From NCBI GenBank assembly GCA_002779995.1, contig PEWX01000086.1, positions 1 to 55,097 of the forward strand: a DNA stretch of 55,097 nucleotides. The letters are read 5' to 3'. The notes under the pieces are model-generated. The model made no database searches. It was not told the origin of the DNA and saw only the letters and a list, made by a program, of their open reading frames with translations. Positions 1-55,097 of this stretch are shown here, one piece after another. The position numbers were made by a program, and so were the translations under genes. Position 1 is the first letter of the stretch; each line of letters opens with the position of its first letter. This stretch comes from Piscirickettsiaceae bacterium CG07_land_8_20_14_0_80_44_28. Its GTDB lineage: Bacteria > Pseudomonadota > Gammaproteobacteria > Thiomicrospirales > Thiomicrospiraceae.

Positions 1-99
1 GTCCTTAGTAAATTCTCTTTATTTCAGAGAACACGTCAACATATAAGGCCTGGTCATTTTGGGGTAGATATTGATTACTTGGATTACTTGAAACCGTGA
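1..99 (+). CDS. C-terminal fragment of an unidentified protein
   Basis: Frame 1 is open from the first base of the window to TGA at 97-99 and gives the last 32 residues of a protein, ending IDYLDYLKP. The peptide has a natural composition (RTRQHIRPGHFGVDIDY) and the gene would converge on xseB, whose stop lies 7 bases further on. A near copy of the CCAGGCCTGG palindrome (44-53) is read here as Ile-Arg-Pro-Gly. I do not recognise the family from 32 residues; the 5' part is outside the window, so both function and start are unknown. Confidence 0.55.
   Translation, partial: VLSKFSLFQRTRQHIRPGHFGVDIDYLDYLKP
44..53. repeat. near copy of the CCAGGCCTGG palindrome (8/10)
   Basis: TAAGGCCTGG differs at the first two positions from the iterated palindrome and is followed by the same TCATTTT flank seen at other copies. 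It lies in the C-terminal coding fragment at the left edge. Confidence 0.4.
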
Positions 100-105
100 T
101 AAAGG

Positions 106-354
106 TTAAAAAGAAAGGTTTGCTGTCGTTGTCGTCTCTTCATTTTCTTTCTCTTCTACCTCCAAGCGCTTGTTTAAAGCGGCTTCAACAGCTTCAATTC
201 GTGACTGACACACTTGATAAGCCCTGGTTGCTTCATCAACCATAGGAACCAACTCATCAATATCAATGGTTTCTGAGTTTGAAAGTTTTTGAGCGATTTC
301 TTGTAATTTTGCATAGTTCTTTTGGTAGCTTTCGCTGGAAGTTTCCTTTGCCAT
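106..354 (-). CDS. xseB: Exodeoxyribonuclease VII small subunit
   Basis: The 82-residue acidic helical protein has the XseB pattern: the NYAKLQEIAQKLSNSE helix, then IDIDELVPMVDEATRAYQVCQSRI and a charged tail. XseB subunits bind XseA to form exonuclease VII, which degrades single-stranded DNA from both ends. The length matches the family (about 80 residues). The gene starts 18 bases downstream of the xseA stop and is the third gene of dusA-xseA-xseB. In many gammaproteobacteria xseB is followed by ispA and dxs; here it meets the end of an unrelated convergent gene instead. Confidence 0.93.
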   Translation of the reverse strand: MAKETSSESYQKNYAKLQEIAQKLSNSETIDIDELVPMVDEATRAYQVCQSRIEAVEAALNKRLEVEEKENEETTTTANLSF

Positions 355-372
355 AAAATCTATTCCTTCTTT

Positions 373-1938
373 TTATTTATCTATCGGAATGGCTTGAAGT
401 GTGCCATCACGAAAAGTGATATGAATTTGAGACTGTTGTCGTGCTAATTCTGCTGTTTTAATAGGAACCCCCTGCCGATTTTTGACAATGGCAAATCCGC
501 GGTTGAGTTGGGTTTTGGGTCCTGAACTTAATATAAAACCAATCCATTGCTTATTCTGCATTTTGGCTTGCGTTAGATAACTAAAGGGTTTGTCTTTAAG
601 CGTTTGATTAAACTGATTTAAGAAGAGTTTTTGTAAATTCAATGCTGCGCTAACCTGATAGTTTAAGTTTTGATGCAGTTGATGGAGTTGATGTTTTTCA
701 GCTTCTAGCAAGCTAAAACTTTGTCTTTGAATTTGGTAATGTAATGGCGCTAAATTCTGCTTTAGTTTCTCAGTAATCGCAAGGCTTTGCCTTTGTACTC
801 TATTCTCAAAATTAATAAGGGATTGTTTTTGTTGTTGAACATATAAACGGCTAGCACGCTCAATCATCAGCCAATGTTGGTGTGCTTTCTGGGCACGACT
901 AAAAATAGATTGTCGTATTCCCGCAATCACTTTGCTTGGGGTATCAAACCGCATGCAAGCGACTTCATCCAAAATGGTGGTGTCTCGCTCATGGCCAATT
1001 CCAGTTAGTACAGGAACAGATATTTGAGCAATCTGCTTCGCTAAGCTATAGACATTTAAAGGATTTAAATCCAATTTAGCACCACCGCCTCGAATGATGA
1101 TTAGCGCATCAAACGCTTTGGCATTGTGCAAGCCATTAAAGGCTTCGAATGCGGCTAACATTTCTGCTTCAACGCGATCTCCTTGGAAAGCGCTGTAAAT
1201 ATATTTGAATTCGCAAAGGTTAGCGGCTTGCAATTGGTCAGCGTCGGCACGAAAATCACCTAATCCGGCGGCATTTGGCGGCGCAATAACCGCAACCCGA
1301 AAAAAATCTTTCGGAAACGGCTGGTTTTTATTTAAATCATAAAGCTTGTCAGCAATCAGTTGCTGACGAATTTTATTTAAATTGGCTTCTAGCTCACCCA
1401 GCGTAAAGCTGGGATCAAGATCTTGAATAACCAAGGAAAAACCAAATTTCTCGTGGAAGTTTACTTCAGCCAATAGCAAGACTTTTTGGCCGGCTTTTAA
1501 TGCTGAACCGGTTTCTAAGGCAAAGCGTTCTAATAGACGTTTTACCTGACTTTGCCATATCATTGCTCGACAATTAGCGATCGGTTGACCGGATTCGGCC
1601 GTCTCAGAAAGCTCAAGATAAAGGTGGCCGCGACGTTCATTTAGGTTGGCTAATTCAGCCTTTACCCAAACAGCGCCAGGAAAGGCTTGCCGCATAGCGC
1701 CTTGAACCTGCATCATCAGTTGGGACAATGAAATACCTTTTGCTCTTTCATTGGCAGGTATCGCATCGGAGGATAAAGCTGACTGGGTGACGGTTTGTAG
1801 CGGAAGCCATTTTGAGAATGCTGATAACCGATCTTCCAATTCATCAGGCACATACCATTTTTTTTCCATAGGATTCCAACGAGCGCCTAAGGATTTAGCG
1901 ACTTCTTTTTCAGTAAAAGGAACCTCAAGTAAAATCAT
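373..1938 (-). CDS. xseA: Exodeoxyribonuclease VII large subunit with N-terminal DUF5710 module
   Basis: Catalytic subunit of the single-strand-specific exonuclease VII. The XseA core starts near residue 69 (ISLSQLMMQVQGAMRQAFPG) with the OB-fold, followed by the catalytic region: VAVIAPPNAAGLGDFRADAD (about 215-234), IIIRGGGAKLDLNPLN and VLTGIGHERDTTILDEVACM, then a long coiled coil and the C-terminal FAIVKNRQG segment. Residues 1-45 are additional: LEVPFTEKEVAKSLGARWNP followed by KKWYVP is the DUF5710 signature, a small module otherwise found on plasmid primases and mobile-element proteins. The total of 521 residues compares with about 450 for typical XseA. The ATG overlaps the dusA stop as ATGA, which supports this start and so inclusion of the extra module. 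Confidence 0.95.
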   Translation of the reverse strand: MILLEVPFTEKEVAKSLGARWNPMEKKWYVPDELEDRLSAFSKWLPLQTVTQSALSSDAIPANERAKGISLSQLMMQVQGAMRQAFPGAVWVKAELANLNERRGHLYLELSETAESGQPIANCRAMIWQSQVKRLLERFALETGSALKAGQKVLLLAEVNFHEKFGFSLVIQDLDPSFTLGELEANLNKIRQQLIADKLYDLNKNQPFPKDFFRVAVIAPPNAAGLGDFRADADQLQAANLCEFKYIYSAFQGDRVEAEMLAAFEAFNGLHNAKAFDALIIIRGGGAKLDLNPLNVYSLAKQIAQISVPVLTGIGHERDTTILDEVACMRFDTPSKVIAGIRQSIFSRAQKAHQHWLMIERASRLYVQQQKQSLINFENRVQRQSLAITEKLKQNLAPLHYQIQRQSFSLLEAEKHQLHQLHQNLNYQVSAALNLQKLFLNQFNQTLKDKPFSYLTQAKMQNKQWIGFILSSGPKTQLNRGFAIVKNRQGVPIKTAELARQQSQIHITFRDGTLQAIPIDK

Positions 1939-3035
1939 ATTATTTGATCTTCCATACGTTGAATTTCACTGGCAACCTGTTGATAAGCCTGCTGTAGCAC
2001 CTCAATCCCCGCCCCTGGTTTAAAGGCATTTTCTGAAATATGGCGTCGCCACTTTCGTCCACCAGGCAAGCCTGAAAACAACCCTAACATATGACGACTA
2101 ATATGATTTAACCGTCCCCCTTGAGATAAATGATTTTCAATATAAGGGTACATTAAATCCAATACCATTTCTCGGCTGTTGATCGGTGACTTATCATCAT
2201 AGTAAAGTTGGTCTACCTTCGTCAACAAATAAGGCTTTTCATAAACGGATCTGCCGATCATAACGCCATCGACTGCCGCTAAGATTTTGCCCTCTTTATT
2301 GGCTACCGGTTCTAAAAAGCCCTGCCCCATCTCTGGCGACAAGATGCCGCCATTAATGGCAACACTTAAATCCGGAAAACACATTTTTATTTGGCGAACC
2401 CAATCATAATTTAACGGTGGGATATTGCGATTTTCTTTGGGAGATAATCCTTGTAGCCAAGCTTTTCGGGCATGAATAATGACCCCATCAACCCCAGCAT
2501 TATCAATGGCTGAAATAAACTTAACGAGGGTTTCAAAATCTTGCTGATCATCAATGCCAATTCGGGTTTTTACAGTTACCGGTATTTGTTTAACTGCGGC
2601 CTTCATCGCACTGACAGCTTCAGCGACTATCTGTGGGTGCGCCATTAAACAAGCCCCGATCATATTATTTTGTACCCTGTCTGACGGGCAACCCACATTT
2701 AAATTAATTTCAGAGTATCCCCAATCTTCTCCCAACTGTGCACAGCTTGCCAACTCTGTTGGATTGGAACCGCCTAATTGCAATGTAACAGGGCAATCAA
2801 TTTCATCATGTCCAAGAAACCTTTCTAAGTCATTACCATAAAGAATTGCACCCGTCGTTACCATTTCAGTATAAAGCCATGCGTGTCGTGTTAAGTGTCT
2901 GTGAAACACGCGACAATGTCGATCTGTCCACTCCAACATCGGCGCAACTGAGAAATGCTCAGCACTATTGTTTGTGGTGCTTGTTTGTTTATGCTGAGTG
3001 GTATATTTGAAAGGCATAAGACTAGAAATACTCAT
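1935..3035 (-). CDS. dusA: tRNA-dihydrouridine(20/20a) synthase DusA
   Basis: FMN enzyme that reduces uridine to dihydrouridine in the tRNA D-loop. DusA hallmarks are present: SVAPMLEWTDRHCRVFHR, LQLGGSNP, EINLNVGCPSDRVQ (the cysteine that protonates the base), PVTVKTRIGIDD, IIHARKAWLQGLSPKENR (a DusA-specific stretch) and HMLGLFSGLPGGRKWR. The N-terminus is about 28 residues longer than the conserved core. No clear Shine-Dalgarno precedes the ATG at 3035, and the ATG at 3017 is a possible alternative. It is first in the operon with xseA (4-base overlap) and diverges from relA across about 260 bases. Confidence 0.95.
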   Translation of the reverse strand: MSISSLMPFKYTTQHKQTSTTNNSAEHFSVAPMLEWTDRHCRVFHRHLTRHAWLYTEMVTTGAILYGNDLERFLGHDEIDCPVTLQLGGSNPTELASCAQLGEDWGYSEINLNVGCPSDRVQNNMIGACLMAHPQIVAEAVSAMKAAVKQIPVTVKTRIGIDDQQDFETLVKFISAIDNAGVDGVIIHARKAWLQGLSPKENRNIPPLNYDWVRQIKMCFPDLSVAINGGILSPEMGQGFLEPVANKEGKILAAVDGVMIGRSVYEKPYLLTKVDQLYYDDKSPINSREMVLDLMYPYIENHLSQGGRLNHISRHMLGLFSGLPGGRKWRRHISENAFKPGAGIEVLQQAYQQVASEIQRMEDQII

Positions 3036-3295
3036 TGAGAATTTGGGATATTGATGGTTTATGACTTTGCCAACCCCCTGATTCGGTAAGCGTCATAAAT
3101 GTTTTTTTTTAGTTTGGTATTTTACTCTAATTTATTATTCAAAATACAGACGTTTTCCTTGGTACTGAACGCTTGTTAAGATGAGGCAAACAAAAGGGGT
3201 TCAGTACACAAATCCTGTCAAAACAGCTGCAAAGCAAGAATTTTTTCGCTTAAAATGATTGCTGTTATCGCTTTTTAAAATCATAAGGTTTAAAA

Positions 3296-5476
3296 ATGGA
3301 TTCTGTTCAATCAGTTTATGCAAAGATTTTCTCTACCCATCCACAAGATGCGCTGGCTTTAAAGGCATGTGAAATAGCCTTTGAAGTCAGCCATAAACCT
3401 TATGAACGATTTGTAAAAAGTATCGATGTCGCGATTATTCTCGCCGATTTAAAGCTTGATAGAGACACCCTTATCGCCACTTTATTAAGTGATATGGCTC
3501 TTGAACCACACTACAGCATCGATGATTTAAACAGCCAATTTGGCAATAATATTGCCGAATTGGTTATTGGTATTCGACGCTTAAACCACTTTAAAGATTT
3601 CCAGTCAAATCGCATTTCGAATGAGACTCAGACCGAGCGGATGCGGCAGATGTTATTAGCAATGGTTTCGGATATTCGTATTATGATTGTTAAGCTGGCA
3701 TATCGAGTGGCTCGGTTACGCTCTCTGAAACATGAACCTGAGGAAGTTCGCCATCAAGTCGCTTATGAAACACAGCTGATTTTTGCACCTTTAGCCAACC
3801 GACTGGGGATCGCCCAATTAAAGTGGGAACTAGAAGATTTGTCGTTTCGCTACCTTGAACCCGATACCTATCAGGACGTTGCTCGTCAGTTAGATGCAAA
3901 CCGTAAGGGGCGTGAAGCCTATATTGAAAAAGTCATTCATGGTTTAAAAGAGATGATGCAAGCCAATCATATTGATTTTCATATTTCAGGTCGCCCAAAG
4001 CATATTTATAGTATCTGGAAAAAGATGAACCGCAAAAAAGTGCCCATTGATGAACTCTATGATCTGAGAGCAGTCAGAATTTATGTAGATACGGTACAGC
4101 AATGCTATGAAGTACTTGGTTTAATTCATAGTCGCTGGTCTTATATTCGCGAAGAGTTTGATGATTATATTGCCAGCCCGAAAGAAAATGGCTATCAATC
4201 GATTCATACCGTTATCGTTGGTACTGAAGATAAACCGGTTGAAGTACAGATTCGGACTTATGAAATGCATCATCATGCCGAGTTTGGGGTGGCGGCGCAT
4301 TGGCGCTATAAAGAAGATGGTAAAAAGCTTGATCCGAGCTTAGAAAATAGCATTAATTTAGTTAGGCAAATGCTTGAATACAATGATAATCCGGATCTAC
4401 TTAATGAGATTAGCACGGAACTACTCAGTGAGCATATTTATGTGATGACACCGAATAGTGATATTGTGACGCTCAGTCAAGGTGCGACCCCTCTCGATTT
4501 TGCTTATCAGATTCATACCGAGTTAGGACACAGATGTCGTGGTGCTAAAATTAATGGCAAAATCATGCCATTAACAACGCCCCTTAAGACCGGAGATAAA
4601 GTTGAAATTTTAGCCGTTAAATCAGGTAGTCCAAATCGAAATTGGTTGAATCCCAACTTAAAATACTTAGGTAACAGCCGATCACGAACCAAGGTAAGGC
4701 ATTGGTTTAATCAACAGAATAAAGAGTCCAATATCGAAGCAGGTGAAACGCTATTTAATAAAGAATCTAAACGATTGCATGTTAAAGATATACCTCTACA
4801 ACTGTTGTTAGAACGATTTAAATGCGATTCTGATAAGGCATTTTACGAGGCACTGGGTAAAGGGAAAATTAATGAACGTCAACTGACGGATGCGATTCAA
4901 AACTGGATTAATCCCCGTTCTAAATTGACAAAACCCTTAAGCGCCCCGCCGCAGATTGCGGGTGAACGCTCATCCGCTGCTGATGGAACCCCTTTTGTGG
5001 TCGGTTCTCCCCAATTGAAAACACAATTAGCGCCCTGCTGTGAACCTGCTTTAGGAGATGAGATCGTTGGTTATGTAACCAGAGGACGAGGCGTTACAAT
5101 TCATAAACAAGATTGCGCCAATATTTTAAATCTCACAGATGAAGAGCAAAGACGTTTAATTGAGGTTGCTTGGACACAAAGGTTTGACAACAAAAAGGAT
5201 TTCTCGGAAGCTGAAGCCTATGAAGCCACCCTCAACTTATTGGCTTTTGATCGCAAAGGCCTGTTAAGAGATGTGATGACGGTTTTAACTGAATGGGATA
5301 TCAACCTAAATCACTGTGATACCAATACGAATAAAAGTGATGGATCCGTCTCCATGATTATGGAAATTGAGGTGCTTCCCAATAGCAATATCGGTGCATT
5401 TTTAGATCAATTAGAGCAAGTTAAAAATATTGTTTCTACTTCAATTAATCTCAATCAGAAGACAGCCACTCATTAG
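3296..5476 (+). CDS. relA: GTP pyrophosphokinase RelA (synthetase-only type)
   Basis: Stringent-response (p)ppGpp synthetase, ribosome-associated in this family. Order: degenerate HD domain (about 20-150), synthetase (about 230-345), TGS (about 400-460), conserved-cysteine segment APCCEPALGDEIVGY, and C-terminal ACT. Two features separate it from SpoT/Rel. The hydrolase HD pair reads S65-D66 (LLSDMALEP in place of LLHDVIEDT), so hydrolysis should be lost. The synthetase has EFDD at 287-290, the EXDD signature of RelA, where bifunctional enzymes have RXKD. At 726 residues it is close to E. coli RelA (744). AAGG lies 8 bases before the ATG. The stop is 3 bases from that of pgl, which converges with it. 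Confidence 0.95.
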   Translation: MDSVQSVYAKIFSTHPQDALALKACEIAFEVSHKPYERFVKSIDVAIILADLKLDRDTLIATLLSDMALEPHYSIDDLNSQFGNNIAELVIGIRRLNHFKDFQSNRISNETQTERMRQMLLAMVSDIRIMIVKLAYRVARLRSLKHEPEEVRHQVAYETQLIFAPLANRLGIAQLKWELEDLSFRYLEPDTYQDVARQLDANRKGREAYIEKVIHGLKEMMQANHIDFHISGRPKHIYSIWKKMNRKKVPIDELYDLRAVRIYVDTVQQCYEVLGLIHSRWSYIREEFDDYIASPKENGYQSIHTVIVGTEDKPVEVQIRTYEMHHHAEFGVAAHWRYKEDGKKLDPSLENSINLVRQMLEYNDNPDLLNEISTELLSEHIYVMTPNSDIVTLSQGATPLDFAYQIHTELGHRCRGAKINGKIMPLTTPLKTGDKVEILAVKSGSPNRNWLNPNLKYLGNSRSRTKVRHWFNQQNKESNIEAGETLFNKESKRLHVKDIPLQLLLERFKCDSDKAFYEALGKGKINERQLTDAIQNWINPRSKLTKPLSAPPQIAGERSSAADGTPFVVGSPQLKTQLAPCCEPALGDEIVGYVTRGRGVTIHKQDCANILNLTDEEQRRLIEVAWTQRFDNKKDFSEAEAYEATLNLLAFDRKGLLRDVMTVLTEWDINLNHCDTNTNKSDGSVSMIMEIEVLPNSNIGAFLDQLEQVKNIVSTSINLNQKTATH

Positions 5477-5479
5477 AAT

Positions 5480-6169
5480 CTAGAGCGCCGCTGAATCGAT
5501 ATAAACCCAAGTTTGTTCGCCTTCAACTTGTTGAATAGGTAAGTTGGCTTGCTGCTTGAGCCAATCTTTAACAGCATTTCTTTTGTTTTGACCGGTAATG
5601 AGTTTAAAAACCACCTTTGCTTGACTCAGTTTCTCATAAGATAAACTCACCCTTTCTGAAGGCGGTTTTGGAGAATGAGTTTCAATAACAACGGATTGAT
5701 TTTGTGGGTAGTGATGCCCGGGAAATAAACTGGCCGTATGCCCATCCTCGCCCATCCCTAACAACACCACATCGAATTGATCAATGGATTGAATCAATTG
5801 CGCATAAGATTTTGCCGCCAAATCGCTTCCCAATTCAGTCGGAATAAAATGGATGTTTTGACTGGGAATCTTTCCAAAAAATAACCAGGCCTGGCTTAAA
5901 GCAACACTGTTTCGATCCTTATCATCTACAGGTAAACAACGCTCGTCGCCCATATAAATATGCCAATTTTGCCAATCCGCTGTTTGTTGGGCGAGTAACT
6001 CATAGCATTTTTGTGGGGTTGTTCCGCCAGCGGTAACCAAAGTAAAAGACCCTTTATCTTCAATGGCTTGTTGTGCTAAGTGACACAACTTAGTGACCAG
6101 TGTCTCTGCCACATCTTCTGCAGAATCAAACACCACCCAGTTTTTGGGTAGGCTGTTAATTTCAACCAT
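5480..6169 (-). CDS. pgl: 6-phosphogluconolactonase (DevB/Pgl type)
   Basis: Hydrolyses 6-phosphogluconolactone to 6-phosphogluconate, the second step of the oxidative pentose phosphate pathway. Family motifs: FTLVTAGGTTPQKCYELLA, the glucosamine-6-phosphate-isomerase-like MGDERCLPVDDKDRNS, and LLGMGEDGHTASLFPGH. I chose the ATG at 6169 (229 residues), which follows the zwf stop by 2 bases and has GAGAGA upstream. An upstream start at 6205 would add 12 residues and overlap zwf by 34 bases. Third gene of gnd-zwf-pgl. A CCAGGCCTGG copy is read within it as Gln-Ala-Trp. Confidence 0.93.
   Translation of the reverse strand: MVEINSLPKNWVVFDSAEDVAETLVTKLCHLAQQAIEDKGSFTLVTAGGTTPQKCYELLAQQTADWQNWHIYMGDERCLPVDDKDRNSVALSQAWLFFGKIPSQNIHFIPTELGSDLAAKSYAQLIQSIDQFDVVLLGMGEDGHTASLFPGHHYPQNQSVVIETHSPKPPSERVSLSYEKLSQAKVVFKLITGQNKRNAVKDWLKQQANLPIQQVEGEQTWVYIDSAAL
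5885..5894. repeat. iterated palindrome CCAGGCCTGG
   Basis: Exact copy inside pgl, read in frame as Gln-Ala-Trp (SQAWLFF). Confidence 0.9.
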
Positions 6170-6171
6170 CT

Positions 6172-7653
6172 TTATTGTCTCTCTGGATGAATATAATACC
6201 GCCAATCTTGTTCAGAGGAATCAAACAGTTTGCTCGCGCCTTTTGGTCCCCAAGTGCCAGAAGGATAGGTATCAATATAAGTTGTTTCTGTACTCCAAAC
6301 ATCAATCACCGGATCCACGACCTTCCAGGCGGCCTTCACTTCATCATAGCGTAAAAATAATGAACGGTCTCCCTTAATGACATCCAGCAAGAGTTCTTCA
6401 TAAGCATCATTAGAATCGATATCCGAAGGTTTTAGGGCTGCATCCAAACGGATTTGCTGGGTATTCATCTCCAGGCCTGGTTGTTTTGCTAACATTTCTA
6501 CCTTAATGGATTCATCGGGTTGAATGCCAAAAATAATCCAGTTGGGTTGCATTTTTTCTACTTGAGAGTCTCTGAAAAACTGTTTAGGCGCATGTTTAAA
6601 ACAGATCGACACCATGGTTTTGGTTTTTGGCATATTTTTACCGGTTTGAATATAAAAAGGCACCCCTGCCCAGCGCCAGTTTTCAATATAAAGCTTTAAA
6701 GCCGCATAAGTTTCCGTCACACTATCCGGTGCAACACCAGGTTCATCTAAATAGCCTTTTACCGGCTGATTATTCAGCTCTCCCGCTGTATATTGCGCCC
6801 GATAAGCCTGGGCTTTGGCATTCTTTTTTGAAATTGGACGAATTGATTTTAACAATTTAACCTTTTCATCCCTCAAATCTTCCGCATCCATTGATGCGGG
6901 AGGTTCCATGGCAACCAATGCCAAAAGCTGTAGTAAATGACTTTGAATCATGTCACGCATCGCACCACTAGTATCATAATAACCCGCCCGAGTACCGATG
7001 GGTCTATCCTCTGCATGGGTAATTTGGATGTGGTCAATAAAGTTTCGATTCCAAAGAGGCTCCATTAATAGGTTGGCAAAGCGAAATACCATGATATTTT
7101 GCACCATACCTTTACCCAGATAATGGTCAATACGGTAAATTTGCTTTTCTTCAAGATATTTATTGAGCGATATCTGAAGGTGTTTGGCGCTTTCTGTGTC
7201 ATAACCAAAAGGTTTTTCTAGCACCACTCGCTTCCAACCATTATCTTCTTTTAGCATACCCGCTTCACCCAGATTGCTGATGGCTTTACCATAGCTGTTT
7301 GGGCTTAAAGATAAATAGTAAGCAATATTATTAGGCCAGTCTGAATCTTGAATTTTCTGCTGCAAAAAAGTATAGGCATCAGGATTCTCAACATCCATTT
7401 CAAAGTAATCTAACCGATCACAAAACCGTTCAAAAACCCCTTCCTTTAAGCCTCCCCGCGCAATCGGTAAAACGGCTTCTCTGACCGTCTTTAGCCATTG
7501 CTGGCGATCCCAAGGGCGACGGCCAATTGCCAGAATACGAAGCTTGCCATCTAAACGGCCACTCTCTTCCAAGTGATAAAAGCTAGGCATTAACTTTGAT
7601 AAAGACAAGTTTCCGGTGGCGCCAAAAACAACATAGGTACACGCTAAAGACAT
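6172..7653 (-). CDS. zwf: Glucose-6-phosphate 1-dehydrogenase
   Basis: Oxidises glucose 6-phosphate to 6-phosphogluconolactone with NAD(P)+. The N-terminal nucleotide-binding motif is [20 protein letters not shown] (commonly GASGDLxxRKL). The active-site signature is [13 protein letters not shown], with the substrate-binding lysine and histidine, and EKPFG is present. At 493 residues it is normal length. It lies 18 bases downstream of gnd and 2 bases upstream of pgl, so the three oxidative pentose-phosphate enzymes form one operon. It carries one CCAGGCCTGG copy read as Pro-Gly-Leu. Confidence 0.96.
6471..6480. repeat. iterated palindrome CCAGGCCTGG
   Basis: Exact copy inside zwf, read in frame as Pro-Gly-Leu (KQPGLEM). 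Confidence 0.9.
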
Positions 7654-7671
7654 GATTAAACCTCGTAAGTG

Positions 7672-9111
7672 CTAGAGCTGATTTGACCGCCGGACTTGAA
7701 TCCAGTCAGTATGAAAAAACTTGCCTCTCTGTGCATCCACTCTTTCGTAAGTGTGGGCACCAAAATAATCTCTTTGTGCCTGTAATAAATTAGCCGGTGA
7801 CGAGGCAGTGCGGTAACCATCAAAAAATGACAATGCCGAGCTTAATGCGGGGGTAGCGACTTGAGATTGAATAGCAAACACAACCGCCTTGCGCCAGTTG
7901 CTTTCTGCATCTTTAATGGCATTTTCAAAGAACGGTGCGCTAAGAAGATTGTCGAGTTGAGGAGCCTCATCATAAGCTTGTTTGATTTCACCTAAAAAAG
8001 TACTGCGAATGATACAGCCGCCTCGCCACATTAAAGCAATGCCGCCATAGTTTAGATTCCAACCATAGGTTTTAGCGGCCTCTGACATTAGCATATAGCC
8101 TTGGGTATAGGAAATGATTTTAGAGGCATAGAGTGCATCGTGGATGGCTTGTAATAGCATTTCTATTTCATCTTCTGATAAATGGGGTTTATCAGCGACA
8201 GGATAACGTTCGGCTGCGGCCACTCTTTGCTGTTTTAAAGCGGATAAACAGCGGGCGTAAACCGATTCTGATATCAGAGTTAGGGGTGTCCCCAGTTCCA
8301 AAGAACTTATGCCTGTCCATTTACCCGTGCCTTTCTGCCCAGCTGCATCTAAGATTTTATCAACGAGCGGCAAGCCATCGCTGTCTTTAAAGCGTAAAAT
8401 ATCTGCGGTGATTTCAATTAAGTAAGAATTTAATACGCCTTGATTCCATTTTTTAAAGACCTCATGACATTTATCAGCACTAAGTCCCAAACCCCATCGC
8501 ATTAATTGATAGGTTTCACTAATGAGTTGCATGTCACCGTACTCAATGCCATTATGCACCATCTTGACATAATGTCCTGCACCATCTTGACCCACCCAAT
8601 CACAACAAGGCATGCCATCTGCTTTAGCGGCAATCGCTTGAAAAATAGGCCGAATGGCTGGCCAGGCATCAGGATTTCCGCCCGGCATAATGGATGGACC
8701 GGTTCTGGCACCCTCTTCTCCACCGGAAACACCCGCTCCGATAAATAAAATACCTTTTTCTTTCAAGTCTTGAGTGCGTCTAATCGAGTCAGTATATAAA
8801 GAGTTCCCCCCATCAATAATCATATCCCCTGGCGCTAATAAGGGGACTAACTGATCAATAAAGGAATCTACGACCTCACCTGCCTTAACCATTAACATGA
8901 CTTTACGAGGTTGTTTTAGATTGCTGACAAGCGCTTGAAGCGAATCTGCACCCTCTATCGGTCGGTCTCCTGCTTGATTTTTGAGAAAAGCTTCGGTTTT
9001 ATCATAGGTACGGTTGTAAACACAAACACGAAATCCATGATCTGCCATATTTAAAACCAAATTTTGTCCCATAACGGCAAGGCCAATTAGCCCAATATCT
9101 GCTTGATTCAT
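7672..9111 (-). CDS. gnd: 6-phosphogluconate dehydrogenase, decarboxylating
   Basis: Converts 6-phosphogluconate to ribulose 5-phosphate and CO2 with production of NAD(P)H. Motifs: IGLIGLAVMGQNLVLNMADH (Rossmann), IDGGNSLYTDSIRR, FIGAGVSGGEEGARTGPSIM and KMVHNGIEYGDMQLISE (catalytic Lys-His-Asn). The chosen ATG at 9111 gives 479 residues, starts directly at the family N-terminus, and has GGAG 5 bases upstream; an upstream frame extension to 9141 is unlikely to be translated. First gene of gnd-zwf-pgl. About 130 bases further upstream is the tRNA-cluster terminator. Confidence 0.96.
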   Translation of the reverse strand: MNQADIGLIGLAVMGQNLVLNMADHGFRVCVYNRTYDKTEAFLKNQAGDRPIEGADSLQALVSNLKQPRKVMLMVKAGEVVDSFIDQLVPLLAPGDMIIDGGNSLYTDSIRRTQDLKEKGILFIGAGVSGGEEGARTGPSIMPGGNPDAWPAIRPIFQAIAAKADGMPCCDWVGQDGAGHYVKMVHNGIEYGDMQLISETYQLMRWGLGLSADKCHEVFKKWNQGVLNSYLIEITADILRFKDSDGLPLVDKILDAAGQKGTGKWTGISSLELGTPLTLISESVYARCLSALKQQRVAAAERYPVADKPHLSEDEIEMLLQAIHDALYASKIISYTQGYMLMSEAAKTYGWNLNYGGIALMWRGGCIIRSTFLGEIKQAYDEAPQLDNLLSAPFFENAIKDAESNWRKAVVFAIQSQVATPALSSALSFFDGYRTASSPANLLQAQRDYFGAHTYERVDAQRGKFFHTDWIQVRRSNQL

Positions 9112-9241
9112 AACGTCTCCAAAAATGAAAAGGGGTTGCAACTAAACGATAGTGTAACCAAGTTTAGGTGATAGGTTTTATATTCTTTAATGACAAATAA
9201 AGCAAGAAATAAACCTGCTGCCATTTTGGCATCCCCAAAAT

Positions 9242-9277
9242 AAAAAAAGCCCGATTAACAATTTGCTAATCAGGCTT
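9242..9277 (-). terminator. Rho-independent terminator of the tRNA cluster
   Basis: On the minus strand AAGCCTGATTA pairs with TAATCGGGCTT (11 bp with one G-U) around a 9-base loop and runs into seven T residues. It lies just after the CCA end of the last tRNA-Glu. Confidence 0.8.
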
Positions 9278-9283
9278 TAGGAA

Positions 9284-9359
9284 TGGCGTCCCGTAGGGGA
9301 GTCGAACCCCTGTTACCGCCGTGAAAGGGCGGTGTCCTAGGCCTCTAGACGAACGGGAC
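9284..9359 (-). tRNA. tRNA-Glu (anticodon TTC), copy 2
   Basis: Full cloverleaf on the minus strand: acceptor GTCCCGT/ACGGGAC, anticodon loop CTTTCAC, T-loop GGTTCGACTCC, encoded CCA (TGG at 9284-9286 on the plus strand). It is identical over 76 bases to the copy at 9541-9616. Fourth and last tRNA of the cluster downstream of gltX. Confidence 0.95.
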
Positions 9360-9461
9360 AAGTTTTGAATGACTTGTCATTCGGCTTGTATTTCAACAAG
9401 CAGAAGATGAAATCGCTGAATCTACTGACCTAGAAGTAGACAATTTCATCCGCTTATAATT

Positions 9462-9536
9462 TGGAGCGGGAAACGAGGATCGAACTCGCGACCCCAACCT
9501 TGGCAAGGTTGTGCTCTACCGCTGAGCTATTCCCGC
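9462..9536 (-). tRNA. tRNA-Gly (anticodon GCC)
   Basis: 75 bases on the minus strand: acceptor GCGGGAA/TTCCCGC, D-arm TAGCTCAGCGGTAGAGC, anticodon stem-loop CAACC-TTGCCAA-GGTTG, T-loop GAGTTCGATCC, encoded CCA. It lies between the two tRNA-Glu copies. Confidence 0.95.
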
Positions 9537-9540
9537 ATAA

Positions 9541-9616
9541 TGGCGTCCCGTAGGGGAGTCGAACCCCTGTTACCGCCGTGAAAGGGCGGTGTCCTAGGCC
9601 TCTAGACGAACGGGAC
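9541..9616 (-). tRNA. tRNA-Glu (anticodon TTC), copy 1
   Basis: Identical in sequence to the tRNA-Glu at 9284-9359, with anticodon loop CTTTCAC and encoded CCA. It is 4 bases upstream (in transcription order) of tRNA-Gly. Confidence 0.95.
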
Positions 9617-9730
9617 ACAGATTGAATTAACGCATGTTAACTCTGTGTTTGGCTTGCGCCCTACCTCATCTGTTTTCTTTAAAAAAGTTCGGCCTAGTGA
9701 ACCCAAAAACAAAAAAGATATACCAGCGAT

Positions 9731-9806
9731 TGGTGGAGCTAAGCGGGATCGAACCGCTGACCTCAACACTGCCAGTGTTGCGCTCTCCCAGCTGAGCTAT
9801 AGCCCC
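9731..9806 (-). tRNA. tRNA-Ala (anticodon GGC)
   Basis: 76 bases on the minus strand: acceptor GGGGCTA/TAGCTCC, D-arm TAGCTCAGCTGGGAGAGC, anticodon stem-loop CAACA-CTGGCAG-TGTTG, encoded CCA. First tRNA of the cluster, 96 bases after the gltX stop. Confidence 0.95.
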
Positions 9807-9902
9807 CAGTAGCTGATGAGCGCGTATTATATAGAACTTATTGAAGGGGTCAAGTATTTTTTCGATTCGCGAAAAAAATAATCGAGGTGCCTTTTATTAA
9901 GT

Positions 9903-11315
9903 TCAAGTATTATTTTCACGTTCACGAATAAACGCCAGTGCCATATCGATACGGGCAAGACACCTTTCTCGGCCAATCAATTCAGCAGTGGCATCAATAG
10001 AGGGGGATTGCCCCCCGCCGGTAATCGCAACCCTTAATGGCATGCCGATTTTCCCCATACCAATCCCTAAAGATTCCGCAGTGGTATGAATCGCCTGATG
10101 TATCTCTTTAGCATCCCAACTAGGAAGTGAAGCCAATTTATTTTGCACCGCTTTTAAGGGGTCAGCCGCAACGGGACGGAGGTGTTTTTTAGCAGCCGTC
10201 GCTTCAAACTCGTCAAAATCGTGATAAAAATAGCCAGCCGCCTCTGCCATTTCAATCAAGGTTTTCGCCCTTTCTCTTAATAGGTTTGCGACTTTGGCAA
10301 GCGCCGGCCCTTTTGTTGGATCTATCCCCTTTTGGATCATAAAGGGCATTAGATGGCTTACCAGATTGTCAATTGGCGTAGTTTGTATGTGTTGTTGATT
10401 AATCCACTGTAACTTTTCAAGATTGAAAGTGGACGGAGAAGAATTGACGCTTTCTAAGTCAAAGTATTCAATCATTTCAGCCATGCTAAAAATTTCCTGA
10501 TCCTGATAAGACCAGCCTAAACGCACCAAGTAATTCAGTAGCGCCTCCGGCAGATACCCCTCCTCACGATATTGCAGAACAGAAACAGCGCCGTGACGTT
10601 TTGATAAACGACTACCATCGGAACCTAACACCATTGGAATGTGAGCAAATTTGGGAACCGGCGCGCCTAAAGCTTTGTATAAATTAATTTGGCGAGGGGT
10701 ATTATTAATATGGTCATCCCCCCGAATGATATGGGTCATCCCCATATCCCAGTCATCAACAACAACCGTTAAATTATAGGTGGGTGTGCCATCCGAACGA
10801 GCAATAACTAAATCATCCAACTCTCTATTGGAAACGCGAATGTCTCCCTTAACCAAATCTTCAATTAAAACATCGCCTTCCTGCGGGTTTTTAAAACGAA
10901 TAACCGGTTTGACATTCTCAGGTGGAGAACCAATAAAATCACGATAGCGGCCATCATAGCGAGGTTTTTCCCCTCGCTCGCGCTGTTGTTCGCGCATCTG
11001 TTCAAGTTCTTGCGGTGATGCATAACAGTAATATGCGAGACCTCTCTCCATCAAATCTTGAATCACCGTCTTGTAACGGTCAAATCGTTCAGTTTGATAG
11101 ATAGGCCCATGATTGTAATCCAGGCCAAGCCAAGACATGCCTTCTAAAATGGCATCAACAGAGGCTTGTGTGGAACGCTCTCGATCAGTGTCTTCAATTC
11201 GTAGCGTAAATTCGCCTTTATTTTTTTTGGCATATAACCATGAAAAAAGCGCGGTTCTGACTCCGCCGATGTGTAAATACCCCGTAGGACTTGGGGCAAA
11301 GCGCGTTTTAACCAC
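9903..11315 (-). CDS. gltX: Glutamyl-tRNA synthetase
   Basis: Class I synthetase charging tRNA-Glu. The HIGH motif appears in [20 protein letters not shown] and the KMSKS motif as SRLSKRHG. I use the GTG at 11315, which gives 470 residues (E. coli GltX is 471). It starts [11 protein letters not shown]-like directly at the family N-terminus and has GGAG 6 bases upstream; the open frame continues to 11381 without family similarity. Two tRNA-Glu genes lie downstream on the same strand, so synthetase and substrate tRNA could share transcription. An AT-rich hairpin (TTTTTTCG/CGAAAAAA, 9857-9877) lies between them but lacks a clear T-tract on this strand. Confidence 0.96.
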
Positions 11316-11529
11316 AAAAAACTCCTTTTTTTCGAACAAGCTCACTGATTTGGTAGCCACCTTTGCAAAAAATATCAGCAAGATCAGTGAGTATGGGTTT
11401 TGAATTGCTGCCTATTATAAAGGCAATCCTTTTCGATTGTAGGGTGGAATTGATCCGCTTTTCATTTTAACTTCGCATTGCGATGTACTAAGATACCTCA
11501 ATCGAAGTATTTATAAAAAGGACATTACA

Positions 11530-13335
11530 TTGGATAAGGTTGCAATTCGTTATCAAATCACGCCTAAAAACCCTGAAAGTCATCTGTTTTCGGTGACGTG
11601 TTTCATTCAAAATCCCGATCCGCTCGGACAGGTTATCTCCTTAGCCAAATGGATCCCCGGGAGTTATTTAATTCGAGACTTCTCCAAACATCTCATTGAT
11701 TTAAAAGCTAAAACCGGATCGGGTCAGAAACTAAAAATTGAACCTTTGGACATAAGTCGTTGGCAAATAGAAGTATCCCCCGGTGCATTAGTGATTGAAT
11801 ACCAAGTTTATGCTTGGGATTTATCTGTTAGAGGTGCTCACCTTGATTTAACCCATGGCTTTTTTAATGGCACCAGTTTGTTTTTAGCCGTTGAAGGACA
11901 AAGAGAGCAACCTTGCGAGGTGATTCTTCAATCTACGGATAAAACGCAACATTGGAAAGTGGCCACAACCCTGCCTAGTAAAGAGCTTGATACACACGGG
12001 TTCGGTATTTACCAAGCCCGCCATTATTGGGACTTGATTGAATACCCTGTTGAAATGGGAAGTTTCCATCGGTTGCAATTTGATGCGGCTGGCATCCCGC
12101 ATGAAATGGTGATCACGGGTCGCGTTAATTTTGAGCAACTTGACCAGACTCAGCTGGTTACCGATTTAAAGCAAATTTGTGAAGCTGAGTTGAGTTTGTT
12201 TGGCGCACCCTACCCAATTGAACGTTATTTATTTCAGGTGACCGTTACCGAAAAGGATTATGGCGGCCTAGAACACTTGAACTCAACTGCATTGATTTGC
12301 GCCCGAAATGACTTACCCTATATTAATGACGAAAAAAGAACCACCGGCTATACACAGTTTTTAGAATTGTGTGCACATGAATATTTTCATCTGTGGAATG
12401 TCAAACGCATTCAACCCAAAGTCTATCAGCGCCCGAGTCTGCTTGACCCCGTTTATACCCGTCAACTTTGGTGGTTTGAAGGTATCACCTCTTATTATGA
12501 TTGTCAGTTGCTCTATCGTGCAGGCATTTTAAATCGTCAAGCCTATTTAAACCAATTGGCCATTGAAATGACACGGGTTTATCGGATGCCGGGTCGTTTT
12601 AAACAATCGGTAGCAGAATCCAGCTGGCATACTTGGACTAAGTTTTATCAACAAGATGAAAATGCGCCGAATGCCATCGTTAGCTATTACACCAAAGGCA
12701 GTTTAATTGCCCTAGCACTTGACTTAACCATTAGAGCTGAAACAGTTAATCAAAAATCATTGGATACCGTATTGTGCTTTTTATGGCAGCATTATGGTCA
12801 AACAGCAATCGGTTTAGAGGAAGGAGAGATAGAAGAAATTTGCAGTCAAGTCACTGGCATTAAGCTAACCGATTTCTTTGCAAAAGCACTTTATGGCACT
12901 GAAGACCTCGATTTTGAATCGCTATTTGCACCGTTTGGCATTCAATTTTCACTCAGACCGGCAACCCATGTCAAAGACCAAGGGGGGGTGGCAACGACCC
13001 AACCATCCCCTTGCGCTTTAGGTGCAAACAGTCAACCAACTGAACACCAAACGATTCTATTAACCCATGTTTGGGAAGCACAACCCGCTGCAACAGCGGG
13101 ATTGGCTGCTGGTGATGAAATCATTGCGTTAGCCGGATTAAAAGTAAAAACAATCGAAGACGTTGACACCCTATTGGCACGTTATCAAGCGGGTGATCAG
13201 TTGACTTGTTACTATTTCAGACGGGATGAACTCATGCAAACCCAAATCACATTACAAGCACCGGTTCATGACCGTGTTGTCTTAACGGATTTAGCCTCTC
13301 AAGAGATGGAACCCCTATTATGGCCAACGAGATAA
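11530..13335 (+). CDS. M61 family metallopeptidase with PDZ domain
   Basis: Glycyl-aminopeptidase-like M61 protease. An N-terminal beta domain (about 1-200, with the family stretch AKWIPGSYLIRDFSKH) precedes the thermolysin-like domain. That domain carries the zinc site HEYFHLWN (H283, E284, H287) and KDYGGLEHLNST, followed by WWFEGITSYYD with the third zinc ligand. A PDZ-like domain (about 515-585, AAGLAAGDEIIALAGLKV) closes the protein. No signal peptide is visible, so it is probably cytoplasmic. The start is TTG with AAGGAC upstream. The stop overlaps slyX by 16 bases. The natural substrate is unknown. Confidence 0.9.
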   Translation: MDKVAIRYQITPKNPESHLFSVTCFIQNPDPLGQVISLAKWIPGSYLIRDFSKHLIDLKAKTGSGQKLKIEPLDISRWQIEVSPGALVIEYQVYAWDLSVRGAHLDLTHGFFNGTSLFLAVEGQREQPCEVILQSTDKTQHWKVATTLPSKELDTHGFGIYQARHYWDLIEYPVEMGSFHRLQFDAAGIPHEMVITGRVNFEQLDQTQLVTDLKQICEAELSLFGAPYPIERYLFQVTVTEKDYGGLEHLNSTALICARNDLPYINDEKRTTGYTQFLELCAHEYFHLWNVKRIQPKVYQRPSLLDPVYTRQLWWFEGITSYYDCQLLYRAGILNRQAYLNQLAIEMTRVYRMPGRFKQSVAESSWHTWTKFYQQDENAPNAIVSYYTKGSLIALALDLTIRAETVNQKSLDTVLCFLWQHYGQTAIGLEEGEIEEICSQVTGIKLTDFFAKALYGTEDLDFESLFAPFGIQFSLRPATHVKDQGGVATTQPSPCALGANSQPTEHQTILLTHVWEAQPAATAGLAAGDEIIALAGLKVKTIEDVDTLLARYQAGDQLTCYYFRRDELMQTQITLQAPVHDRVVLTDLASQEMEPLLWPTR

Positions 13336-13559
13336 AAGCTGATACTTTGCAGCAAAAGATAGAATCCCTTGAAATTCGCTCTGCTTATCAAGAAGATATG
13401 CTGGATCATCTGAATGATGCAATTGGACAACAACACCTGGAAATTCAACAATTAAAAAGTCAACTTCAATTTGTTTCCAGCCTTCTCAAACAACTCAAAA
13501 ATGACATGGGCGCTGAGATTAAACGTCCTTCTGAAGAAACACCCCCGCCACATTATTAG
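13320..13559 (+). CDS. slyX: SlyX family protein
   Basis: 79-residue coiled-coil protein with the SlyX pattern: IESLEIRSAYQEDMLDHLND, then a leucine-rich heptad region and a proline-rich end (ETPPPHY). Its molecular function is not established in the family. It overlaps the end of the M61 peptidase gene by 16 bases and so is probably translationally coupled. Confidence 0.88.
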   Translation: MANEIKADTLQQKIESLEIRSAYQEDMLDHLNDAIGQQHLEIQQLKSQLQFVSSLLKQLKNDMGAEIKRPSEETPPPHY

Positions 13560-13614
13560 GGGTGATTGTTAGATTGTTTCTTTTTGAGCAACAGTGTTTT
13601 TGAAGAATCCGACT

Positions 13615-13642
13615 TTGCACTGAAATTTAATCGCGTTATGCT
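13615..13642 (+). promoter_or_regulatory. candidate sigma-70 promoter for the cytochrome b561-yceI pair
   Basis: TTGCAC at 13615-13620, a 16-base spacer and TATGCT at 13637-13642 lie about 40 bases before the cytochrome b561 start. Each box matches consensus in four or more positions. Confidence 0.4.
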
Positions 13643-13682
13643 ATGACCTGAGTTGAAACCAAGGGATAAATGGATTGAATAG

Positions 13683-14249
13683 ATGTTAAGGAATTCACCA
13701 CAAGGCTATGGCTGGGTCAGTATTCTATTACACTGGTCAATCGCTTTTGCATTATTTGGCTTATTTGGGCTAGGGGTTTGGATGGTGGAATTGGGGCTTT
13801 ATGATTCCTGGTACCATAAAGCCCCTGCTTTACATATCAGTCTTGGCGTTGTGACAGTCATTTTCATGTTGTTTCGATATGGTTGGCGCTGGACGAACCC
13901 TGTTCCCGCCCCGGTTCCGCAACCAAACTTATTGAAATTGGCTGCCGCTACGGTACACCAACTATTTTACTTTTTGGTGCTGGCGTTGGGTATCAGTGGT
14001 TATATGATTTCCACAGCAGAAGATGATCCACTGCTTGTCTTTAACCGAGTGGCGATTCCGGCAATCCATTTCAACCTTAATAACCAAGCGGATTTGGCTG
14101 GAGAGATCCATTTCTGGCTAGCTTGGAGTTTAATCATTTTTGCAGGCATTCATGCGATAGCGGCGTTAAAACACCATTTTATGAATCACGATGCCACTTT
14201 AATTCGAATGTTAACCACAAGACCTCAAAAGGAGATCAATCATGAATAA
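13683..14249 (+). CDS. Cytochrome b561 family protein
   Basis: 188-residue integral membrane protein with four predicted helices (about 13-34, 50-66, 88-108, 143-163). Candidate haem-b histidines are in LLHWSIAF, ALHISLGVV, VHQLFYFL and the EIHFWLAW/GIHAIAALKHH helix, the standard di-haem arrangement. It probably moves electrons from quinol or a periplasmic donor. It overlaps yceI by 8 bases, and b561-yceI pairs are common in proteobacteria. Substrate and partner cannot be read from the sequence. Confidence 0.88.
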   Translation: MLRNSPQGYGWVSILLHWSIAFALFGLFGLGVWMVELGLYDSWYHKAPALHISLGVVTVIFMLFRYGWRWTNPVPAPVPQPNLLKLAAATVHQLFYFLVLALGISGYMISTAEDDPLLVFNRVAIPAIHFNLNNQADLAGEIHFWLAWSLIIFAGIHAIAALKHHFMNHDATLIRMLTTRPQKEINHE

Positions 14250-14826
14250 ATCTTATCTAAAAATACTGACTTTAATCGCCGCCCTATTGCTATTCTCAAC
14301 AACATCCCACGCAGCAGAGCACTATCAAATTGATACCAAAGGAATGCATGCCTCCATCAATTTTAAAATAAAACACTTAGGTTACAGTTGGTTAAAAGGT
14401 CGTTTTGAAAAATTTTCAGGTGATTTTAGTTATGATGCAAAACAACCAAGCAACAGTCAGGTTTCCGTGACCATTGATACGGCTAGTGTTAACTCTAACC
14501 ACGCCGAAAGAGATAAACACCTTCGTAGTGATGAATTTTTGGATGTGAAAAAATACCCTACCGCGGCTTTTAAAAGTCAGTCCGTCACCGCAAAAGCGGA
14601 TGGCAGTCTTATCATTAAAGGGGACTTTAGTTTGCATGGCGTCAAAAAAACGATTGAAATCCATGCCACTAAAGTGGGTGAAGGCAAAGATCCTTGGGGC
14701 GGTTATCGTGCCGGTTTTTCCGGAACAACCCGTTTGAAATTAGCGGATTACGGCATTACTTATAATTTAGGGCCGGCTTCTACCCATGTTGATTTGGCTT
14801 TGGAAATTGAAGGTATTCGTCAATAA
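14242..14826 (+). CDS. Periplasmic YceI family lipocalin-like protein
   Basis: A signal peptide (residues 1-24, cleavage after SHA-A) precedes a YceI beta-barrel: YQIDTKGMHASINFKIKHLG, FSGDFSYD, SVTIDTASVNSNHAERDKHLRS (split here), and GDFSLHGVKKTIEI. The family binds long isoprenoid chains such as ubiquinone-type lipids in characterised members, which fits the adjacent membrane cytochrome b561 with which it overlaps by 8 bases. At 194 residues it is normal length. Confidence 0.9.
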   Translation: MNKSYLKILTLIAALLLFSTTSHAAEHYQIDTKGMHASINFKIKHLGYSWLKGRFEKFSGDFSYDAKQPSNSQVSVTIDTASVNSNHAERDKHLRSDEFLDVKKYPTAAFKSQSVTAKADGSLIIKGDFSLHGVKKTIEIHATKVGEGKDPWGGYRAGFSGTTRLKLADYGITYNLGPASTHVDLALEIEGIRQ

Positions 14827-14915
14827 CCATCCCTTTTGAAGGAAACCTTAACGACACGGCTAAGGCAACGTTTGTTGATTTGGCAAACGTTGTATCGCTA
14901 CACTTAATTGAATGC

Positions 14916-15056
14916 TCAGTCGGTAATAGCTAATAGACTGGCATATCGATCATAAACCCCCAGGCCTGGGTTTTTTTCTACTGCTTTAATTAAAAAGTCG
15001 CATAAACCCTCAATATAAGGTAAGCTTGCCCCTTTTTTGGCAAGGTTGCCAATCAT
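14916..15056 (-). CDS. candidate 46-residue protein, divergent from rhlE
   Basis: ATG at 15056 to TGA at 14916 encodes 46 residues beginning MIGNLAKKGASLPYIEGLCD and ending YDRYASLLAITD. Composition and codon use resemble the neighbours, and the iterated palindrome inside is read as Pro-Gly-Leu (KNPGLGV), as in confirmed genes. Against it: no clear Shine-Dalgarno, only 32 bases to the divergent rhlE start, and an inverted repeat (ATTTCA/TGAAAT) overlapping the start that could instead be an rhlE operator. The frame stays open 10 codons upstream of the ATG, so it could also be the remnant of a longer gene. I recognise no family. Confidence 0.4.
   Translation of the reverse strand: MIGNLAKKGASLPYIEGLCDFLIKAVEKNPGLGVYDRYASLLAITD
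14960..14969. repeat. iterated palindrome CCAGGCCTGG
   Basis: Exact copy between yceI and rhlE. On the plus strand it is extended to CCCAGGCCTGGG and followed by seven T residues, so it may terminate yceI transcription. On the minus strand it is read as Pro-Gly-Leu in the candidate 46-residue ORF. Confidence 0.9.
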
Positions 15057-15088
15057 TTCAAATGAAATAATATCAAACGAGATTTTTT

Positions 15089-16402
15089 ATGAGTTTTGCA
15101 AACCTCGGACTCTGTGCCGAAATTTTGGACGCCGTCAGCAAACAAGGCTATAAAACCCCTTCCCCGATTCAAGCCCAAGCCATTCCCGCTATTTTAACAG
15201 GTCAGGATGTGATGGCCGCAGCACAAACAGGCACCGGAAAAACAGCTGGTTTTACCCTGCCGATTTTACAGAAAATCCATCAGGGAACGCCAGCCAAAGC
15301 AAACCAAGCTAGAGTGCTAATTTTAACACCTACGCGTGAATTAGCGGCGCAAGTCAGTGCCAGCGTAGCAACCTATGGTAACAACCTTTCTTTAAGCTCA
15401 ACCGTGGTGTTTGGGGGCGTTAAAATCAACCCGCAAATGATGAAATTACGCAAAGGGGTTGATATCTTGGTTGCCACGCCGGGGCGCTTATTAGACTTAT
15501 ACCAACAAAATGCCATTAAATTTGATCAGCTGGAAATTCTCGTTTTAGATGAAGCTGACCGCATGTTGGATATGGGATTTATTCACGATATCAAACGTAT
15601 TATCAAAGCATTGCCTAAAGAACGTCAAAACTTATTGTTTTCAGCGACCTTTTCGGAAGAGATTCGCCAACTGGCAAAAGGATTGGTACAAAACCCCGTT
15701 GAAATTTCTGTTAGTCCGCGTAATACCACCGCTACAACAGTCACCCAGTGGATTGTCCCTGTGGATAAAGGCCGTAAAGCTGCCTTGTTAATCCACCTGA
15801 TCCATCACCATCAATGGTCACAAGTTTTGGTGTTTTCTCGAACCAAACATGGTGCCAATCGTTTAACTAAGCAGTTAGAAACCAAAGGCATTAAAGCCGC
15901 TGCCATTCACGGCAATAAAAGTCAAGGCGCACGAACTCAGGCTTTAGCGCGTTTTAAAGCGGGTGAAATTCAAGTCTTAGTTGCAACCGATATTGCTGCG
16001 CGAGGCATTGATATTGACCAATTACCTCATGTGGTGAATTTTGATCTACCAAATGTACCAGAAGATTATGTGCATCGTATTGGTCGAACAGGGCGAGCAG
16101 GTGCTGAAGGTGAAGCAATTTCATTAGTCAGTGCAGATGAAATTAAACAGTTATCAGACATTGAAAACTTAATTCAGCAACTCTTGACTCGAAAATATAT
16201 TGAAGGTTTTGAACCCGACAGTGCATTAGCTGAAACGCGTTTAAATCATAAACCGAAAAAGCCGGCTCAACCGAAAAAACCCAAAAGAAACCCTCCGCAA
16301 AGATCCTCTTCCGAACCCAAACGCACAACTGAAGCCACCAAAAGGCATCGCCCCAAAGCCCCTAGAGGTCCGCATTCCGGATCTCCTAAAACAGGTGCTT
16401 AG
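15089..16402 (+). CDS. rhlE: DEAD-box ATP-dependent RNA helicase, RhlE type
   Basis: All DEAD-box motifs are present: Q motif ([14 protein letters not shown]), [49 protein letters not shown] and [10 protein letters not shown]. The DMGF sequence after DEAD and the basic Pro/Lys-rich tail (from about residue 385, [17 protein letters not shown]) fit RhlE. A role in ribosome assembly and RNA turnover is inferred from the family. It is monocistronic, ending in the 26-base palindromic terminator shared with the convergent GGDEF-EAL gene. Confidence 0.92.
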
Positions 16403-16420
16403 TCCATAAAGATTGATGCT

Positions 16421-16446
16421 AAAAGCAGCCAGGCCTGGCTGCTTTT
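16421..16446. terminator. bidirectional terminator built on CCAGGCCTGG
   Basis: A 26-base perfect palindrome: four A, GCAGCCAGG and its mirror ending in four T, extended to six T on the plus strand. It lies between the convergent rhlE and GGDEF-EAL genes (stops at 16402 and 16451) and can serve both. Its centre is an exact copy of the iterated palindrome. Confidence 0.88.
16429..16438. repeat. iterated palindrome CCAGGCCTGG
   Basis: Exact copy forming the core of the rhlE terminator stem. Confidence 0.9.
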
Positions 16447-16450
16447 TTGT

Positions 16451-19087
16451 TTATGCTGATGCCTCCATAACCTTTTGGACATCAGGTTTTAACTGTGTCA
16501 AAAATTCTGATTGCGGCGTCGCGAGGAAGAATCCTTGTGCATAATCAATTCCCAGTTCTTTCACCAAAGTCAACGTCTCTTCGTTTTCTATAAACTCGGC
16601 AATGGTTTGGATATTCAATGATTTGGCCATATTAACTGCACTTTCCACAAAGGCTAAATCGATTTTATCCTTCGCCATATTATTAATAAATTCACCTTCA
16701 ATCTTAATATAATCCACCGGGAATCGTTTTAGGTATTGGAAAGAGGAAAATCCTGAGCCAAAATCGTCAATCGCAAACCGGAAGCCTTGCGAGCGTAATT
16801 CAATCACAAACTTTTCTAGTAAACTGACACTGCCAACTGTTTCACGTTCGGTAATTTCAAAAACAATGCGCTGAGGGTTTATGTCATATTTAAGCGTCAG
16901 CGTTTGAATTTTTTTAATAAACTCACTGGCCACAATTGCCTTGGGCGATAGATTGATAAACAGTAATCCATCGTAGCCTGTTTCATGAATATTCGCTAGC
17001 GCCTTATCAATGAGAATCAAATCCATTTGATTCACCAGCCCCATGTGTTCAGCCGTTTCAATAAAACGGCCAGCACTAATCAATTGCCCCTCTTGACGTA
17101 AACGCATTAATAATTCATGGATTTCAATCTTGCCATTCCGAGTATTTACAATTGGCTGATAATTGGGTTCAATCGGTTCACCCGTCTCAAGTGAATGTAA
17201 AATAAAGACACTTTGATCATTAAATTCCTTATAGGCTTGAACCAAGTCTCCTTCTTGCGGATAAGATAAGGCATTTTTGCCACTGTCTTTAACACGATAA
17301 AGCATATTATCAGCGACCATAAACAGGTCTTCTTTATTGTCTGCATGGTCTGGGTAAACACTGATTCCGACCGAGCATGCAATAGAAACCGTATCGGCTT
17401 TTGGCGAAAGCAATTTTAAGCCTTGGGTGGCTTCCAGTAATTTTTCGGCCACTTCAATCGCTGCATCCAAATCTCTTTCAGGCAGAATCACACAAAATTC
17501 ATCACCACCATAACGCGCAAAAATATCGCCTTCATTTAGAACCGTTTTGATAACTTGCGCAAAATTTTGCAAGACTTCATCGCCAAAAGCATGGCCATAT
17601 TGATCATTAATCAGCTTAAAATTATCAAAATCAATCATTAACAAGCCAAAATGATACCCATGAGACTTGGCTCTCACCACTTCATAAGACAACATTTCGG
17701 TAAAGACGCGTTGATTATAAAGATGGGTTAACGGATCTCGCGTTGCATAATACTCTAACTCTTTGGTGAATTTATTAATGGCTTTAATCGAACCGATAAC
17801 ATTGACGAGTGTCGTTAAGACACTTTCAACCACCACCGAGCGTGAAGATTCTTTAGGAGGAAACGTCTCAACGCCCAGACCAACAACCCCACCAATTTTG
17901 GGGGTTTCAAGCAATAAACTTTTACTTTGCGTTTTAATTCGGGTTTGCACTTCTAAAGGATCATTTGTGGTATAGGTGTGATTGACTTTAAAGACCGAGC
18001 CAGTATCAAAAATGGAATTGGCTGACAATAAAACTTTGGCATGGGCTTCCATTTCTTTTTGAATTTTTTGACTCGGAACGCCCAACCAAAAAATCTCAAT
18101 GACATACTGTTCAATATCATCTGTACGAAACACTACAAACATCGTATAGAGCGGCAAAATATAATTAATTTCATTCATTAAGATACAGATATGTTGCTTC
18201 CAATCTTTAATCAACTCAGAAGACAAAACCAGTTTATCGAGTAATTGAATTTCAAAATCCAGAATATCGCGGTCAATGGCAATATGTTTCAATTTATCGC
18301 CGAGTTGTTTGAGGCTTTTATTTAACACTTGGAATTCACGATATTTAAAAACCGCATCTTCATGCGTGAGTTTGGCCAAGTCATCCACTCGATGAATGGA
18401 TGAAATGTGCTCATCAAGCACCATAATACTTTTGATAACACTCTTGGAAAAACGTCTACCCACCCAAGCAGCGAATAATAAAGGAATGGGCATCAATACC
18501 AGCATTAATAAAATAAATTCATTGCGTGCTGTTGCAACCATTTGAGATATGGGTTGCTGAACCCCCATAATGCCAAGAATATCTCCCACTTTTGCTTGAG
18601 TATGACATTGTAAACATACCTGTTTAGCAATAAGCGGTTTTAAAGTCTGAATGCCATTCGGTGTTTCAATCGTCAAGGGTGCCTTGGTTTGTAGAACCTC
18701 ATCGTATAGCGGTTGTACATCAGGGTTAATCTTTGAGTCTAACTCGCCAAATTGGCCGTTGACAATGTCAGAACGATAGATCGAAAAGCGCAAATCATGT
18801 TCAGAATAGGTTTGCTCCATTTCAGCTAAAAATGTCAGCAATTCATCTCGATTCCAGCCTTTACTCATAATTTGATACATATTATTAAAAGACAGCGTGA
18901 TCAACGTCTCTGCACTGCGTTCGGTTTGTTTAGACAAACTTTCGGTAAAAATTTTGGACGCAGCAATCATTGTCATGGAAAATACGGCCAGTGCAGCAAT
19001 TAAGGCACCGAGTAACATGGTTTTACTCAGACTTTTGGAATCTGTATATTGGTTCTTATTGTTCATATGTATTAGGATTGATTCCAT
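16451..19087 (-). CDS. Membrane GGDEF-EAL protein with periplasmic c-type haem site
   Basis: 878 residues: transmembrane helix (about 24-46), periplasmic sensor with one haem-c motif CLQCH (158-162) in a DUF3365-like context (VCLQCHTQAKVGDILGIMGV), second helix (about 190-209), linker with a GAF-like region (about 270-440), GGDEF and EAL. The cyclase motif YGGDEF (526-531) is intact. The inhibitory I-site RxxD is replaced by NEGD, so product inhibition is probably lost. EAL residues look intact: HELLMRL, INLSPKAIV, FEITERE, IDDFGSGFSS, YIKIEGEF and QGFFLA. It could make or hydrolyse cyclic-di-GMP in response to redox state or a gas ligand. The start may instead be the ATG at 19066. Confidence 0.88.
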   Translation of the reverse strand: MESILIHMNNKNQYTDSKSLSKTMLLGALIAALAVFSMTMIAASKIFTESLSKQTERSAETLITLSFNNMYQIMSKGWNRDELLTFLAEMEQTYSEHDLRFSIYRSDIVNGQFGELDSKINPDVQPLYDEVLQTKAPLTIETPNGIQTLKPLIAKQVCLQCHTQAKVGDILGIMGVQQPISQMVATARNEFILLMLVLMPIPLLFAAWVGRRFSKSVIKSIMVLDEHISSIHRVDDLAKLTHEDAVFKYREFQVLNKSLKQLGDKLKHIAIDRDILDFEIQLLDKLVLSSELIKDWKQHICILMNEINYILPLYTMFVVFRTDDIEQYVIEIFWLGVPSQKIQKEMEAHAKVLLSANSIFDTGSVFKVNHTYTTNDPLEVQTRIKTQSKSLLLETPKIGGVVGLGVETFPPKESSRSVVVESVLTTLVNVIGSIKAINKFTKELEYYATRDPLTHLYNQRVFTEMLSYEVVRAKSHGYHFGLLMIDFDNFKLINDQYGHAFGDEVLQNFAQVIKTVLNEGDIFARYGGDEFCVILPERDLDAAIEVAEKLLEATQGLKLLSPKADTVSIACSVGISVYPDHADNKEDLFMVADNMLYRVKDSGKNALSYPQEGDLVQAYKEFNDQSVFILHSLETGEPIEPNYQPIVNTRNGKIEIHELLMRLRQEGQLISAGRFIETAEHMGLVNQMDLILIDKALANIHETGYDGLLFINLSPKAIVASEFIKKIQTLTLKYDINPQRIVFEITERETVGSVSLLEKFVIELRSQGFRFAIDDFGSGFSSFQYLKRFPVDYIKIEGEFINNMAKDKIDLAFVESAVNMAKSLNIQTIAEFIENEETLTLVKELGIDYAQGFFLATPQSEFLTQLKPDVQKVMEASA

Positions 19088-19214
19088 TTAATACTACACA
19101 AAGCGCCAATAGGCTAAGCCAGATTGACAAGGGAAGGCTAATGTGGGCAGTCTAACGAAATATGCGAGGCGAAGATAATCAATAAATTTTATTAAAAAAA
19201 CATAAAAAAACTGA

Positions 19215-20342
19215 TTATCTAAGCCATTGATTGATGCCTTCCTGAAGTGTTTTAGCTAGGTTTTGAGGGGTTTGTGCATAGCAATCCGCTAAAGATAGCT
19301 TTGTCTGTGGGTGAATAGATAGACAGTGTTTAAATGGAAAGAAATCTTTTTTATCGAGGGCTAACTTGCCACAGAGCGCAACGGTTTGGGTTTGGTGCTG
19401 TTGGGCAAGTTGGGCAATTCGGAAAGGGAGTTTGCCAAACAGACTCTGCTGATCAATCATCCCTTCCCCGGTAATCACCAGGTCGATGGCCTGTGATTCA
19501 AACAATTGAGGCAGACATAAATAGTCTGATAACAACTCAAAACCGGATACCAATTTCGCATTTAATATGGCTACAAAACTGGCTGCCATACCGCCTGCTG
19601 CGCCACTTCCAGGGATATGGCGCACCTCTTTATCACTGTACCGATCCAGTTGGTTTGCCAGGTGCGTCATATGCTTTTCCAAAGTTGGTAGCATTTCATT
19701 AGAGGCGCCTTTTTGAGGTGCAAAAATGGCGGTGGCACCCTTTTCTCCTAATAAAGGATTATTGACATCACAGGCCATAACCCAATCAATTTCGGCCAGG
19801 CCTGGTTGATTATCGATAATTTGATTGAGATCAATTAATGCTTCCGAACCTTGCGCAATAGAATCGCCGGATGCATTTAAACATTTAAATTTCAACGCTT
19901 GTAAGGCCCCCATCCCGGCATCATGCGTTGCACTCCCCCCCAAACCTAAAATGATTTTCTTAGCCCCCATGTCAACAGCGGCTTGTAACAGTTGACCCGT
20001 TCCATAGGTTGTGGTTTTAAGTGGATTTCGCTCTTCAATAGAAAGAAGCGGTAACCCAGAGGCCTGAGCCATTTCAACGATGGCTGTTTTCGTTGTCGAT
20101 TGCCATGCAAAGTCTGCGGAAACAGGTCTTGCTAACGGATCTTGAACAATGCGCGTTTGTCGTTCGGCCATGCCCGCATAAATAAACGCATCAACAAACC
20201 CCTCTCCGCCATCCGACATAGGTCGACTAATAACCTGAATATTTGCGTCCAAGTTATGAAGCGTTTGTTCAGCAATATGACAAAATTCAACGGCACTAAG
20301 AGAGCCTTTGAAGGAGTCAGGTGCCAGTAAGATGGTTTTCAT
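19215..20342 (-). CDS. glxK: Glycerate 2-kinase (GlxK/GarK family)
   Basis: Phosphorylates D-glycerate with ATP, to 2-phosphoglycerate in the characterised GarK/GlxK family. Signature segments: ILLAPDSFKGSLSAVEFC, SDGGEGFVDAF, IILGLGGSATHDAGMGALQA, GSGAAGGMAASF and ITGEGMIDQQSLFGKLP. It is the last gene of the gpgP-gpgS-GH13-glxK operon, 25 bases after the phosphorylase. There it would return glycerate released from glucosylglycerate to lower glycolysis. A CCAGGCCTGG copy is read as Pro-Gly-Leu. The symbol follows the family; garK is equally possible. Confidence 0.9.
   Translation of the reverse strand: MKTILLAPDSFKGSLSAVEFCHIAEQTLHNLDANIQVISRPMSDGGEGFVDAFIYAGMAERQTRIVQDPLARPVSADFAWQSTTKTAIVEMAQASGLPLLSIEERNPLKTTTYGTGQLLQAAVDMGAKKIILGLGGSATHDAGMGALQALKFKCLNASGDSIAQGSEALIDLNQIIDNQPGLAEIDWVMACDVNNPLLGEKGATAIFAPQKGASNEMLPTLEKHMTHLANQLDRYSDKEVRHIPGSGAAGGMAASFVAILNAKLVSGFELLSDYLCLPQLFESQAIDLVITGEGMIDQQSLFGKLPFRIAQLAQQHQTQTVALCGKLALDKKDFFPFKHCLSIHPQTKLSLADCYAQTPQNLAKTLQEGINQWLR
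19796..19805. repeat. iterated palindrome CCAGGCCTGG
   Basis: Exact copy inside the glycerate kinase gene, read as Pro-Gly-Leu (NQPGLAE). Confidence 0.9.
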
Positions 20343-20367
20343 CTGTGCTCGAATCCTTTGTTTTCAA

Positions 20368-22143
20368 TCAATCGGTAAAAGGTGCCCAAAGTGCCGAAAC
20401 ATGGTCAACGGTTTCTGGCATCAACCAAATTGATTGATAGGGCTTTAATACATATTGGTCTTCCGCACTAGAGACCACACCATTGTCCAGCAAGTTAACC
20501 CAATAACTAAATCGTTCAAAACCTGCAATGGCACTTAAATTCACTATTTTGATGTCATTGGAAAGGTTGTGAATGGCTAATAATGGAAATTTCAAGTCTG
20601 CACTGTCTCGCCAGAGCGCAAAAAAATCGAACCCTATGTCGATGACCTGTTGTGGCGTATCGGGATGAAACGCTCGGTGTTTTTTACGTCTTTGCAGTAT
20701 ATTCGTTAAACGTTTGAGGACTTCTGCATTTGATGTGCGTCCACTTTCTATCAACGCTTGTAAATAATCATAATCCCATCGTCGTCGATTAATAGAGCGG
20801 GTTCGTCCGGTTTTTTCAACCCCTTCTCGGTCACTCGGTGTTGCGACAAAACTGTGAATATAAAAAGCCGGAATACCTTGTAGGGTCATCATAATGTTTT
20901 GCGAACAAATAAATCGATCGACTTGCCATTGATCTGGCCCATTGGAATGAAAGGTTTCTCGAAATGCACTGAATAGCGCAATATTGATTTCATAAGGTGA
21001 TTCGGTGCCATCGGCATTGGTTTTGGTGGTGACAAACCCGCCGAGTCGATGCATACTGGTGATCAAATCATCCACCTCACGTTGCGGCAAAATACCCTCA
21101 ATCGGACGAACACCAATTCCATCATGCGATGCGGTGAAGTTTAAAAAAGTACACCCTGCCGGTGGCGCTTCTAAGTTGCTAGCCCAATCCGTTAAATAGC
21201 GACCATCACCACGATGCAACGCATGAAGTAATAACGGGGCTAAAGCAAACTGATAAACCATTTGCGCTTCATCTTGTTGTCCAAAATAGGACAGGTTTTC
21301 TATGTGAGGAACATTGGTTTCCGTCAATAAGATACTGTCAGGTCTGACCAGTCCCATAATCTCGCGCAAAATTTTAACAATTGCATGCGTTTCTGGAAGG
21401 TGGATACAAGCAGTACCAAGCTGCTTCCATAAAAAGGCAATCGCATCTAAACGAATAATTCTTGCACCCTTTTGTAGATACAAAATGAGAATATCGACCA
21501 TTTTTAAAAGGACTTGTGGATTACTGAAATTTAAATCAATTTGGTCAGCACTAAAGGTTGCCCACACCCATTTTCGACCTCGGTGTGTATAGACAGGAAC
21601 CAATAATGGCGTGTTACGAGGGCGAGTCACTTGCGAGATATCCTCTGTCCCTTCCATTTCAATAAAAAATGAATTGAACGGTTCGATATTTGCTTTGTAG
21701 TCGGTAAACCACAAGCTTTCCCTGGAAATATGATTGATCACCAAATCAAACATCAAATGATAATCCTGATGAATAGATGCGATATCGTCCCAATCCCCTA
21801 AATCTGGGTTAACTTGGGTATAGTCAATCACGGAAAAGCCATCATCCGAGCTATATGGGCAAAAAGGTAAAATATGGACAGTGGTAATAGCCTCCTTTAG
21901 GTATTCCTTTAAAAACTTATTTAAGGTTTGTAAAGGAACCTCTCCTTCTGATAAAAACGTATCCCCGTAGGCAATCAACACCACATCCTCTTGTGACCAA
22001 CGGCTGACGGTTGAGTCGGCGGCCACATCACGCTGGAGGAAAGGTTGCAACTTTATTAAAATTTGTTCGTAGGCAAATTGGCTTGATTCTTTTGCGTAAC
22101 AGGCTTCCAGCCGTTGCCGAATACGTGCTAGGTTAGCTTTCAT
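20368..22143 (-). CDS. GH13_18 sugar phosphorylase, probably glucosylglycerate phosphorylase
   Basis: 591-residue sucrose-phosphorylase-like (GH13 subfamily 18) enzyme. Catalytic residues are visible: nucleophile D233 in ARIIRLDAIAFLWK, acid/base E275 in ILLTETNVPH, and transition-state stabiliser D341 in FTASHDGIG. Subfamily 18 contains phosphorylases for sucrose, sucrose 6-phosphate, glucosylglycerol and glucosylglycerate. Sequence alone does not settle the substrate here. The operon does point to one: genes making glucosylglycerate lie directly upstream and a glycerate kinase directly downstream. The predicted reaction is glucosylglycerate + phosphate giving glucose 1-phosphate + glycerate. 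GAGG lies 9 bases before the ATG. Confidence 0.82.
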   Translation of the reverse strand: MKANLARIRQRLEACYAKESSQFAYEQILIKLQPFLQRDVAADSTVSRWSQEDVVLIAYGDTFLSEGEVPLQTLNKFLKEYLKEAITTVHILPFCPYSSDDGFSVIDYTQVNPDLGDWDDIASIHQDYHLMFDLVINHISRESLWFTDYKANIEPFNSFFIEMEGTEDISQVTRPRNTPLLVPVYTHRGRKWVWATFSADQIDLNFSNPQVLLKMVDILILYLQKGARIIRLDAIAFLWKQLGTACIHLPETHAIVKILREIMGLVRPDSILLTETNVPHIENLSYFGQQDEAQMVYQFALAPLLLHALHRGDGRYLTDWASNLEAPPAGCTFLNFTASHDGIGVRPIEGILPQREVDDLITSMHRLGGFVTTKTNADGTESPYEINIALFSAFRETFHSNGPDQWQVDRFICSQNIMMTLQGIPAFYIHSFVATPSDREGVEKTGRTRSINRRRWDYDYLQALIESGRTSNAEVLKRLTNILQRRKKHRAFHPDTPQQVIDIGFDFFALWRDSADLKFPLLAIHNLSNDIKIVNLSAIAGFERFSYWVNLLDNGVVSSAEDQYVLKPYQSIWLMPETVDHVSALWAPFTD

Positions 22144-22159
22144 TTTGAGTTTCCTCTAA

Positions 22160-23380
22160 CTATGAGGGAAATTGGTTATCTTGCTCAACCGCATCATAAA
22201 GTTTTTCCAATATATCTGGACAGGCACTCATTACACGATTCCAGTTAGGCATAAACGGGACTTCACTTGGGGATTCAACAAACGCCTTACCGGCTTCCAA
22301 AATATTGGCCGCAAACAACTCAATAACCTGTTCTTCGCTATGTAAATCCAACCCAAGACCATTCATTTCGGCATCAAAGGCATAAGACTCCAACTGATCC
22401 AGTGCGGTACGATAATAGCGGGCACGAATGGTTCTCAAGGTGCTATTAGAAAATGGATGACCTCTTACCGCGAGTTTACGATAGAGCGATTTGGCGATAT
22501 CTTGACTCATTCTCGACAAACCAGATTGTTTATCTTCGAAAGAAACCGCCTGATGCTTATGGTCATAAACATCTGCAATGTCTACTTGGCAAATGCGACG
22601 GTTTGAATAATTTTTCAATACTTCTGACAAAACCCCAATTTCCAACCCCCAATCAGACGGAATACGAAGCTCTTTTAAACAATGGACATCTAATGCAAAC
22701 TCTCCGGCCAAAGGATAACGAAAACTGTCCAGATAACTGAGTAAATCATCTTGACCAACGACCCCCTTCAAAGCACGCAATAATGGTGTGACCAATAGTC
22801 TAGAGGCACGGCCATTTAATTTGCCGTCCGCATAGCGTGGATAATAGCCTTTTGAAAAGGCAAAATTGAAAGTGGGGTGTGCAACCGGGTAAATTAATCG
22901 AGCCAATAAACTACGCTGATAAGTTAAAACATCACAGTCATGTAACGCCACCACTTCGGACTGTTCAGAGGCCAAAACATAGCCAAAACAATTCCAAACA
23001 TTACTCCCTTTACCACGCTCTTTAGGTGCCAACCCCTTCTTTTTCAATTCGGCTAAAAGCGATTGCATTCTTGGACCATCATTCCAAAGAATTCGAGTCT
23101 GCTGTGGCAGGTCTGAAAAATAATCTTTTGCATAAGCAAATTGTTTAGCATTCGCCTGATCTAAGCCAATTACAATTTGATTTAAATAAGGAACCTGTTG
23201 CAATTCGTTAACGATAGTGGCTAAAGCAGGCCTTTCCAGTTCACTAAATAAAGAAGGCAGAATGAGTCCTAAGGGTTTTTTTTGGGAAAACTGACATAAC
23301 TCTTTTTCCAAATCTTCAACAGGTCGATTGGTAATATTATGAAAAGTGGTTACCGTGCCATTTTGAAAAAAATCACTCAT
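22160..23380 (-). CDS. gpgS: Glucosyl-3-phosphoglycerate synthase (GT81)
   Basis: Transfers glucose from a nucleotide sugar to 3-phosphoglycerate. The 406-residue protein has the GpgS pattern: LILPSLFSELERPALATIV, IVIGLDQA, GKGSNVWNCFGYVL, the metal-binding DxD in ALHDCDVL (D148, D150), the acceptor-site region GRASRLLVTPLLRAL, and YPLAGEFALDV followed by SDWGLEIGVLSEV. It is 31 bases after gpgP and 16 before the phosphorylase. The sugar donor (GDP-, ADP- or UDP-glucose) cannot be read from the sequence. The product, dephosphorylated by GpgP, is the compatible solute glucosylglycerate. Confidence 0.92.
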   Translation of the reverse strand: MSDFFQNGTVTTFHNITNRPVEDLEKELCQFSQKKPLGLILPSLFSELERPALATIVNELQQVPYLNQIVIGLDQANAKQFAYAKDYFSDLPQQTRILWNDGPRMQSLLAELKKKGLAPKERGKGSNVWNCFGYVLASEQSEVVALHDCDVLTYQRSLLARLIYPVAHPTFNFAFSKGYYPRYADGKLNGRASRLLVTPLLRALKGVVGQDDLLSYLDSFRYPLAGEFALDVHCLKELRIPSDWGLEIGVLSEVLKNYSNRRICQVDIADVYDHKHQAVSFEDKQSGLSRMSQDIAKSLYRKLAVRGHPFSNSTLRTIRARYYRTALDQLESYAFDAEMNGLGLDLHSEEQVIELFAANILEAGKAFVESPSEVPFMPNWNRVMSACPDILEKLYDAVEQDNQFPS

Positions 23381-23411
23381 AATTGACGCTCCTAAAGTTG
23401 CGTTTTATTGA

Positions 23412-24197
23412 TTAAGGGTGGGTTGGATGCGCCAGGTTGGGAATGGCTAATAATTTATCGATCGCTTCCAACCAACCTTCTGGGGCTGTTTGGGTTATTT
23501 TGAAAAAAGAAGGATAGTTAAAAATGTTTGCGCCATCATTTGGAATGACAACAGGATAATCGGCAAAGTCCAACATATCCCGGTCATTTTCACTGTCACC
23601 TAAGGCGACGACCACTTGAGAGGTTGGAACATCATAAAACTGATTTAAAAGAACCTTCATTGCCGTTGCTTTATCGTGATGTCCCATCACATGGTAGAAG
23701 CGCCCCCCCTGCTTTAAGGTTAAATTCTGCTCAGATAAACGCGCTTTAAACGCATTAAAGTTCGCATCACTGTCTAACCAAACAATCGGCTCAGACGCTT
23801 CTCTTTCCATCGCTTTTAAGGCCTGATTGCTATGAAGTTGTGTATGGTTCATCACCTCAGCTAATGACCAATCACCAAAGCCCTCAAATTGCCATTGAGT
23901 CTCAGCTCTTAAAGCATTTAAAACAGAACGAATATGGGAATAGCAAACCCCTAATTGCACTTTTTTAAAAGGTTCTTGGCTGCTGGAAATACGCATAACC
24001 CCGCCGTTCTCAGCAATAATGGGGGTATTCAGTTCCAACTTGATTTGCCATTCATCTAATTCAGTTAAGGTCTTACTCGAGTTCAATATCACTGGAACAT
24101 TCAGCGACTTTAGGTGTTGTAATACAGGCAGAACCGCTTGATATTCATAAGAATGATGGTTTAATAAAGTTCCATCTAAATCAGTAAAAATAATCAT
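23412..24197 (-). CDS. gpgP: Glucosyl/mannosyl-3-phosphoglycerate phosphatase (HAD family)
   Basis: HAD-IIB phosphatase of the mannosyl-3-phosphoglycerate phosphatase family. Catalytic aspartates D6 and D8 are in FTDLDGTLLNHH; SSKT is motif II, followed by IIAENGG; GDSENDRDML is motif IV. With GpgS next to it, the expected substrate is glucosyl-3-phosphoglycerate rather than the mannosyl compound. First gene of the four-gene operon, with a candidate promoter about 150 bases upstream. Confidence 0.9.
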   Translation of the reverse strand: MIIFTDLDGTLLNHHSYEYQAVLPVLQHLKSLNVPVILNSSKTLTELDEWQIKLELNTPIIAENGGVMRISSSQEPFKKVQLGVCYSHIRSVLNALRAETQWQFEGFGDWSLAEVMNHTQLHSNQALKAMEREASEPIVWLDSDANFNAFKARLSEQNLTLKQGGRFYHVMGHHDKATAMKVLLNQFYDVPTSQVVVALGDSENDRDMLDFADYPVVIPNDGANIFNYPSFFKITQTAPEGWLEAIDKLLAIPNLAHPTHP

Positions 24198-24344
24198 TTG
24201 AATTCATCAACCCCGTCTGAGTAAATCGTGCTTAGTCACAATAAACAATCATGCAAATTGCATCATTAAACATCACCAAACACTACCGAATATTGATAGT
24301 AAAGCGATTATTAAACCAAGATGTTTTTATAATTTATTTTCAAT

Positions 24345-24372
24345 AAGATAGCATAATAATGGCCTGTAACAA
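24345..24372 (-). promoter_or_regulatory. candidate promoter of the glucosylglycerate operon
   Basis: On the minus strand TTGTTA (24372-24367), 16 bases, then TATCTT (24350-24345), in the AT-rich 222-base gap before gpgP. The leader of about 140 bases leaves room for osmotic control, but no specific operator was recognised. Confidence 0.35.
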
Positions 24373-24382
24373 CATTAACTAC

Positions 24383-24418
24383 GCACTCTTTTATAAAAAC
24401 AGTGCATAAAAGAGGTGC
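24383..24418. terminator. hairpin directly after folP
   Basis: CTCTTTTAT (24386-24394) pairs with ATAAAAGAG (24406-24414), extended by GCAC/GTGC across a one-base bulge. It begins within two bases of the folP stop. There is no long T-tract on the minus strand, so it is either a weak terminator or an RNA-stabilising end. Confidence 0.45.
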
Positions 24419-24419
24419 A

Positions 24420-25244
24420 CTATATCAGTGATAGAACGACTTTTAACGCCTCCGAGGTCTCTTTGACATCGTGTACTCTAAGAATCTTTGCGCCTTTCAG
24501 GGTTGCCAAAATGGCTGCCGCAACACTTCCAATCATTCTTTCTTCGACAGCAACACCCCCTAAGATGTCACCAATCATGGATTTGCGAGAGACCCCAACC
24601 AAAAGCGGATAAGGTAGAGCGGCCAAATCTTCTAATCCTTCAAATAATTCAATATTGTGCGCGAGACGTTTGCCAAACCCAAAGCCCGGATCAATCATAA
24701 TGTTTTCTGCCAACACCCCTTTATCAATGCAATATTCGGCTTTTTGCAATAGAAAATTTTTGACATCATCTATCACGGAACCAGAATAGTTGGGCGCTTG
24801 TTGCATATCTTTTGGCTGGCCCTGTTTATGCATCAAACAAACAGCAATCGAATGTTTGGCTAACAATTCCACTGCACCCGGTGCTTGAAGCGCATTAACA
24901 TCGTTAATCATATCAACCCCTAATTGAATAGCTTCGGCCATCACTTCTGTTTTATAAGTGTCAACCGAAATATACGCATCCGTATGGGTTTTTACCCATT
25001 CGACGACCGGTAACACCCGTTCTAACTCTACCGCTAAGGGTACCGGATCTGCCCCAGGCCTGGTTGATTCTCCGCCAATATCGACAATATTTACGCCGGA
25101 TTGATTCATTTTGTCGAGTTGTCGAAGGATAGTCTCTTTATGAATAAAATGACCGCCATCAGAAAAAGAATCTGGCGTGACATTGAGTATTCCCATCAAT
25201 AGTGGCTTATCATTCAGTTGGTGTAAAGCTTCGGTTAAACGCAT
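24420..25244 (-). CDS. folP: Dihydropteroate synthase
   Basis: Joins p-aminobenzoate to dihydropterin pyrophosphate in folate synthesis; target of sulfonamides. Motifs: LMGILNVTPDSFSDGG, IVDIGGESTRPGADPV, INDVNALQAPGA, IMIDPGFGFGKR and LLVGVSRKSMIG. At 274 residues it is normal length. It follows ftsH as in E. coli, but a strong hairpin lies between them. A CCAGGCCTGG copy encodes the Arg-Pro-Gly of the conserved STRPGA substrate loop, the one copy placed in a conserved motif. Confidence 0.96.
   Translation of the reverse strand: MRLTEALHQLNDKPLLMGILNVTPDSFSDGGHFIHKETILRQLDKMNQSGVNIVDIGGESTRPGADPVPLAVELERVLPVVEWVKTHTDAYISVDTYKTEVMAEAIQLGVDMINDVNALQAPGAVELLAKHSIAVCLMHKQGQPKDMQQAPNYSGSVIDDVKNFLLQKAEYCIDKGVLAENIMIDPGFGFGKRLAHNIELFEGLEDLAALPYPLLVGVSRKSMIGDILGGVAVEERMIGSVAAAILATLKGAKILRVHDVKETSEALKVVLSLI
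25054..25063. repeat. iterated palindrome CCAGGCCTGG
   Basis: Exact copy inside folP, in the third frame, read across Thr-Arg-Pro-Gly of the conserved STRPG loop. Confidence 0.9.
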
Positions 25245-25276
25245 GTTAAAAATCTCAATCGTATCGGTTTAAAAAC

Positions 25277-25300
25277 AAAACCCCCAATAAAGGGGGTTTT
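25277..25300. terminator. terminator between ftsH and folP
   Basis: AAAACCCCC pairs with GGGGGTTTT around AATAAA. On the minus strand it is followed by a T-rich tail, and on the plus strand by five T. It lies 33 bases after the ftsH stop and 32 before folP, so folP may need its own promoter or read-through. Confidence 0.8.
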
Positions 25301-25333
25301 TCATTCAAAATATTCAATCCTTCAATTCAATCA

Positions 25334-27286
25334 CTAATGGAGTTTTGGCTCACCATTATCCACCGTATCTGTCGATGTCAAATCGGTTTCAATCTGATCT
25401 GATGCGGCTTCTGGTGCATTAGGGGTATTGTTGTCGTCCTTTTCAGAAGAACGGTCTTGCCAATCCTTCGGCTCACCGGGTTCTTCGCCAGCCATTAATT
25501 TTTTAATTTGGTCTATGTCAATGGTTTCATAATGCAATAGTGTTTCAGCCATGGCATGAAGCACTGACAGGTTTTCTGTTAAGATTTTCTCTGCTCTTTG
25601 GTAGTTTCGGTCGATAAAGACACGAATTTCTTCATCAATCTCTTTGGAGATTTCACCGGAAACATTGGCATTACGAGACGTCCCCATAATAGAGCCATTA
25701 TCTTCTTCTTCGTACATAAGTGGGCCGAGCTTTTCCGACAGCCCCCACTTAGTGACCATATTACGGGCAATTTGTGTCGCGCGCATAATATCGTTACTGG
25801 CACCTGTGGTAACAGCTTCTTTACCAAATATCATCTCTTCTGCAATACGCCCACCATAAAGGCTGGAAAGCTGACTTTCTAATTTACGTTTGCTGTAACT
25901 ATAAGAATCTTCTTCCGGCAAATACATGGTTACCCCTAAGGCACGACCACGCGGCATAATGCTCACTTTATAAACCGGGTCATGTTCAGGAACGACATAC
26001 CCAACAATGGCATGCCCGGCTTCATGATAAGCGGTTAATTTACGCTCTTTTTCACTCATGACCATGCTCTTACGTTCAACCCCCATCAGGATTTTATCTT
26101 TGGCCTTTTCAAAGTGTTTTTGCGTTACCACACGATCATTTTCACGAGCAGCAAATAACGCCGCTTCGTTAACCAAATTGGCTAAATCCGCACCGGAAAA
26201 CCCGGGTGTACCACGCGCAATGACCGCAGGTTGCACATCTTCGTCCATAGGGACTTTGCGCATATGCACTTTAAGAATTTGTTCTCGTCCTCGCACATCA
26301 GGTAACCCCACCGTGACCTGCCGATCAAAACGGCCTGGACGCAATAAAGCCGGATCCAATACATCCGCACGGTTGGTTGCTGCGATGACAATCACACCTT
26401 CATTCCCTTCAAAACCATCCATTTCCACCAGCATTTGGTTTAGGGTCTGTTCACGCTCATCATTGCCCCCACCCATTCCTGAGCCACGGCTTCGACCCAC
26501 AGCGTCGATTTCATCAATAAAGATAATACAAGGGGAATGCGCCTTTGCCTGTTCAAACATATCTCTTACACGGGAAGCCCCAACCCCAACAAACATTTCG
26601 ACAAAATCAGATCCGGAAATACTAAAGAAAGGCACCTTAGCTTCCCCTGCAATGGCTTTGGCTAAAAGGGTTTTACCCGTTCCCGGAGGACCAACCATTA
26701 ACACGCCCCGAGGGATATTGCCGCCTAGGTTTTGATATTTTTCGGGTGCCCGTAAAAAGTCAACGATTTCGCCAACCTCTTCCTTAGCTTCGTCCGCACC
26801 CGCAACATCGTCTAACGTCACTTTAACTTGATCGTCACTGAGCATTCTGGCCTTGCTTTTACCAAATGACATGGGGCCGCCTTTTCCGCCCATGCCGCCG
26901 CTCATTGAACGCATAAAGAAAATCCAAATGGCTATCAACAGTAACATAGGGAACCATGAAATAAAGATCTGCATTAACAAACTTTGTTTTTCTGGTGGAT
27001 TAGCAACAACCTTGACATTGTTATTTAATAAGTCGCCCATTAAACCCGCATCGCCCGGATTATAGGTAGTGAATGCTTTACCATCATTATAAGCACCCCG
27101 AATGGTGCCGCCTTCAATCGCGACTTCACTGACGACGCCACTACGAACTTGGTTAATAAATTCAGAATAGGCAACTTGTGAAGTGCCGCCCATTAGCTTT
27201 TGTCCACTGAAATGATTAAAGATGGACAGCATAACTGTGGCAACCACGATCCAAATTAAAATGTTTTTTAACATATCATTTTTCAT
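25334..27286 (-). CDS. ftsH: ATP-dependent zinc metalloprotease FtsH
   Basis: Membrane AAA+ protease degrading unassembled membrane proteins and regulators. Two transmembrane helices (about 5-24 and 104-124) flank the periplasmic domain. The AAA+ module has Walker A GPPGTGKT (199-206), Walker B IIFIDEID and the second region of homology [19 protein letters not shown]. The zinc protease site is HEAGH (421-425). The C-terminal tail is acidic, Asp/Thr-rich and low in complexity. At 650 residues it matches E. coli (644). It follows rlmE by about 140 bases, the classical order. Confidence 0.97.
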
Positions 27287-27427
27287 AATCCACCTTTGGA
27301 ATCTGTTGTATCGAGCCTTTTAAAGGCTTTTTTTATTTAAATTAAGTTCGTTACTTTAACACAAAATCGACGATTAATAACCCTTTGATCCTTGAGGAGT
27401 TATGACTTTAGGCGGGGTTGGTTAAAG

Positions 27428-28045
27428 CTATTTTTTCCCTTGGGCAAGAAGGTAAACTTCCTTACTGCGAGATCGTGAGGCTTTTGGCTTACGCACTAAC
27501 ACTTTAGTATAGTCTTGTCGAAGCGTTTTCAAGAGTTGATCATAGCCTGTACCTTGAAATACTTTCATCAACAAAGTCCCTTTGGGCTTTAAAACTTGTT
27601 GTGCTAAATCCATCGTTAACTCAACCAAGTACATGGATCTTGGCGTATCAATGCCTTTGTTGCCGGTCATATTGGGCGCCATATCTGACATAACCAAATC
27701 AACTTCTCTATCAGCCAATGCCTCAAGCAGGCTATTATAAACTGACTCCTCTTGAAAGTCGCCTTGTACAAAGGTTACCCCGGCATAGGGTTCGACCGGA
27801 AGAATGTCTAATGCAAAAACCTGCCCATTTTCACCAATTTTTTGTGCCGTCCATTGTGACCATCCCCCTGGTGCGGCGCCTAAATCGATAACCGTCATCC
27901 CTGAATGAAACAACCTATCTTTTTCATCAATCTCTTGAAGCTTATAGATCGCTCGGGATCGCCAACCTTCTTGCTTGGCTTTATGAACGTAATAATCATC
28001 AAAATGTTCTTTTAACCAATTGTTACTGGATTTGCTTTTTGCCAT
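27428..28045 (-). CDS. rlmE: 23S rRNA (uridine-2'-O)-methyltransferase RlmE
   Basis: Methylates U2552 of 23S rRNA late in 50S assembly. The SAM site is VIDLGAAPGGWSQW, and catalytic K-D-K-E residues are visible in WRSRAIYKLQEID, MSDMAPN, LLMKVFQG and RSRSKEVYLLA. At 205 residues it matches E. coli (209). It heads rlmE-ftsH on the minus strand and diverges from yhbY, another ribosome-assembly factor, across 84 bases; this arrangement is conserved in gammaproteobacteria. Confidence 0.96.
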   Translation of the reverse strand: MAKSKSSNNWLKEHFDDYYVHKAKQEGWRSRAIYKLQEIDEKDRLFHSGMTVIDLGAAPGGWSQWTAQKIGENGQVFALDILPVEPYAGVTFVQGDFQEESVYNSLLEALADREVDLVMSDMAPNMTGNKGIDTPRSMYLVELTMDLAQQVLKPKGTLLMKVFQGTGYDQLLKTLRQDYTKVLVRKPKASRSRSKEVYLLAQGKK

Positions 28046-28129
28046 AAACCTTAAATCGCTTTGTATTCTATTCGAACTGTGCTATAAATTAGCGCTTTGA
28101 ATTAACCCTTAACATTTGTTGGAACTACC

Positions 28130-28435
28130 ATGTCGAACGATACCCCGCTTTCAAACACCCAAAAACGCTTTTTAAAAGGGATTGCCCACGGCCTTAATCC
28201 GGTTATTCTGATTGGCGGCAATGGTTTAACAGAAGGCTTGATGAAAGAACTTGAAAAGTCTTTAGCACATCACGAACTGCTTAAAATTAAAATTGCCTCT
28301 GCTGAAAGAGAGGACCGCAAAGCCATCGTGGAAACCCTTCTGAAAGCAACTCAAGCTCAATTAGTGCAATCCATCGGTAAAGTCGTAGTGATATACCGCC
28401 AAGCCAAAGCGCCTTTGCTGCAATTACCCAAATAA
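28130..28435 (+). CDS. yhbY: Ribosome assembly RNA-binding protein YhbY (CRM domain)
   Basis: 101-residue single CRM-domain protein with the signature LKGIAHGLNPVILIGGNGLT, then LAHHELLKIKIASAEREDRK and QSIGKVVVIYRQ. It binds pre-50S particles in E. coli. It diverges from rlmE and ends at its own terminator, whose T-tract overlaps the stop codon of the convergent metZ. Confidence 0.94.
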   Translation: MSNDTPLSNTQKRFLKGIAHGLNPVILIGGNGLTEGLMKELEKSLAHHELLKIKIASAEREDRKAIVETLLKATQAQLVQSIGKVVVIYRQAKAPLLQLPK

Positions 28436-28468
28436 CCGGTTGTCTAACCGGTTGTCAGTTTTTTTTTT
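28434..28468 (+). terminator. yhbY terminator
   Basis: AACCGGTT (28434-28441) and AACCGGTT (28446-28453) pair around GTCT, and ten T residues follow at 28459-28468. The T-tract runs into the metZ stop codon on the other strand. Confidence 0.8.
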
Positions 28469-29645
28469 ACAGAAGTCCTAAGCCCCGTTGTAAATCCCCT
28501 TGAATGTCTTTCAGGCTTTCTAAGCCGACAGAAATACGAATTAAATTATCCGTCACCCCCGCCTTTTGTTTCGCTTCTGTCGAAACTCGGGCATGGGTGG
28601 TGGTAGCGGGATGGGTAATGCTGGTTTTTACATCCCCTAAATTTGCCGTAATAGACAACATCTGGGTTTGATCAATGACCCGCCAAGCTTCAGTCTGCCC
28701 CCCTTTCACACGAAAGGACAGTAATCCACCCGCCCCACTTTGTTGTTTTTGCGCCAAGGCAAATTGTGGATGAGAACTCAGGCCTGGGTAAAATACCCGC
28801 TCAACCGCTGGGTGAGTTTCTAACCACTCCGCTAATTGTTGCGCCTGACGGCAATGGGCATCCATCCGTAGTGAAAGCGTTTCCAAACCTTTTAGAAAAA
28901 TCCAAGCGTTAAAGGTACTCATTGTTGGCCCAGCGGTTCTTAAAAACCCACGCACAGCCTCTTCAATCAGCGCTTCTGTACCAATCACAGCGCCGCCAAT
29001 GACTCGCCCTTGACCGTCCAAAAATTTCGTTGCCGAATGAATAACAATATCCGCCCCCAATTGCAAGGGTTGCTGTAATGCCGGCGAACAAAAACAATTA
29101 TCAACGACCAGTAAAGCATCATGTTGATGAGCTAATGCCGCCAAAGCAGTAATATCAGCAATTTCTGTCAGCGGATTTGAAGGCGTTTCTAAAAAAAATG
29201 CTTTGGTTTTCGGCGTGATGGCTTCTTGCCAACTGTTTAAATCGGTTTGTGACACAAAGCTGACTTGCACGCCAAATTTTTGAAAATACTTTTCAAATAA
29301 AACCTTGGTGGTGCCAAAGACACTTTGAGATGAAACAATATGGTCTCCTGCTTCCAGTAACCCCATAAAGGTTGAGAGGATAGCCGACATCCCTGAAGCG
29401 GTGGCCACGCAGCTTTCCCCTCCTTCTAATAAGGCCAAACGCTTTTCAAAAGTTCGCACGGTTGGGTTGGTAAACCGCGAATAGACATTGCCTTTTTCTG
29501 CGCCACTAAACCGGTCTGCGGCCTGCTGTGCTGAATGATAACGAAAGCTGGACGAAGGGAAAATGGCTTCAGAATTTTCTTGCTCTAGTGTTTGCTCATA
29601 CCCTGCCCGTATCGCCAAGGTTTCTAAATCAAAGGGTTCAGTCAT
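28467..29645 (-). CDS. metZ: O-succinylhomoserine sulfhydrylase
   Basis: PLP enzyme making homocysteine from O-succinylhomoserine and sulfide. MetZ pattern: [40 protein letters not shown], the PLP lysine in [16 protein letters not shown], and [15 protein letters not shown]. The ATG at 29645 is chosen because GGAG lies 6 bases upstream inside the end of purF, giving an 8-base overlap (ATGACTGA); the in-frame ATG at 29657 forms part of that ribosome site. The purF-metZ order is classical for Pseudomonas-type gammaproteobacteria. A 9/10 palindrome copy is read as Pro-Gly-Leu. Confidence 0.94.
28778..28787. repeat. near copy of the CCAGGCCTGG palindrome (9/10)
   Basis: TCAGGCCTGG inside metZ, read as Pro-Gly-Leu (FYPGLSSHP), where Pro-Gly-Leu is itself a common family sequence. 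Confidence 0.5.
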
Positions 29646-31158
29646 CAGTCGCTCCATTGTAAATACCGACCGACTCTTGTCCGACTAAAACCCGATTAGA
29701 TTGAGCCGAATCATTTCGAGAAGCATCAATCGAGGTTAAATATTCTGCGGTAATATCCCCTGTGACATAAATCCCGCTAAAACAAGAGGTGTCAAATTGA
29801 TTAATGTTTTTATTCCCTTGTCCAACCGCCTCAATCAGGTCTTCCAGTTTCTGATAAAACAGTCGATCGGCACCGATATAGGCTGAAATTTCATCAATAT
29901 CTCGACCATTGGCAACCAATTCGCTGGCACTGGGCATATCAATGCCATAAACATAAGGATAACGAACTTCGGGCGCTGCTGAAGCAAAATAGACTTTTTT
30001 AGCACCCGCATCCCGAGCCATTTGAACAATTTCACCTGAAGTGGTTCCGCGCACAATCGAATCATCGACCAATAAGATATTTTTGCCTTCAAATTCCAAT
30101 GGCACAGGGTTTAACTTTTGGCGAACGGATTTCTTACGCTGTTTTTGTCCGGGCATAATAAAGGTACGACCAATATAGCGGTTTTTAATAAAGCCTTCTC
30201 GATAAGGCTTGCCCAGTTTGTCAGCAAGCTGTAAAGCGGAGGTACGACTGGTATCCGGAATCGGCATCACCACATCGATATCATTATCAGGCCAGGTTTC
30301 AAGGATTTGTTCCGCCAGTTTTTCGCCCATCCTTAAACGAGATTTATAAACAGAAATATCATCGATCATTGAATCAGGCCGTGCAAAATAGACAAATTCA
30401 AAAATACAGGGGCTATACTGAGGGGTATCTGCACACTGCTTAAATTGAATCTCATTATTGTCAGTGATAACCACTGCTTCACCGGGCGCTAAATCTTTCA
30501 TGATTTCAAATCCGGCCGCGTCCAATGCAACACTTTCTGAGGCCACCATATAATCAATGCCACGCTCCGTCACTCTTTTACCCACCACGACCGGACGTAA
30601 TGCAAAAGGATCCCTAAAGGCAAACAAGCCGAAGCAGGGGATAATGCCAACCGCGGCATACCCCCCCTTTACACGTTTATGAACACGCTGAATCGCATTA
30701 AAAATATCTTGTTCATCAATAAATAATTTTTTCTGCTGCATCAATTCGTGAGCAAAAATATTGAGTAAAACTTCAGAATCAGAATTGGTATTTAAATGAC
30801 GCAAATCCTGTTGATAGATTTCTTTGCTCAACTGATCTGCATTGGTTAAATTGCCATTATGCCCCATCGCAATACCATAAGGAGAATTGACATAAAATGG
30901 CTGAGCTTCAGCACTTGATGAAGAGCCTGCTGTTGGATAGCGTACATGTCCAATGCCACTATTACCGACCAGATCACGCATATGTCGCGTTCTAAACACA
31001 TCTTTAACCATGCCATTATCTTTGCGTTGATATAGTCGCCCATTTGCACAAGTAACAATACCGGCGGCATCTTGACCTCGATGTTGTAAAACCGTTAAAG
31101 CATCATAAATTTCTTGATTAACAGGTGAATTTGATACGATTCCAACAATCCCGCACAT
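29638..31158 (-). CDS. purF: Amidophosphoribosyltransferase
   Basis: First committed enzyme of purine synthesis. The N-terminal nucleophile cysteine follows the initiator Met (MCGIVGIVS), so Met removal gives an active Ntn glutaminase. [12 protein letters not shown] and the C-terminal phosphoribosyl-binding motif [19 protein letters not shown] are intact. No N-terminal propeptide and no 4Fe-4S cysteine set is apparent, as in E. coli PurF. At 506 residues it is normal length. GGAGAT precedes the ATG. In the classical order cvpA sits immediately upstream; here that place is occupied by a MITE-like element. Confidence 0.96.
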
Positions 31159-31191
31159 GATGAGTTATCTCCGATTAGTGTGCCCAAAACT

Positions 31192-31220
31192 TGCATAACA
31201 CCCTTAAGTACATTGGGCAA
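31192..31220 (-). promoter_or_regulatory. candidate purF promoter with paired CTTAAG palindromes
   Basis: On the minus strand TTGCCC (31220-31215), 17 bases, then TATGCA (31197-31192), 34 bases before the purF ATG. CTTAAG palindromes occur at 31203-31208, between the two promoter boxes, and at 31224-31229, just upstream of the -35 box. They are 21 bases apart, two helical turns, which suggests an operator. Confidence 0.4.
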
Positions 31221-31263
31221 GCACTTAAGTAATAAAAACACAAAACAACTGAAACGTCTCTTA

Positions 31264-31423
31264 GAGACCTTTGCACGAGATGGCCACACGAATAAAAAGG
31301 GTTAAAATTTCCGATATTTTCGTTAAAAAACTGGCCAATAGCTGGCTATTGACTGCGTTTTTTGCCTCAATATGAAAAATTTTTCCACATTTTTGTTTCG
31401 CGTCCCACGCATGCAAAGGTCTC
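31264..31423. mobile_element. MITE-like element, 160 bp, with TIRs and 5-bp target duplication
   Basis: Left end GAGACCTTTGCACGAG and right end (complement) GAGACCTTTGCATGCG form terminal inverted repeats: 12 perfect, 14 of 16 overall. TCTTA flanks both sides directly (31259-31263 and 31424-31428), as expected for a target-site duplication. The 160-bp interior has no coding capacity for a transposase and is AT-rich. The ends recall IS5-superfamily terminal repeats, but that is from memory and unverified. It sits between dedD and purF, where cvpA stands in related genomes. Confidence 0.75.
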
Positions 31424-31437
31424 TCTTATTAAAAAGA

Positions 31438-32049
31438 CTATTCGTTTATTTTTTTAAACTGCCCCTTAATTAAAATCGAATCAATTCGTAGCAGTTGATT
31501 TAATCTTTCTTGATCTTTAAGGGCACGGGTTTTATCTTGATAGGGTCCAACACGAACGGAGTAATAACCATTCTTCGGGAAAAATTTCACAAAAGCATCA
31601 TAATCATATTTTAATCGTTCTTGTAACGTATCGGCCATGGTTTTTGTTTTATAAGCCACTAATTGAATCACCCAATTAACGGGCGTCGAGTCAGTTGATA
31701 TGGATTGATTTGACGGTGTTTGGTTGCTTGGCACCGCTTTAGAAGCGTCAGTTACCATTGACTTAGACTTAGACTTAGAATTGGGTCGAGTATCGGTTTC
31801 AACTGAATGTTTCTGCACCGTTTGCGCAATGGATTTTGCTTGACCCTCATTTTTTTTGGGTAGCACAAATGGTTTTTCAATTAAACCCGTCGAATTCACA
31901 GGTTTTGTAGACGATTGCTCTGGATCAAAATGAACCGGATGGCTATACCAACTTGGAACAATAATCACCATCAACCCAAGCCAAAATAAAGCACCCGTTA
32001 ATCGGTACTTGACAGATGTGCTTTCAAATTGATCGGTTGAATCATCCAT
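31438..32049 (-). CDS. dedD: SPOR domain protein (DedD-like)
   Basis: 203 residues: short cytoplasmic start, one transmembrane helix (about 18-35, GALFWLGLMVIIVPSWY), a low-complexity Ser/Thr/Lys/Pro periplasmic linker, and a C-terminal SPOR domain (about 125-200, WVIQLVAYKTKTMADTLQER, then YYSVRVGPYQDK). SPOR domains bind denuded septal peptidoglycan, so a role at the division site is expected. It overlaps folC by 8 bases in the order accD-folC-dedD. The linker contains a hexamer repeat (ACTTAG three times, SKSKSK) near 31757. Confidence 0.85.
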   Translation of the reverse strand: MDDSTDQFESTSVKYRLTGALFWLGLMVIIVPSWYSHPVHFDPEQSSTKPVNSTGLIEKPFVLPKKNEGQAKSIAQTVQKHSVETDTRPNSKSKSKSMVTDASKAVPSNQTPSNQSISTDSTPVNWVIQLVAYKTKTMADTLQERLKYDYDAFVKFFPKNGYYSVRVGPYQDKTRALKDQERLNQLLRIDSILIKGQFKKINE

Positions 32050-33352
32050 GATTTAAGGTTGCCAAAGTTTGTGTCACAGTCAAAAAAGAGCCCCATGCCA
32101 ACACGGGAATAGGGGATAGCTTCTGAGCAGCTAAAACAGCCTCTTTTATGGAGGCGCATTTTACAATATTTTCAGCCAAAACGCCTGCTTGTTGCAAGGA
32201 TTCTGCCAAGTGTTGTAAAGATGCACTTCTTGGCGCAAACAAATCAGCAATATACCAAGTATCGATATAGGGCAATAATGTTCGAATCATCGGTTGAATG
32301 TCTTTATCGGCTAAGGCTGAAAAAACCGCAATCATTGGCAAGGGTTGCTGAGTTAAGAAGCCTGATAATGCCGTAGCGGCTTGCGGATTATGCGCCACGT
32401 CAAGCCACCAATTTTGCTGATTAATGATCATTTTTTGCAGCCGACCCGGATGCTTGGTCTGCCGCAACCCTATAGCCAGCGCGTTTTGAGAAACCGGCAG
32501 TCGTGGCTGAAATGTCGAAATCAAGGCAACCACACCAGCAGCATTTTGATATTGGAAATCGCCCAATAATGCCGGTGGCGGTAGATTTTCATAACCGCTA
32601 AAATGCTCAGATTGCACCGATAAAAATGACCAGGCCTGGTTGTTTTTTTCAATCCAAAAGTCTTGATTGATGTGTTTTAGCGGAACTTTGTGAACCTTGG
32701 CATAGTCAATTAAACTATCAGGCACCTCTGGATCAGAGCAAACACAGGGATGACCAGGGCGCATAATACCCGCCTTTTCCACTGCTATTTTGGCAATATC
32801 TTTTCCAAGCCAATCTTCATGATCCAACCCAATTGCGGTAATCAAACAGGCATCAGCATCCACTAAATTCACGGCATCCAGCCGACCGCCGAGTCCAACT
32901 TCTAAAATGGCCACATCCAATGCACTTTTTGCAAATAGCCATAAAGCCGCTAAAGTAGCATATTCAAAATAAGTCAGTTTTAGGCCGTTACGATGGTTTT
33001 CAACGACTCGAAAAGCATTAATGATTTCTAAATCAGTAGCCTGGCGACCTTCTAATCGAATCCGTTCATTAAAGCGAATAATATGAGGAGAGGTATAAAC
33101 ACCGACTTGATAGCCCGCAGCTTCATAAATAGCCGACAACATCGCCACACTTGACCCTTTGCCATTGGTGCCCGCAACACTAATAACCGGCATAGGATAA
33201 GGTAACAAGTTCATTTTTTTTGCCACCGCTTGAACGCGGTCAATGCCGAGATCAATTTCCGAGGGGTGCATGGCCAATAACCAGTCCAACCAGTCGGTCA
33301 ATTTCGTGCTGTTTGGCATATCCGATGGTGTTGCGAGCAGCTGACTATTCAC
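32042..33352 (-). CDS. folC: Dihydrofolate synthase / folylpolyglutamate synthase
   Basis: Bifunctional folate enzyme adding glutamate to dihydropteroate and to folates. Mur-ligase-like motifs: ISVAGTNGKGSSVAMLSAIY (P-loop), YTSPHIIRFNERIRL, AILEVGLGGRLDAVN and GLDHEDWLG, with LLGDFQYQNAAGV and WLDVAHNPQAATAL in the C-terminal half. At 436 residues it is normal length. It lies 6 bases after accD. An iterated palindrome is read as Gln-Ala-Trp in the variable segment KNNQAWSFL. Confidence 0.95.
   Translation of the reverse strand: MNSQLLATPSDMPNSTKLTDWLDWLLAMHPSEIDLGIDRVQAVAKKMNLLPYPMPVISVAGTNGKGSSVAMLSAIYEAAGYQVGVYTSPHIIRFNERIRLEGRQATDLEIINAFRVVENHRNGLKLTYFEYATLAALWLFAKSALDVAILEVGLGGRLDAVNLVDADACLITAIGLDHEDWLGKDIAKIAVEKAGIMRPGHPCVCSDPEVPDSLIDYAKVHKVPLKHINQDFWIEKNNQAWSFLSVQSEHFSGYENLPPPALLGDFQYQNAAGVVALISTFQPRLPVSQNALAIGLRQTKHPGRLQKMIINQQNWWLDVAHNPQAATALSGFLTQQPLPMIAVFSALADKDIQPMIRTLLPYIDTWYIADLFAPRSASLQHLAESLQQAGVLAENIVKCASIKEAVLAAQKLSPIPVLAWGSFLTVTQTLATLNHG
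32630..32639. repeat. iterated palindrome CCAGGCCTGG
   Basis: Exact copy inside folC, read as Gln-Ala-Trp; its flank ATGACCAGGCCTGGT is shared with the queE copy. Confidence 0.9.
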
Positions 33353-33358
33353 CCGGGA

Positions 33359-34213
33359 TTAAGCAGACTTTTTCAGTAGCATACGACAAATCGATGCTAA
33401 TTCAGTACTCAAATGATGACGGTGTACAATTCGATCAATTGCGCCATGTTCTAATAGAAATTCACTTCGTTGAAAGCCTTCCGGTAGTTTTTCACGAACG
33501 GTTTGTTCGATCACTCTGGGGCCTGCAAAACCGATTAACGCTTTCGGTTCTGCAATATTTAAATCGCCCAACATTGCAAAACTTGCTGACACCCCCCCCA
33601 TGGTTGGGTCGGTTAAAACTGAAATAAACGGCAGTTTTTCGGCTCGTAACTTCCCTAATGCCGCACTGGTTTTAGCCATTTGCATAAGCGAAAAAAGCGC
33701 CTCTTGCATACGGGCTCCGCCGCTGGCCGAAAAAACAATTAATGGACATCGCAACTCTATGGCCTTATTGACTGCGCGAACAAACTTTTCGCCCATTACC
33801 GACCCCATAGACCCCCCCATAAACTTAAATTCAAAGGCACCTGCCACAACCTCTAATCCTTGGATTTTACCCGTCATCGTAATAAAAGAATCTTTTTCAC
33901 CTGTGGCTTTTTGCGCTTGGGCAATCCGAGTTTTATAAGGTTTTATATCTTTAAATTTGAGCGCATCAACAGGGGTAACGTTTGCACTCATTTCGACACC
34001 GGTGCCTTCATCCAAAAAGGTTTCTAGTCGTTGACGACCACCTAATCGCATATGATGATCGCACTTAGGGCAGACTTCCTGATTGCGAGTCACTTCTGAT
34101 CGGTACAAAGTGCTTTCGCATTTTGGACATTTAGTCCACAAACCTTCAGGAACGTTCTTCTTACGATCGGTAACTTGTTTTATACTGGGTAAAATTTTTT
34201 CAAACCAGCTCAT
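33359..34213 (-). CDS. accD: Acetyl-CoA carboxylase carboxyltransferase subunit beta
   Basis: With AccA forms the carboxyltransferase of acetyl-CoA carboxylase, the first step of fatty acid synthesis. N-terminal zinc ribbon [20 protein letters not shown] ending PKC, then the crotonase-fold core with [39 protein letters not shown] and [12 protein letters not shown]. The ATG at 34213 is preferred (284 residues, GGAGAG 6 bases upstream); an in-frame TTG at 34225 lies upstream of that site. The Shine-Dalgarno directly abuts a 46-base copy of the MITE end, which therefore forms the accD leader. Confidence 0.96.
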
Positions 34214-34223
34214 GTTTCTCTCC

Positions 34224-34269
34224 AATTTTAACCATTTTTATTGGTGTAGCCATCTCGTGCAAAGGTCTC
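34224..34269 (-). repeat. 46-bp solo end of the MITE-like element, upstream of accD
   Basis: Read on the minus strand it starts GAGACCTTTGCACGAGATGG and matches the left 46 bases of the 31264-31423 element at 43 positions, including the flanking TTA. It stops where the accD Shine-Dalgarno begins. No second end was found nearby, so it is a truncated copy or excision remnant between trpA and accD. Confidence 0.8.
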
Positions 34270-34314
34270 TAACCGTTTATTTGTGCCATGAATGATGCAC
34301 TATGGGGTTTAACC

Positions 34315-35139
34315 TTACGAACCCTCGCCATCCGCTCGATCAATGGCCTCTCTAAATTCGCGCATTTTATCATTTAAAAACGATTGTATATCTAATAATT
34401 CTGATTCACTATGGCTTTCGATAATCGATACCAAAGCGGAACCGACGATGACAGCATCTGCCAACTTCGCCATTTGATAAGCGGTTTCCCCATCACGTAT
34501 TCCAAAACCGATCGCCACTGGCATTGCCACTTTTTCTTTTAAATGGTGAACATGTTTGGCCACATCGGCCACATCAATTTGATTAGACCCCGTCACCCCT
34601 TTTAAGGAAACATAATAGACAAAACCGCTGCCTTTTTCCGTCACTGCATTTAAACGACTATCCGGTGTGGTGGGTGAAACCAAAAAAATACGATCTAGAT
34701 TGGCATTTTGTAATTGCTCAAAATAGCCCCCTGATTCTTCAGGCGGCATATCTACCGTCAAGACAGCATCGACACCCGCCTGCCGAGCCATTTTGGAGAA
34801 GTCAGCATCCCCCATCGCTTCAATCGGATTTAAATAACCCATTAAGATAACAGGGGTTTGTGAGTCGATTTGGCGAAATTCCGTTACCATCTTCAAAATT
34901 TGACGCAAATTCACTTGGTGTACTAATGCCCGCTCAATGGCTTTTTGAATAACAGGGCCATCCGCCATCGGATCGGAAAAAGGCACCCCCAATTCAATCA
35001 TATCTGCACCACTGGCGACCAAGCCATGCATAAGAGATACGGTCATATCGGGATGAGGATCCCCAGCGGTAATATAAGGAATGAGCGCGGTTTTACCGGC
35101 TGCTTTCAGTGCGGTTAAAGTTGCATTAATTCTGTTCAT
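34315..35139 (-). CDS. trpA: Tryptophan synthase alpha chain
   Basis: Cleaves indole-3-glycerol phosphate to indole and passes it to TrpB. Motifs: ALIPYITAGDPHPDMTV, MIELGVPFSDPMADGPVIQ (catalytic Glu), GVDAVLTVDMPPEES (catalytic Asp), FVYYVSLKGVTG and AIGFGIRDGE. The ATG at 35139 begins one base after the trpB stop and gives 274 residues. AGGGG in the trpB tail is the likely ribosome site, though spaced about 13 bases away. It is followed by the MITE-end repeat and accD. Confidence 0.95.
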   Translation of the reverse strand: MNRINATLTALKAAGKTALIPYITAGDPHPDMTVSLMHGLVASGADMIELGVPFSDPMADGPVIQKAIERALVHQVNLRQILKMVTEFRQIDSQTPVILMGYLNPIEAMGDADFSKMARQAGVDAVLTVDMPPEESGGYFEQLQNANLDRIFLVSPTTPDSRLNAVTEKGSGFVYYVSLKGVTGSNQIDVADVAKHVHHLKEKVAMPVAIGFGIRDGETAYQMAKLADAVIVGSALVSIIESHSESELLDIQSFLNDKMREFREAIDRADGEGS

Positions 35140-35140
35140 T

Positions 35141-36346
35141 TTAAAATTCAAACCCCTCAATTTTGGCAATGGTATTCATATCCTTATCGCCTCTACCAGA
35201 GAGGTTGACAATAATCGTTTGCTCAGGTGATAACGTTGGTGCGAGCTGGGTGGCATAAGCTAAAGCATGGCTACTTTCCAAAGCAGGAATGATCCCTTCT
35301 AATCGGGTTAAATCCCGACATCCTTGCATGGCCTCATCATCATTAATGGCGACATAGTTAACCCGACCGATGTCTTTTAACCAGGCATGCTCAGGACCGA
35401 CTCCGGGATAATCCAGTCCGGCTGAAATCGAATGCGTCGGCATAATTTGGCCATTTTCATCCTCCATTAAGTAGGTTCGATTACCATGCAATACCCCTGG
35501 TTTTCCTTGACATAAGGGAGCAGCATGCTGCCCGGTTTCCAAGCCATAACCAGCCGCTTCCACACCAAAAATTTGTACGGATTCATCTGGTAAAAAATCA
35601 TAAAAAAGGCCGATGGCATTCGACCCCCCTCCCACACAAGCAATTAACACATCGGGTAATTTACCTTCTTTGGTAAAATGTTGTTGCTTGGCTTCTCGGC
35701 CAATAATGGCCTGAAAGTCTCGAACCATCGCTGGGTAAGGATGGGGGCCAGCCACGGTACCGATAATATAAAAGGTATCATCTACATTGGTTACCCAGTC
35801 GCGCATGGCTTCATTTAAAGCATCTTTGAGTGTGCGGGTACCGGATTCAACGGCAACCACTTTCGCACCAAGCATTTTCATTCGCGCAACATTCGGAGCC
35901 TGGCGTACCACATCTTCTGCGCCCATATAAACCACACACTCTAACCCTAACCGAGCAGCAACCGTGGCACTGGCAACACCATGTTGTCCAGCGCCTGTTT
36001 CAGCAATAATACGTGTCTTACCCAACCGTTTTGCCAAGAGTGCCTGACCGATGGTATTGTTAATCTTATGAGCACCTGTATGATTTAAATCCTCACGTTT
36101 TAAATAAATTTTGGCGCCCCCTAAAGATTCTGACCAACGTTTGGCATAATACAAAGGTGTCGGACGACCAATATAGTCTTGATAATCAAGGGTTAATTCG
36201 GCAAGGAAATCAGCATCGTTTTTCAGCTGATGATACTGGTCATTCAAAGTTTCCAATGCAGACATCAGCGTCTCAGGCGCAAAGATACCGCCATAAATCC
36301 CAAAGTGACCCTGTTTATCTGGATATTGCGAATAATCTATACTCAT
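35141..36346 (-). CDS. trpB: Tryptophan synthase beta chain
   Basis: PLP enzyme condensing indole and serine to tryptophan. Motifs: [30 protein letters not shown] (PLP lysine), [35 protein letters not shown] and a glycine-rich phosphate site, with [17 protein letters not shown]. At 401 residues it is normal length (TrpB1 type). It is coupled to trpA with a one-base gap and preceded by a 95-base gap after trpF. Confidence 0.97.
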
Positions 36347-36381
36347 AAAAGTCCTATCTTGCTACTGTTTTAATGTTTGTA

Positions 36382-36403
36382 ATAGGCTATGTACCCAGCC
36401 TAT
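36382..36403. other. hairpin in the trpF-trpB gap
   Basis: ATAGGCT (36382-36388) and AGCCTAT (36397-36403) form a 7-bp stem with an 8-base loop. No T-tract follows on the minus strand, so it is not an ordinary terminator. Significance is unclear. Confidence 0.25.
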
Positions 36404-36441
36404 CAATGCGTTATAACTGTCTTTGATCAGGGCAATTGCGT

Positions 36442-37080
36442 TCAACCCGGTTGATTGACTTGGTCCATAAATGCAGTGATTTTGACTGTCGATTTTACAC
36501 CAGGCGCTAACTCAACCCCCCCACTGACATCAACAGCCCAAGGTTTGACTTTTGCGATGGCTTTAGCCACGTTATTCGCGGTTAACCCACCTGCTAAAAT
36601 GATCGGCAGGGCTAAACCAGCGCACTTGTCTGGCGTCACCCAGTCCCAGTTAAAGACCTCACCAGTCCCGCCCGGAACTCCTTTTTTGTAGGTATCCAAC
36701 AACAATCCCTGGCTGGAAGCGTAGTCACTGGCCAAAGCCAATAAATTGGTTTCTGGTTGCATGGGATGCGCCTTGATATAAGGTCGGTCAAACTGTTCAC
36801 AAAAAGCAGCGGTTTCCTCTCCGTGAAATTGTAATAGATCAATGGATAAGGTATCGATTGCATTATGAACATCATCAGCGCTGGGGTTTACAAACAACCC
36901 GGTTCGAGTAATAAAAGGGGGCAAAGCACGAAAAATCTGCCAGGCCTGGTCAATTTTGATTGATCGCGGGCTTTTTTCATAAAAAACAAACCCCAGTGCA
37001 TCCGCCCCTTGTTGAGCGGCATGCAAGCCCGCTTCAATCGACGTAATACCACATATTTTTACTCGGGTACGCAACTTCAT
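36442..37080 (-). CDS. trpF: Phosphoribosylanthranilate isomerase
   Basis: Third step of tryptophan synthesis after anthranilate. Motifs: RVKICGITSIEAGLHAAQQG (catalytic Cys), GFVFYEKSPRSI, LLQFHGEETAAFCEQF, LLLDTYKKGVPGGTGEVFNW, LAGGLTANNV and AVDVSGGVE. The ATG at 37080 is preferred over an in-frame GTG at 37098, because AAGGA in the end of truA lies 8 bases upstream. It is tightly coupled to truA (stop 3 bases before). The palindrome copy is read as Gln-Ala-Trp in KIDQAWQIFRALPPF. Confidence 0.95.
   Translation of the reverse strand: MKLRTRVKICGITSIEAGLHAAQQGADALGFVFYEKSPRSIKIDQAWQIFRALPPFITRTGLFVNPSADDVHNAIDTLSIDLLQFHGEETAAFCEQFDRPYIKAHPMQPETNLLALASDYASSQGLLLDTYKKGVPGGTGEVFNWDWVTPDKCAGLALPIILAGGLTANNVAKAIAKVKPWAVDVSGGVELAPGVKSTVKITAFMDQVNQPG
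36940..36949. repeat. iterated palindrome CCAGGCCTGG
   Basis: Exact copy inside trpF, read as Gln-Ala-Trp. Confidence 0.9.
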
Positions 37081-37082
37081 TA

Positions 37083-37877
37083 TCAAGATCCTTGCCACAG
37101 CAAACGGTTTAAAGGTTGTTGCGGAATGTTAAATTCAGGTGGATAGAGCGCATTAACAAAGTACAATCCCGCTGCCGGTGCGGTGACCCCGGCAAGTGTA
37201 CGATCGCCTTGTGACAATAAGCTTGCAATCCATTCGACAGGGGCTTCTGAACGGCCAATCATCATTAAACTGCCGACTATATTTCGTACCATATGATGCA
37301 AAAATGCGTTAGCTTGAATATCTACAAACACAAAATCCTGTTGGCGACTGACCTCGATAGATTGAACATTTCTTTTCGCATGAGCTGCCTGGCAGCCCGC
37401 AGCACGAAACGCTGAAAAATCTTGTTCACCCACCAAAGCTTGTGCCGCTACATTCATTCGGTGTTCGTCTAAAAGCCGGCCTTCCCAGGTTACGCGGTCT
37501 GCCAAAATAGCCGAATGAACAGAACGATTGTAAATAACATAACGATATTGGCGTGCCAATGCAGAAAATCGAGCATGGAAATTTTCGGGTACCGACTGTG
37601 CCCAAATCACTCGAATATCTTTTGGTAACTGGGTATTGACCCCTTGAACCCAAGCACGAAGCGGGCGTTGAGATTCATACTCAAAATGCGCAACCTGCCC
37701 AATCGCATGAACCCCGGTATCGGTTCGACCCGCACACTGTACGGCTATGGGGGTATTGGCAATATTTGATAATGCCTTTTCCAGGCATTGCTGTACGGAT
37801 AAACAATGTTTCTGAAATTGCCAACCACAATAAGCAGTTCCTTGATACTCAACGCCTATGGCAATTTTAGCCTGCAT
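37083..37877 (-). CDS. truA: tRNA pseudouridine(38-40) synthase TruA
   Basis: Isomerises uridines in the anticodon arm of tRNA. Motifs: IGVEYQGTAYCGWQFQ, CAGRTDTGVHAIGQVAHFEY (catalytic Asp), NFHARFSALARQYRYVIYNR and NAFLHHMVRNIVGSLMMIG. At 264 residues it is normal length. Ten bases separate it from asd; the asd-truA-trpF order is classical (fimV, often between asd and truA, is absent). Confidence 0.96.
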   Translation of the reverse strand: MQAKIAIGVEYQGTAYCGWQFQKHCLSVQQCLEKALSNIANTPIAVQCAGRTDTGVHAIGQVAHFEYESQRPLRAWVQGVNTQLPKDIRVIWAQSVPENFHARFSALARQYRYVIYNRSVHSAILADRVTWEGRLLDEHRMNVAAQALVGEQDFSAFRAAGCQAAHAKRNVQSIEVSRQQDFVFVDIQANAFLHHMVRNIVGSLMMIGRSEAPVEWIASLLSQGDRTLAGVTAPAAGLYFVNALYPPEFNIPQQPLNRLLWQGS

Positions 37878-37887
37878 GGGTATCTGT

Positions 37888-38910
37888 TTAAATATGATTT
37901 TGAATTAACAGCTCTGCAATTTGCACCGTGTTGGTCGCAGCCCCTTTGCGAACGTTATCCGCAACGACCCATAAATCCAACCCATTTTCACAAGAAATAT
38001 CTTCTCTGACGCGGCCGACATAAACCGGGTTAGTATCAGCAGCATCTGTTACAGCGGTTGGATAACCACCCTCTTTATGCTCGTCAATTAATACAATCCC
38101 CTCAGTTTTTTTAAATAACGCTTTGGCTTCTTCAGCGGTTATTTTCTGTTTGGTTTCGATATGAATGGCTTCACTATGACCATAAAAAACAGGGACTCTC
38201 ACCGCTGTAGGATTCACTTTTATGGTGTCATCCGCCATAATTTTGTTGGTTTCCCAAACCATTTTCATTTCTTCTTTGGTATAACCATTGTCTTGAAAAA
38301 CATCGATTTGGGGAATACAGTTAAAGGCAATTTGTTTTGGGTAGACTTGGCATTTAACGGGTTTCATATTCAATAAACTCGCTGTTTGAGTGGCCAATTC
38401 TTCAATCGCTTCCTTTCCTGAACCCGATACCGCTTGGTAGGTACAAACATTAATTCGGGTAATCCCAACCGCATCATAAATTGGCTTTAAGGCGACCATC
38501 ATTTGAATGGTTGAACAATTTGGATTGGCGATAATACCGCGCTTTTTATAACCAATAACGGCATCGGGATTCACCTCTGGTACCACTAGTGGAATATCGT
38601 CGTCATAACGGAACTCAGAAGTATTATCAACAACGATACAGCCAGCAGCAGCAGCTTTAGGGGCATATTCTCTAGAAATAGCCGCACCGGGAGAAAAAAG
38701 CCCAATCTGAACTTGTGAAAAATCAAAAGTCGCTAAATCTTCAATTTCAATCCAATGACCTTTAAATTCGAGCTTTTTTCCGGCTGAACGACTACTGGCC
38801 AATAAATGCAGGTTTCCGACAGGGAAATTTCTTTCTTCTAAAACTTTTAAAATGGTTTCACCGACAGCGCCGGTTGCACCGACAACGGCAATATCATACT
38901 GTTTCGTCAT
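37888..38910 (-). CDS. asd: Aspartate-semialdehyde dehydrogenase
   Basis: Reduces aspartyl phosphate to aspartate semialdehyde for lysine, threonine and methionine. Motifs: IAVVGATGAVGETILKVLEE, LFSPGAAISREYAPKAA, IIANPNCSTIQMMVALKPI (catalytic Cys) and VCTYQAVSGSGKEAIEEL. At 340 residues it resembles the Pseudomonas-type enzyme. The start overlaps the bactofilin stop as ATGA. Confidence 0.97.
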   Translation of the reverse strand: MTKQYDIAVVGATGAVGETILKVLEERNFPVGNLHLLASSRSAGKKLEFKGHWIEIEDLATFDFSQVQIGLFSPGAAISREYAPKAAAAGCIVVDNTSEFRYDDDIPLVVPEVNPDAVIGYKKRGIIANPNCSTIQMMVALKPIYDAVGITRINVCTYQAVSGSGKEAIEELATQTASLLNMKPVKCQVYPKQIAFNCIPQIDVFQDNGYTKEEMKMVWETNKIMADDTIKVNPTAVRVPVFYGHSEAIHIETKQKITAEEAKALFKKTEGIVLIDEHKEGGYPTAVTDAADTNPVYVGRVREDISCENGLDLWVVADNVRKGAATNTVQIAELLIQNHI

Positions 38911-39419
38911 TTTGATTCCTTTTTCTTTTCATCTGACTGTATTGTCTTTTCAGTTTGTTCGGGGCTCAAATGTGACTTTTCAAGACGTTGCAAAAACTCT
39001 GATATGGCCCGAGGACTGTTTTTTTGTTTCTCAATTTCAGGAAAACTCACCACCAACCCACCTTCGGTCAACTCTCGACTTTCACCGATAAAACGTCCAC
39101 CGGATTCAATCATCATTTCACCACAGATAACTTCCCCTAAGACTTTCCCTGTCGATAGGATATCAATACTTTCGCAGGCCACTTTTCCTTCAAGAGAGCC
39201 ACTGACAACAATACTTTTAGCTTTAACTAGGCCTGAAACGACCCCTTGATTGCCAATAGAAACGTCAAATTCAGTTTCAATAATACCTTCGACGTTACCA
39301 TCGATATGTAAAGTCCCATCTAGGCCTTTAATTTCGCCAATTACTTTACATCCCGGAGCAATAATTGTTTTTCCACCCGCTGCACGCGTTCTTGAATCAT
39401 TTGACTTAAAGATCCCCAT
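38907..39419 (-). CDS. Bactofilin (polymer-forming cytoskeletal protein)
   Basis: 170 residues. The central bactofilin beta-helix (about 18-115) has the repeat pattern APGCKVIGEIKGLDGTLHID, GNVEGIIETEFDVSIG, SGLVKAKSIVVSGSLEGKV and LGEVICGEMMIESGGRF, with a charged, disordered C-terminus. Bactofilins polymerise at the inner membrane and often position M23 peptidases for cell-shape control. Its ATG lies 79 bases inside the upstream M23 peptidase gene, with AGGGG 4 bases before it. A comparable csd1-ccmA overlap exists in Helicobacter. Confidence 0.9.
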   Translation of the reverse strand: MGIFKSNDSRTRAAGGKTIIAPGCKVIGEIKGLDGTLHIDGNVEGIIETEFDVSIGNQGVVSGLVKAKSIVVSGSLEGKVACESIDILSTGKVLGEVICGEMMIESGGRFIGESRELTEGGLVVSFPEIEKQKNSPRAISEFLQRLEKSHLSPEQTEKTIQSDEKKKESK

Positions 39420-40303
39420 GGTACCCCTTTTACCTCTTTAAAGATTTCATCATAGTTTTTTAAATCCCAACGGATGAAAGGCGCTGGGTTTAACTTACGC
39501 TGTACAAAACTGACTTCATAATGCAAATGAGGGCCTGAAGATAACCCGGACGAACCAATTTCACCGATTAAGGTTCCTTTACGGATAACCTGACCGGTCT
39601 TAACATGTAATTTACTCATGTGACCATAAAGGGTTTTAAACCCGTAATCATGGGAAATAATCACCAAACGACCATAACCACTTTTCTTGTGATGGCCTGC
39701 ATACTCAATAGTACCATTCGCAGTGGCAATCACGCCATCGCCATAGTTGCCACGATAATCGATGCCACGATGAAATTCTCGACTGGCCTTAACCGGGTGT
39801 GTTCGCCAACCATAACCGCTACTCACCCCTTTATAGGTTTTTACAGGACGATCATTCGGAATATCCTCTAGCATGACTTGTTTTTCAAGCGTCGTCAGTT
39901 GAACTATTTTAACTCTATCCAATACCAAAGCATCTTCATCCGGCTCAACGCCAATCAAATCTTCAAGCCCTTTTAAGGTTTGATCCAAAAATTGAATTTG
40001 TTTAGATTTAGTATCTAGTTCGTTTTGAATCTTATGCTTTTCTTTTTCTAATAAAAAATAAGCTTGCTCACGCTTTTCAAGGACTTCATTATATTCGGCC
40101 TGTGCAGAGACACGGTTATTATCAATCTCAACAATTTCTTGATTTAACCACCAAATGATGACTGCAGAGCTGGCCAACATCAAAATGATAAATAACACCA
40201 CAAACAATGCAAACTTACGCATAAATTGTTTAAATGAAAAATGACGTGAGCCATGGACATCACTAATGGTAATCGTGAAATGATTTTTCATTCGATGCGG
40301 CAC
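39341..40303 (-). CDS. M23 family peptidoglycan endopeptidase, membrane-anchored
   Basis: 320 residues: cytoplasmic start, transmembrane helix (about 31-52, FALFVVLFIILMLASSAVII), periplasmic coiled coil (about 55-125) and C-terminal LytM domain. The zinc and catalytic residues are complete: HRGIDYRGNYG (HxxxD), YGHMSK and GPHLHYEV (HxH), so it should be an active D,D-endopeptidase. The gene overlaps the bactofilin gene by 79 bases, suggesting strict co-production and a shape-determining pair. It lies between leuB and asd, where no such pair is found in E. coli or Pseudomonas. Confidence 0.92.
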   Translation of the reverse strand: MPHRMKNHFTITISDVHGSRHFSFKQFMRKFALFVVLFIILMLASSAVIIWWLNQEIVEIDNNRVSAQAEYNEVLEKREQAYFLLEKEKHKIQNELDTKSKQIQFLDQTLKGLEDLIGVEPDEDALVLDRVKIVQLTTLEKQVMLEDIPNDRPVKTYKGVSSGYGWRTHPVKASREFHRGIDYRGNYGDGVIATANGTIEYAGHHKKSGYGRLVIISHDYGFKTLYGHMSKLHVKTGQVIRKGTLIGEIGSSGLSSGPHLHYEVSFVQRKLNPAPFIRWDLKNYDEIFKEVKGVPWGSLSQMIQERVQRVEKQLLLRDVK

Positions 40304-40340
40304 TTTAAAACAGATCTCATTATGGGTTAAATCCCTTCAT

Positions 40341-41411
40341 TTATAATTCAGCGGCCACTGCCGAACCCATCTCCGAAGTCGATACTTTCTGCATCCCTTC
40401 CGACCAGATATCTGCGGTTCTTAGCCCTTTATCTAAAACACGGCTAACCGCTTCTTCAACCCGTACGGCAAAGTCCTCTCTCCCCAAACTATACCGCAAC
40501 ATCATCGCCGCCGATAGAATAGTGGCTAAAGGATTGGCGATATTTTTACCGGCAATATCCGGTGCTGACCCATGACTGGGCTCATACATCCCTTTATTGT
40601 TCGCATCCAGAGAGGCAGATGCTAACATGCCAATTGATCCCGTCAACATTGAAGCTTCATCGGATAAAATATCACCAAACATATTACCAGTCACCATCAC
40701 ATCAAACTGTTTTGGGTTTAATACCAACTGCATGGCGGCATTATCAACATACATATGCTGCACTTCAACTTCAGGATAGTCTTTGGCCACTTCATTAACC
40801 ACTTCTCTCCAGAGTTCAGTCACTTCCAACACATTTGCCTTATCCACAGAGCACAAGCGTTTATTGCGTTTCATGGCCGCTTCAAACGCAACCTGTACTA
40901 TCCGTTTAATTTCTGACTCTGAATAGACATAGGTATTAAAACCCTGACGCTCACCATTATCGAGCTGACGAATGCCCCTGGGTTGACCAAAATAAATACC
41001 ACCGGTTAGCTCGCGTACAATTAAAATATCAAGGCCTGCAACTACTTCTGGTTTCAAAGTTGACGCATCTGCTAGTTGCGCAAACAAATAGGCAGGGCGT
41101 AAATTAGCAAACAATTCCAAATTAGAACGCAAGGCCAACAATCCTTTTTCCGGGCGCACAGAGATATCTAAAGACTCCCACTGATAGCCACCCACAGCGC
41201 CCAACAAAATCGCATCTGCCTGTTTTGCTTTTTCCAAGGTCGCGTCTGCCAGCGGCACACCATGCACATCATAGGCCGCACCACCGACCAAATCTTCAGT
41301 CATTTGAATATCTAAGCCATCAGCCTGCAAAGCGGTTAAAACCTTGACGGCTTCTGCTGTGATTTCGGGGCCGATACCATCTCCGGGCAATATTAAAATC
41401 TGTTGAGTCAT
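40341..41411 (-). CDS. leuB: 3-isopropylmalate dehydrogenase
   Basis: Oxidative decarboxylation in leucine synthesis. Motifs: [84 protein letters not shown] and [18 protein letters not shown]. At 356 residues it is normal length. Third gene of leuC-leuD-leuB. Confidence 0.97.
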
Positions 41412-41480
41412 TAATTACATCTCTTAATTGTTTTAGGGTCTAAATTTTATAAGTTTCTATATACGTTTCAAAAGAAAGCG

Positions 41481-42125
41481 TTATTCGGTTGCAAATAACC
41501 AAGGGTTTTTCGCTTTGTGAGTTGCTTCAAAGGTTTCAATATCACTTTGGTGCTGTAAGGTTAATCCAATATCGTCTAAGCCATTTAACAAACAATGACG
41601 ACGGAATGCATCCACTTCAAAATCAAGCGTTTCACCTGACGGTTTAATCATTTGATGCGACGCTAAATCCACGGTGAGTTGATACCCCGGATTTGCGAAC
41701 ACCTCATTGAATAAGCTTGACACCAAATCTGCATCCAAAACAATCGGTAAAATACCATTTTTAAAACTATTGTTAAAGAAAATATCGGCAAAACTGGGCG
41801 CAATAATGACATCAAACCCATAATCTTTCAATGCCCAAGGCGCATGTTCACGACTGGAGCCGCAGCCAAAATTTTCGCGTGCCAATAATATCTTTGCACC
41901 TTGATAGCGAGGTTGATTTAGCACAAAATCTTTGCGCAAGGGTCGCACACTATTATCCTTGCCCGGCTCCCCCACATCTTCATAACGCCATTCATCAAAC
42001 AAATTGACGCCAAACCCGGTGCGTTGAATGGATTTTAAAAATTGCTTTGGAATAATGGCATCGGTATCGACATTGGCGCGATCCATTGGTGCCACAATTG
42101 CAGTGAGTTTTGTAAACTTTTCCAT
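41481..42125 (-). CDS. leuD: 3-isopropylmalate dehydratase small subunit
   Basis: Swivelling subunit of isopropylmalate isomerase. Motifs: [40 protein letters not shown] and [20 protein letters not shown]. At 214 residues it matches E. coli LeuD (201). It follows leuC by 15 bases. Confidence 0.96.
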
Positions 42126-42140
42126 GTCTAAACTGAGTCC

Positions 42141-43565
42141 TTACTGGTTTGTGCTAATCAATTGGCGTACATCGATAAAATGACCCGCAACGGCAGCAGC
42201 AGCAGCCATTTGAGGGCTGACCAAATGCGTTCGTCCACCGGCACCTTGACGCCCTTCAAAATTACGGTTAGAGGTTGAGGCACAATGTTTGCCACTGGGC
42301 AGTCTGTCCGCATTCATTGCCAAACACATCGAACAGCCGGGATTACGCCATTCAAAACCCGCTTCGACAAATATCTTATCCAAACCTTCCGCTTCTGCTT
42401 GTTGCTTAACCAACCCCGAACCCGGTACGATTAATGCCTGCTCAACCGAGCTTGCAACTTTTTGGCCTTTTAAAACCTCAGCGGCTTGACGTAAATCTTC
42501 TATACGAGAATTGGTACAAGAGCCAATAAAGATATAATCCACCGGGATATCGCTAATCAGCATCCCAGCCTTTAAACCCATATAACTCAAAGCTCGGCGA
42601 ATACCGTCCGCCTTAACGGCATCGGCCTCTTGTGCCGGATCAGGCACACAATCATTGACCGACACAACCATTTCAGGAGAAGTCCCCCAAGAAACTTGCG
42701 GTTCAATCGCAGAACCCTCTAACTCGACCACTTTATCAAAGTGAGCGTCTTCATCTGATTTTAAATCTTGCCAAGCCTCAACAGCGGCTTGCCACTGATT
42801 GCCTTTAGGAGCAAATGGACGACCTTCAACATAATCAATGGTTTTTTGATCCACTGCAACCAACCCAACCCGCGCACCGGCTTCTATTGCCATATTGCAC
42901 ACCGTCATGCGCCCTTCAATAGACATGTCTTGAAAAACCTGACCACCAAACTCGATGGCATGTCCATTACCGCCGGCAGTGCCAATTTTACCAATAATAG
43001 CCAACACCACATCTTTTGGACCAACACCGGGCTGTAATTGGCCATTGACTTTAACCAACATGTTTTTCATTTTTTTCTGAATCAAACATTGCGTCGCTAA
43101 GACATGCTCTACTTCAGAAGTGCCGACACCATGCGCTAATGCCCCTAAAGCACCATGCGTTGCTGTATGAGAATCGCCACAGACCAAAGTTGTTCCAGGC
43201 AAAGTAATCCCTTCTTCCGGGCCGACAACATGAACAATCCCCTGACGAATATCCCCAATACCGAATTCAGTAATGCCAAACTCTTTAGCATTGGCATCCA
43301 GCGTTTTCACTTGAATCCGTGAAATCGGATCCACGATATCCTCAACAGAATGATACGCGGTTGTGGGAACATTATGATCCGGTGTTGCCAAGTTCGCATC
43401 AATGCGCCAAGGTTTGCGATTGGCTAGCCGAAGACCTTCGAAAGCCTGTGGAGAGGTGACTTCATGCAATAACTGACGATCAATATAAATTAATGCAGTG
43501 CCATCGTCTTCTTGTCTCACCACGTGACTGTCCCATAATTTATCGTATAAGGTCTTAGCAGACAT
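42141..43565 (-). CDS. leuC: 3-isopropylmalate dehydratase large subunit
   Basis: Aconitase-family 4Fe-4S subunit. The cluster cysteines are in [20 protein letters not shown] and [33 protein letters not shown] is also present. The ATG at 43565 ([16 protein letters not shown]) gives 474 residues against 466 in E. coli and has AGAGAG upstream; an in-frame extension to 43610 has no family counterpart. It opens the long leu-asd-trp-acc-fol-pur-met cluster and is divergent from queE. Confidence 0.96.
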
Positions 43566-43645
43566 TTGATATAATCTCTCTTTTAAAAAGCGGCTCTTTG
43601 CGAAGCCCACTCAAACCGCAAGGATGTTCATATAAATAGCTCGAT

Positions 43646-43654
43646 ATTATAGCA
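43646..43654 (-). promoter_or_regulatory. extended -10 promoter of leuC
   Basis: On the minus strand the region reads TGCTATAAT, a perfect -10 hexamer with the extended TGn motif, 80 bases upstream of the leuC ATG. A good -35 box is not evident, which is usual for extended -10 promoters. Confidence 0.55.
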
Positions 43655-43751
43655 GTTCAAATTTCGCCAATGATACAAAATCGTGCAATTTCCCCAGGGA
43701 ATTTTGTGAGGTTCTTTTGTTTTATTTTTAACTTTGCGACCAAGGAGTGAC

Positions 43752-44405
43752 ATGAGTTATCGCATCAAAGAGGCCTTTTATTCATTACAAGGTGAAGGCA
43801 AACACAGTGGTCGTCCGGCCATTTTTTGTCGTTTCAGTCATTGCAACTTGTGGAATGGTAAAGAAGCTGATCGTTCAAATGCCATCTGCCCGTTTTGCGA
43901 TACCGATTTTGTTGGTACTGACGGCCAAAACGGCGGCATTTTTGCTAACGCCGTTGATTTGGTGAATCATCTCTTAGCGCTCTGGCCAGCAAAAAATGAC
44001 CAGGCCTGGTCACATCCGTTTGTCGTTCTTACAGGCGGTGAACCCCTGCTCCAGGTTGATGAACCGCTTATTAATCAACTTCACCAACAGCATTTTGAAG
44101 TCGCCGTTGAAACCAATGGCACCTTAACTCCGCCGGCCGGGCTGGACTGGATTTGTGTCAGCCCAAAAGCCAATGCCCCCTTGCTCATCACATCAGGCGA
44201 TGAATTAAAGCTGGTTTATCCGCAACCCGACCTACCCCCTAAAAAAATGGCACCGCTTGATTTTAAATATTTTTATCTACAACCAATGGATAATGCCGAC
44301 CCAGCCATTCAGACAGCCAATCAAAAAGCCGCCATTAACTATTGTCTAAACCACCCTCAATGGCAACTGAGCTTGCAAACGCATAAACTACTGGGAATTG
44401 ATTGA
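43752..44405 (+). CDS. queE: 7-carboxy-7-deazaguanine synthase
   Basis: Radical-SAM enzyme of queuosine precursor (preQ0) synthesis. EAFYSLQGEGKHSGRPAIFC leads into the cysteine motif C31-x14-C46-x2-C49 (CNLWNG...CPFCDTDF), the Burkholderia-type variant of the radical-SAM cluster. TGGEPLLQ and ETNGT also fit. The ATG at 43752 has AAGGAG 4 bases upstream. No other que gene is adjacent. It converges on dacB with a 10-base gap. A palindrome copy is read as Gln-Ala-Trp just before the conserved VVLTGGEP. Confidence 0.94.
   Translation: MSYRIKEAFYSLQGEGKHSGRPAIFCRFSHCNLWNGKEADRSNAICPFCDTDFVGTDGQNGGIFANAVDLVNHLLALWPAKNDQAWSHPFVVLTGGEPLLQVDEPLINQLHQQHFEVAVETNGTLTPPAGLDWICVSPKANAPLLITSGDELKLVYPQPDLPPKKMAPLDFKYFYLQPMDNADPAIQTANQKAAINYCLNHPQWQLSLQTHKLLGID
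44000..44009. repeat. iterated palindrome CCAGGCCTGG
   Basis: Exact copy inside queE, read as Gln-Ala-Trp (KNDQAWSHP). Confidence 0.9.
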
Positions 44406-44415
44406 TGCCTTTTGT

Positions 44416-45726
44416 TTATGGCGCACTGACAAGCGACTGAGAAGCCAATGCGGTTTTTAAACGCTGGGTAATTTGATTGCGCGTGTGATAAGAAGCCGGC
44501 TCATTGATTAATAACGCAAACGGTGCCCATTGCAATTGTTCAGCACGCCCGGAAATCGGTACTTCAATATAACCGGCAAGTGTGGTGACCCCGATCAAAG
44601 TCCCACTCTTAGCGACCACTTGCGGCATAATTTCAGGCAAAAGATGTCGCCAAGGTTTGAACTTTTGTAATAACATGACCAACTGCTTGGCACTGAGTCG
44701 ATTCTGCCGCGATAAACCCGCACCGTCTTCCACCTTAAAATCCTGCCAACCAAACTGTCCAATGATCTCTTCTTGAAACATTTTAGCCACTTTTTCAGCC
44801 GTTGCCGGCGCACCATAACGTTCAGCACTTAATATCAGTGCCAGTTGATTGGCGATAAAATTGGTGGAATAGCGCATCATCGGTTGAATCAACTCAGCCA
44901 AAGTATGACTATTATCGTGTTGATAAATAAGGTGAGATTGATCAGCGGGTAAACTCCCCCAAACAACCGACCCTTGAATGCGAATCCCTTCTTTGGACAA
45001 GAAATGACTCAATAGCTCAGCAAAATAGTTTTCACATCGTTTGGCTTGCGCCCCCAAATTCACTCGCCCTTGCGACAAATCCACTTCAGGTTGCATCGCC
45101 CAAGCCCTTGCAACCGGTGTGAGCGGTGTCTGAGGTTCAGCTGAGACCAATATACCTTGCTGCTGTTCAACATTTAAGGTATTAAAATTAGCAGCCAAAA
45201 CACTGGGAATTGCATCATAAGGATTTTGAGTAGACGAATGTCCCGGCAAAATTACATTGGCTTGAAAGTAATCGGTATTTAAAACCAGATGAGAAAGCGA
45301 CTCAATTTTCTGTGCCTTTAAGCGTTGGGCTAACGTTTTTGCCAAATGTTCAATTTCTTCAGAAATTAAAAAGGGATCGCCATAGCCCTTGACCATTAAA
45401 ACCGCCTCATGATTAGCTGTGTGACTCAGATAAAAATTCGTATGAAAACGGTGTTCAGCGCCCCAATGTTGAAGTGCCAAAAAGGCCGTCATCAACTTAG
45501 TGGTTGAAGCCGGGATCATGGCTTTATCAGCGTGTTTTGCCATCACGACTTGATGTTGCGCATTCAGCAGAAACAGGCTGGCATTGTCAAGTTCTGCGAA
45601 AATTGAAGGGACAGGTTGCGCTTGCAAGACCATTGACAATGACATGAATAGCCATACTCTTAGGAAAAAACGCACGCGGTTTTGGATTTTATTTTGGATT
45701 TTATAAAAATAACGCGCTATTAACAC
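44416..45726 (-). CDS. dacB: D-alanyl-D-alanine carboxypeptidase/endopeptidase (PBP4, S13)
   Basis: Periplasmic peptidoglycan enzyme. A hydrophobic leader (about 21-37, FFLRVWLFMSLSMVLQAQ) acts as signal peptide. Active-site motifs of the S13 family are SxxK in IPASTTKLMTAFLALQHWG, SxN in RYSTNFIANQLAL and KSG in VVAKSGTLIGVT. The start is a GTG with AGGA about 10 bases upstream; internal starts nearer the signal peptide are possible. At 436 residues it is slightly shorter than E. coli PBP4 (477), with a reduced insertion domain. Confidence 0.9.
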   Translation of the reverse strand: MLIARYFYKIQNKIQNRVRFFLRVWLFMSLSMVLQAQPVPSIFAELDNASLFLLNAQHQVVMAKHADKAMIPASTTKLMTAFLALQHWGAEHRFHTNFYLSHTANHEAVLMVKGYGDPFLISEEIEHLAKTLAQRLKAQKIESLSHLVLNTDYFQANVILPGHSSTQNPYDAIPSVLAANFNTLNVEQQQGILVSAEPQTPLTPVARAWAMQPEVDLSQGRVNLGAQAKRCENYFAELLSHFLSKEGIRIQGSVVWGSLPADQSHLIYQHDNSHTLAELIQPMMRYSTNFIANQLALILSAERYGAPATAEKVAKMFQEEIIGQFGWQDFKVEDGAGLSRQNRLSAKQLVMLLQKFKPWRHLLPEIMPQVVAKSGTLIGVTTLAGYIEVPISGRAEQLQWAPFALLINEPASYHTRNQITQRLKTALASQSLVSAP

Positions 45727-45898
45727 CGTTGTACTGTCCTAAAGACTGCAAAATAGATATTTTACCTGTTTATCAAAGCTCAAAATAAAATATTGGCATC
45801 CCCGTCACATGACTAAGATGCTAAAATATTGACTCATCTTTTCAGCCTCAAATTTAAAGGCGTTAAAGTCATTCAATTGAAAGGGATTGCCCGGTATT

Positions 45899-46552
45899 AT
45901 GCAAGTTCAAGATATGGAAAAATTCTCGCAAATCCTCAGTTGGGTATTTGGTTATTATGAAAAAGATTTAACCGATTTGACGTTTGAAATGTACTGGAAT
46001 GGATTAAAAGATTACAGCATTGAAGAAGTTCAAGCAGCCTTTAACGCCCACTTACAACATCCCGAGGAAGGTCGCTGGTGGCCGAAAGTTTCTGACATTA
46101 TCAAAAACTGTAAAGGCGGCACCCTGGACAACGCCTTACGAGCTTGGAATGAAGTCGAAACGGCGATTCGTAAAGTCGGTGCCTATCAGGATGTGGTATT
46201 TCACGATCCATTAATCCATCAGATTATTCACAAAATGGGGGGCTGGATGGCGCTCTGTGATATTCCCGATGAAAAATCCTTAACGTTTAAAGCCAATGAA
46301 TTTAAAAATGCTTATCGTGCTCTTTATGGAACCCCCGCTCAACATCAGCCGCCTGTTGAACTGATTGGCATTATTAATGCCCAAAATGCCAAATTGAAAG
46401 GCGCTAAAAAAAATCCGCCCGTTTTAATTGGTGACCCGCTTAAAGCCAGACAAGTGATGAAGCAGTTGCGTCGCGCAGATAACTTGATTACCATTAGTCA
46501 AGCCTCCGAAAAACTGGTTAAAAACCTCCAAAATCAATCTCAGTCCCATTAA
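45899..46552 (+). CDS. DUF6475-like replication-associated protein
   Basis: About 217 residues, no signal peptide. FSQILSWVFGYYEKDLTDLT, WNGLKDYSIEEVQAAFNAHL, RWWPKVSDIIK, NALRAWNEVETAIRKVGAYQ and DPLIHQIIHKMGGWMALCD match my memory of DUF6475 proteins, which occur in phage replication modules next to helicase loaders or primosome-like genes. The function is not established. The gene is followed after 2 bases by a DnaT-like gene, forming a pair outside any visible prophage. The start is uncertain: ATG at 45899 is used; TTG at 45887 and ATG at 45914 are in frame. Confidence 0.6.
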   Translation: MQVQDMEKFSQILSWVFGYYEKDLTDLTFEMYWNGLKDYSIEEVQAAFNAHLQHPEEGRWWPKVSDIIKNCKGGTLDNALRAWNEVETAIRKVGAYQDVVFHDPLIHQIIHKMGGWMALCDIPDEKSLTFKANEFKNAYRALYGTPAQHQPPVELIGIINAQNAKLKGAKKNPPVLIGDPLKARQVMKQLRRADNLITISQASEKLVKNLQNQSQSH

Positions 46553-46554
46553 CA

Positions 46555-47253
46555 ATGCACATTCAATTTGATACCCAAGTTGCTGAAGCCCTTTCCATCC
46601 ACGAAGCCATTTTCTTGGGATGGTTACAACATAACTATGATCAATCACCCATCAAAACCATAACGCTGGAAACGCTGTTCAGTTTTTGGAACGACGAATT
46701 GCTCTATAAGGTACTCATGCGCTTAGAAGAACGTCAGATCATTAACGTGCGTCGAAACCAACAAGACTTTTGTATCTTTACCATTAACCCCACCACCTAT
46801 CAACAACAAACCGGGCTAACTTTGGAAGCCGATGCCAACTTACGCAGCTCAGAACCCTTACTCGATGACAATTTAAAAAAACACCTAAAACGTTTTGAAG
46901 GCACCGACTCGCTTCTCAATAAAAAACTGTCTCAGTTGTTAAAGGATCAAGCAGAATCCCTATTGCTCTATGCCCAACAAGAAGGCCTATCCGAAACCAT
47001 GGCGACGAGCAGCTTTGATAAATTTTTACACTATGTTGCGGCCAATCCAGATCGCTTTTGGAACAGTGATCTGGTCGCTTACTGGCGTTTTTGGGTCAGT
47101 AATAGTAAAGACAAACACATGCAAAACCACTCGCCGGGAAATGGCAAACGTGCCGCCATTGAAAGATCCGTACAAACGGCGGCCAGCAACTGGTTAAAAA
47201 AGAAAGCACAAGATCCCCAACGCTATCATTCTCCCAAAATCACCCATGAATGA
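46555..47253 (+). CDS. replication-initiator/DnaT-like protein
   Basis: 232 residues. The N-terminal half (about 1-80: EALSIHEAIFLGWLQHNYD, LFSFWNDELLYKVLMRLEER, QIINVRR) looks like a winged-helix replication-protein fold. The C-terminal part (about 150-185, FDKFLHYVAANPDRFWNSDL, VAYWRFWVSN) resembles the DnaT C-terminal single-strand-DNA/primosome domain. It follows the DUF6475-like gene by 2 bases and ends in a palindromic terminator. A role in primosome assembly or replication restart is an inference from weak similarity; no direct evidence. Confidence 0.5.
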   Translation: MHIQFDTQVAEALSIHEAIFLGWLQHNYDQSPIKTITLETLFSFWNDELLYKVLMRLEERQIINVRRNQQDFCIFTINPTTYQQQTGLTLEADANLRSSEPLLDDNLKKHLKRFEGTDSLLNKKLSQLLKDQAESLLLYAQQEGLSETMATSSFDKFLHYVAANPDRFWNSDLVAYWRFWVSNSKDKHMQNHSPGNGKRAAIERSVQTAASNWLKKKAQDPQRYHSPKITHE

Positions 47254-47260
47254 ACCCCCT

Positions 47261-47286
47261 AAAATGGCCAGGCCTGGCCATTTTTT
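47261..47286 (+). terminator. terminator built on CCAGGCCTGG
   Basis: A 24-base perfect palindrome (47261-47284) whose half is AAAATGGCCAGG, followed by T6 at 47281-47286. It sits 7 bases after the stop of the DnaT-like gene. The core is an exact iterated palindrome. Confidence 0.88.
47268..47277. repeat. iterated palindrome CCAGGCCTGG
   Basis: Exact copy at the centre of the terminator after the DnaT-like gene. Confidence 0.9.
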
Positions 47287-47323
47287 GATCAAATTTGCCT
47301 ATCTCAAAGCTTGAGTCATAGTC

Positions 47324-47352
47324 TTTTCAAACCCTTTTAGGTATTCTATAAA
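47324..47352 (+). promoter_or_regulatory. candidate promoter of the Msr fusion gene
   Basis: TTTTCA (47324-47329), 17 bases, TATAAA (47347-47352), 27 bases before the ATG of the methionine sulfoxide reductase gene. Confidence 0.35.
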
Positions 47353-47379
47353 AACCAACCTGCGAACAAGGAAATTCCT

Positions 47380-48687
47380 ATGCACGCGATGATTGTCTTA
47401 TTATATTTGTTCAGTAGTCTATTTTTTCAAGCACATGCCCAGGAGGTCAAAATGACAATGACAGACACAGATCAATCCACCGAATCCATCGTGTTTGGTA
47501 TGGGGTGTTTTTGGGGTGCCGAAAAGCGCATGAGTGCCATTAAAGGGGTTATTGACGTAGAAAGTGGCTATGCTGGAGGAGACCAATCTCACACGAATTA
47601 CGAACAAGTCTTAAACCTGGAAAATAAAATCCGTCGCGGTATAAGCCAACAAAGAAATCATGCTGAAGTCATTAAGGTCACTTTCGATCCCCGGCGGGTT
47701 ACTCTCGAAACCCTATTGATAAATTTTTGGGAGAATCATAATCCCACCCAAGGCAACCGCCAAGGCAATGATATCGGCACCAACTACCGCAGTGCTATCT
47801 ACACCCAATCCAAACAGCAAACACGCTTGGCAGAAGCGACCAAAAAACAATATCAAACCGCTCTAGCTAAGGCTGGATTATCGAAAATTACCACCGAAAT
47901 TGCCCCTTTGCGAAACTACATTCCTGCCGAAGAATACCACCAAAACTATCTTGAAAAAAATCCAAATGGTTATTGCGGACTAGGCGGAACTGGCGTCAAA
48001 TACCCAAACACCGCGACCACCACTTCAGATACATCAGCGGTTGAGCCGGCAGCAACCTTATCTGCAAAAAACTTGAACAACCGATTGCAATTAATTGTTT
48101 TTGAAGCAGAAGACTGTCAGTACTGCAAAGCCTTTAAGCAAGAAGTTTTATCTAATTGGCAATCTGAAGTGGCCATCACAACCACCTTAGTCCCGCAACC
48201 ACCAACCGATTGGAAACTGGCCAAACCGTTATTTGCGACCCCAACCATTGTATTATTTAAAGCGGGCGAAGAGGTTTCCCGTTTTACCGGCTATACCGGC
48301 GATAAAAAGCGTTTCTGGCAGTGGCTTGGCTTTCAGTTACTGACACCACAACAACAACGAATCGCTTTTGAGCAAGGGACAGAACCCGCCTTTAGTGGCT
48401 CTCATTTGGATGAGAAACGTCCGGGCACATTTGTTGATCCCATCACAGGGGCAGCGCTGTTTCGTACCGATACCAAATTTGAAAGTGGTTCCGGCTGGCC
48501 CAGTTTCTTTAACCCCGTTGAAGGTGCCATTACTGAACACCCGGATCACAGTCATGGCATGCAACGAATTGAAGTGCGCAGTGCCAGTTCAGGGATTCAT
48601 TTAGGCCATGTCTTTAATGATGGCCCACCGCCAAGCCATAAACGTTATTGCATTAACGGCGATGTGCTGAAATTTATCGCTGATTAA
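47380..48687 (+). CDS. Secreted MsrA-thioredoxin-MsrB fusion
   Basis: Periplasmic methionine sulfoxide reductase, 435 residues. Signal peptide 1-20 (cleavage after AHA). MsrA domain about 35-208, with catalytic C43 in GMGCFWGAEKRM and a resolving cysteine in NPNGYCGLGGTG (C199). Thioredoxin-fold domain about 235-316, with C246QYC249. MsrB domain about 325-435, with KFESGSGWPSFF, HLGHVFNDGPPPSHKRYCIN and catalytic C424; the structural zinc cysteines are absent. The fusion can reduce both sulfoxide diastereomers and may carry its own reductant. In Neisseria PilB the thioredoxin domain is N-terminal; here it lies between MsrA and MsrB. The MsrA part has an insertion of about 11 residues before NHAEVIKV. 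Confidence 0.9.
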   Translation: MHAMIVLLYLFSSLFFQAHAQEVKMTMTDTDQSTESIVFGMGCFWGAEKRMSAIKGVIDVESGYAGGDQSHTNYEQVLNLENKIRRGISQQRNHAEVIKVTFDPRRVTLETLLINFWENHNPTQGNRQGNDIGTNYRSAIYTQSKQQTRLAEATKKQYQTALAKAGLSKITTEIAPLRNYIPAEEYHQNYLEKNPNGYCGLGGTGVKYPNTATTTSDTSAVEPAATLSAKNLNNRLQLIVFEAEDCQYCKAFKQEVLSNWQSEVAITTTLVPQPPTDWKLAKPLFATPTIVLFKAGEEVSRFTGYTGDKKRFWQWLGFQLLTPQQQRIAFEQGTEPAFSGSHLDEKRPGTFVDPITGAALFRTDTKFESGSGWPSFFNPVEGAITEHPDHSHGMQRIEVRSASSGIHLGHVFNDGPPPSHKRYCINGDVLKFIAD

Positions 48688-48925
48688 ATTTACAGCGTTA
48701 CAAATGAAAGCATTTTAAACCAACCGCTTCCAGGCCAATCAACAACGGATTCAACGCTACGTTGACGGGTCATGATTATTTGAGATATTTTCATAAATGC
48801 CCATTTTCGGTGATACATTCACCCAATTACTGAGGTTATACAGCTTTAGTTTGTTTAGTTTCGCCTACGGCTCACTATCAACAAAGGATTCCGTTATGCC
48901 ATTTTGTGGGGGGCTTTAAACTAAT

Positions 48926-51442
48926 TTAGCGGCGCTTAATGGAACGGCCGGCGACGGCTTGTAACGGGTTTTCCGGCCAGCGATGCTTCGGATAGCGCCC
49001 TTTCATCTCTTTAATCACCTCAAAATAAGACGTTTGCCAAAAATTGGCCAAATCCGCAGTGGTTTGAATCGGACGTCTAGCCGGCGACAACAGTTCAAAC
49101 GTCAACGGAACCTGTCCATCCCCCAACATCGGAGAGGTTTCTTCCCCCAACACTTCTTGTAATTGAATGGACACTTTTGGTGGATGATGACGGCTATAGG
49201 CGATTGAAACCCGCTTACCGGAAGGCGCTGTGTAATTGGCAGGCGCTTGGCGATCTAAAATTTTTAGCTGATCATAACTGAGTTTTGACTGCAAGATGGG
49301 GAATAAGTCAAGCGACTGCAAAGCCTTAAATGACTGAATGCCATTCAAATAAGGTGCCAGCCAGTCCTGCAAATGCTTCATAAGCCAGGCCTGGCTAAAA
49401 TTCGGCCAATCACGCTGATAAGACGCCAACCATCTCACTCGATTTAACCATTTTTCAGTTTGATTTGACCAACGCAGTAGCGAGGGGTGTTGTGGTAATA
49501 GCGTTAGTAATGCGTGTTGAAATTCGGCTTCACCAGGTTGAGGCAATGACGTTTCAGAAAGTATCAACGCGCCCAATCGACACTGCTCGCTGGCAATCAA
49601 AGCCTGCTTTTTTACATCAAATCGCACATTAGCTTCACAAACAATTTTTGAGGCAAATAAGCGCTTAAGCACTTTACCGTCAATAGCCGCTGCCAGAAAT
49701 ATTCGAGCCGATTGGCGTTGGCCATCTAAATCAGCAACCACCAGCCATGGACTTTGGCTTAGCGGATCCTGTCGTGGCAAAACGGCTCCTCTGCCATTAC
49801 TCAGCTGATAACGGCCAGATTGATCAGACCGACATTGGGCAATACGATCAGGAAACGCCATGGCTAACAACTTTCCCGTCTCAGCTTGCAACAAGGCCAG
49901 ATCCAGTTGGTGCTGTAGAGGCAGTCCGAGTTGTTGTCTCAAGCTGGACGCGGTCTTGCGAACTTGATGCAGAATCTGACGCCTAGTGTTGGTGCTTGCA
50001 GAAGTTTTTGTAGCAGAATGCCCTTCGCCTTGAATCAGTAATAACCGTTTTATCAAGTCCACTTCATCTGCTGATTGCAAGACATCCCCTTCGATGAATA
50101 ACGCCACTAGATCACACGCCAACTGCTGGACTTGCTGCGTTTGCATTTGTGCATAAATTAACAGTTTGGCTAAGCGAGGATGGATTGACCATTGCGCTGC
50201 TTGTTGACCTAAAGCCGATAAATGGCCATTTTCCGCTAATAAGTCCAATGACTGCAATAAGGTTTGAGCGACTTTAAAATGGGTTTTGGATGGCGGGGTT
50301 AGCCAAGTTAAACCCTCTGCTGTGTTAAGCCCCCATTGCGCCAATTCCATACACAATTGACTTAGATCTGATTGGGTGATTTCTTCTGCATCAAAGGCGG
50401 GTCTTTGCAATTGCTGACTTTCTGACCACATTCGATAACACACGCCGGGACCTAAGCGCCCTGCTCGTCCACGCCGTTGATCGGCAGAGGCCTGTGATGT
50501 TGCTTGGGTGACCAAACGAGTCATCCCGCTGGAAACATCATAAATGGCTTTGCGCACCCAACCCGAATCAACGACCGCATCAATGCCCTCAATGGTTAAA
50601 CTGGTTTCCGCAATATTGGTGGCCAATACAATCTTACGACGCCCTTTTGAATCGGGCATAATCGCGGCTTCTTGAGCTGCGGTGGGTAAACTGCCGTAAA
50701 GCGGGAAAATGCCCAGGCCTGGCTGATTTTTGCTTTCCAATAGCGCTTGAATACCTCTGATTTCTGATTGTCCCGGTAAAAATACCAGTAGATCCTGTTG
50801 ACTATTTTGAAGTGCTTGCTGAATCATTTGCAGGCACAAGCCGGACCAGTCATGAAACGAATGCCCTTTAACCGGCTGTTGTGCATAATGGGTTTGAACC
50901 TCGAAGGCACGCCCAGGCACCTGTAAAATGGGGGCTTGATTTAAAAAATGGCTGACCGCATCGGCATCTAAGGTGGCCGACATTACCAATAGTTTCAAAT
51001 CTGCTCGCAACCCCGATTGCACGTCCAAACACAAACTCAATGCCAAATCAGCATGGATTGATCTTTCGTGAAATTCATCAAAGATAATCAAACCAACCCC
51101 TTGTAATTCAGGGTCTTGCTGTATTCGACGTGTCAAAATGCCTTCGGTAATGATTTCCAACCGGGTTTGTTGAGACACTCGACGATCATTGCGCACATGG
51201 TAACCAATGGTTTGACCCACGCTTTCACCCAGCTGCTTGGCTAAATAATGTGCTAAGGTGCGTACCGCCAGACGTCGTGGCTCTAACATTAAAATAGTTT
51301 GATTGGCAAAGGCATCCTCGCTTAACAGCGCCAAAGGCACTTGAGTGGATTTTCCTGCACCGGGTTCGGCCTGCAACACCCAGTTTGGCGTTTGCACCAG
51401 CCCGCTGACTAATTTCGCTAAAAAAGGCGTTATTGGAAGCAT
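48926..51442 (-). CDS. hrpB: ATP-dependent RNA helicase HrpB (DEAH/RHA type)
   Basis: 838 residues. P-loop AEPGAGKSTQVPLALL, DEFHERSIHADL (DEFH in place of DEAH, normal for HrpB), MSATLDADAVSHFL, TNIAETSLTIEGID and QRRGRAGRLGPGVCYRMW, followed by the HrpB C-terminal domain with YSRHHPPKVSIQLQEVLG and LTFELLSPARRPIQTT. The RNA substrate in most bacteria is unknown. It carries two copies of the iterated palindrome, read as Gln-Ala-Trp and Pro-Gly-Leu. Confidence 0.95.
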   Translation of the reverse strand: MLPITPFLAKLVSGLVQTPNWVLQAEPGAGKSTQVPLALLSEDAFANQTILMLEPRRLAVRTLAHYLAKQLGESVGQTIGYHVRNDRRVSQQTRLEIITEGILTRRIQQDPELQGVGLIIFDEFHERSIHADLALSLCLDVQSGLRADLKLLVMSATLDADAVSHFLNQAPILQVPGRAFEVQTHYAQQPVKGHSFHDWSGLCLQMIQQALQNSQQDLLVFLPGQSEIRGIQALLESKNQPGLGIFPLYGSLPTAAQEAAIMPDSKGRRKIVLATNIAETSLTIEGIDAVVDSGWVRKAIYDVSSGMTRLVTQATSQASADQRRGRAGRLGPGVCYRMWSESQQLQRPAFDAEEITQSDLSQLCMELAQWGLNTAEGLTWLTPPSKTHFKVAQTLLQSLDLLAENGHLSALGQQAAQWSIHPRLAKLLIYAQMQTQQVQQLACDLVALFIEGDVLQSADEVDLIKRLLLIQGEGHSATKTSASTNTRRQILHQVRKTASSLRQQLGLPLQHQLDLALLQAETGKLLAMAFPDRIAQCRSDQSGRYQLSNGRGAVLPRQDPLSQSPWLVVADLDGQRQSARIFLAAAIDGKVLKRLFASKIVCEANVRFDVKKQALIASEQCRLGALILSETSLPQPGEAEFQHALLTLLPQHPSLLRWSNQTEKWLNRVRWLASYQRDWPNFSQAWLMKHLQDWLAPYLNGIQSFKALQSLDLFPILQSKLSYDQLKILDRQAPANYTAPSGKRVSIAYSRHHPPKVSIQLQEVLGEETSPMLGDGQVPLTFELLSPARRPIQTTADLANFWQTSYFEVIKEMKGRYPKHRWPENPLQAVAGRSIKRR
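49385..49394. repeat. iterated palindrome CCAGGCCTGG
   Basis: Exact copy inside hrpB, read as Gln-Ala-Trp (FSQAWLMKH). Confidence 0.9.
50713..50722. repeat. iterated palindrome CCAGGCCTGG
   Basis: Exact copy inside hrpB, read as Pro-Gly-Leu (NQPGLGIFP). Confidence 0.9.
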
Positions 51443-51623
51443 AGCATCATTTTGAGGTATCTTTTCAAGCAGTCATTATTCAATGAGGCCACTAAAGCTA
51501 AGACTGAAAAGCCGAATCCCACAGATAAAGTTCAATGTAACCCCTTTGCATCCATAGAACGCGAAAGAAAAATGAGGCAAAATTTTATTCGTGTATTCAT
51601 CTGCTGCAAAGCGCTGATGTATT

Positions 51624-54600
51624 TTAACGAAGTTGATTAAGATAATAGTCAATATCAACATCATCGATTTGTTCGGGCTTTAAATAGTGTTCGGCATAGT
51701 GACGATAGAGACCGGAAGTTAACAATAATGTAAATAGGTCTTGATCCAGTTGACCTGCTTGACACATCTTAAACAAAATATCGATTGCTTCGGATAATTT
51801 ATTGGCTTTTTTATAGGGACGATCTGGTGCGGTTAAGGCCTCAAAGATATCCGCGATCGCCATTACCCTTTCTGGGATTGAAAGTTGTGATGCCTCTAAT
51901 TGACGAGGATAACCGGAACCATCTAACTTTTCATGATGTGTGCCTGCATAAGTTGCCACTTTTTGATAGGCCTGAGGGAAAGGCAAGTGTTCGAGCATTC
52001 GCAATGTCATCATCACATGTTCACTGACTTTAAAGCGTTCTTCAACACTTAATGTTCCTTTTTCAATGGTTAAATTATGCAATTCTCCAAGGTTGACCCG
52101 TAATTGAGGTACGGTTAATTTAAAGCCATCTTCTTGATAGGCTTTTTCATTAAAGTGATGCCTAGGGATCCTGTGTTCAGGACGATCGTCCAGCAATTTC
52201 TCGGTCACGGGTAAGGTTTCTGAAGGGGTTGAAAATTGTGACTGTTGAATGGCAGACAAACCTAAGCGGTTATCAAAATGACGCTGCCAACGTCTATCTG
52301 CAATGTCCCGTACTTTTTCATACAAATCTTGATTGTCTCCATCGGTTGCCAAATTCGCTTGAGCCACTAAAGCAAACTCTTGTTGCAACTGATCATGCTT
52401 TGCTTTCAGTAACGCTTTGGCATGTATAGGATCCATCTGATTTAACAGCGAGCGATAATAATGAATCTCGGCATCCCGCCACAACACTTCAAACCGAGTT
52501 CTGATTTCATGAATGCGGTTGTAAAAGCTATCAAGTTTGGTACTTTTATCCAAAACATAATCAGGTGTCGTGATTTTGCCACAGTCATGCAGCCAAGCCC
52601 CTATTTCAAATGCTTTTTGTTCCTCTGCGTCCATCTGAAAGTCTTTAAAGTGCTCAGTTTGGTCTTGCTTGGCCTGCTCCAACAGCATCAATGCCAGTTT
52701 TGGCACTCTCGCACAATGCGCACCGGTAAAAGGCGATTTTTCATCAATTGCCTTCGCAATTAATTCGATAAAACTTTTGAGCAACGCCTCCTGTTCTTTT
52801 TCATAGGTCTGGAAGCTGTCAGCCACTTTCAGAAATGTCTGCGAAAGTTGATCCAACTCCTGAATATAGGTGTTGACGGGTGTCACTTGGTCAAAAGCAC
52901 GTTTTTCAACCAACTGATTTCGCTGCATCAACGCTCGTATAGGTCGAACCAAAATCGAAGAAGAATAGCGGGTTAATCCTAAAATGATCAACAATACGCC
53001 ACTAAGAATCCATAAAGTGGTCACCCATTGCTGGTTAAAAGGCGCCATTAAAGTTGATTTTGGGACAAATACTGCCAAATAGCTCTCATTCGTACCATTA
53101 TAGTCAATGGCATTGTAGGCGGATAAGAATCGCTGGCCACCGACATTAGATTCATAAAAGGTTCGAAGATCGGATAATGGCATCTGATTTAATAATTGAT
53201 AGAACAATTTATCTTGCAATGATAATTTTACCTGACGTGTTTGCCCATTTAGTTGCCATTTCTGTTTCAAAGTGTTCCATTCGGATTGACTGATTGAGGC
53301 CAAGGCTCGATTAATAATGGGCAGTAAAGACTCATATTTAGGCTGCACCATCATGCGGAGTTTTTCAGGCGGGATCCGTATCAATTCATCCATTGGACGA
53401 TTCAGCATTAAATGGTTTAACTGGTTTTCGGCTTTCAGTCTTGCAAAGGTGTCTGGATTATCAATCAAAGCATCGGCGTCGCCATTATTCACTGCTTTCA
53501 TGCGACTTAAGGTATCGTCGTACAATTTAAACTTGATATTTTTAAAATGCTCTAGTAAATAATCGCTACTTTTCCAACCTTTGACTAAAGCAAAGGTCAG
53601 CTTTTCCAATGCTTGGCTGTCTGTTATTGTGCCAATGTCATTTCGTGTAATCAGATATTCTCTGATCGAATAATAAGCATCGCTAAAACGCCCTATTTGA
53701 GCACGTTTTTTTGTATGGAAAAGACTGTGAACAATGTCCAGTCGTCCTTCTGCAAACTGATTTAAAACCTCTTGCCAGCCATAATCATTGACAAATTGAA
53801 AACGCAATCCCGTTTTCACTGCGACAAGCTTCATAATATCTACCGAGAAACCTTGCGGCAAACCATTGCTGACAAAATCAAAAGGTGCCCAACTCAATTG
53901 ATTAGAGACCTTCAATTCAGGCGTTTTTTCCACCAAAGCTTGCTGTTGCGTATTCAATACAAGCGGCTGGGTTTTTGGCAAGGTCGACTGGTCGGATGAC
54001 TGACTATTAACTAAAATTCTTTTTCCTTGTGCGTTAAAAAGCACAACATGACTATCGGGTGTCGGTTTCAGTTGTTTAAATATTTGGGTAAGGTGCTCAA
54101 GGGTATAATCCACGGCAATCACCGACTGACGGTTATTAATTCGTTTTGAATAGGTGATACCGGGGCTTTTTAGATGCCAAAAAAGATAAGGATCGGACTT
54201 ATAAACCTGTGCAGTTTTCATGGCTTCTTGAAACCAAGGGCGTTCGGCGGGCACATAAGTGGTGGCCGTGGCTCTTTGCGCTAATAACTGCAATGCTTCG
54301 TTATAAAACCGATACTGATACGCTTGATCACCATCCTGCGGTGACACTTCCACAACCCCCCAATAAGCTGATTCAGGGGCTTTTAAACGTTGCCACAAAT
54401 CAGGGCGATGTTTCATATTAATCACTTCAAAAAACCGCCCATCCGCATGACCAATATAAATGGCATAGGCTTCTGGAAAGTTGATCAGGGTTTTGACGAG
54501 ACTTTGCAGCAAAGTTTGATTTGAAACATCATTATTTGTACTGTTTTTTAAGCTGGGATATTCTTCAATAAAGCTCAATAATGCTCGACTCTGTTGATCC

Positions 54601-54794
54601 AGCACTTTATTTTTCAGCTCAATGCGTTCAAATAATTGTTCGAAGCGTTCGGCAACCGATTGCTTGGCATATTGATGGTTGTAGTAGGATTGAATGCCAA
54701 TCAAGGAAAATGCAGTAATGGCAATCATCAGCAACAAATGTGTAAAAATCGTCAGTTTAATTGAAATGCGTTTCTTTAATCGCTTCATTTTCAC
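51624..54794 (-). CDS. HD-GYP receptor with Cache-like and SBP_bac_3 sensors
   Basis: 1056 residues: transmembrane helix (about 14-38), Cache-like periplasmic region (about 50-270), periplasmic solute-binding (SBP_bac_3) domain (about 293-515: SNQLSWAPFDFV, GFSVDIMKLVAVKTGLRFQF, EGRLDIVHSLF), second helix (about 590-610), HAMP-like linker, and a C-terminal HD-GYP domain. Key residues are intact: HD in WLHDCGK (736-737) and HHEKLDGSGYP (953-963). The HD and HHE parts are about 217 residues apart against roughly 60 normally, because of a 150-residue insert (about 757-910) rich in charged helices. It probably hydrolyses cyclic-di-GMP under control of an amino-acid-like or other small ligand. It is monocistronic. 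Confidence 0.9.
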   Translation of the reverse strand: MKMKRLKKRISIKLTIFTHLLLMIAITAFSLIGIQSYYNHQYAKQSVAERFEQLFERIELKNKVLDQQSRALLSFIEEYPSLKNSTNNDVSNQTLLQSLVKTLINFPEAYAIYIGHADGRFFEVINMKHRPDLWQRLKAPESAYWGVVEVSPQDGDQAYQYRFYNEALQLLAQRATATTYVPAERPWFQEAMKTAQVYKSDPYLFWHLKSPGITYSKRINNRQSVIAVDYTLEHLTQIFKQLKPTPDSHVVLFNAQGKRILVNSQSSDQSTLPKTQPLVLNTQQQALVEKTPELKVSNQLSWAPFDFVSNGLPQGFSVDIMKLVAVKTGLRFQFVNDYGWQEVLNQFAEGRLDIVHSLFHTKKRAQIGRFSDAYYSIREYLITRNDIGTITDSQALEKLTFALVKGWKSSDYLLEHFKNIKFKLYDDTLSRMKAVNNGDADALIDNPDTFARLKAENQLNHLMLNRPMDELIRIPPEKLRMMVQPKYESLLPIINRALASISQSEWNTLKQKWQLNGQTRQVKLSLQDKLFYQLLNQMPLSDLRTFYESNVGGQRFLSAYNAIDYNGTNESYLAVFVPKSTLMAPFNQQWVTTLWILSGVLLIILGLTRYSSSILVRPIRALMQRNQLVEKRAFDQVTPVNTYIQELDQLSQTFLKVADSFQTYEKEQEALLKSFIELIAKAIDEKSPFTGAHCARVPKLALMLLEQAKQDQTEHFKDFQMDAEEQKAFEIGAWLHDCGKITTPDYVLDKSTKLDSFYNRIHEIRTRFEVLWRDAEIHYYRSLLNQMDPIHAKALLKAKHDQLQQEFALVAQANLATDGDNQDLYEKVRDIADRRWQRHFDNRLGLSAIQQSQFSTPSETLPVTEKLLDDRPEHRIPRHHFNEKAYQEDGFKLTVPQLRVNLGELHNLTIEKGTLSVEERFKVSEHVMMTLRMLEHLPFPQAYQKVATYAGTHHEKLDGSGYPRQLEASQLSIPERVMAIADIFEALTAPDRPYKKANKLSEAIDILFKMCQAGQLDQDLFTLLLTSGLYRHYAEHYLKPEQIDDVDIDYYLNQLR

Positions 54795-55097
54795 TCCTTT
54801 TTACACATTTTCACTCAGGATTAACCGCGCCATTGATGCCCATTCACCCCATCAGAACCCTGTTTAGAATATGGGATTTAGCATAAGCTGATAACGACTG
54901 AAACTTAACACGGAACCTACAGGTTATTTTTTGTCAATTCTCATTCGATCTGAAACGAACACCTCAGCACCTGAAGGAAAAGTTGAGAAAAAATTCCATT
55001 TTAAATCAAGGAAAAAGCCAGATCGGTGCGAACGGATAAAACCATTCGCCTTAAACCATTTTTTAATTATACGAGGCCGACAACCGAATTAAAACCA
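54795..55097. other. 303-base intergenic region at the right edge
   Basis: Upstream region of the HD-GYP gene; no ORF, tRNA or palindrome copy was recognised on either strand. A weak hairpin, AACC-TACA-GGTT followed by ATTTTTT at 54914-54932, could end a transcript on the plus strand. The promoter of the HD-GYP gene must lie here. The direct repeat AAACCATT near 55040-55060 is probably chance. Confidence 0.4.

Follow-up and report, generated by a model that had tools for sequence, protein, structure and literature searches.

A predicted operon for the synthesis and recycling of glucosylglycerate in a gammaproteobacterium of the family Thiomicrospiraceae

Background

The glucosylglycerate phosphorylases of Meiothermus silvanus, Spirochaeta thermophila and Escherichia coli (YcjM) are, according to passages of the paper that describes them, often encoded together with gpgS, gpgP or a glycerate kinase gene, and it was this gene linkage that provided the clue to their specificity (PMC7178133). 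The same passages give as marks of these enzymes a (T/S)ETN motif and a loop-A glutamate, which is replaced by glutamine in most other clades, and mention an uncharacterised myxobacterial clade that has the loop-A glutamate too, but with AETD replacing TETN (PMC7178133); because of that clade, the glutamate alone is not unique to glucosylglycerate phosphorylase. In Prochlorococcus, the synthesis of glucosylglycerate and its recycling to glucose 1-phosphate and 3-phosphoglycerate are described, in excerpts of the relevant report, as encoded in one operon (PMC11631117), and excerpts of two further papers mention clusters of gpgS and gpgP in marine Synechococcus (PMC2874817, PMC7522525). A search of the open-licence PMC literature yielded nothing joining glucosylglycerate with Hydrogenovibrio, and none among the 40 listed of 65 matches joined it with Thiomicrospira or Thiomicrorhabdus. 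Four open-licence papers matched glucosylglycerate together with sulfur oxidation, and one matched it together with ATP-grasp.

A four-gene cluster with a probable role in glucosylglycerate turnover

The window analysed here comprises 55,097 nucleotides of contig PEWX01000086.1 from Piscirickettsiaceae bacterium CG07_land_8_20_14_0_80_44_28, which is related to sulfur bacteria that fix carbon. The reverse strand of the window carries four adjacent open reading frames, each with an ATG start, which encode a gpgP-like phosphatase of the HAD-IIB MPGP family (23412–24197, 261 aa), a gpgS-like glucosyl-3-phosphoglycerate synthase (22160–23380, 406 aa), a GH13_18 phosphorylase predicted to be a glucosylglycerate phosphorylase (GGaP; 20368–22143, 591 aa) and a glycerate kinase (19215–20342, 375 aa, PF02595/TIGR00045). 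The intergenic gaps are 31 bases (gpgP/gpgS), 16 bases (gpgS/phosphorylase) and 25 bases (phosphorylase/kinase). This layout agrees, in spacing and coordinates, with the first-pass annotation of the DNA, which had proposed a complete operon for making and recycling glucosylglycerate, and its four enzyme assignments were upheld by profile searches, by the predicted fold of the synthase and by the diagnostic residues of the phosphorylase. To judge from their sequences, the four genes very probably constitute one operon for 2-O-glucosylglycerate turnover, covering both synthesis and recycling.

In the proposed cycle, GpgS would glucosylate 3-phosphoglycerate with a nucleotide sugar as donor, and GpgP would remove the phosphate from the resulting glucosyl-3-phosphoglycerate, so that glucosylglycerate, a small sugar-acid expected to be protective, accumulates. 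Once the solute is unneeded, the GH13_18 phosphorylase would use phosphate to split it, releasing glucose 1-phosphate together with glycerate, which the kinase would convert to phosphoglycerate. Carbon fixation has this same compound, 3-phosphoglycerate, the predicted GpgS acceptor, as its first product, and a RubisCO large subunit is encoded in the window's genome. We infer that the four genes are co-transcribed, that the enzymes act on these substrates in vivo, and that glucosylglycerate is a solute responsive to salt or nitrogen and a dynamic carbon store. A full turn of the cycle would cost nucleoside triphosphate, so that enzyme-level control would be needed if both halves share a transcript.

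The phosphatase scores 219.4 bits against TIGR01486 (cut-off 164.75), which places it in the HAD-IIB MPGP subfamily, and contains the sequences DLDGTL (from residue 6), NSSK (from 39) and GDSENDRDML (from 200), which we take to be the HAD motifs. The synthase matches two NCBIfam models, each of them for GpgS, at scores below the cut-offs (NF040724 GpgS_Meth, 344.2 bits, cut-off 700; NF010496, 64.3 bits, cut-off 262), and its HDCD motif at residues 147–150 is invariant across 17 aligned sequences. The structure model of the synthase (mean pLDDT 81.2) has a GpgS fold, with mycobacterial GpgS structures as its nearest neighbours in Foldseek (16–20% identity); the best PDB match is 7pho, with an E-value of 1.5e-10 and a TM-score of 0.51 by query and 0.66 by target. 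Compared with the matched chains of the mycobacterial enzymes, which belong to family GT81, the synthase of the window has about 100 additional residues. Mannosyl-3-phosphoglycerate synthases also occur among the fold matches and the phosphatase family takes its name from mannosyl-3-phosphoglycerate, as would suit a mannosylglycerate pathway in which both enzymes use the mannosyl compound. Such a pathway is nevertheless highly improbable, given that the NCBIfam matches and the first-ranked fold matches of the synthase are GpgS and that a homologue of glucosylglycerate phosphorylase stands next to the synthase in 22/22 gpgS-bearing genomes of the family.

The phosphorylase shares 41% sequence identity with E. 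coli YcjM, whose RefSeq name is glucosylglycerate phosphorylase. It has TETN at residues 274–277, conforming to the (T/S)ETN motif of beta-strand 5, and a loop-A glutamate, both invariant in 19 aligned sequences; this residue, Glu385, aligns with the corresponding glutamate of YcjM and lies opposite a glutamine of the solved sucrose phosphorylase 7qqj. GH13_18 membership, (T/S)ETN and the loop-A glutamate are all shared with the Meiothermus silvanus, Spirochaeta thermophila and YcjM enzymes, as the latter are portrayed in passages of PMC7178133. By homology, the presumed catalytic residues are Asp233 as the nucleophile, Glu275 within TETN as the acid/base and Asp341 as the third catalytic residue.

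A specificity for sucrose, glucosylglycerol or sucrose 6-phosphate, in an enzyme encoded beside gpgS and gpgP by chance, would accord with the best NCBIfam model, which is that of sucrose phosphorylase (TIGR03852 sucrose_gtfA, 205.4 bits, below the cut-off of 334.4), and with the best 60 of 113 PDB sequence matches, where the GH13_18 entries are named as sucrose, sucrose-6-phosphate or glucosylglycerol phosphorylases (one by title only); moreover, a sucrose-active glucosylglycerate phosphorylase is known within GH13_18 (PMC11009771). Amylosucrases head the fold matches of the phosphorylase model, before the GH13_18 phosphorylases. We nonetheless regard these specificities as very unlikely, in view of the similarity to YcjM, of the combination of TETN with a loop-A glutamate where other characterised specificities have glutamine, and of the presence elsewhere in the genome of a distinct sucrose cluster that includes an amylosucrase. 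The kinase, predicted to complete the glucosylglycerate cycle, scores 381 bits against TIGR00045 (cut-off 168.45) and 400.8 bits against PF02595 (cut-off 23.3), and remains below the cut-offs of both the glycerate 2-kinase and the glycerate 3-kinase equivalog models.

Conservation among related genomes

Among 34 sampled genomes of the window's family, 22, including its own, have an intact gpgS, and in every one of these the order and strand of gpgP, gpgS and the phosphorylase gene are preserved; the cluster is therefore more than a chance assembly. The kinase gene is linked to it in 16 of the 22 (directly downstream in 8, downstream after the cassette discussed below in 3, and as a convergent neighbour in 5) and unlinked in 6. 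All 22 gpgS-bearing genomes have a kinase, whereas an intact one occurs in 2 of the other 12; these counts ignore kinship. One family member, G032, has decayed pieces of gpgS, phosphorylase and kinase genes together at one place, as if the module had decayed as a whole. Outside the family, the phosphorylase gene is on the strand opposite to gpgS and gpgP at L016, L020–L023, L063 and L096, and on a separate contig in G042; no gpgS match was found within the examined planctomycete loci L017 and L018, and no kinase match at loci L016–L018 and L020–L023. The arrangement had initially been considered notable for this type of organism, which holds only locally: Hydrogenovibrio, Thiomicrorhabdus and genera close to them commonly have it, and an operon uniting synthesis with recycling is already in print for Prochlorococcus.

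The Prochlorococcus operon resembles that of the window in bringing together genes for making and recycling glucosylglycerate in a carbon-fixing host and differs, in the sections of the report drawn on here, by a putative transporter gene, whereas none was seen beside the window cluster (PMC11631117). E. coli K-12 has transporter and kojibiose-phosphorylase genes as neighbours of its phosphorylase gene, and the 20 kb examined there contain no gpgS. Although this neighbourhood, together with the possible import of glucosylglycerate by Prochlorococcus suggested in part of the same report (PMC11631117), might be taken to mean that the phosphorylase and kinase mainly serve imported glucosylglycerate or glycerate and that the genes for synthesis form a unit of their own, this is exceedingly improbable for the window, as no transporter gene was seen by eye among open reading frames of at least 100 aa at 16000–28000 (six of them profile-scanned) and gpgS adjoins the phosphorylase gene in 22/22 gpgS-bearing family genomes.

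Transcription signals

Inspected by eye, the regions upstream of gpgS and the phosphorylase gene contain purine-rich stretches resembling ribosome-binding sites. The promoter of the operon would be expected in the 222-base gap (24198–24419, reverse strand) that separates gpgP from the dihydropteroate synthase gene and is partly similar to its counterpart in Hydrogenovibrio sp. SC-1 (L005); when the gpgP upstream regions of five loci were compared by eye, the window resembled L005 only, and L050, L052 and L053 resembled one another. A scan for promoter-like sites found none inside the gap and one at its edge (24446–24419); over 19050–24500 it returned 8 sites, fewer than in shuffled sequences (mean 12.3). 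Terminator-like sites in that interval numbered 8 against a shuffle mean of 5.2 (sd 2.2); we take neither count as evidence. An A+T-rich hairpin (19176–19217, reverse strand) that begins at the kinase stop codon is a possible transcript end; the 128-base stretch containing it was no more stable than shuffled sequence (z-score -1.46), with 21 of 200 shuffles folding equally well or better. No Rfam family reached its gathering score between 15000 and 28000.

Other solute genes and a neighbouring cassette in relatives

The sucrose cluster of the same genome (L103) encodes sucrose-phosphate synthase, phosphatase-like and fructokinase-like proteins and an amylosucrase. Like the gpg operon, it sets genes for making a glucoside solute next to genes for breaking it down, but the solute and the enzymes are different. 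Comparable sucrose synthesis-and-breakdown clusters occur in methanotrophs. Ectoine genes are also present in the genome.

Six relatives have an amidoligase-type cassette, consisting of a circularly permuted ATP-grasp protein, an Alpha-E protein and a putative zinc peptidase, within or beside the gpg locus: between the phosphorylase and kinase genes in L050, L053 and L055, right after the phosphorylase gene in L006 and L008, and divergent from gpgP in L062/L098. The window's genome has the cassette on a different contig (G000:C104), and two genomes outside the family (G177, G280) have the ATP-grasp and Alpha-E pair near gpgS. It is conceivable, if unlikely, that glucosylglycerate in this lineage is also the substrate of an amidoligase pathway and not just an end product; if so, the carboxylate of the solute could undergo amidation or be coupled to a peptide, yielding a conjugate not yet described.

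At the level of the class, after weak gpgS matches (G094, G099, G227, G330) had been left out, Alpha-E was found in 29/46 genomes with gpgS versus 106/369 overall (Fisher p 2.6e-7, a value that ignores kinship). The two genes lie within 10 kb of each other in 2 of the 26 genomes bearing both outside the window's family (0.23 expected, p 0.022), and such co-location is partly hidden because many assemblies of this sample are fragmented. In a phylum-level sample, which has some genomes in common with that of the class, Alpha-E occurs in 31/50 genomes with gpgS versus 212/398 (p 0.23), and none of the 24 genomes listed among the 31 has the two genes within 10 kb, as judged by eye. On these grounds an overall association of gpgS with Alpha-E was rejected, and the two samples together support only a local link.

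Implications

The operon is a further example of a known arrangement and is not new in kind. It extends the combined make-and-recycle arrangement to the Hydrogenovibrio/Thiomicrorhabdus group, which offers natural cases of presence, absence and decay of the module. The exact metabolic function of glucosylglycerate phosphorylase is described, in a passage of PMC7178133, as being without experimental confirmation; this group, in which a single operon appears to encode the entire cycle alongside genes for sucrose and ectoine elsewhere in the genome, would be a reasonable choice for such a test.

Results and discussion

As the first-pass annotation had claimed, four adjacent genes make up the glucosylglycerate cluster: minus-strand open reading frames of 375, 591, 406 and 261 residues for glycerate kinase (19215–20342), a GH13_18 phosphorylase (20368–22143), glucosyl-3-phosphoglycerate synthase (GpgS, 22160–23380) and its phosphatase (GpgP, 23412–24197), separated by 25, 16 and 31 bases. 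A dihydropteroate synthase gene lies 222 bases upstream on the same strand. Phosphatase (TIGR01486) and kinase (TIGR00045, PF02595) match their models above the cut-offs. For the synthase, the best profile, GpgS_Meth, scores below that model's cut-off, with no match in Pfam and none among PDB sequences at E 0.001; its structure model (mean pLDDT 81.2, built from 17 sequences) is best matched by mycobacterial glucosyl-3-phosphoglycerate synthases and also matches mannosyl-3-phosphoglycerate synthases of Rubrobacter, Thermus and Pyrococcus.

The best PDB sequence matches of the phosphorylase are GH13_18 phosphorylases, and its structure model (mean pLDDT 88.6) matched amylosucrases first and GH13_18 enzymes next. 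According to PMC7178133, glucosylglycerate phosphorylases carry two sequence marks, (T/S)ETN and a glutamate in loop A. The comparison with characterised GH13_18 enzymes that the annotation had proposed finds both: TETN at 274–277 and Glu385 align with those of E. coli YcjM (41% identity; RefSeq name glucosylglycerate phosphorylase) and are invariant across 19 aligned sequences, whereas a solved sucrose phosphorylase has Gln at the Glu385 position. The loop-A glutamate by itself is an insufficient mark, because an uncharacterised myxobacterial clade combines it with AETD instead of TETN (same source).

The annotation regarded the all-in-one operon in this type of organism as the notable part. 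In Prochlorococcus a glucosylglycerate metabolism operon that likewise joins synthesis with recycling, to glucose 1-phosphate and 3-phosphoglycerate, is already described (PMC11631117). Phosphorylase specificity had, moreover, been suggested by linkage to glucosylglycerate metabolism genes (PMC7178133, PMC11009771), and the window cluster therefore belongs to a known kind. For the window's own lineage, no mention of glucosylglycerate was found in the portions of the open-licence PMC literature searched.

We searched 55 genomes including the window's own, 34 of them from its family. Intact gpgS and a full phosphorylase occur in the same 22 family genomes, and in all 22 gpgP, gpgS and phosphorylase are consecutive on one strand. 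The kinase is placed more variably: directly downstream in eight, downstream past a three-gene cassette in three, a convergent neighbour in five and unlinked in six. Intact gpgS is missing from the other 12 family genomes; of these, two carry an intact kinase, and in one (G032) the kinase is broken. In G032 a 27-residue gpgS piece, a 68-residue phosphorylase piece and the truncated kinase lie within about 1.5 kb (about 6985–8449 of L093, G032:C1:1024000-1040000), in what looks like the decay of a single module. Beyond the family, the genes are less tightly arranged: the phosphorylase is on the strand opposite to gpgS and gpgP in seven loci (L016, L020–L023, L063, L096) and on a separate contig in G042, and gpgS was not found near it in L017 and L018.

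Directly after the kinase, 127 bases downstream on the minus strand, lies a GGDEF-EAL gene (16451–19087), whose product by eye contains a CxxCH motif; in four further loci (L005, L010, L011, L052) a near full-length relative likewise comes after the kinase. A tie of the operon to c-di-GMP through this neighbour is possible, as a candidate link.

The three-gene cassette encodes a circularly permuted ATP-grasp protein, an Alpha-E protein and a putative zinc peptidase, domains that are viewed as a system for synthesising or modifying peptides (PMC3597751). Identified by Pfam scans in L006 and L050 and elsewhere by tblastn with the L006 proteins, it sits inside or beside the glucosylglycerate locus in L006 (7784–11248), L008 (7777–11283), L050 (10162–13692), L053 (10486–13920), L055 (2020–5611) and L098 (5417–8853). 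It follows the phosphorylase in all of these except L098, and the kinase follows it in L050, L053 and L055. The cassette in G033, and an ATP-grasp and Alpha-E pair in G177, are divergent from gpgP; in G280, 3.8 kb and two genes on the opposite strand separate such a pair from gpgS. Within the family, gpgS occurs together with a full Alpha-E gene in 15 genomes, and the two are linked in four (G002, G009, G013, G033); in the window's genome (G000) the cassette is on another contig (L092, G000:C104), unlinked to the operon. Co-location of gpgS and Alpha-E has weak support at class level (p 0.022) and none at phylum level (positions for 24 of 31 genomes). That glucosylglycerate also serves as a substrate of an amidoligase pathway in this lineage is a conceivable but improbable reading.

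The window is one of 122 contigs of a 2.28 Mb genome that encodes a RubisCO large subunit. In one scan of genome contigs the nearest named relative was Hydrogenovibrio sp. SC-1 (phosphorylase 83% identical in amino acids), which is described as an autotroph living on the oxidation of thiosulfate and iron (PMC5794960). A sucrose cluster (948–6818 of L103, G000:C108:5000-13030) comprises sucrose-phosphate synthase (TIGR02472, above cut-off), sucrose-phosphatase-like and fructokinase-like proteins, both below the cut-offs of their models, and an adjoining amylosucrase (523.5 bits against a solved amylosucrase). At other sites ectB, ectC and glycogen synthase all score above cut-offs; the last, with other glycogen-type genes recognised by eye, lies about 5.5 kb from ectB-ectC (L104, G000:C15:14000-32000). 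Given the sucrose cluster and the ectoine genes, glucosylglycerate would bring the organic solutes of this organism to three and, after sucrose, be the second for which its genome encodes synthesis and breakdown in one place.
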